Made by a program: the position numbers and the translations under genes. Under the pieces are notes generated by a model that was not told the origin of the DNA, ran no database searches, and saw only the letters and a program-made list of their open reading frames with translations. This document shows positions 1 to 21,512 of a stretch of 21,512 bases of DNA, in pieces (position 1 is the stretch's first letter; the number at the start of each line of letters is the position of its first letter). This DNA is from a virus, in the IMG/VR virus record IMGVR_UViG_3300025543_000260, positions 1 to 21,512 of that record. One strand, 5' to 3'.

Positions 1-205
1 GATATAAACCCATTGCACCACCAGCCTGAACACATACGCCTTTTCTCTTTAAATTATTTACTATCTCTTTATGAGAATGCACCCAATCACCCACAGGACC
101 ACTATGATTAGTTGGCGATGTGTAATATCCAAATGTTCCCGTGTCAATATCATCCCAAAAAAGTTCAACACCTTCTAATGTATCAATTCCTTTAACTCTT
201 TTCAT
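1..205 (-). CDS. FkbM-like SAM-dependent methyltransferase, N-terminal part (cut by window edge)
   Basis: The first 68 codons of a leftward gene are present; the rest lies outside the window. The start is the ATG at 205-203, preceded by an AAAGG ribosome binding site. The segment VCVQAGGAMGLY at about residues 57-68 resembles the SAM-binding motif I of FkbM-type methyltransferases found in T4-like phages, where it is usually followed by an acidic FEPD motif (not visible here). Such proteins would methylate a sugar or small hydroxyl substrate; the target is unknown. A TATAAATA late-promoter octamer sits about 27 bp upstream, unlike the neighbouring leftward genes, so it may be expressed late. 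The family call rests on a short motif and is moderate. Confidence 0.6.
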   Translation of the reverse strand, partial: MKRVKGIDTLEGVELFWDDIDTGTFGYYTSPTNHSGPVGDWVHSHKEIVNNLKRKGVCVQAGGAMGLY

Positions 206-232
206 TTATACCTTTCTAATGTTAATATAGAT

Positions 233-240
233 TATTTATA
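233..240 (-). promoter_or_regulatory. T4-type late promoter octamer TATAAATA, leftward
   Basis: An exact TATAAATA is read on the minus strand about 27 bp before the ATG of the partial methyltransferase gene. T4-type late promoters have this -10 octamer, recognised by the phage sigma factor gp55, and no -35 box. It is the only late-type octamer found upstream of a leftward gene. Confidence 0.6.
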
Positions 241-244
241 TGGT

Positions 245-544
245 TCAACTATAAGCCATACCAACAACTATTTGTTCATCATCCAGTAGTTTTATGAGTA
301 CTGCAGAAAACATGCTATCGACATATATTCCAGACCAACCAGCTTTTTCTAATTCACCATCAGGTTCAACACGCATGAAACCAGATAGGTGATACCACCA
401 ACCCCTATATTTAAAGAAACCATCAAGATTTTCATCGTCAAGATAATCGAACATATCTTCAAGTACGCTTTCAGGAACCTCATTACGATATTTTAGGTAA
501 CGTGGGTGATTATTTGTTGTGATAGTCATTTCAGAATTGCTCAT
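245..544 (-). CDS. small uncharacterised orphan protein (99 aa)
   Basis: A 99-residue acidic, soluble-looking protein with no signal peptide or membrane segment. The core contains LDGFFKYRGWWYHLSGFM and, near the C-terminus, DSMFSAVLIKLLDDEQ. I believe similar Trp/Tyr-rich short proteins occur widely in phages and plasmids without assigned function, but I cannot name a family. The ATG at 544-542 is preceded by GAGGAAGGAAG, a good ribosome binding site. It lies 61 bp downstream of the 606-1028 gene with no terminator between, so they probably share the promoter at 1061-1089. A TGCTATAGA extended -10 in the gap could give a second start, but no -35 is seen. Confidence 0.75.
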   Translation of the reverse strand: MSNSEMTITTNNHPRYLKYRNEVPESVLEDMFDYLDDENLDGFFKYRGWWYHLSGFMRVEPDGELEKAGWSGIYVDSMFSAVLIKLLDDEQIVVGMAYS

Positions 545-605
545 AAATAACTTCCTTCCTCAATTTTTTGATTTCTTCTATAGCAAGTGTACATGTATCC
601 GCATG

Positions 606-1028
606 TTAAACTCCTGTATACTGATATGCTCTATCATAATCACCAATGCTTACACGCACATACCAACCAACATTGAAGTAATCGGACTGCAGATCACTCT
701 TATCAAAATTTTCAGTATTTGTACCTTTTCCGTTCATTGCATCAGACATTTCAGAGAAGAATTTATTGATTTTTTCATCACTACCTTCTCTTTTATGACC
801 ATGTGTCTGATAGTGGTTTACTTCAGAGAAATCCCTACCATCCAATTCACAATGAATTTTCCGATCAGCATTTTCAACACCAATGAAATCCAATTCGCCT
901 GATTTTATATTCAGGATCAGTACAGAGTGATGATTAACCCTCAGTGTACCCTTAACACCATATTTATTCAATACAGCCTTGATACCCGGAGCCAATTCTT
1001 TCTTCATTTCTTGAGACATATAAGCCAT
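606..1028 (-). CDS. uncharacterised phage/plasmid orphan protein (140 aa)
   Basis: A 140-residue protein starting MAYMSQEMKKELAP, followed by a basic strand-rich region (YGVKGTLRVNHHSVLILNI) and a C-terminal part with DYFNVGWYVRVSIGDYDRAY. I recall very similar short proteins in many phages and conjugative plasmids, all without known function, which suggests a shared accessory role; no enzymatic motif is evident. The ATG at 1028-1026 follows AAGGA at suitable spacing. It is the first gene after an early-type promoter (1061-1089) and probably co-transcribed with the 245-544 gene. Confidence 0.8.
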   Translation of the reverse strand: MAYMSQEMKKELAPGIKAVLNKYGVKGTLRVNHHSVLILNIKSGELDFIGVENADRKIHCELDGRDFSEVNHYQTHGHKREGSDEKINKFFSEMSDAMNGKGTNTENFDKSDLQSDYFNVGWYVRVSIGDYDRAYQYTGV

Positions 1029-1060
1029 TTGGTTTTCCTTTTGTTTCTCTCTATAACCTT

Positions 1061-1089
1061 ACATTAGTCTATTTTCAAATTAATGTCAA
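1061..1089 (-). promoter_or_regulatory. early-type sigma70 promoter (class 2 cassette)
   Basis: On the minus strand: -35 TTGACA (1089-1084), 17-bp spacer, -10 TAATGT (1066-1061), then a leader with GGTTATAGAGAGAAAC. The same box pair and leader recur at 7578-7606 and 8858-8886. The -35 overlaps the stop codon of the upstream 1086-1274 gene. It drives the 606-1028 gene. Confidence 0.7.
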
Positions 1090-1274
1090 CAGAGAATAAA
1101 ATCTTTTATAGTGGCTTGGAATCCATACCAGCGTGGTGCAGGATTATTACTCATTAGATCAGCATACTCAGCCCATTCAGCCCTACCCTGATCATCAAAA
1201 CGGAAAACCCTATTTCCATCTTCTTCAATCCAAGAACCACCAGCCAGCGTAGAAAATTTAACAACAATACCCAT
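1086..1274 (-). CDS. small unknown protein (62 aa)
   Basis: A 62-residue acidic protein, unrecognised. The ATG at 1274-1272 is chosen over an in-frame TTG two codons upstream because AAGGAG lies 7 bp before the ATG. The sequence shows a charged middle (WIEEDGNRVFRFDDQGR) and aromatic residues, no membrane segment. It is the third gene of a likely operon (1726 to 1086) driven by the promoter at 1764-1792. Confidence 0.6.
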   Translation of the reverse strand: MGIVVKFSTLAGGSWIEEDGNRVFRFDDQGRAEWAEYADLMSNNPAPRWYGFQATIKDFILC

Positions 1275-1293
1275 TTTCAATCTCCTTTTAAAT

Positions 1294-1464
1294 TCAATTT
1301 TTTGGTGGTTTTCTTAATGAAGCAAGAAATAATATTTTTGGTTCATCTTCACGATAAATTTTTAACCATTTAGATGCATCATCAGTATTTGTAGCTCGTT
1401 CTTTAACCCAAAAACATCCATTTGCTGGTGTATAACGATAAGCCCAAATGTAGAGGTTTGTCAT
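1294..1464 (-). CDS. small unknown protein (56 aa)
   Basis: A 56-residue ORF beginning MTNLYIWAYRYTPANG and ending LRKPPKN. The start ATG at 1464-1462 is preceded by GGAGATTGATT, the same ribosome-binding leader used by other genes of this block. It fits between its neighbours (13 bp after the upstream stop, 19 bp before the next start). Several Trp/Tyr residues and a charged middle (WVKERAT) suggest a small folded soluble protein. Function unknown. Confidence 0.6.
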   Translation of the reverse strand: MTNLYIWAYRYTPANGCFWVKERATNTDDASKWLKIYREDEPKILFLASLRKPPKN

Positions 1465-1477
1465 AATCAATCTCCAA

Positions 1478-1726
1478 TCAATTTACTACATATGTTTCAT
1501 TCAAGATGTAGTATATTCCACACCAATCACCATCTTTATTCAATGGGATCACATCGACCATGAAAGCATTGGTTTCATTTTTCCGTACCCATGCTGTTGC
1601 TCCATGCAGGAAGTTATAAGACATACCTGATATCGTAGCTTCAGGAAAAACCTTAACCATTGCTGACAACATATCAATGGTTTTCAATTCAAAACCTTCT
1701 GGTCCTTTTCCTACTGGTTCGATCAT
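1478..1726 (-). CDS. small unknown protein (82 aa)
   Basis: An 82-residue protein starting MIEPVGKGPEGFELKTIDML, with mixed alpha/beta character and no recognisable motif. The start at 1726 is fixed by AGGAG 9 bp upstream in a leader identical to that of the 2034-2288 gene. It is the first gene of the 1726-1086 operon, under the promoter at 1764-1792. Confidence 0.65.
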   Translation of the reverse strand: MIEPVGKGPEGFELKTIDMLSAMVKVFPEATISGMSYNFLHGATAWVRKNETNAFMVDVIPLNKDGDWCGIYYILNETYVVN

Positions 1727-1792
1727 AATCTAATCTCCTGTTTGTTTCTCAATCTCTATGATCAATATAGGCTATTTTCAAATTAATGTCAA
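1724..1792 (-). repeat. 69-bp promoter/leader repeat, copy 1
   Basis: The sequence from the -35 box to the ATG (69 bp) is identical to 2286-2354. It contains promoter, leader, ribosome binding site and start codon. Shorter, diverged relatives lie upstream of the genes starting at 8416, 8825, 7540 and 1028. Confidence 0.9.
1764..1792 (-). promoter_or_regulatory. early-type sigma70 promoter (class 1 cassette)
   Basis: Minus strand: -35 TTGACA (1792-1787), 17-bp spacer, -10 TATATT (1769-1764). These are near-consensus host sigma70 boxes. It drives the gene starting at 1726. Confidence 0.8.
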
Positions 1793-1815
1793 CAGCCTAT
1801 ATTCAAATAAATCAT

Positions 1816-2010
1816 TTATTCCAGTGTTTCGTCACAAACTACCTCGAAAGCATATATCTCTCTTTGCCTATAAACATCTGCAAGCGCATCACGTGTTAAA
1901 CAAAACATATAATATGCATCATCTTCATCCAGAACATAACAACATTCCATCCTGATTAATGCTTCCATCATGATAAAATTTTCACTTTCTAACTGTTCAA
2001 TCCTTGTCAT
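1816..2010 (-). CDS. small unknown protein (64 aa)
   Basis: A 64-residue acidic protein starting MTRIEQLESENFIMMEALIRM, likely largely helical, with two adjacent cysteines (ECCYVLDEDDAYYMFC). The ATG at 2010 is chosen over an upstream in-frame TTG because GGAGATTGATT stands directly before it. It lies 23 bp downstream of the 2034-2288 gene and is probably its operon partner. No family recognised. Confidence 0.65.
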   Translation of the reverse strand: MTRIEQLESENFIMMEALIRMECCYVLDEDDAYYMFCLTRDALADVYRQREIYAFEVVCDETLE

Positions 2011-2033
2011 AATCAATCTCCTGTTTGTTTCAA

Positions 2034-2288
2034 TTAATCAGTAACCCAATCATTGAAGCGTTCATCTGCATAAAATTCAATTTCTTCAATTTCCATATAG
2101 AGTGATTCAATATATTCTTCACATGCAATTCTAACATCATATTCAAGATCAGTTGAAAATATGTTTGTTTCTTTCATCTCATTTTTAGCTTCTTCGATTT
2201 TAGCCAAACGGTTTGTAATATCATTCATATACGTAAACTTACCCAATTTCATCATATTTGAAGCTGCTGGAAAATTATAAGTTGTCAT
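2034..2288 (-). CDS. small unknown acidic protein (84 aa)
   Basis: An 84-residue, Glu-rich, probably helical protein: residues 25-50 (ITNRLAKIEEAKNEMKE...) and the C-terminal half (EEYIESLYMEIEEIEFYADE) look amphipathic. No motif known to me. The start at 2288 follows AGGAG in the 69-bp repeated leader. First gene after the promoter at 2326-2354. Confidence 0.7.
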   Translation of the reverse strand: MTTYNFPAASNMMKLGKFTYMNDITNRLAKIEEAKNEMKETNIFSTDLEYDVRIACEEYIESLYMEIEEIEFYADERFNDWVTD

Positions 2289-2354
2289 AATCTAATCTCC
2301 TGTTTGTTTCTCAATCTCTATGATCAATATAGGCTATTTTCAAATTAATGTCAA
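2286..2354 (-). repeat. 69-bp promoter/leader repeat, copy 2
   Basis: Perfect copy of 1724-1792, covering -35 box through start codon. Flanking sequence on both sides differs from copy 1. Confidence 0.9.
2326..2354 (-). promoter_or_regulatory. early-type sigma70 promoter (class 1), divergent from the gp15 late promoter
   Basis: Minus strand: TTGACA (2354-2349), 17-bp spacer, TATATT (2331-2326). The outer end of the -35 lies 10 bp from the rightward late octamer at 2365. Confidence 0.8.
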
Positions 2355-2364
2355 ACCCTTTTTC

Positions 2365-2372
2365 CATAAATA
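2365..2372 (+). promoter_or_regulatory. late promoter octamer CATAAATA before gp15
   Basis: CATAAATA differs from the T4 late consensus only in the first base, as do the octamers before gp18 and gp19 here. It lies 28 bp before the gp15 ATG. Confidence 0.6.
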
Positions 2373-2400
2373 ATAGGTAATTACAAGGATTTATATTAAT

Positions 2401-3189
2401 ATGACAACATCAAGCTATTTTTATCACGGTTTATTAAAAAAGTCAGTTCAAATTTTTGGCTCAAGATTCAACGATATCCAAATTAAAAGAGAATCATCAA
2501 CTGATGTTGTAGGTCAAACTATCAATGTGCCAATTCAATATGCACCAATTCAAAAAGAATTAGCCAGACTACAGGCAGATGCTGATGGTAAAAGATCATC
2601 AAATATTATCTATCCAAGAATGTCATTTGAAATAACTGATATCCAGAGAGATACAGTAAGGTCAATATCCAAAAACAAAAGAACAAGCACGGCTGAAAGC
2701 AATCATTATGTTGGTACACCATACAACCTAACATTTCAATTAAATGTTGTAGGAAAAAATATGGAAGACACACTAAAAGTTGTAGAACAAATCCTACCAT
2801 ATTTCAACCCAAATTTAGGTATTTCTGCTATGTTGATCGATAATAGCACGGAAGTTTTTAGTATTCCTTTAGAACTTCAATCAGTGTCCTTGAATGATAC
2901 ATATGAGGGTGATTTCATAACACGTAGAGCTATTATTTGGAATCTTATATTTGTAATGAGATATCAATTTTTTGGTCCTTCGAATGATAGTTCATTAATT
3001 AAATTTGTACAAACAAATATATATTCAGACCCTGCAATGCTAGAAAAAGATATTGAATATACAACATATCCGGGTTTAACTGCAAATGGTACTCCAACAT
3101 CAAACAGTGAAATCGCAATACCATATGCAAACGTGAATATTGATGATGATTATGGATTCATACACACATCAGATGAGTACCCAACATGA
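2401..3189 (+). CDS. 15: gp15-like tail completion / sheath stabiliser protein
   Basis: A 262-residue protein matching the size (about 270) and position of T4 gp15, the hexameric terminator that caps the tail tube and sheath and joins tail to head. Recognisable features are the N-terminal SYFYHGLLKKSVQIFGSRFNDIQI, the IPRM/NVPIQYAP type strand region, VVEQILPYFNPNLG (very like T4's VEQILPYFQP) at about residues 126-139, and a C-terminal RRAIIWNLIFVMRYQFFGP segment like T4's RRRIEWSLTFEV. The ATG is preceded by AAGGAT at a rather long spacing (12 bp). The stop overlaps the next start as ATGA, so the downstream gene is translationally coupled. Confidence 0.9.
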   Translation: MTTSSYFYHGLLKKSVQIFGSRFNDIQIKRESSTDVVGQTINVPIQYAPIQKELARLQADADGKRSSNIIYPRMSFEITDIQRDTVRSISKNKRTSTAESNHYVGTPYNLTFQLNVVGKNMEDTLKVVEQILPYFNPNLGISAMLIDNSTEVFSIPLELQSVSLNDTYEGDFITRRAIIWNLIFVMRYQFFGPSNDSSLIKFVQTNIYSDPAMLEKDIEYTTYPGLTANGTPTSNSEIAIPYANVNIDDDYGFIHTSDEYPT

Positions 3190-3704
3190 TTAATTTCAAA
3201 CAGTATCTAGAAGAAGGTCGTGATGCTCCATTATATCACACAACAGAAATAGAAACCGCAACATCTATTATTAAAGATGATCTAATTAAACCATTCACAA
3301 CACAAAGTTTTGCAACAAAACGTAATGAAAAAATATCTTATAAATTTGTAAAAGGTGTTTCATTAACCAGATCATTGAATTTTGCTAAAGCATTTAGGGG
3401 TGAATACGTTATAATTTTTGAATTTGATCAAAGTAAATTGGTACATAATCATCAAATAGTACCATTTAATTTTTTTGCTGCAGGAGCAGAGGCCCATGGT
3501 TCTGATTCACCAGCAAGATTTTCTAAAAAAGAAGATAATATCTTAAATGAACACGAAGAGTTTTTAGTTGGTCCAATCAAGAATGTTAACAAATATATAA
3601 CAAAAATCATCGTTACACCATCAGTATTTAGTCAATTATCAACATTTAAAAACATATTAAATCATCCAAAACTATATGTAAATGGGAAATTTATAAATAA
3701 ATAA
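3186..3704 (+). CDS. putative ART-fold internal (capsid-targeted) protein
   Basis: A 172-residue protein coupled to gp15 by an ATGA overlap. Residues 1-10 (MINFKQYLEE) closely resemble the T4 capsid targeting sequence MKTYQEFIAE that carries internal proteins and Alt into the prohead and is cut off after Glu10 by gp21; L8-E9-E10 fits the L/I-x-E cut rule. The rest has the layout of ADP-ribosyltransferase-like folds: LYHTT (residues 16-20), VSLTRSLNFAKAF (about 58-70), VIIFEFD strand, and EHEEFLVGPI (about 118-127), whose Glu could be catalytic. If true, it would be packaged and injected with DNA to modify host proteins, like T4 Alt, but it is far shorter than Alt. The targeting signal is a good visual match; the ART assignment is tentative. 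Confidence 0.55.
   Translation: MINFKQYLEEGRDAPLYHTTEIETATSIIKDDLIKPFTTQSFATKRNEKISYKFVKGVSLTRSLNFAKAFRGEYVIIFEFDQSKLVHNHQIVPFNFFAAGAEAHGSDSPARFSKKEDNILNEHEEFLVGPIKNVNKYITKIIVTPSVFSQLSTFKNILNHPKLYVNGKFINK
3692..3699 (+). promoter_or_regulatory. possible late promoter octamer before gp16
   Basis: Exact TATAAATA overlapping the end of the preceding gene, 21 bp before the gp16 ATG. The position is plausible, but it also encodes FINK codons in an AT-rich end, so it may be coincidental. Confidence 0.4.
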
Positions 3705-3720
3705 ACATGGAGAGAATAAT

Positions 3721-4134
3721 ATGAGTGATGAAATTTACAATAAAATGAATTTAGCTCCAATGAAATCAGTAGAGCTTGTCGCAACAGATAAAAATAGTGA
3801 TGATTTAGAAGATGATTTGGATGAAGTTAGATATAATATAAGAGCATTAATTGATAAAGGTGAAAAATCCTTAGAAGAGTTAATGGACCTTAGTTCACGT
3901 TCTCAGGACGTGAAGGCATATAGAGAATTTTCTGTTTTAGTGAAAGTTCTTTTGGAAGCAAATGACAAATTAATTGAGACAGCAAAAACCAGAAAAGAGC
4001 TTGCACGAACAGAAAAATCAGGTGGATCAGTAAACAATAATTTGTTTATAGGGACAACAACTGAAGCATTGAATTTTTTAAATAGTGCAAAAGACGATAA
4101 GGATGTAATTGATGGCGATTTCACAGACGGATAG
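3721..4134 (+). CDS. 16: terminase small subunit gp16
   Basis: A 137-residue acidic, helical protein directly upstream of gp17, matching the place and approximate size of T4 gp16 (about 164), the ring-forming subunit that recognises DNA and stimulates the gp17 ATPase. The central helices (DDLDEVRYNIRALIDKGEKS... and VKVLLEANDKLIETAKTRKEL) fit the coiled-coil hairpin oligomerisation core of the family. A GGAGAG site precedes the ATG. Its last 23 bp overlap the start of gp17, so the subunits are probably coupled in translation. Confidence 0.85.
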   Translation: MSDEIYNKMNLAPMKSVELVATDKNSDDLEDDLDEVRYNIRALIDKGEKSLEELMDLSSRSQDVKAYREFSVLVKVLLEANDKLIETAKTRKELARTEKSGGSVNNNLFIGTTTEALNFLNSAKDDKDVIDGDFTDG

Positions 4135-4708
4135 ATTCAAAAGAAATCCTCATTTACCAAGGGCTGGTACAGAAAAGCAATTCAGTGAATTTCAATTAAA
4201 AGAATTACTAAAGTGTAAAAATGATCCTATATATTTTGCAAAAACATATTTCAAAATTGTTCATGTGGATAAAGGGTTAATACCATTTGATTTATATGAT
4301 TATCAAGAAAAAGCAATTGAGCTTTTTCAAAATAATCGTAATATGATTATGTGTGCATCTAGACAGTGTGGTAAAACTTCATTTGCAACTGTTATTTTAC
4401 TCCATTCAGCTTTATTTAATGAAGAAAAACTCATAGCAATCCTTGCTAATAAGGGTGCGACAGCTAGAGAAATTTTAAGTCGTGTTAAAAAGGCTTATGA
4501 ACATTTACCAGATTTCATCAAAGGTGGTATTTTAGAGTGGAATAAAAGTTCCATTACCTTTGAAAATGGTTCTATAATAATGGCTGAAGCATCATCATCA
4601 GATAATATCAGAGGAAAATCATGTTTAACTGGTGATACAAGAGTGTGTGTTGAAATAAATGGTTCTTATTATTTTACTGAAATAGATAATATTATAAATA
4701 AAAAGTAA
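4112..4708 (+). CDS. 17: terminase large subunit gp17, N-terminal half fused to N-intein
   Basis: 198 residues: 170 of gp17 N-extein and 28 of intein. Walker A is SRQCGKTS (residues 83-90), the ATP-binding loop of the packaging motor; DYQEKAIELF (63-72) upstream resembles the region before the ATPase core. The extein ends at DNIRGKS (164-170), just before where the Walker B strand should follow, and Cys171 opens an intein block A (CLTGDTRV). The ORF then stops at TAA, so this protein alone lacks Walker B and the nuclease domain and cannot work. ATG at 4112 is preferred over TTG at 4109; AAGG lies about 9 bp upstream inside gp16. The complement is the gene at 5728-7122. Confidence 0.92.
   Translation: MAISQTDRFKRNPHLPRAGTEKQFSEFQLKELLKCKNDPIYFAKTYFKIVHVDKGLIPFDLYDYQEKAIELFQNNRNMIMCASRQCGKTSFATVILLHSALFNEEKLIAILANKGATAREILSRVKKAYEHLPDFIKGGILEWNKSSITFENGSIIMAEASSSDNIRGKSCLTGDTRVCVEINGSYYFTEIDNIINKK
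4622..4705 (+). other. N-intein piece (IntN, 28 aa) of a split intein
   Basis: Begins with the nucleophile Cys171 of the ORF and block A (CLTGDTRV), continues about 20 residues (EINGSYYFTEIDNIINKK region) and is ended by TAA. Block B (T-x-x-H) is not in this piece but in the C-piece, so the split is much nearer the N-terminus than in the classical DnaE type, which splits at the endonuclease site after about 100 residues. TerL split inteins with an N-piece of about 25 residues, such as AceL-TerL from an Antarctic lake metagenome, are the closest precedent I know. Confidence 0.9.
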
Positions 4709-4732
4709 GTTCGTCTATATATAAAGGTGCAT

Positions 4733-5731
4733 ATGTTCTATACAATATATAAAACTATTAATTTAATAAACAATAAAGAATATATTGGTTTTCATTCAGT
4801 AAAAACACTGAATGATATTGTATATGAGGAAAGTGTAAATGGTTCAATATTTAAAGATGGTTATTTAGGGTCTGGTAAATTAATAAAAAGAGCACTAGAG
4901 AAATATGGACCATTAAATATGAAACAAGAGCTTATATTAATAACTGATGATAGAGAGGAAGCTGAAAAATTAGAGAGTGAATTGGTCGATGTTAAATGGA
5001 CTCTTAGGGAAGATACTTATAATATAGCTTTAGGTGGTAATGTTAGAGTTATGGTAGGGAAGAATAACCCTATGTATGGTAAACCACTATCTAAAGAATC
5101 ATTAAAAAAAGCATTAGAGACCAGAAAAAGAAATGGTTATATTTTTAGTTGGGCCAAACTTATTGAAGTAGAAACAAATAAAATTTTCTATCGTTATGAT
5201 GATGTTTATGATTATTTTAATATAGAAGAAAAACAAAATAAACTTAAAAAACATAAATTATATGAATTAGTATTTAATGGTGTTATTAAGTATGAAAGTT
5301 CTTATTTACATGATATTGCAGTTAAAAGTTATTTGGAATATAACACTTTTATAGATAATAAACCAATAAGACGTGAAAAATTAGCTAAAATGACTAGTGA
5401 AAGATTTTCTGGTGTAGCAAAAAGTGAGGAATCTAATAGGAAAAGAGGAAAATCTATAAGCAAATGGATAGAAAAAAATCCTCAAGAACATAAAAAACGT
5501 ATGGATAAGATCAATAAAAATCCAGAAAAAATAAAAAAGACTGCAGATAAACATAGAGGAATGAAAAGGTCACAAGAAACAAAGGATAATATATCTAAAT
5601 CTCTAAAGGGTAAAACAGCAACCAATAAAGGAAAAAGATATATCTATAATGTGGATACATTAGATGTTAAAATGATAGACAAAAATGAAAATCTCCCAAT
5701 AGGTTGGCAGTATGGGTACAAACCCAAATGA
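4733..5731 (+). CDS. GIY-YIG homing endonuclease between the split terminase halves
   Basis: 332 residues from ATG 4733, which has AAAGG 5 bp upstream; a GTG at 4727 is less likely. The N-terminal nuclease domain has the GIY-YIG signature as YTIYK...KEYIGFHS (residues 3-22), then YLGSGKLIKRALEKYG and an acidic region EEAEKLESELVD with candidate catalytic Glu, then YNIALGGN. A NUMOD3-like DNA-binding module follows (GKNNPMYGKPLSKES), and a Lys-rich C-terminus with SQETKDNISKSLKGK is typical of Seg-type phage endonucleases. It should cut intein-free gp17 alleles and spread the whole insertion by repair. It lies in the same frame as IntN, separated by one stop and eight codons, and its TGA overlaps the next ATG. 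Confidence 0.92.
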   Translation: MFYTIYKTINLINNKEYIGFHSVKTLNDIVYEESVNGSIFKDGYLGSGKLIKRALEKYGPLNMKQELILITDDREEAEKLESELVDVKWTLREDTYNIALGGNVRVMVGKNNPMYGKPLSKESLKKALETRKRNGYIFSWAKLIEVETNKIFYRYDDVYDYFNIEEKQNKLKKHKLYELVFNGVIKYESSYLHDIAVKSYLEYNTFIDNKPIRREKLAKMTSERFSGVAKSEESNRKRGKSISKWIEKNPQEHKKRMDKINKNPEKIKKTADKHRGMKRSQETKDNISKSLKGKTATNKGKRYIYNVDTLDVKMIDKNENLPIGWQYGYKPK

Positions 5732-6021
5732 AAATTTTATCAGAAAATAAATTTAGAGATTTTGATGGCTTTGAATATATGGGAGACAAAGAAACATATA
5801 TTCTAGAGACTAACAAGACCACATTACGATGTACTAATGATCATGAGTTTTTAACTGATAATAGAGGTTGGGTAGAAGCACAAAATCTAGTTACAGGTGA
5901 TATATTATCTGGAAATGATTTTATAAGTTTCAAAAAAACCAATGTTATTGAAGATGTTTATGATGCCATAAATGTTGATGAGACTTCATCATTTTATGCA
6001 GAAGGTTTAACTGCTCATAAT
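5728..6021 (+). other. C-intein piece (IntC, 98 aa) of the split intein
   Basis: Contains block B as TNDHEFLT (Thr36, His39 of this piece), then GWVEAQNLVTGDIL typical of intein blocks, block F as DVYDAINVDETSSFYAEGL (about 76-94), and block G ending His97-Asn98, followed by Cys+1 of the extein at 6022. All residues needed for trans-splicing (Cys1 of IntN, block B His, His-Asn, Cys+1) are present. No endonuclease domain lies inside the piece. Confidence 0.92.
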
Positions 6022-7122
6022 TGTTTTCTATTATATATTGATGAGCATGCGTTCGTTGAAAATTGGGATGAATTTTCTGCATCTGTTCTACCTACTCTTT
6101 CATCTGGTGAAACTACAAAAATGATTTTTACAAGCACCCCACATGGCTTGAATCATTTCTATTATTATGTTGAAGGCGCTAGACAAAAGAAAAATGGTTT
6201 CGCTTTAATTGAGGTTGATTGGAGAGAAGTACCCGGTCGAGATGAAGCATGGAGACTTCGTGCTCTATCAGAACTTAATAATAATCAACTAAAATTTGAT
6301 CAAGAATATGACTTGGAATTTATTGGTTCATCTGGAACACTTATATCTGGTGCTGCACTTAAATTACTAAATCCAATGAAAGAATTATATGTTGATGAAC
6401 ATTTATTTAAATATAAAGAAAGAGTTCAGGGTGATATTTATGTTATGGTTGTGGATACATCACGTGGTAAAGCCTTGGACTATTCAGCATTTAGTGTAAT
6501 TAATGTAACAAAAACTCCATATGAACAAGTATGCACTTATCGAAATAACACGGTAACTCCATCTGATTATGCTGTTACATGTTCCACAATTGCAGAATAT
6601 TATAATGATGCACAAATTTTAGTTGAATTGAATGACTTGGGGTCACAAGTAGCTGATTTATTATTTGATGTGGAAAGACAATTAATATCAACAGCGAATA
6701 ATGGTAGAAATGGTAAACAAGTAAGTTATTCAACAAAATCTGAAAAAGGTTTGACTATATCAGCTGGTACTAAAGCATCTGGTTGCGCTATGTTGAAACT
6801 GCTTATTGAAGGTAATAAATTAATAATCAATGATAGGTTCACTATTGCAGAATTAAACAAATTTTCACAAAAAGGAAATACATATCAAGCTGAAGTAGGT
6901 GCTCATGATGATTTGGTTATGGGGTTAGTACATTTTGGTTGGCTTTCTTCAGTAGGATTCATAGACCAATTGAATGATTTGGATATCATGGCGGCACTTA
7001 GAGAAAAAACGGAAGAAGACCATATGAATGACCTTCTCCCATTTGGTATTATTTCTAATGGTCTAGAAGACTTTGATGAAGTTATTGAATTACATGAAGA
7101 TGAATGGCTACATGCATTTTAA
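5728..7122 (+). CDS. 17: C-intein fused to terminase large subunit gp17, C-terminal half
   Basis: 464 residues: 98 of C-intein and 366 of gp17 C-extein. The ATG overlaps the endonuclease stop (ATGA) with no Shine-Dalgarno visible, so reinitiation is likely; a TTG at 5704 is a poorer start. After splicing, Cys171 is followed by LLYIDEHAF, with Walker B Asp177 and catalytic Glu178, then motif III TSTPHG (207-212). The RNase H-like nuclease metal ligands appear as VDTSRG (Asp315), VELNDLG (Glu372) and GAHDDLVMG (Asp466/467). The joined protein is about 536 residues against 610 in T4. It cuts the concatemer and pumps DNA into the prohead through the gp20 portal. Confidence 0.93.
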   Translation: MKILSENKFRDFDGFEYMGDKETYILETNKTTLRCTNDHEFLTDNRGWVEAQNLVTGDILSGNDFISFKKTNVIEDVYDAINVDETSSFYAEGLTAHNCFLLYIDEHAFVENWDEFSASVLPTLSSGETTKMIFTSTPHGLNHFYYYVEGARQKKNGFALIEVDWREVPGRDEAWRLRALSELNNNQLKFDQEYDLEFIGSSGTLISGAALKLLNPMKELYVDEHLFKYKERVQGDIYVMVVDTSRGKALDYSAFSVINVTKTPYEQVCTYRNNTVTPSDYAVTCSTIAEYYNDAQILVELNDLGSQVADLLFDVERQLISTANNGRNGKQVSYSTKSEKGLTISAGTKASGCAMLKLLIEGNKLIINDRFTIAELNKFSQKGNTYQAEVGAHDDLVMGLVHFGWLSSVGFIDQLNDLDIMAALREKTEEDHMNDLLPFGIISNGLEDFDEVIELHEDEWLHAF

Positions 7123-7123
7123 T

Positions 7124-7150
7124 AAAAAAAGGAGCCTTTCGGCTCCTTTT
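7124..7150. terminator. bidirectional Rho-independent terminator after gp17
   Basis: Hairpin AAAAGGAGCC-TTTC-GGCTCCTTTT with A and T runs on either side; serves gp17 rightward and the 7157-7540 gene leftward. The stem-loop is identical to the one after gp23 (21206-21233). Confidence 0.9.
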
Positions 7151-7156
7151 CTAATT

Positions 7157-7540
7157 TTAAGCAAAATCATATTTTGCTCGTGAGAGACTTGTCTTATAAC
7201 GTTTTCCGTTTTTCAAATATATGATTGGATATTTGGTGTTACGGGGTTTATAATCAACAATCTGCTTTGTACCATCGGCTGAAACTGGATTAATACCAAA
7301 CCGTTTCACCAAATCCTTAGCGGCTTCAGCAACCTTATCCCTTGCTTCAGCAATCTTTTCTGGAGTATTTTCACTTTCGAGTTTAAGCGTCAACTTCAGC
7401 TTAATCTCAACATCTTGGAATGATCCACCACCAAATTGGGCTTTTACACCAAACTTTGCAAGTGCCTCATTAACGCTATTCATAACTTCAGCCTGAATTT
7501 CTTTTGCATTGGCTTTGGTGAATGTTTCAATCTTTGTCAT
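7157..7540 (-). CDS. unknown basic protein (127 aa)
   Basis: 127 residues from the ATG at 7540, preceded by AAGGAA at 7 bp; an in-frame TTG two codons earlier is less likely. Seen: an N-terminal helix (KIETFTKANAKEIQAEVMNSVNEALAKFG), a strand-like repeat (VEIKLKLTLKLES), a Lys/Ala-rich helix, and a basic C-terminus with KYPIIYLKNGKRYKTSLSRAKYDF. The last part resembles short DNA- or RNA-binding tails, but this is not evidence of function. Last gene before the terminator; driven by the promoter at 7578-7606. Confidence 0.7.
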   Translation of the reverse strand: MTKIETFTKANAKEIQAEVMNSVNEALAKFGVKAQFGGGSFQDVEIKLKLTLKLESENTPEKIAEARDKVAEAAKDLVKRFGINPVSADGTKQIVDYKPRNTKYPIIYLKNGKRYKTSLSRAKYDFA

Positions 7541-7577
7541 AATCAATTTCCTTTTCTCTGTTTCTCTCTATAACCTT

Positions 7578-7606
7578 ACATTAGGTTATTTTTAAAACAA
7601 TGTCAA
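7578..7606 (-). promoter_or_regulatory. early-type sigma70 promoter (class 2 cassette)
   Basis: Minus strand: TTGACA (7606-7601), 17-bp spacer, TAATGT (7583-7578), followed by the class 2 leader. It begins 4 bp after the stop of the 7611-7805 gene. Confidence 0.7.
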
Positions 7607-7610
7607 TCGT

Positions 7611-7805
7611 TTATTTTGAAAATAGCATAAATAATCCAACAATAGAAAGTATGACCAAAACAATAGCAATTGGAATCCATAATGGAGCCAATACCCACCA
7701 CCAACTCCATGTAATATAACCTGTCAATTTCAAACCAATAAATAGAACAGTTAGGAGTGGCAGAAAAATGCCATTATATGTCACTGTATTTACATTATCA
7801 CCCAT
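7611..7805 (-). CDS. small two-helix membrane protein, Fragile-X-F-like
   Basis: 64 residues with two hydrophobic segments, about 12-30 (IFLPLLTVLFIGLKLTGYI) and 39-62 (LAPLWIPIAIVLVILSIVG), separated by WSWWW. The LKLTGYITWSWWWVLAPLW stretch matches a short phage membrane protein often annotated as transmembrane Fragile-X-F protein; the role is unknown. It should sit in the host inner membrane. Gene end LFSK plus the following bases are shared with the end of the 8481-8825 gene. Own promoter at 7853-7881. Confidence 0.75.
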   Translation of the reverse strand: MGDNVNTVTYNGIFLPLLTVLFIGLKLTGYITWSWWWVLAPLWIPIAIVLVILSIVGLFMLFSK

Positions 7806-7852
7806 TTTTTAATTCCTTTCAAGAATTTTAGTAGAATTTATATTGATATCTA

Positions 7853-7881
7853 AAAATAACATTTTAATATATCAATGTAAA
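7853..7881 (-). promoter_or_regulatory. probable early-type promoter for the membrane protein gene
   Basis: Minus strand: TTTACA (7881-7876), 17-bp spacer, TATTTT (7858-7853). One mismatch in the -35 and a weaker -10 than the TTGACA cassettes. Confidence 0.5.
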
Positions 7882-7891
7882 GCGATAAATT

Positions 7892-7915
7892 AAAAATGGG
7901 GAAATTAATCCCCAT
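7892..7915 (-). terminator. Rho-independent terminator for the 7919-8416 gene
   Basis: Inverted repeat ATGGGG/CCCCAT with an 8-nt loop; on the minus strand the stem is followed by a T run. It sits directly after the stop codon of the upstream gene. Confidence 0.75.
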
Positions 7916-7918
7916 CTA

Positions 7919-8416
7919 TTATTTCCGTACTTTAACCAGAGTCCGAACATGCAGGCACTGGATGTTATATCCGCCAGCCAAAATTGTTTCAATTTCGATG
8001 TGCTTTGGTCCCAAGTTAGTATCAACATTGAAAATGCCGTGGAACCCATCTGAAGTTCTTGAAATGCGATTGCTATAAACCTCAGTAACTTCAGCCTTGG
8101 CCAACTTTTTAGCAATGCTTGCATTCCGATTTTCAATAACTTTTTTACATTTCTTTTCAACAATCTCTGGTATCATATCCATGCTGCGACCCCAGAAAAC
8201 ATCATACCAGCCCTTACCTCCAGCAATACTATAAGCTTGTGCTTTGGCTTTTCTAAATTCTTCACCACGTGTTCCTCTATAAACATCTGATGCTTCAAAT
8301 TCCCGCACAGCCAATTTTCTTTCCAATGCCCATGCAACCTGTTTTGCTACATACTCAGCATCCATTTCAGAGAAGATGTTTTCCAGTGAATTGATGATTT
8401 CCTGTTGAGCATTCAT
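7919..8416 (-). CDS. unknown protein (165 aa)
   Basis: 165 residues starting MNAQQEIINSLENIF. The N-terminal half is helical (SEMDAEYVAKQVAWALERKLA), followed by YRGTRGEEFRKAKAQAYSIAGGKGWYDVFWG and a Lys-rich helix; the C-terminal quarter is strand-like, ending ILAGGYNIQCLHVRTLVKVRK. I do not recognise the family. The start at 8416 follows AGGAGATTAGATT, the same leader as the 69-bp repeat. Transcribed alone from 8448-8476 and ended by a hairpin. Confidence 0.75.
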   Translation of the reverse strand: MNAQQEIINSLENIFSEMDAEYVAKQVAWALERKLAVREFEASDVYRGTRGEEFRKAKAQAYSIAGGKGWYDVFWGRSMDMIPEIVEKKCKKVIENRNASIAKKLAKAEVTEVYSNRISRTSDGFHGIFNVDTNLGPKHIEIETILAGGYNIQCLHVRTLVKVRK

Positions 8417-8447
8417 AATCTAATCTCCTGTTTCAATCTCTATGATC

Positions 8448-8476
8448 AATATAGGGTATTTTTAAATTAATGTCAA
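8448..8476 (-). promoter_or_regulatory. early-type sigma70 promoter (class 1 cassette)
   Basis: Minus strand: TTGACA (8476-8471), 17-bp spacer, TATATT (8453-8448). The leader matches the 69-bp repeat except for an 8-bp deletion and two substitutions. Confidence 0.8.
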
Positions 8477-8480
8477 TCGT

Positions 8481-8825
8481 TTATTTTGAAAATAATTGAA
8501 TATCTGCAATATTCCTAATTTCATCTTTTACCGCCCGGAATTGATTATCAAATTCTACAGAATCCTTGTCATTTTCCCAATCTACATCAAGTGCAAGAAT
8601 TTGTTTTGCAACCTCTATAGCTTTAGCTTTTGTAGACCGCTGCAGCTTGTAGTATACTTCAGCCTGTTTAGTGAGGCAAAAAATACCCCATAACTTACCT
8701 ATCTTACCAACACCAATCCCACCCGCTGCATACACCACTTTGTCACGATCACCATAAAGGCTATTCGGAATCGTGATCGTCGTTTTCTTGAATTTCATCT
8801 TCTCTATATTTTCAATCTTTGTCAT
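8481..8825 (-). CDS. unknown protein (114 aa)
   Basis: 114 residues starting MTKIENIEKMKFKKTTITI. A glycine-rich stretch AAGGIGVGKIGKLWG (about 33-47) is not a P-loop because the GxxxxGK[ST] pattern is missing. The middle is Lys-rich and helical (STKAKAIEVAKQILAL), then acidic. No family recognised. The first residues (MTKIE) and the last (QLFSK) are shared with other small leftward genes (7540 start; 7611 end), suggesting exchange at gene edges. Driven by 8858-8886. Confidence 0.65.
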   Translation of the reverse strand: MTKIENIEKMKFKKTTITIPNSLYGDRDKVVYAAGGIGVGKIGKLWGIFCLTKQAEVYYKLQRSTKAKAIEVAKQILALDVDWENDKDSVEFDNQFRAVKDEIRNIADIQLFSK

Positions 8826-8857
8826 GACTTCATTCCTTTGTTTCTCTCTATAACCTT

Positions 8858-8886
8858 ACATTAGGCTATTTTTAAATTAATGTCAA
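8858..8886 (-). promoter_or_regulatory. early-type sigma70 promoter (class 2 cassette)
   Basis: Minus strand: TTGACA (8886-8881), 17-bp spacer, TAATGT (8863-8858), with the same leader as 7578-7606 and 1061-1089. Confidence 0.7.
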
Positions 8887-8900
8887 TCGTTTATTTTCAT

Positions 8901-9089
8901 TTATTTGATTTTATTCCAAATAAATCTAAATTCATCTCTTTCTGGTTCTCCGTGATATTCCTGAATACTTTGAACATCACAAACAGCATCATCAGGATAT
9001 TGATCCAACATTTCACGTATTTGTGTAACAGTTTTACCATCCAAATACCCATATAGGGAATATGGACCACTCTGTGTATAAACACTCAT
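8901..9089 (-). CDS. small unknown protein (62 aa)
   Basis: 62 residues: MSVYTQSGPYSLYGYLDGK then a helix TVTQIREMLDQYPDDAV and an acidic C-terminus. The TVxQIxEMLxxxPxDA pattern is common in small phage and bacterial orphan proteins of unknown role. The overlapping ORF in the next frame (8897-9085) is rejected because AAGGAG lies upstream of this ATG. First gene of the second leftward block, driven by 9124-9152. Confidence 0.65.
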   Translation of the reverse strand: MSVYTQSGPYSLYGYLDGKTVTQIREMLDQYPDDAVCDVQSIQEYHGEPERDEFRFIWNKIK

Positions 9090-9123
9090 TATATTATCTC
9101 CTTTGTTTTTGATATTTACGGGT

Positions 9124-9152
9124 AAGATACACCATTCACTTACTAATGTAAA
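9124..9152 (-). promoter_or_regulatory. early-type promoter, divergent from the gp18 late promoter
   Basis: Minus strand: TTTACA (9152-9147), 17-bp spacer, TATCTT (9129-9124). Its outer edge is 10 bp from the rightward late octamer at 9163. Confidence 0.6.
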
Positions 9153-9162
9153 TACTATTATT

Positions 9163-9170
9163 CATAAATA
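9163..9170 (+). promoter_or_regulatory. late promoter octamer CATAAATA before gp18
   Basis: Followed by TCAATAAAAT and AAGGAG; the flanks from 9151 on closely match those of the gp19 promoter (13740 on). 29 bp before the gp18 ATG. Confidence 0.65.
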
Positions 9171-9199
9171 TCAATAAAATCAACAAGGAGAATAACAAA

Positions 9200-11200
9200 A
9201 TGGCATTTAGCGTAAGTCCAGCAGTTACTGTAAGAGAATTTGACCTATCAGGATATGTTTCAAATATTTCTATTACAACAGGTGCATTAGGTGGAGTTTT
9301 CAAATGGGGTCCGGTAGAAGAAAGGGAATTTATTTCATCTGAGCAAGAACTTGTACAGAGATTTGGTAAACCTACATCGGATAATTTCGAAACATATTTC
9401 ACAGCAGCAAACTTTTTAGCATATTCAGATAAATTATATGTGTCTCGTGCAATCGATGCTAATGCAGTAAATGCTGCAGTTGGTAATGGTAGTATTGCAA
9501 ATACGGTTATTAAAAATGAAACTGATTATGATATCAAATCAGCAACATTGGATGCTAATGCATTTTTCGTTGCAAAATATCCCGGTACTCTTGGTAACTC
9601 TCTTAAAGTTTCTATGTGTGATTCTGCCAATGCGTTTTATAAAACACATGATGGTGGTACTGCCAACCTTACATTAGATTATACAGTTAATTCAAATATT
9701 GCAGTTATAACTATTGTTGGTTCTGATGCCAATAATGCAATGTTGGAAGCAAACACAGTTATATCTGATCTACAAGTTGGTGATGTTTTGGTTGCTGGTA
9801 ACACAACTGTGGGTAAACAGTATCTTAAAGTTGCAAGTATTGGTGCAACCAGTAATGATACGATTGATACAGCAACAGCTAACGTTACATTCACAACTAA
9901 ATATGCTCTTTCAAGTGATGTTAGTGTTACTACTTTAGAGAGATATTGGGAATATTACAACTCAGTTGATGTTGCACCCGGAACATCTACATATACTGAA
10001 GCACGTGGTGGTGCTGGTGATGAATTACACGTTGTTGTAGTTGATGAAGATGGTGATATTTCAGGTACACCAAACACAATCCTTGAAATTTTTGAAGGTC
10101 TTTCAAGAGCTACAGATGCTAAGGGTGAGCAAGGTGGTTCAATCTACTATAAGGAAGCTCTTAATAATAGCTCAAAATACATTTGGTTTGCAAATGATAG
10201 AACTGGTTCAGTTTCAAATACAGCAGTAAATATGGCTGCAATTGATACTCTACCATTTAGTGGATCATTAACAGCGGGTGTTGATTCTGTATCGGAATCA
10301 ACAATTAGTCTTGCAAATCTTGCAACAGCTTATGATCAATTTGCTGCAGCTGAAGAAGTTGACATTTCCGTAATCATGATTGGTAAATCAATTGGTGGTG
10401 TAAATGGTGAAGGTCTTGCAAACTATGTATCAGATAATATTGTTGATAAGAGAAAAGATTGCGTTTTCGTAGTTTCTCCACAAAATCCTGATGTTGTTAA
10501 TAACCCATATGAAGAAAATGAAGCGATGGTTGCATTCAGGGGTTCATTACGTTCAACATCATACGGGTTTATGGACTCTGGATATAAACAACAGTATGAC
10601 AGATACAATGATGTTTATCGTTGGGTTCCATTAAATGGTGACATAGCAGGAACATTTGCTAGAACAGATAATGACCGTGATCCATGGTGGAGTCCAGCTG
10701 GTTATAATAGAGGTCAAATTAAGAATGTTGTAACACTTGCTTATAATCCAGAAAAAGCAGATCGTGATATTCTTTATAAGAACAGCATTAATCCAGTTAT
10801 CCATAAAGGTAATAGTGGAACGGTGTTGTTTGGTGATAAAACACTTCTTAATAAAACTTCAGCATTCGATAGAATTAACGTTCGTAGATTGTTTATTGTT
10901 CTAGAAAAGGCAATTTCCACTGCTTCTGAACAACTATTGTTTGAATTTAACGATTCTTTCACTAGAGCACAATTCAGAAACATGGTTGTTCCATATCTTA
11001 GAGATATTCAGGGTCGTAGAGGTATCTATGATTTCAGAGTAGTTTGTGATGAAACAAACAACACTGGTGAAATTATCGACAATAATCAATTTGTGGGTGA
11101 TATTTACATTAAACCTGCAAAATCAATTAACGAAATACAACTTAACTTCGTCGCTCTAAGAACGGGTGCAGAATTTGAAGAGTATATCGGAAGATATTAA
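9200..11200 (+). CDS. 18: tail sheath protein gp18
   Basis: 666 residues, close to T4 gp18 (659), the contractile sheath subunit around the tail tube. The N-terminus FSVSPAVTVREFDLSGYVSN followed by TTGALGGVFKWGPVEE is the hallmark of T4-type sheath proteins. The C-terminal domain has RRGIYDFRVVCDETNN and FVGDIYIKPAKSINEI, the conserved sheath fold that forms the inter-subunit mesh. The middle (about 100-300) is Ala/Thr/Asn-rich and probably the variable outer domain. AAGGAG lies 9 bp before the ATG. Ends at a strong bidirectional terminator. Confidence 0.97.
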   Translation: MAFSVSPAVTVREFDLSGYVSNISITTGALGGVFKWGPVEEREFISSEQELVQRFGKPTSDNFETYFTAANFLAYSDKLYVSRAIDANAVNAAVGNGSIANTVIKNETDYDIKSATLDANAFFVAKYPGTLGNSLKVSMCDSANAFYKTHDGGTANLTLDYTVNSNIAVITIVGSDANNAMLEANTVISDLQVGDVLVAGNTTVGKQYLKVASIGATSNDTIDTATANVTFTTKYALSSDVSVTTLERYWEYYNSVDVAPGTSTYTEARGGAGDELHVVVVDEDGDISGTPNTILEIFEGLSRATDAKGEQGGSIYYKEALNNSSKYIWFANDRTGSVSNTAVNMAAIDTLPFSGSLTAGVDSVSESTISLANLATAYDQFAAAEEVDISVIMIGKSIGGVNGEGLANYVSDNIVDKRKDCVFVVSPQNPDVVNNPYEENEAMVAFRGSLRSTSYGFMDSGYKQQYDRYNDVYRWVPLNGDIAGTFARTDNDRDPWWSPAGYNRGQIKNVVTLAYNPEKADRDILYKNSINPVIHKGNSGTVLFGDKTLLNKTSAFDRINVRRLFIVLEKAISTASEQLLFEFNDSFTRAQFRNMVVPYLRDIQGRRGIYDFRVVCDETNNTGEIIDNNQFVGDIYIKPAKSINEIQLNFVALRTGAEFEEYIGRY

Positions 11201-11217
11201 TATAAAATTTTGATAAT

Positions 11218-11250
11218 AAAAAAGGCTGGAGAAATCCAGCCTTTTTTTTT
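11218..11250. terminator. bidirectional terminator between gp18 and the converging endonuclease gene
   Basis: Hairpin GGCTGGA-GAAA-TCCAGCC flanked by an A run and nine Ts. It serves gp18 rightward; on the other strand the stop codon of the leftward endonuclease gene overlaps its edge. Confidence 0.9.
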
Positions 11251-12823
11251 AAAATACATATTTTGCATTACCACAATCGTATATACATAGAAAATTATTT
11301 CTAGCCATATTTTCATATTCAGTCAAATTTTTATCAAATACTTCTAATTTATTTTCCAATTTGTGTTTTTGATAATTCATTCTATTTTCTAAATTCATAG
11401 AATCTTTCTTACAATAGAAATAATTTGGATTGGTATATTTTACAAAATTAAATCCTAATTTCTCATAAACTCTACCAAAACCAAATCTTAAATCAGCATA
11501 TGTAATAACAGACTTCAAACCAGAATGCTTAAACATTTTTGAAGCACCACCAATAATATTGTAACCTATTTTAAATGACATACGGGTGATTTCATATTCA
11601 TAATTTTTGTCAAATCTGGATTTTGAAAATGAAGAAACACCTACTAACTCATTATCATAATATAAACCAACATTAATAGAACTATTCACATAACCATTAA
11701 TATGATTTTTGTTATGAAATATCTTGGCTTCGGAAGATGTTATAAAACCTACATTACACTTTCTACCAAATATTTTTTGTGATTTACCTAATCTTGATTT
11801 AATCATGGATTTTATAAGGTCTTTATTATTAATCCATTCATTTTCGAATATTGTAACTACATCAATATCAAATTCATTCTTAAGAGTAAGGGTTTTTTCT
11901 TGGTGATATTTTTTAGTTGTGCCACTGTTTATACTATGCCAGAACAAACCACAAAATTCAAAACCAACATTTTTTTCTGGACAATAACAATCTATTTCTC
12001 TAACTCCAATAGAAGTTTTGAATTTATTTGAATAACACTCCACATCTAATGATTTTATATATTCCATAATTTCTAATTCACCCTTAGACTTATTATAAGA
12101 GTGTGATTTTATGTTTATATTCTTTTCATATAAAACTTGACGTAAAAAGCTATCAGAGAATGTATAACCATTTTCTTTAATGATTGTTGGAATATCTTTT
12201 GTCTCATTTTCTTTGAGAATATAATCTAAATCATTTTCAATAGTTTTTCTATTTTCAAATCTATCTCTAGTCCATTTGCCATGTGGGAAATCAATGTTTT
12301 GTTTTTTACATATAGACCTGATATGAGATGATTTTACATTATATTTTTCACAAATATCTTCTAAATACATTTCATCTGATATATCATTTAATATACACTC
12401 ATAATCATCAAACCCAATAAAAATATTAAGCCTCTTACAAATTTCATTAAATGTGATATAATTTAAATTTACACTGTATTTTTCATTTAAAAAGTTGATA
12501 GCATCCTTTTTAGTGTTAAATGAAAGAATATCATTTTCCCATGATTTATATTGGGGATATTTTAATGCGTTATCTGATTTCTTAAATTTTTTTCTTTTAT
12601 GGTGTTTTCTACATTCAGAACATACTTCTGTATTTCTAGAAAAACGTTGATTAAATATATTACCACAATCTGCACAGCGACATTCTACAATATAATTAGA
12701 TTCCCTTTTAAGGTGATTAACATTAACAGAAAGCGTTTCTTTAGAGGTATCATACCCTAAAGATTCATAATATTTTTTATTTGGTCCTGTTGATTTTATC
12801 TCGATTTTCTTTGTTATGATCAT
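11249..12823 (-). CDS. Vsr-like (EDxHD) homing endonuclease with zinc finger and GNAT-like C-domain
   Basis: 524 residues. An N-terminal zinc ribbon has C50-x2-C53 and C68-x2-C71. Middle repeats with helix-turn-helix character (residues about 100-240) probably read DNA. The nuclease core is GELEI (Glu249), REIDCYCP (Asp278), GFEFCGLFWHS (Glu289, His297), KKYHQEKT and VTIFENEW, the pattern of the Vsr-like EDxHD family first described with fractured genes and split inteins. The C-domain (about 360-490) has a GNAT-like layout common in these phage enzymes (GGASKMFKHSG, FGRVYEKLGFNF). It sits antisense between gp18 and gp19, 3 bp after the preceding stop with no Shine-Dalgarno, at the end of a leftward operon. 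Its cleavage site is unknown. Confidence 0.85.
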   Translation of the reverse strand: MIITKKIEIKSTGPNKKYYESLGYDTSKETLSVNVNHLKRESNYIVECRCADCGNIFNQRFSRNTEVCSECRKHHKRKKFKKSDNALKYPQYKSWENDILSFNTKKDAINFLNEKYSVNLNYITFNEICKRLNIFIGFDDYECILNDISDEMYLEDICEKYNVKSSHIRSICKKQNIDFPHGKWTRDRFENRKTIENDLDYILKENETKDIPTIIKENGYTFSDSFLRQVLYEKNINIKSHSYNKSKGELEIMEYIKSLDVECYSNKFKTSIGVREIDCYCPEKNVGFEFCGLFWHSINSGTTKKYHQEKTLTLKNEFDIDVVTIFENEWINNKDLIKSMIKSRLGKSQKIFGRKCNVGFITSSEAKIFHNKNHINGYVNSSINVGLYYDNELVGVSSFSKSRFDKNYEYEITRMSFKIGYNIIGGASKMFKHSGLKSVITYADLRFGFGRVYEKLGFNFVKYTNPNYFYCKKDSMNLENRMNYQKHKLENKLEVFDKNLTEYENMARNNFLCIYDCGNAKYVF

Positions 12824-12826
12824 ATT

Positions 12827-13093
12827 TTATTTATCATCATCCTCATAATATTTAAGACATAACTGATAAAATTCATTAGTTCGTTTTTCATCTTCATTGA
12901 GATATTCCAGAAATTTAGCTGGTGCATTAAACCACACCATTTCAGCTGGTGTTGCATATTCATAAACTGTCATGTTTTCAATCATAACTTCAGCAACAAA
13001 AGTTTCAACCATATTAAATGTTGAAACATCCACATTTACAAATGGTGAACCAGTTATAAATTCATAAATATTCTGTTTAGTAAATTTATGCAT
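12827..13093 (-). CDS. small acidic protein, paralogue of its upstream neighbour (88 aa)
   Basis: 88 residues starting MHKFTKQNIYEFI; the neighbour at 13086-13343 starts MHKFSKQELFNFI and shares VETFVAEVMI / LEKFVANVMI and a C-terminal LCL-x-x-Y, so the two are tandem duplicates. Acidic end (YEDDDK). ATG at 13093 has GGAG 7 bp upstream; an ATG one codon earlier is possible. The start overlaps the end of its neighbour. No function known. Confidence 0.7.
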   Translation of the reverse strand: MHKFTKQNIYEFITGSPFVNVDVSTFNMVETFVAEVMIENMTVYEYATPAEMVWFNAPAKFLEYLNEDEKRTNEFYQLCLKYYEDDDK

Positions 13094-13343
13094 CATAACA
13101 CTCCAAACATAGGGTTTTAAAATTTTGAAAATATTCTTCTGAATAACTAATTGCTATGAGATAATGCATAACTATAGATAAATTAATCATATTTTCAATA
13201 GTACAATTTTTATAATCAGGATTATTACTAATCATGACATTAGCTACAAATTTCTCCAAGTCTTCATATAATGGCAAATCATCTATGTAGATGAAATCAT
13301 GTTTAATGAAATTAAACAATTCCTGTTTTGAAAACTTATGCAT
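13086..13343 (-). CDS. small acidic protein, tandem paralogue (85 aa)
   Basis: 85 residues, MHKFSKQELFNFIKHDFIYIDD, then LEKFVANVMISNNPDY and a C-terminal helix ending LCLECYDA. Paralogous to the next gene downstream (12827-13093). The start lies 1 bp after the stop of the 13345-13674 gene, so it is the second gene of that operon. AAGGG precedes the ATG at 9 bp. Unknown function. Confidence 0.7.
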   Translation of the reverse strand: MHKFSKQELFNFIKHDFIYIDDLPLYEDLEKFVANVMISNNPDYKNCTIENMINLSIVMHYLIAISYSEEYFQNFKTLCLECYDA

Positions 13344-13344
13344 C

Positions 13345-13674
13345 TTACAATCCCTTTTCTACATAAGCTGGATAATCCCGTTTATTTTTGATATCCCACT
13401 TTTCAACAACCCACCCATCAGCGGTTTCATCAACTATCACATGTGCAACAGTCTTACCAACCTTGGCATACCGATACTGAGGGTTTTTATAATCGTTTCC
13501 AACCCAAACTTTATGTGGAAATTCAACGTTCTTTCCGCCATGTGCTGGAGGAGATATAACTAAAACATCATTTCTGGAAAATTCGAACCAATGACCATAG
13601 TCTTTCTCTTGGAATTGACCCATGACCGAACCATCACCTCTATCAAAACTAACACATTCAGGAGCAAAAGCCAT
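13345..13674 (-). CDS. unknown protein (109 aa)
   Basis: 109 residues from ATG 13674 (an upstream TTG is less likely; AAAGGA stands before the ATG). The protein is strand-rich with many Trp, Gly and aromatic residues: VMGQFQEKDYGHWFEFSRNDVLVISPP and VWVGNDYKNPQYRYAKVG. It looks like a small beta-barrel, but I cannot assign a family. First gene of the third leftward block, which ends with the homing endonuclease; promoter at 13713-13741. Confidence 0.7.
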   Translation of the reverse strand: MAFAPECVSFDRGDGSVMGQFQEKDYGHWFEFSRNDVLVISPPAHGGKNVEFPHKVWVGNDYKNPQYRYAKVGKTVAHVIVDETADGWVVEKWDIKNKRDYPAYVEKGL

Positions 13675-13712
13675 TTTCAAATCCTTTCAAGGTCTAATTG
13701 AACTTACAATTT

Positions 13713-13741
13713 AATATACCTTAAATGATCCTAGATGTAAA
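13713..13741 (-). promoter_or_regulatory. early-type promoter, divergent from the gp19 late promoter
   Basis: Minus strand: TTTACA (13741-13736), 17-bp spacer, TATATT (13718-13713). Its outer edge is again 10 bp from the late octamer. Confidence 0.7.
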
Positions 13742-13751
13742 TAGCAATATT

Positions 13752-13759
13752 CATAAATA
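13752..13759 (+). promoter_or_regulatory. late promoter octamer CATAAATA before gp19
   Basis: Flanks (ATTCATAAATATCAATAAAA) are the same as before gp18. 24 bp before the gp19 ATG. Confidence 0.65.
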
Positions 13760-13783
13760 TCAATAAAATAATAGGAGTTGAAT

Positions 13784-14332
13784 ATGAGCCTAAACATTAA
13801 TAACATTAGATCAAACTTAATTGGTGGTGGTGCACGTCCATCTCTTTTTGAAGTAATTATAACAAATCCTGTATCATCAATTGCTGATATCAAGGTGCCA
13901 TTTATGGCTAAAGCATCACAGATTCCGGGTCATTCTGTTAATAAAATTGAAGTGCCATATCAAGGCAGAAAATGGGCTATTCCCGGTGATAGAGTTGTAA
14001 ACGATTGGACTGTTACAATCATCAATGATGAAACATTTGATATCAGAAATGCATTAGAGGAATGGTCAAATGCGATCAATTCACAACAGGGTAATATAGC
14101 TACATTAGGGTCTGCACCAGCAAATTATCTTTCACAAGCAGTAGTGAGACAATTTGGTAAAAGTGGTGATGTAATTCGTACATATGAATTGCATGATATT
14201 TGGCCTATGGATATTGCACCAATTGATTTAAGTTGGGAACAAAATGATACAATCGAAGAATTTGTTGTAACATGGGCGCTTAGAGATTTTGAAGTTATTT
14301 CAAGCGTTACTGGTAATGCTGGTGGTGTATAA
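13784..14332 (+). CDS. 19: tail tube protein gp19
   Basis: 182 residues (T4 gp19 is 163), the subunit of the inner tail tube through which DNA passes. Typical features: N-terminal ARPSLFEVIITNP, PFMAKASQIPGHSVNKIEVPYQGRK, the conserved DWTVTIINDETFDIRNALEEW, and YELHDIWPMDIAPIDLSWE near the C-terminus. The ATG at 13784 is preferred over TTG at 13778, with AGGAG 6 bp before it. Transcribed from its own late promoter and ended by the hairpin at 14368-14394. Confidence 0.96.
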   Translation: MSLNINNIRSNLIGGGARPSLFEVIITNPVSSIADIKVPFMAKASQIPGHSVNKIEVPYQGRKWAIPGDRVVNDWTVTIINDETFDIRNALEEWSNAINSQQGNIATLGSAPANYLSQAVVRQFGKSGDVIRTYELHDIWPMDIAPIDLSWEQNDTIEEFVVTWALRDFEVISSVTGNAGGV

Positions 14333-14367
14333 ATACTAATATAATAAGAAGCTCAAAAGAGCCAAAG

Positions 14368-14394
14368 AAAAGCCTCATATTAGAGGCTTTTTTT
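14368..14394 (+). terminator. terminator after gp19
   Basis: Hairpin AAAAGCCTC-ATATTA-GAGGCTTTTTTT. The T run runs directly into the TATAAATA octamer of the gp20 promoter. Confidence 0.85.
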
Positions 14395-14401
14395 ATAAAT
14401 A
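14394..14401 (+). promoter_or_regulatory. late promoter octamer TATAAATA before gp20
   Basis: Exact consensus, 39 bp before the gp20 ATG, joined to the gp19 terminator. It would drive portal and head core genes. Confidence 0.75.
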
Positions 14402-14440
14402 TTAGTAAGACACTTTCAATATAATGGAGTAGAGGTAATA

Positions 14441-16117
14441 ATGGCATTAGAATTATTTGGATGGCAAGTTGCAAAAAAAGTTGATGAAGTAAAATCACCC
14501 ATTCCTAAGATGGATGATGAAGGTTCATTGATTCTTGAAAAGAATTGGCTACCGGGTAGCATGGACGCTTATGGTGTTACAGCAAACTTTGATGCTACTG
14601 TAAGTTCAGAAACAGAATTAATAACAAAATATAGAGAAATAGCTAAAATACCTGAATTAGATTATGCGATTGATGATATCGTAAATGAAATGATGTCTAT
14701 TGAAAAGAATAATGACATTGTAGATATTGATTTAGATGAATTAGAATTTTCAGAATCAATTAAAAATAAAATCATAGATGAATTTAGTAACGTTCTAAGT
14801 GTGTTAGATTTCAATAATAATGCATATGAAATTACCAGAAATTGGTATGTCGATGGTAGATTAAATTATCAAGTTATAATTGATGAAAATAATTACAAAA
14901 ATGAAGGCATTAAAGAAGTTAGATATATTGACCCACGTACAATTCGCAAAATCAAAGAAGTGAAAAATGAACGTGGTCGTGCTGATGCTATTACACAGCA
15001 AGTTGTTGACGAATATTACATCTTTTCACCAAAAGGGTTTACCGAAAAACAAACAAACGTTTCAACAATGGGAACATCAGTTGTCCGTATGTCACTGGAT
15101 TCAATAATCCATATCACATCGGGTATCATGAATCATAATAACACAATGGTTCTTTCACATCTACACAAAGCTATTAGACCATTGAATATGCTTAAGTCTT
15201 TAGAGGATTCTTCTATTATCTATAGAATTTCCAGAGCACCAGAGAGAAGAATTTTTTATATTGATGTTGGTAATTTACCTAAAGCCAAAGCAGAACAGCA
15301 TTTACAAAATGTAGCTACAAAATATAAAAATAAAATAGTCTATGATCAAACAACAGGTGAAATTCGGGATGATCGTAAGTTCACCACTATGACAGAAGAT
15401 TATTTCCTTCCAAGACGTTCTGATGGTAAAGCAACAGAAATTACAACTCTACCCGGTGGTCAAAATCTAGGTGAGTTGGAAGAAGTGAATTATTTCCTCA
15501 ATAAACTTTATCGTGCACTCAATGTACCATTAACAAGACTTGATCAACAATCTAGTTTCCAATTTGGTCGCCAAACTGAAATTTCACGTGATGAAGTAAA
15601 GTTTGCCAAATTTATTGGTCGATTAAGAAAAAGGTTTTCTAATCTATTTCTAGAATTATTGAAAAGACAGTTGACATTAAAAAATATCATCACACCAGAG
15701 GATTTTGATAAAATTAGAAATAATATATCATTTGAATTTTCTGCAGATAATCTATTTGCTGAAATGAAAGAACAAGAAATATTAGCCAGTAGATTAGATG
15801 TTTTGAATAATGTAGAAACCTATAAGGGTGTTTATTTCTCCAAAGAATATATACAAAGAAAAATTCTCTATATGTCTCAGGAAGATATTGATGATATCAA
15901 TAAAGCAATTGAAAAAGAAAAAGTCAGTGACTATGAAGGTGATGATGAACGTAAAGCGATTAATGCAAATATGGGTACTGACCCTAGAATTGAACAAGAG
16001 AATGAAATGGAACAGGAACAAGATCAAGAACCTGATGTAGCTGATAAACCCAAAGTAGCTGATAAACCCAAAACTCCTGATAAACCAGAAGTTAAAAATG
16101 TTGAAAAAGATAAATAA
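14441..16117 (+). CDS. 20: portal protein gp20
   Basis: 558 residues (T4 gp20 is 524), the dodecameric portal at the head vertex that nucleates prohead assembly and docks the terminase. Recognisable: LPGSMDAYGVTANFDA (about 38-55), YREIAKIPELDYAIDDIVNEMM, RTWYVDG-like NWYVDGRLNYQVIID, YIDPRTIRKIKEV, the helical stem with RAPERRIFYIDVGNLPKAKAEQ, DYFLPRRSDGKATEI, and PLTRLDQQSSFQFGR. The C-terminus carries an unusual acidic, Pro-rich tail with two exact 18-bp repeats (16037-16054, 16055-16072) encoding VADKPK twice and a third diverged copy. AGAGG precedes the ATG. Confidence 0.97.
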   Translation: MALELFGWQVAKKVDEVKSPIPKMDDEGSLILEKNWLPGSMDAYGVTANFDATVSSETELITKYREIAKIPELDYAIDDIVNEMMSIEKNNDIVDIDLDELEFSESIKNKIIDEFSNVLSVLDFNNNAYEITRNWYVDGRLNYQVIIDENNYKNEGIKEVRYIDPRTIRKIKEVKNERGRADAITQQVVDEYYIFSPKGFTEKQTNVSTMGTSVVRMSLDSIIHITSGIMNHNNTMVLSHLHKAIRPLNMLKSLEDSSIIYRISRAPERRIFYIDVGNLPKAKAEQHLQNVATKYKNKIVYDQTTGEIRDDRKFTTMTEDYFLPRRSDGKATEITTLPGGQNLGELEEVNYFLNKLYRALNVPLTRLDQQSSFQFGRQTEISRDEVKFAKFIGRLRKRFSNLFLELLKRQLTLKNIITPEDFDKIRNNISFEFSADNLFAEMKEQEILASRLDVLNNVETYKGVYFSKEYIQRKILYMSQEDIDDINKAIEKEKVSDYEGDDERKAINANMGTDPRIEQENEMEQEQDQEPDVADKPKVADKPKTPDKPEVKNVEKDK

Positions 16118-16136
16118 TTAAAAATAGGAGACTCAA

Positions 16137-16382
16137 ATGAATAGATTAATTGATGCACTAGATGCTGGAAATGTTGTTGAAGCACGTAAACTGTTTAAGG
16201 TGGATATGAATGAACGTATTGCTACCCGTATCGAAGATTTGAAAGCTAACATCTTTGAAGAAAAAGATGAAGATGATTCTGATGATGATGATGATGATGA
16301 ATCAGATGATGATGAATCAGATGATGATGATGAATCTAAAAAAAAGTTAGATGAGGCAATACGAAAAAGGCACCGAAAATGA
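16137..16382 (+). CDS. 67: prohead core peptide gp67 homologue
   Basis: 81 residues, same size and position as T4 gp67 (80), an essential prohead core component. The N-terminus MNRLIDALDAGNVVEARKLF parallels T4's MEGLIEAIKSNDLVAARKLF. Residues about 43-66 are a run of Asp with Ser and Glu (DDSDDDDDDESDDDESDDDD), like the acidic T4 tail. It differs in ending with a basic segment (KKKLDEAIRKRHRK). TAGGAG precedes the ATG. The stop overlaps the next start (ATGA). gp67 is cut by gp21 during head maturation in T4. Confidence 0.85.
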   Translation: MNRLIDALDAGNVVEARKLFKVDMNERIATRIEDLKANIFEEKDEDDSDDDDDDESDDDESDDDDESKKKLDEAIRKRHRK

Positions 16383-16498
16383 AACATATGGAAGACCCAA
16401 TTAAGGTAGCCCGTAGAAAACAAAAAGCTGAAAACCCATATAAGAAATTCAAGAAGAGTGGAACTCCAACTAAAAAACATCTTAGTATGTCATCTTAA
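16379..16498 (+). CDS. 39-aa basic protein overlapping gp67
   Basis: A 39-residue ORF coupled to gp67 by an ATGA overlap: MKHMEDPIKVARRKQKAENP then a Lys-rich end (YKKFKKSGTPTKKHLSMSS). Strongly basic, next to the very acidic gp67, and ends 14 bp before the core protein gene. No own ribosome binding site is needed if coupled. T4 has gp68 (141 aa) hereabouts, but there is no clear similarity. Could help balance charge in the core or bind DNA; that is inference. Confidence 0.6.
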   Translation: MKHMEDPIKVARRKQKAENPYKKFKKSGTPTKKHLSMSS

Positions 16499-16512
16499 AG
16501 GTAGCAAATAAA

Positions 16513-18234
16513 ATGAAAAACTTTAAAATATTTTGTATTGAAGTCGCCCAACCTAAACCAAAAGGTGAAAAAGATTTCAAGGATTTGGTAATGGCAGGAA
16601 AACTTGTTGATCCAGAAGGCACATCTGAGGATTTAACAAAAGGTGTTAAAAAAGCTTCACGTAAAGCTGATAAAGCTCCTATTTCAGAAGCTGATGCTCA
16701 ACATACCAAGAATCTTAAAACGCTTAAAAAATCTTATGGTGATTTTAGAACAAATATTGGTAAAAGCAAAAAAGAAGACATGCTTAAAACAGCTAAAAAC
16801 ATGAATGAATCATTAGGTAGTGATTATTCAAGTATTTTTGATTCACTGAAAAAAGGTGATATAATTAAGATTAAATATAATTCAAGTAGTGAGGGTACAT
16901 TTAAAGTAACATTTAAATCAGTTGTTGGTAAAGCAAAAGTCGGTAAAGTTACTTTGATTAAACAAGGTGATGGTGCTAGTAAAATGAAACATTACTTATA
17001 TAATAGAAATGGTAAAGTGTCATTTGCATTGGGTGATATGGCTGCTTCTTTAACCAGTATCATCAAAGAATCATTTGAAATGAATGAATCCGCTTCAGGC
17101 TATGAGTTATATCACAAAGATTTTTCAACTGCAATGCAACATGCTTACAAATATGCAAAATCTAATCTTGGTATAACGGTTGATCCAGAAGAGATTGACA
17201 ATAAGGTTGCTATGGGTCCACCAAAACCATCTAATGGTAAAACAAACTCTTATCGTTTAGTCGGTACGGATGGTAAAAAAGCTATCCAAGTTCAGGTTTA
17301 TAACATGGGTAAATCCTATGAACTGAATATGTATAAAGAATCAGTTGATTTTGATGAAAGTGTTCAACTTGATGAAGCGTTATTTTCACCATCAATGATA
17401 ACAAAATTAAAAGCGTCATATAAATCACTTCCCGATAGGCTTCAACCAGAACAAACAAATAAAATGAAGGCTATACTTAAAGGTAAAGATAAAGAGGCGT
17501 TAATACAAATTGCCCGTGCTGATATTAAGTGGTTATCAAGTATCGCAACTACACAGTTAATAATTCAAGGCGTAAAAGCAGATGAAATCAATGAAGAATT
17601 GGGTAACAATAAACAGGTCTTGGATAAAAAAGATTTAGCTGCTGTACAAGCTAAACTTAATACCATGAAAAATCCACCTGTAGTTACCAGAGATAAAAAT
17701 GGTTGGTTTAATCTTAGATATAGCAACCCTCAAAGCACTCAAACTGGATTCCATGATCTGAAACAAGTACTTAAAGCTTTAACTGATAAAAACTTGAATG
17801 AATCTTATGTTGACGTAAATTACGTTTATATGAATGAATTTCAAGACATTCTTGAAGAAGTGAGTGATTTATATGATCAAGTTAGTGAACTTGATACATA
17901 CGCATGGAAGACAATTACTTCTAATTTAATGATTGTACGTGATAGTTTATTAGAAGCTCTACCAGAGACTGTAGATGATGATTACGAAGATGATTACGAA
18001 GATGATTATGATGCTGAAACTGTATCAGAATCATATTTAATTGAAGAAATTAAGTCTGGTGTAATTTCATTAAAAGATGGCACTAGTTATAATTTATCTA
18101 AATCAGATGCATCTGCATTGAGTAAGATGTTAGAAGAGGCCGGAAGTTCTAGAAAAGCAATTGAAAAAAGAGCAATGTCTTCACAAGAAGAACTGGAAAA
18201 TATGATTGACTTTGCAAAGGAAAGCATAAAATGA
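16513..18234 (+). CDS. modular prohead core/internal protein with gp21-type cleavage sites
   Basis: 573 residues between gp67 and gp21, the gp68 place, but four times longer than T4 gp68. N-terminus MKNFKIFCIE resembles a capsid targeting sequence (MKTYQEFIAE). Possible cuts after L/I-x-E: ISE59, LDE288, INE361, LNE430, LLE481, LEE542; M-x-E sites at 99 and 192. They separate domains: residues about 105-183 (a beta-rich unit with YNRNGKVSFALGDMA), 196-275 (ELYHKDFSTAMQHAYKYAK...YELNMYKE, a unit I recall from structural proteins of marine T4-like phages), 290-360 helical, 395-425, then an acidic region with a 12-bp repeat three times (DDYE). Probably enclosed in the head and processed. Stop overlaps the gp21 start. 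Confidence 0.7.
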   Translation: MKNFKIFCIEVAQPKPKGEKDFKDLVMAGKLVDPEGTSEDLTKGVKKASRKADKAPISEADAQHTKNLKTLKKSYGDFRTNIGKSKKEDMLKTAKNMNESLGSDYSSIFDSLKKGDIIKIKYNSSSEGTFKVTFKSVVGKAKVGKVTLIKQGDGASKMKHYLYNRNGKVSFALGDMAASLTSIIKESFEMNESASGYELYHKDFSTAMQHAYKYAKSNLGITVDPEEIDNKVAMGPPKPSNGKTNSYRLVGTDGKKAIQVQVYNMGKSYELNMYKESVDFDESVQLDEALFSPSMITKLKASYKSLPDRLQPEQTNKMKAILKGKDKEALIQIARADIKWLSSIATTQLIIQGVKADEINEELGNNKQVLDKKDLAAVQAKLNTMKNPPVVTRDKNGWFNLRYSNPQSTQTGFHDLKQVLKALTDKNLNESYVDVNYVYMNEFQDILEEVSDLYDQVSELDTYAWKTITSNLMIVRDSLLEALPETVDDDYEDDYEDDYDAETVSESYLIEEIKSGVISLKDGTSYNLSKSDASALSKMLEEAGSSRKAIEKRAMSSQEELENMIDFAKESIK

Positions 18235-18893
18235 AATTAATTTCAGAAGAAAATTTCAATGATATTGAATATCTAACCGAAGATTTAGGTGAAGGTAAGA
18301 AAACCAATCTTTACATCACTGGTGTTTTCATGGAAGGTGATAAGAAAAATCGTAATGGTAGGATATACCCAAGCGCGATTCTTGAATCTCAAATGAACAC
18401 GTATAATAGAGATTTCATTTCTAAAAAAAGATCATTAGGTGAATTAAATCACCCATCTGGTCCTACAATTAATCTTGACAAAGTTTCTCATATGATTACC
18501 GAAATGAAAAGAGATGGTTCTAATTTCATTGGTAAAGCAAAAATATTAGAAACTCCCATGGGTAATATCGCACGTAATTTAATTGAATCTGGTGCCGCAT
18601 TAGGTGTTTCAACTAGGGGATTAGGTACACTAAAAGCCTCTGGTGGAGCGCAAGTAGTGCAAGAGGATTTTGTATTAAATACTGTTGATATCGTGGCGCA
18701 ACCATCAGCCCATGGTGCATGGGTTAATGGGATTATGGAAAATGTTGAATGGGTATATGATCCAACATCAGGTGAAGTTACAAAAGTAACACAAGTAGCA
18801 GAAGAAATCAAGGAAGAGTTTCAAAAGAAATCTCCTAGTGAAGAAGAAATTCTTGAAAGTTTTGAAAGATATTTAGACGCAATGCGTGGATAA
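18231..18893 (+). CDS. 21: prohead maturation protease gp21
   Basis: 220 residues (T4 gp21 is 212), a serine protease of the herpesvirus assemblin-like fold that sits in the prohead core, cleaves scaffold and shell proteins after L/I-x-E and then itself. Motifs: RNGRIYPSAILE (about 41-52), SLGELNHPSGPT with catalytic His74, and GVSTRGLG with catalytic Ser127; FVLNTVDIVAQPSA follows as the usual third strand. C-terminal region is acidic and helical. Coupled by ATGA to the preceding core protein gene. Confidence 0.95.
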   Translation: MKLISEENFNDIEYLTEDLGEGKKTNLYITGVFMEGDKKNRNGRIYPSAILESQMNTYNRDFISKKRSLGELNHPSGPTINLDKVSHMITEMKRDGSNFIGKAKILETPMGNIARNLIESGAALGVSTRGLGTLKASGGAQVVQEDFVLNTVDIVAQPSAHGAWVNGIMENVEWVYDPTSGEVTKVTQVAEEIKEEFQKKSPSEEEILESFERYLDAMRG

Positions 18894-18914
18894 TTAAGTC
18901 AAAACCTAAGAATG

Positions 18915-18922
18915 TATAAATA
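18915..18922 (+). promoter_or_regulatory. late promoter octamer TATAAATA before gp22
   Basis: Exact consensus in the gp21-gp22 gap, 36 bp before the gp22 ATG. Confidence 0.7.
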
Positions 18923-18958
18923 AATAAAAATTAGAGTTTAAAATAGGAGACTATTAAC

Positions 18959-19846
18959 ATGGTAGAAGAAGTAAAGTCAACACATTCAGATTCAGCTGCA
19001 GCTGGTGCTGTAACTCCAGCTGGTGGAACAAATAAAAAAAGACCAGCTGATAAGAATGTTGGTGATAAAGTAGCCGATAAATTAAAAACAAAAGACGTAT
19101 CTGATAAAGTTGGTGTTGAATCAGCTGGTAAAGTTCGCAAGGAAGACCTTGATTTGCTTTTTCAGGGAACTGAATTATCTGAAGAATTTCAGAATAAAGC
19201 TTTTAACCTTTTTGAAGGTGCTGTAAGTGTTAAAGTAAGTGAAATTACTGAAGAACTTAGAGAAGAATTTGAAGCTGAATTGGTAGAATCAAAGGCGGCT
19301 CTAGAAGAAAGACTTTCTGATTACCTTGAAATTATTGCTGATAATTACATGAAAGAAAATGAACTTGCTATCGAAAATGGTATCAAAGCCGAAATTTCTG
19401 AATCACTTTTAACCGCTCTTAAAGATATTTTATCAGAACATAATATCGATGTTCCTGAAGATAAAATTGATATTGTAGAGTCTCTAAGTGAACGTATCGC
19501 TGAACTTGAAGTTGAACTAAATGAAAGTATCGTTTCAAATGCAGCTACCACAAAGCTTATAGAAGCACAAGCTAAAAAAGACATCATGGATACCTTAACT
19601 GAAGGTATGGATGATGTATCTAAAGATAAGCTTGTGAAGTTAACCAATCACCTATCATTTGATGATCACGAATCATTTACAGAAGCAGCAACAATGTTGA
19701 AGGAAACTGTAAATCCAAGTAAATCAACTAGTGGTGATAAAACACAGTTAAATGAATCAGTTGATATCAACGATTCATCTAGCATCAAGATTAATTCTAA
19801 CATGCAAAATTATCTTAACACATCACGAGCAATGTCGAAAGTTTAA
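18959..19846 (+). CDS. 22: prohead scaffold protein gp22
   Basis: 295 residues (T4 gp22 is 269), the major core scaffold. The protein is highly charged and mostly helical. An N-terminal Lys/Asp/Ala-rich stretch (about 1-60) is followed by EDLDLLFQGTELSEEFQNKAFNLFEGAVSV, a signature of gp22 proteins, then long coiled-coil-like helices. Many L/I-x-E sites (ELSEEF, ISESL, LSERI, LNESI, LNESV) suit complete destruction by gp21 in maturation. AGGAG precedes the ATG; late promoter at 18915. Confidence 0.92.
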   Translation: MVEEVKSTHSDSAAAGAVTPAGGTNKKRPADKNVGDKVADKLKTKDVSDKVGVESAGKVRKEDLDLLFQGTELSEEFQNKAFNLFEGAVSVKVSEITEELREEFEAELVESKAALEERLSDYLEIIADNYMKENELAIENGIKAEISESLLTALKDILSEHNIDVPEDKIDIVESLSERIAELEVELNESIVSNAATTKLIEAQAKKDIMDTLTEGMDDVSKDKLVKLTNHLSFDDHESFTEAATMLKETVNPSKSTSGDKTQLNESVDINDSSSIKINSNMQNYLNTSRAMSKV

Positions 19847-19850
19847 TTTA

Positions 19851-19858
19851 TATAAATA
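19851..19858 (+). promoter_or_regulatory. late promoter octamer TATAAATA before gp23
   Basis: Exact consensus, 4 bp after the gp22 stop and 26 bp before the gp23 ATG; fits the need for high capsid expression. Confidence 0.75.
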
Positions 19859-19884
19859 AATAAAAAAACAAGGAGTTAAATAAA

Positions 19885-21186
19885 ATGGCAATTGTACAAC
19901 CCGAAGTTGTTGAAAAATGGAGAGCATTACTTGAAGATGAAGCGCTTCCAAAGATCGCTGATATGGATAGATTCAAGGTAACAGCACAACTTTTAGAAAA
20001 TACTGAAAAGAGTTTTGAAAGTGGTGAAATTGAAAATATGCGTCACCCATTAAACGAAGCTGCACCAACAAATAATACATCTGGTATCACTAATTATGAT
20101 CCGGTACTTATTTCAATGATCCGTAGATCAGCACCAAATCTTATCGCTTATGATATTTTGGGTGTTCAGCCTCTAACTGGTCCAACTGGTCAAATCTTCG
20201 CAATGCGTTCACGCTATGCTAACCAAGCTGGTACTGAAGCATTCTACAATGAAGCTAATACTGGTTTCTCAACAATCACTGGTGGTAACACTGCAATTGT
20301 TGGCGATGCAAGTCTTAATGTTGGTACTACTCCAACTGGTAACTCAGAAACATACAACGCTGCTGGTGGTATGTCAACTGCACAAATGGAAGCACTTGGT
20401 ACATCTGGTAACTCTGCTTTTGCTGAAATGGCTATCAGCATCGAACAGATCAACGCTGTCGCTAAGGGTCGTGCATTGAAAGCTGAATATACACATGAAA
20501 TGGCACAAGACTTGAAAGCTATTCATGGTTTAGAAGCTGAAAAGGAACTATCAAACGTTCTATCTACTGAACTTATCAGTGAAATGAATCGTGAAGTTGT
20601 TAGAACAATTTACGTAACAGCTGCACCCGGTTCACAGACAAATGTTACAACAACTGGTACATTTGATTTGGATACAGATTCAAATGGTCGTTGGATGGGT
20701 GAAAAGTTTGCTGGTCTTCATATGCATATTTCTCTTGAAGCGAATGCTATTGCTAAGGCAACCAGACGTGGTAAAGGTAATATTCTTCTAACCACATCTA
20801 ATGTAGCATCTGCACTTGAAATGGCTGGAGTTCTTAAGTTCAATGAAGCCGCAACAAATCTTACTATTGATGATACTGGTGTTACTTTTGCTGGTATGAT
20901 TGGTAAGACTAAGGTTTATATTGATCCATATGCAACATCAGACTTCTTTGTATTTGGTTATAAGGGTGCAAGTACATGGGATGCTGGTCTTTACTTCTGC
21001 CCATACACACCACTACAAATGGTTCGTGCGGTTGGTGAAAATAGTTTCTCTCCTAAAATCGGCTTTAAAACCCGTTATGCAATGGTAGCCAATCCATTCT
21101 CTGGTGGAGCAACTGCATCTGATGGTTCACTTGTACAGAACGCAAACGTTTACTACAGACGTTCAACTGTTACAAACATCATGTAA
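19885..21186 (+). CDS. 23: major capsid protein gp23
   Basis: 433 residues, HK97-fold shell subunit; shorter than T4 gp23 (521), so an insertion domain is probably reduced. N-terminal propeptide EVVEKWRALLEDEALPKIAD parallels T4. Cleavage by gp21 is expected after L56-N57-E58, before Ala59 (PLNEAAPTN). Conserved after it: ISMIRRSAPNLIAYDILGVQPLTGPTGQIFAMRSRY, TAEYTHEMAQDLKAIHGLEAE-like segment, MGEKFAGLHMHI and FFVFGYKGASTWDAGLYFCPY. AAGGAG lies about 9 bp before the ATG. Ends at the 21206 terminator. Confidence 0.98.
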   Translation: MAIVQPEVVEKWRALLEDEALPKIADMDRFKVTAQLLENTEKSFESGEIENMRHPLNEAAPTNNTSGITNYDPVLISMIRRSAPNLIAYDILGVQPLTGPTGQIFAMRSRYANQAGTEAFYNEANTGFSTITGGNTAIVGDASLNVGTTPTGNSETYNAAGGMSTAQMEALGTSGNSAFAEMAISIEQINAVAKGRALKAEYTHEMAQDLKAIHGLEAEKELSNVLSTELISEMNREVVRTIYVTAAPGSQTNVTTTGTFDLDTDSNGRWMGEKFAGLHMHISLEANAIAKATRRGKGNILLTTSNVASALEMAGVLKFNEAATNLTIDDTGVTFAGMIGKTKVYIDPYATSDFFVFGYKGASTWDAGLYFCPYTPLQMVRAVGENSFSPKIGFKTRYAMVANPFSGGATASDGSLVQNANVYYRRSTVTNIM

Positions 21187-21205
21187 TATCCTAAATATAG
21201 AATTT

Positions 21206-21233
21206 AAAAGGAGCCTTTCGGCTCCTTTTTTTA
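21206..21233. terminator. bidirectional terminator after gp23
   Basis: AAAAGGAGCC-TTTC-GGCTCCTTTTTTT; same stem-loop as the one after gp17. The leftward gene at 21237 ends 4 bp away on the other strand. Confidence 0.9.
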
Positions 21234-21236
21234 TTT

Positions 21237-21512
21237 CTATTCATCATTAGGTAATGTTATTTCAGTATCATTAGTGGAGTACCTAACCCGCTCTTTAAAT
21301 GCATCTGTAGCTCTAGTAATATCATCTACACGATAGATAGATTGATCCAAAATATCAAATTCTTCCAAACCACTGTTACTATGTGTACCTTTATATTTCA
21401 TATTATATAAATTGAGTACTTCAGTCATACCTACATTTTCAATTGGTAAAACCGTTTGTTCCAGAACGATTGCATCACCATTCTCCATATGTTCAATCAT
21501 CATCGTATTAGA
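21237..21512 (-). CDS. unknown acidic protein, possibly cut by window edge
   Basis: A leftward reading frame of at least 88 codons, open to the window edge; an ATG at 21503 may be the start but no ribosome binding site can be seen in the 9 bases left. Sequence includes AIVLEQTVLPIENVGMTEVLN and an acidic end (DTEITLPNDE). No membrane segment or known motif. It lies on the opposite strand to gp23, where T4 has gp24 on the same strand, so the order differs from T4 here. It converges on gp23 with a shared terminator. Confidence 0.55.
   Translation of the reverse strand, partial: SNTMMIEHMENGDAIVLEQTVLPIENVGMTEVLNLYNMKYKGTHSNSGLEEFDILDQSIYRVDDITRATDAFKERVRYSTNDTEITLPNDE

What the first reader, a model, noticed from the sequence alone, without database searches (positions are those of the whole stretch)
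4112..7122. Terminase large subunit is a fractured gene rejoined by a split intein, with a GIY-YIG endonuclease in the gap
The packaging motor gene is split before Walker B. The first half ends in an N-intein, the second begins with a C-intein with intact block B, F and G, and a free-standing GIY-YIG gene fills the space. Fractured genes with split inteins are known from metagenomes, and split TerL inteins too, usually discussed with Vsr-like endonucleases; the GIY-YIG partner here is notable. The phage needs trans-splicing of an essential protein.
Basis: partly seen in the sequence, partly recalled or inferred. Interest (0 to 1): 0.9.

Follow-up and report, generated by a model that had tools for sequence, protein, structure and literature searches.

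The report
Split-intein terminase with homing endonuclease
In this T4-like phage the gene for the DNA-packaging motor is broken in two by a split intein (a self-splicing protein joint) with a DNA-cutting homing gene in the gap, so the phage probably has to stitch an essential protein together after translation; the arrangement is real and is a new member of a kind already known.

Summary
TerL is split just before Walker B. The N-half (4112-4621) runs into a 28-aa IntN (4622-4705, TAA). A free-standing homing endonuclease gene follows (4733-5731); its stop overlaps the ATG of a 98-aa IntC (5728-6021) fused to the TerL C-half (6022-7122). Joined at the predicted junction (RGKS|CFLLYIDE), the halves align gap-free through the junction to an intact TerL (58% identity). 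All residues needed for splicing are present; no group I intron was found. Seventeen nonredundant loci have an intein at exactly this point; 149 retrieved relatives are uninterrupted. IntN is under strong purifying selection. More interesting is the wider result: T4-type TerL is hit in three zones, two contigs (L081, L222) have TerL in four pieces with three split inteins, and cultured E. coli and Campylobacter phages also have fractured TerL. Splicing itself was not tested.

The parts
4112..4621 (+). TerL N-half (N-extein), Walker A SRQCGKT present, ends ..DNIRGKS
   Evidence: Terminase_6N 1.5e-11, phrog_5989 1.1e-49
4622..4705 (+). IntN, 28 aa, Cys1, block A CLTGDTRV; TAA stop 4706-4708
   Evidence: sequence; TIGR01445 weak match on exactly these residues; 64-74% identical in L081, L083, L084; strong purifying selection in relatives
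4723..4727 (+). AAAGG, possible ribosome-binding site of the endonuclease gene
   Evidence: sequence; inference
4733..5731 (+). Free-standing homing endonuclease, 332 aa, GIY-YIG catalytic domain plus NUMOD3 repeats
   Evidence: PHROG_314 homing endonuclease 1.6e-25, NUMOD3 1.3e-6, AF2 model to I-TevI Z 6.2
5728..6021 (+). IntC, 98 aa: block B CTNDH, block F, block G GLTAHN; start ATG overlaps the HEG stop (ATGA)
   Evidence: TIGR01443 over cut-off, 6dsl CatC and 7cfv, AF2 model with Foldseek matches that are inteins
6022..7122 (+). TerL C-half (C-extein): +1 Cys, Walker B FLLYIDE, RNase H-like nuclease domain
   Evidence: Terminase_6N/6C; T4 gp17 1.6e-50
3721..4134 (+). Terminase small subunit, directly upstream (context)
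   Evidence: phrog_445 2.3e-18

Best explanation
The TerL gene was invaded between the codons for ..RGKS and the Walker B strand (LYIDE) by an intein that is now split near its N-end. Two precursors are made: TerN-IntN (28-aa IntN) and IntC-TerC (98-aa IntC). The two intein pieces bind, fold into one HINT domain and trans-splice by the class 1 route: Cys1 acyl shift, transfer to Cys+1, cyclisation of the last Asn with help of the penultimate His. This leaves a seamless 536-aa TerL with Walker A and Walker B in one chain. The gene in the gap is a GIY-YIG/NUMOD3 homing endonuclease that cuts intein-less TerL alleles near the Walker B codons, so that repair copies IntN-HEG-IntC as one unit into co-infecting relatives. 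Shown by sequence: anatomy, conserved splice residues, recurrence at the same codon, empty sites, purifying selection on IntN, a scattered distribution on the TerL tree, HEG-site association. Inferred: that splicing and cutting happen.
For: Spliced product aligns gap-free through the junction with intact TerL of RHph_I1_18, 58% over 524 aa, in the same gene order. 149 retrieved relatives are uninterrupted, with V/I/F/M at the +1 position and only one with Cys, while 47 of 48 Walker B-zone inserts with a readable C-junction have HN|C. Blocks A, B, F, G are conserved. The IntC model matches inteins, among them VidaL and Cat. IntN: 13 synonymous against 1 nonsynonymous change in 28 codons, L191 v L192. 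In the HEG-recruited set, 38 of about 41 true full-length relatives sit between TerL halves at Walker B; in the other recruited loci this HEG family is in 28 of 32 split Walker B inserts and in none of the Walker A, residue-267 or contiguous inserts. Interrupted loci are not one TerL clade, AU p 1e-7, and the element is less diverged than its host gene in L191 v L083.
Against: No experiment. IntN is so short that its HMM match is weak. The window HEG does not match PF01541 and its AF2 model is only fair (pLDDT 70, pTM 0.33). IntN+IntC could not be folded together here. The scattered distribution could partly be loss rather than transfer, and the window and L083 branches are long.
Confidence: 0.9

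Rival explanations
1. The halves never splice: the HEG insertion made a genes-in-pieces TerL whose two chains work as a non-covalent complex, as for Aeromonas phage Aeh1 NrdA split by mobE; the intein ends are relics.
For: [quoted passage not shown] The halves are separate ORFs.
Against: All splice residues are kept and IntN is under strong purifying selection; relics would decay. Walker A and Walker B would sit on different chains.
Confidence: 0.06
2. The insert is a group I intron with a homing endonuclease ORF, removed from the RNA.
For: Group I introns with homing genes are common in T4-like phages (own knowledge), and a spliced TerL transcript is known in ICP1 (PMC10448857). Removal of 4622-6021 would give the same protein.
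Against: No Rfam match at gathering or relaxed threshold; the insert ends code for conserved intein blocks with protein-level selection.
Confidence: 0.02
3. The intein is really one contiguous chain: the TAA and frame change are sequencing errors or are bypassed by readthrough or frameshifting.
For: IntN and HEG are in the same frame with one TAA between; in L199, L317 and others IntN is fused in frame to the HEG.
Against: The stop after IntN and the ATGA overlap at IntC recur in independent contigs; even in the fused forms IntC is a separate ORF.
Confidence: 0.02

Closest known systems
AceL-TerL and GOS-TerL atypical split inteins (Cat consensus, PDB 6dsl)
   Same: Naturally split TerL inteins from metagenomes with a very short IntN (25 and 37 aa; here 28) and a long IntC; IntC matches CatC over its length.
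   Different: Low identity; the insertion point of the published ones could not be read here, so sameness of site is not established. The contiguous inteins of L208 (IDE|CAF) and L197 (residue 267) match CatC better than the window does.
Fractured genes (Dassa et al. 2009, not readable here), incl. the AceL NrdHF split class 3 intein (PMC7891396)
   Same: Enzyme gene cut by a split intein with a free-standing HEG between; AceL NrdHF has a GIY-YIG gene in the gap.
   Different: AceL NrdHF is class 3, split 98+48 aa at the usual site, in an RNR gene; here class 1 residues, split 28+98 aa, in TerL.
Contiguous TerL inteins of mycobacteriophages (PMC5050341)
   Same: Inteins in the TerL ATPase domain near P-loop and Walker B; splicing and endonuclease activity shown for some.
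   Different: Contiguous inteins with embedded endonuclease, in phages of another group; the window's is split with a free-standing endonuclease.
T4-like coliphages HY03 and JK32 in GenBank
   Same: TerL in two ORFs with intein halves and a probable endonuclease gene.
   Different: Inserted eight residues further on (IDE|CAF), with another kind of gap gene; annotated only as terminase and hypothetical proteins.

Membership tests
Split intein (class 1) | Nucleophile at position 1 (Cys/Ser), block A | tested here: met
   C1 LTGDT; Cys1 invariant in the four aligned IntN sequences
Split intein (class 1) | Block B TxxH | tested here: met
   T36 N D H39, T and H invariant in 11 IntC sequences
Split intein (class 1) | Penultimate His, terminal Asn, +1 Cys/Ser/Thr | tested here: met
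   AHN|C; HN in all readable loci
Split intein (class 1) | HINT fold | tested here: met
   IntC model alone: 7cfv, DnaB, VidaL, Cat; best E 6.8e-5; IntN+IntC together not folded
Split intein (class 1) | Trans-splicing activity | not testable with these tools
   needs expression or mass spectrometry
Fractured gene (Dassa type) | Conserved enzyme gene cut by a split intein with a free-standing endonuclease gene in the gap | tested here: met
GIY-YIG homing endonuclease | GIY-YIG domain by profile | tested here: inconclusive
   PF01541 not matched by the window; PHROG_314 1.6e-25; relative L199 SegE_GIY-YIG 7e-5, below its cut-off
GIY-YIG homing endonuclease | I-TevI-like catalytic fold | tested here: inconclusive
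   VIA-align Z 6.2 to 1ln0, top of the list but under 8; Foldseek 1mk0 E 0.08
GIY-YIG homing endonuclease | Cuts the empty target site | not testable with these tools
   site association only
AceL/GOS-TerL atypical split inteins | Short IntN (25-37 aa), split before block B | tested here: met
   28-aa IntN; block B in IntC
AceL/GOS-TerL atypical split inteins | Same insertion site in TerL | tested here: inconclusive
   the Cat C-extein in 6dsl does not settle the site; original papers not held

The most novel reading that the evidence does not exclude
T4-type TerL is a serial target of split inteins: three zones (Walker A, Walker B, about residue 267), with all states from empty through contiguous, IntN-HEG fused and three-piece, and some phages that need three orthogonal trans-splicing events between four polypeptides to build one motor protein (L081, L222). 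A GIY-YIG clade is dedicated to the Walker B codons.
Probability: 0.6. Interest if true: 0.75.

Novelty: new member of a known kind. Interest (0 to 1): 0.55.

Why it matters
It adds a naturally split intein with a very short IntN, of the sort used for protein labelling, with relatives that give a ready set for testing orthogonality. It suggests that an essential phage motor depends on trans-splicing, and the loci form a natural series (empty, contiguous, fused, fractured, endonuclease-degraded) for how genes become fractured. Cultured coliphages with the same kind of arrangement (HY03, JK32) make the question testable in laboratory E. coli.

Tried and rejected
Group I intron: no Rfam match. 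Sequencing error: rejected by recurrence. Search of bacterial and archaeal genomes with the IntC alignment: no relative. GIY-YIG by PF01541 in the window: no match. Literature: no held paper combines TerL, terminase, split intein and extein; Dassa 2009 is not held, so whether it already lists this site is unknown. The idea that the RHph_I1_18 match begins inside an intein was rejected: that TerL is intact.

Full report
What is there. The window is a whole 21,512-base virus record carrying a T4-like head and tail module: tail sheath stabiliser, terminase small subunit, TerL, tail sheath, portal, prohead protease, scaffold and major head protein. TerL is in two ORFs. The first (from ATG 4112) holds Walker A (SRQCGKT) and ends IRGKS followed by CLTGDTRVCVEINGSYYFTEIDNIINKK and TAA. 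The second (from ATG 5728) begins MKILSENKFRDFDGF..., has CTNDH (block B), the F and G blocks ending GLTAHN, then CFLLYIDE (Walker B) and the nuclease domain. Between them lies a 332-aa ORF (4733-5731) whose TGA overlaps the ATG of the second half.

Is the split intein real? Pfam, NCBIfam and PDB sequence searches agree on the terminase halves and on IntC. The AF2 model of IntC (pLDDT 82) has inteins as its best Foldseek matches, including VidaL and the atypically split Cat. The spliced product aligns to the intact TerL of Rhizobium phage RHph_I1_18 at 58% over 524 aa without a gap at the junction (DNIRGKS-CFLLYIDE against DSIRGHS-LFMLYIDE), and that phage has the same gene order. Of the relatives retrieved with the TerL halves, 149 are contiguous at this place, with V, I, F or M where the window has Cys and only one with Cys. 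So the insert adds no extein residue, and the +1 Cys goes with the intein.

Relatives with the same layout. L081/L082 (two assemblies), L083, L084, L188-L192, L197 and L198 have IntN and the homologous endonuclease at the same codon, and IntC where the contig reaches it; in the complete loci inspected the endonuclease stop overlaps the IntC start, except in L198, where the endonuclease is truncated. After removal of near-identical loci, 17 have an insert at exactly the window's point (S|CxxxYxDE), 14 of them split. IntN is under strong purifying selection (13 synonymous, 1 nonsynonymous, L191 v L192). In L191 v L083 the element (dN 0.03 IntN, 0.27 HEG, 0.31 IntC) is less diverged than its host gene (0.45 and 0.55). 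The interrupted loci do not form one clade on the TerL tree (AU p 1e-7, with the caution that the window and L083 have long branches). Together this favours horizontal spread, although losses cannot be excluded.

The endonuclease. PF01541 does not match the window protein, but PHROG_314 (1.6e-25), NUMOD3, the SegE_GIY-YIG match of relative L199 (under cut-off) and the structural match to the I-TevI catalytic domain (Z 6.2, first in the list) support GIY-YIG. A scan recruited by the endonuclease alone found TerL halves on both sides, meeting at Walker B, for 38 of 46 loci classed as full-length (some are near-identical contigs); five of the other eight are composite matches that cover only the first 103-132 residues, and two (L393, L394) have the gene directly upstream of an intact TerL. 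Among the other recruited loci the family sits in 28 of 32 split Walker B inserts and in none of 37 Walker A inserts, 19 residue-267 inserts or 22 contiguous Walker B inserts. This is what a site-specific homing endonuclease would leave.

Wider picture. A TerL HMM run over all loci gave 80 nonredundant interrupted TerL genes with inserts in three zones: Walker A (GK|T/S), Walker B (three points within about ten residues) and near residue 267 (|CEFLGSS). Each zone shows split and contiguous forms. In one group IntN is fused in frame to the endonuclease and only IntC is separate (L199, L317, L319), a likely intermediate. L081 and L222 carry split inteins in all three zones, so their TerL is four polypeptides. 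Cultured phages show fractured TerL too: HY03 and JK32 (E. coli), Providencia PSTRCR_127, Vibrio VP-1, and Campylobacter phages CPX and NCTC12673, whose halves lie 22 to 26 kb apart on opposite strands.

What is known. TerL split inteins with a short IntN (AceL-TerL, GOS-TerL) and their Cat consensus are published (PMC11766414). A fractured gene with a split intein and a GIY-YIG gene is published for AceL NrdHF (PMC7891396). Mycobacteriophage TerL inteins cluster at the ATPase motifs (PMC5050341). A Campylobacter coli phage TerL was reported to hold an intein and an endonuclease (PMC3322345). The window is therefore a new member of a known kind. I found no report of this Walker B site, of the dedicated GIY-YIG clade, or of three split inteins in one gene, but Dassa 2009 and the original TerL papers were not held, so absence is not proven.

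Limits. No splicing, cutting or homing was tested. Rates of gain and loss were not separated. Contigs were recruited by similarity to the window and its relatives, so counts are not frequencies in nature.

Noticed in passing
L081 (= L082), L222: TerL in four ORFs with three split inteins (Walker A, Walker B, residue 267), two of the gaps with endonuclease genes.
   Followed up: partly
L211 2602-3318(-) and 25271-26599(+) (phage CPX); L361 (NCTC12673), record 46027-46755(-) and 72885-74222(+): Campylobacter phage TerL halves with IntN and IntC lie 22-26 kb apart on opposite strands; both halves are unannotated in NCTC12673.
   Followed up: partly
L363 2007-4859, L362 1742-4853, L366 1672-4580, L365 1319-4661: Cultured T4-like phages HY03, JK32 and PSTRCR_127 and Ackermannviridae phage VP-1 have fractured TerL annotated as separate terminase or hypothetical genes.
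   Followed up: partly
L081 4287-5291, L222 6947-8008, L084 2178-3188: Walker A endonucleases appear to share an N-terminal part but end in different nuclease domains (MUG113 GIY-YIG in L081; another, unnamed PHROG in L084 and L197).
   Followed up: no
L393, L394: The same endonuclease family directly upstream of an intact TerL.
   Followed up: no
L083 2413-2483: 69-base tandem duplication across the N-splice junction; may be an assembly error.
   Followed up: no
L198 1909-2676: Endonuclease truncated while both intein pieces are intact.
   Followed up: partly
window 11249-12823 (-): A second homing endonuclease gene (phrog_3339, 1e-88) between the tail sheath and portal genes.
   Followed up: no
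window 16513-18234: 573-aa ORF between portal and prohead protease with no PHROG match.
   Followed up: no

What the first reader, a model, noticed from the sequence alone, without database searches (positions are those of the whole stretch)
4622..6021. Atypical split: 28-residue N-intein and 98-residue C-intein
The split lies between blocks A and B rather than at the usual endonuclease site. Only the rare TerL (AceL-like) type is known to me with such a short N-piece. The Cys1, block B His, His-Asn and Cys+1 residues are all present, so it should be active and adds a new member to a small, valuable class.
Basis: partly seen in the sequence, partly recalled or inferred. Interest (0 to 1): 0.75.

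Follow-up and report, generated by a model that had tools for sequence, protein, structure and literature searches.

The report
Split intein around a homing nuclease
A phage DNA-packaging gene is broken in two by a self-splicing protein element whose own halves are separated by a selfish DNA-cutting gene, and relatives from other phages catch this element at every stage, from unbroken to three-piece, showing how such unusual split inteins can arise and spread.

Summary
All class-1 splicing residues are present. The spliced TerL aligns to intein-less TerLs without a gap at the junction.
It works like AceL/GOS-TerL, but sits at another site (RGKS|C, just before Walker B) and in its own clade. 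I found 13 distinct family members (12 others in IMG/VR). They form a series: contiguous mini-intein; contiguous intein with an embedded GIY-YIG domain; N-intein fused to HEG with a separate C-intein; three genes (window). Intein and HEG trees agree; the TerL tree rejects them, so the three-gene cassette has moved between phages.
In other T4-like TerLs, including cultured coliphages, unrelated nucleases (TnsA-like, HNH, T5orf172) occupy the same place in the intein, between blocks A and B. A 2019 paper states that all intein endonuclease domains lie at one other, canonical site. Splicing and cleavage are inferred, not shown. New variant of a known kind.

The parts
3721..4134 (+). terminase small subunit (gp16-like), upstream neighbour
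   Evidence: PHROG 445, E 2e-18
4112..4621 (+). TerL N-extein: ATPase part with Walker A, ends IRGKS
   Evidence: PF03237 E 1.5e-11; PHROG 5989 E 1e-49
4622..4705 (+). N-intein, 28 aa, Cys1 and block A; TAA stop 4706-4708
   Evidence: alignments of N-pieces and of whole inteins
4709..4732 (+). 24-nt spacer with a Shine-Dalgarno-like aaaggtg before the HEG; the HEG is in the same frame as the N-piece
   Evidence: sequence
4733..5731 (+). SegE-like GIY-YIG homing endonuclease gene with NUMOD3, 332 aa
   Evidence: NUMOD3 E 1e-6; PHROG 314 homing endonuclease E 2e-25; relatives score SegE_GIY-YIG and GIY-YIG
5728..6021 (+). C-intein, 98 aa: block B (H39), block F (D79), block G (H97-N98); ATGA overlap with the HEG stop
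   Evidence: fold match to 6dsl_B, 7cfv, 6vgv
6022..7122 (+). TerL C-extein: Cys+1, Walker B YIDE, nuclease domain
   Evidence: PF03237 and PF17289; gap-free junction against intein-less TerLs

Best explanation
A class-1, atypically split intein in the TerL gene of a T4-like phage. Three proteins are made from adjacent genes: TerL-N with a 28-aa N-intein, a GIY-YIG homing endonuclease, and a 98-aa C-intein with TerL-C. The two intein pieces associate, complete one HINT fold and splice in trans (Cys1 acyl shift, transfer to Cys+1, Asn98 cyclisation), restoring TerL just before Walker B, without which the phage could not package DNA. The endonuclease is inferred to cut intein-less terL near this site, so that repair copies the whole three-gene cassette. 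The cassette most likely arose from an intein in which the HEG had entered between blocks A and B, followed by separation first from the C-intein and then from the N-intein. Shown by sequence: anatomy, conserved residues, exact extein junction, family, joint lateral movement of intein and HEG. Inferred: splicing, cleavage, direction of the fission steps.
For: Catalytic residues invariant. C-piece model pLDDT 85 matches intein structures. Zero gaps within about 70 columns of the junction against three intein-less TerLs, 48-58% identical. Same architecture in 6 other distinct three-gene loci; low dN/dS in N-piece, HEG and C-piece (0.02-0.48, dS high or saturated). Fused two-gene forms L061, L064, L065, L067, L079 and a one-ORF form, L071, carrying SegE_GIY-YIG ahead of Intein_splicing in one protein. 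Three-gene forms are one clade in the intein tree (99/96) and in the HEG tree (95/92). The TerL tree rejects that clade (p-AU 5e-88) and the intein tree rejects L004 with its TerL kin (p 8e-6).
Against: No splicing, expression or cleavage was tested. The base of the family is unresolved in the trees, so the order of fission is parsimony, not proof; L071 (which keeps the Met of MKIL) could be a re-fusion by deletion. dS is near saturation. The homing site was not mapped. The groups put to the AU test were named after the trees had been seen.
Confidence: 0.86

Rival explanations
1. The gap is a group I or group II intron (with its ORF) inside the coding sequence of a contiguous intein, removed from the RNA, so the intein is not split as protein. 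A phage TerL of this kind, in Campylobacter phage IBB_35, was described as carrying an intein and an intron.
For: PMC3322345 describes gene 2-52 of IBB_35 this way; TerL introns are known in ICP1 (PMC10448857).
Against: No Rfam match in 4000-6300 even at E 1; only 24 nt of the gap lie outside the HEG ORF, no room for a ribozyme; an own start for each gene, an SD-like sequence before the HEG and ATGA coupling to the C-piece; fused forms are translated straight from N-intein into HEG, and L071 across the whole element.
Confidence: 0.04
2. A degenerate intein: the stop codon is a recent nonsense mutation or an assembly error in an N-intein-HEG fusion, and TerL is inactive or made by read-through.
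For: N-piece and HEG are in the same frame in the window, separated by TAA.
Against: The three-gene state is a supported clade with TAA, TAG and TGA stops, both in-frame and out-of-frame HEGs and SD-like sequences before most HEGs; purifying selection on all parts; TerL is essential in T4-like phages (established knowledge).
Confidence: 0.05
3. The two TerL halves work as separate, non-covalently associated subunits and never splice, as in the genes-in-pieces ribonucleotide reductase split by an endonuclease gene.
For: Genes in pieces without splicing are known in phages (cited in PMC10448857).
Against: Splice-junction residues and the whole HINT core are conserved, and the break lies inside the ATPase core beside Walker B, so the two halves could hardly work apart.
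Confidence: 0.03

Closest known systems
AceL-TerL / GOS-TerL / Cat atypically split inteins
   Same: TerL host gene, class 1, short N-piece (25, 37, 30 aa) and C-piece of 104-115 aa (PMC11766414); C-piece aligns with and folds like CatC 6dsl_B
   Different: other TerL site (RGKS|C; AceL at EFE|CEF from memory); separate clade, 100/99; GIY-YIG HEG between the halves
Fractured genes of Dassa et al. 2009 (gp41, NrdA, NrdJ, IMPDH)
   Same: conserved phage enzyme gene broken by a split intein with an endonuclease gene between the halves
   Different: as I recall, those are split at the canonical endonuclease site and carry Vsr-like nucleases; paper not held
PolB16 OarG and VidaL atypically split inteins
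   Same: very short N-piece, cut between blocks A and B
   Different: PolB16 OarG lies in a DNA polymerase gene, uses Ser1 and has a 168-aa C-piece (PMC10189870)
Free-standing Seg GIY-YIG endonucleases of T4-like phages
   Same: same nuclease family; relatives throughout T4-like phages
   Different: here inside, or fused to, an intein; the TerL HEGs are a clade of their own, 99/99
Intein endonuclease domains at the canonical C35 position (PI-SceI type)
   Same: endonuclease nested in an intein to drive homing
   Different: here between blocks A and B; PMC6801210 states that all lie at one site and asks why none lies elsewhere

Membership tests
class 1 intein | Cys1, block B His, terminal His-Asn, nucleophile +1 | tested here: met
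class 1 intein | HINT fold | tested here: met
   C-piece only: pLDDT 85, best PDB matches are all inteins, TMq 0.77-0.83 for the top four
class 1 intein | protein splicing in vitro or in vivo | not testable with these tools
   exact extein junction is indirect support
AceL-TerL-type atypically split intein | split between blocks A and B, N-piece about 25-37 aa | tested here: met
   28/98; published sizes in PMC11766414
AceL-TerL-type atypically split intein | same insertion site in TerL (EFE|CEF, from memory) | tested here: not met
   site is RGKS|C; L002 has a separate site-d intein that matches CatC at E 5e-10
AceL-TerL-type atypically split intein | closest by phylogeny | tested here: not met
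   window lies in another clade, 100/99; only Cat, a consensus design, could stand for AceL
DnaE-like or canonical split intein | split near the canonical endonuclease site, N-piece about 100 aa | tested here: not met
   N-piece 28 aa
fractured gene | split-intein halves flanking an endonuclease gene inside a conserved enzyme gene | tested here: met
homing (mobile) intein | intein phylogeny departs from host gene phylogeny | tested here: met
   AU tests p 5e-88 and 8e-6
homing (mobile) intein | endonuclease cuts the empty allele | not testable with these tools
   intein-less TerLs exist (L052-L054); cleavage site not mapped

The most novel reading that the evidence does not exclude
TerL inteins of T4-like and related phages have a second endonuclease insertion point, between blocks A and B, colonised independently by GIY-YIG (SegE-like and T5orf172-like), TnsA-like PD-(D/E)XK, HNH and probably Vsr-like nucleases at four TerL sites. 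Stepwise separation of the nuclease ORF from the intein there is how naturally atypically split inteins arise, and the resulting three-gene cassette still homes as a unit.
Probability: 0.6. Interest if true: 0.82.

Novelty: new variant of a known kind. Interest (0 to 1): 0.72.

Why it matters
Split inteins with short N-pieces are valued tools, and how they arise in nature is unclear. This family shows contiguous, nuclease-bearing, two-piece and three-piece states of one element at essentially one gene site, plus evidence that the broken form still spreads. It also gives counter-examples to the published statement that all intein endonuclease domains sit at one position (PMC6801210). Close analogues in phages grown on laboratory E. 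coli (kaaroe, K-12 MG1655) make the mechanism testable at once.

Tried and rejected
Intron hypothesis: Rfam at gathering and at E 1, no match. Single-sequence search of IMG/VR with the C-intein found nothing; profile searches, HEG searches and two DNA patterns did. GTDB genomes: no relative. No member of this exact clade was recognised in cultured phages by tblastn with the C-intein (one search found other TerL inteins). AlphaFold of the contiguous L071 intein was weak (pLDDT 67, pTM 0.37) and is not used as evidence for the arrangement of domains. Two multi-piece alignments for it (A6, A8) were misaligned and dropped. The most relevant earlier papers (Dassa 2009, Bachmann 2015) are not held, so the novelty claim is limited to held literature.

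Full report
What is there. The window is a 21.5-kb IMG/VR virus fragment with a T4-like late gene block. The terL gene is broken. The first ORF (ATG 4112) ends IRGKS|CLTGDTRVCVEINGSYYFTEIDNIINKK and TAA (4706-4708). After 24 nt with an SD-like aaaggtg comes a 332-codon ORF (4733-5731) scoring NUMOD3 in Pfam and homing endonuclease in PHROGs; relatives score SegE_GIY-YIG and GIY-YIG. Its stop overlaps the start of the third ORF (5728-7122), which begins with a 98-residue C-intein ending AHN|C and continues as the rest of TerL.

Is it an intein, and is the junction right. The C-piece finds CatC (6dsl_B) and other inteins by sequence. Its model (pLDDT 85) matches solved inteins, among them the two atypically split ones, Cat and VidaL. 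Removing the two intein parts gives a TerL that aligns to intein-less TerLs of Rhizobium phage RHph_I1_18 (58% identity), phiM12 and Psh_XG4 with no gap within about 70 columns of the junction. The site is four residues before the Walker B strand YIDE. Cys+1 stands where the intein-less relatives have Leu, Ile or Ala.

The family. Profile, HEG and pattern searches of IMG/VR gave 12 further distinct members; near-identical contigs are counted once. States: (i) three genes: window, L002/L042, L004, L005 (C-half beyond the contig end), L041, L044, and L062 with its near relatives L063 and L070; (ii) two genes, N-extein + N-intein + HEG in one ORF and C-intein + C-extein in another: L064, L065, L067, L079, and L061, which sits nine residues further on at the Walker B Glu (LYLDE|C); (iii) one ORF of 807 aa with the GIY-YIG domain embedded: L071, where one protein scores SegE_GIY-YIG (residues 28-122) and then Intein_splicing (160-204); (iv) one ORF, no nuclease: L083. 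Relatives of the HEG also stand free just upstream of an intein-less terL (L068/L069; remnants in L072/L073). In the three-gene forms the stop codon varies (TAA, TAG, TGA), the spacer is 11-33 nt, and the HEG is in or out of frame with the N-piece. In the window it is in frame, as expected if the three-gene form came from a fused one.

History. The intein tree puts all these inteins in one clade (100/99), apart from inteins at the other TerL sites, and the three-gene forms in one subclade (99/96). The HEG tree, with other Seg-like enzymes as the outside group, agrees (TerL HEGs 99/99, three-gene HEGs 95/92). The TerL extein tree does not: L004's TerL belongs with L064, L065 and L067, and the window's TerL is nearest to an intein-less Rhizobium phage. 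AU tests reject the three-gene group as one TerL clade (p 5e-88) and reject L004's intein with its TerL kin (p 8e-6). The window and L004 share 63.5% in the intein but 41% in TerL. The simplest reading is that intein and HEG have moved together between phage lineages in the already broken form. dN/dS is low in all three parts, though dS is high or saturated.

The wider pattern. In other TerL inteins, at Walker A (site a), at the Walker B Glu (site c) and at EFE|CEF (site d), the break or linker falls at the same place in the intein, after 27-43 residues. Different nucleases occupy it: MUG113/T5orf172-like in L002 site a and IBB_35 site b; HNH in IBB_35 site c (HNH-like motif and MobE annotation, no Pfam hit); TnsA-like in coliphage kaaroe and Shewanella phage Thanatos-2 (fused) and in Escherichia phage CE1, Yersinia phage TG1 and Pseudomonas phage PspYZU05 (separate gene; the nuclease of CE1 was scanned in Pfam, the other two judged by eye); GIY-YIG in Vibrio phage 1.255.O site d. 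Vsr-like for L005, L044 and L062 site a is my reading of the sequence only. PMC6801210 states that all endonuclease domains in inteins lie at one conserved site and that others should exist if insertion were random. L071 and the fused forms are counter-examples on sequence evidence. Whether earlier authors noted this for TerL I could not check, because Dassa 2009 and Bachmann 2015 are not held.

Mechanism and membership. It works like AceL/GOS-TerL (short N-piece threading into a long C-piece), but is not their orthologue: different site and clade. It is a fractured gene in the sense of Dassa et al., with a different split position (from memory) and nuclease. Splicing, homing and the direction of fission are inferred; L071 keeps the Met that starts the C-intein elsewhere and might be a re-fusion.

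Verdict. Observation confirmed; interpretation broadly right but incomplete. The value lies less in one more member than in the series and the alternative nuclease position.

Noticed in passing
L002 923-5834 (also L003, L042, L058): TerL in four pieces with three split inteins (Walker A, RGKS|C, EFE|CEF); the third has no HEG between its halves.
   Followed up: partly
L029 1102-3216 and L034 1405-2082 (Vibrio phage vB_VmeM-32): TerL halves about 77 kb apart on opposite strands with a split intein at Walker A, plus a contiguous mini-intein at the Walker B Glu.
   Followed up: partly
L030 1489-2817 and L032 1378-2094 (Campylobacter phage F341; C-half unannotated in L031, NCTC12673): TerL halves of a Fletchervirus lie about 24 kb apart on opposite strands, each ending or starting in an intein piece (31/100 aa).
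   Followed up: partly
L086 5-5290 (Campylobacter phage IBB_35): TerL described in 2012 as having an intein and an intron reads better as three inteins (site a contiguous; sites b and c split around a T5orf172 and an HNH-like nuclease); the site c C-half looks frameshifted in the record.
   Followed up: partly
L085 445-3556, L090 467-3567, L087/L088/L089: Cultured T4-like phages (kaaroe, Thanatos-2, PspYZU05, CE1, TG1) have fractured TerL with a TnsA-like nuclease, fused to the N-intein or separate; some parts annotated as hypothetical proteins.
   Followed up: partly
L092 405-3555 (Vibrio phage 1.255.O): GIY-YIG domain (PF01541) fused after an N-intein at TerL site d, with a separate C-half.
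   Followed up: partly
L002 1284-2294 against L062 1793-2803: HEGs at the Walker A site share their first about 215 residues (36% identity) but carry different C-terminal nuclease domains: nuclease swapping.
   Followed up: partly
window 11249-12823, minus strand: Second homing endonuclease (PHROG 3339, E 1e-88) downstream of the tail sheath gene, antisense to the late genes; similar by eye to the endonuclease next to the tail tube gene in Campylobacter phages.
   Followed up: no
L044 847-1443, L061 2244-2855, L053 401-991: An extra about 200-aa TerL-ATPase-like ORF between the small subunit gene and terL; annotated gp17.2 in phiM12.
   Followed up: no
L004 about 2408-2515: Short tandem duplication of about 23 codons across the N-terminal splice junction (RGQSCVTGDTR repeated); assembly error or real.
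   Followed up: no
L044 1808-2799, L063 1909-2676: HEGs that look decayed: one split by a frameshift, one truncated, beside intact intein pieces.
   Followed up: no
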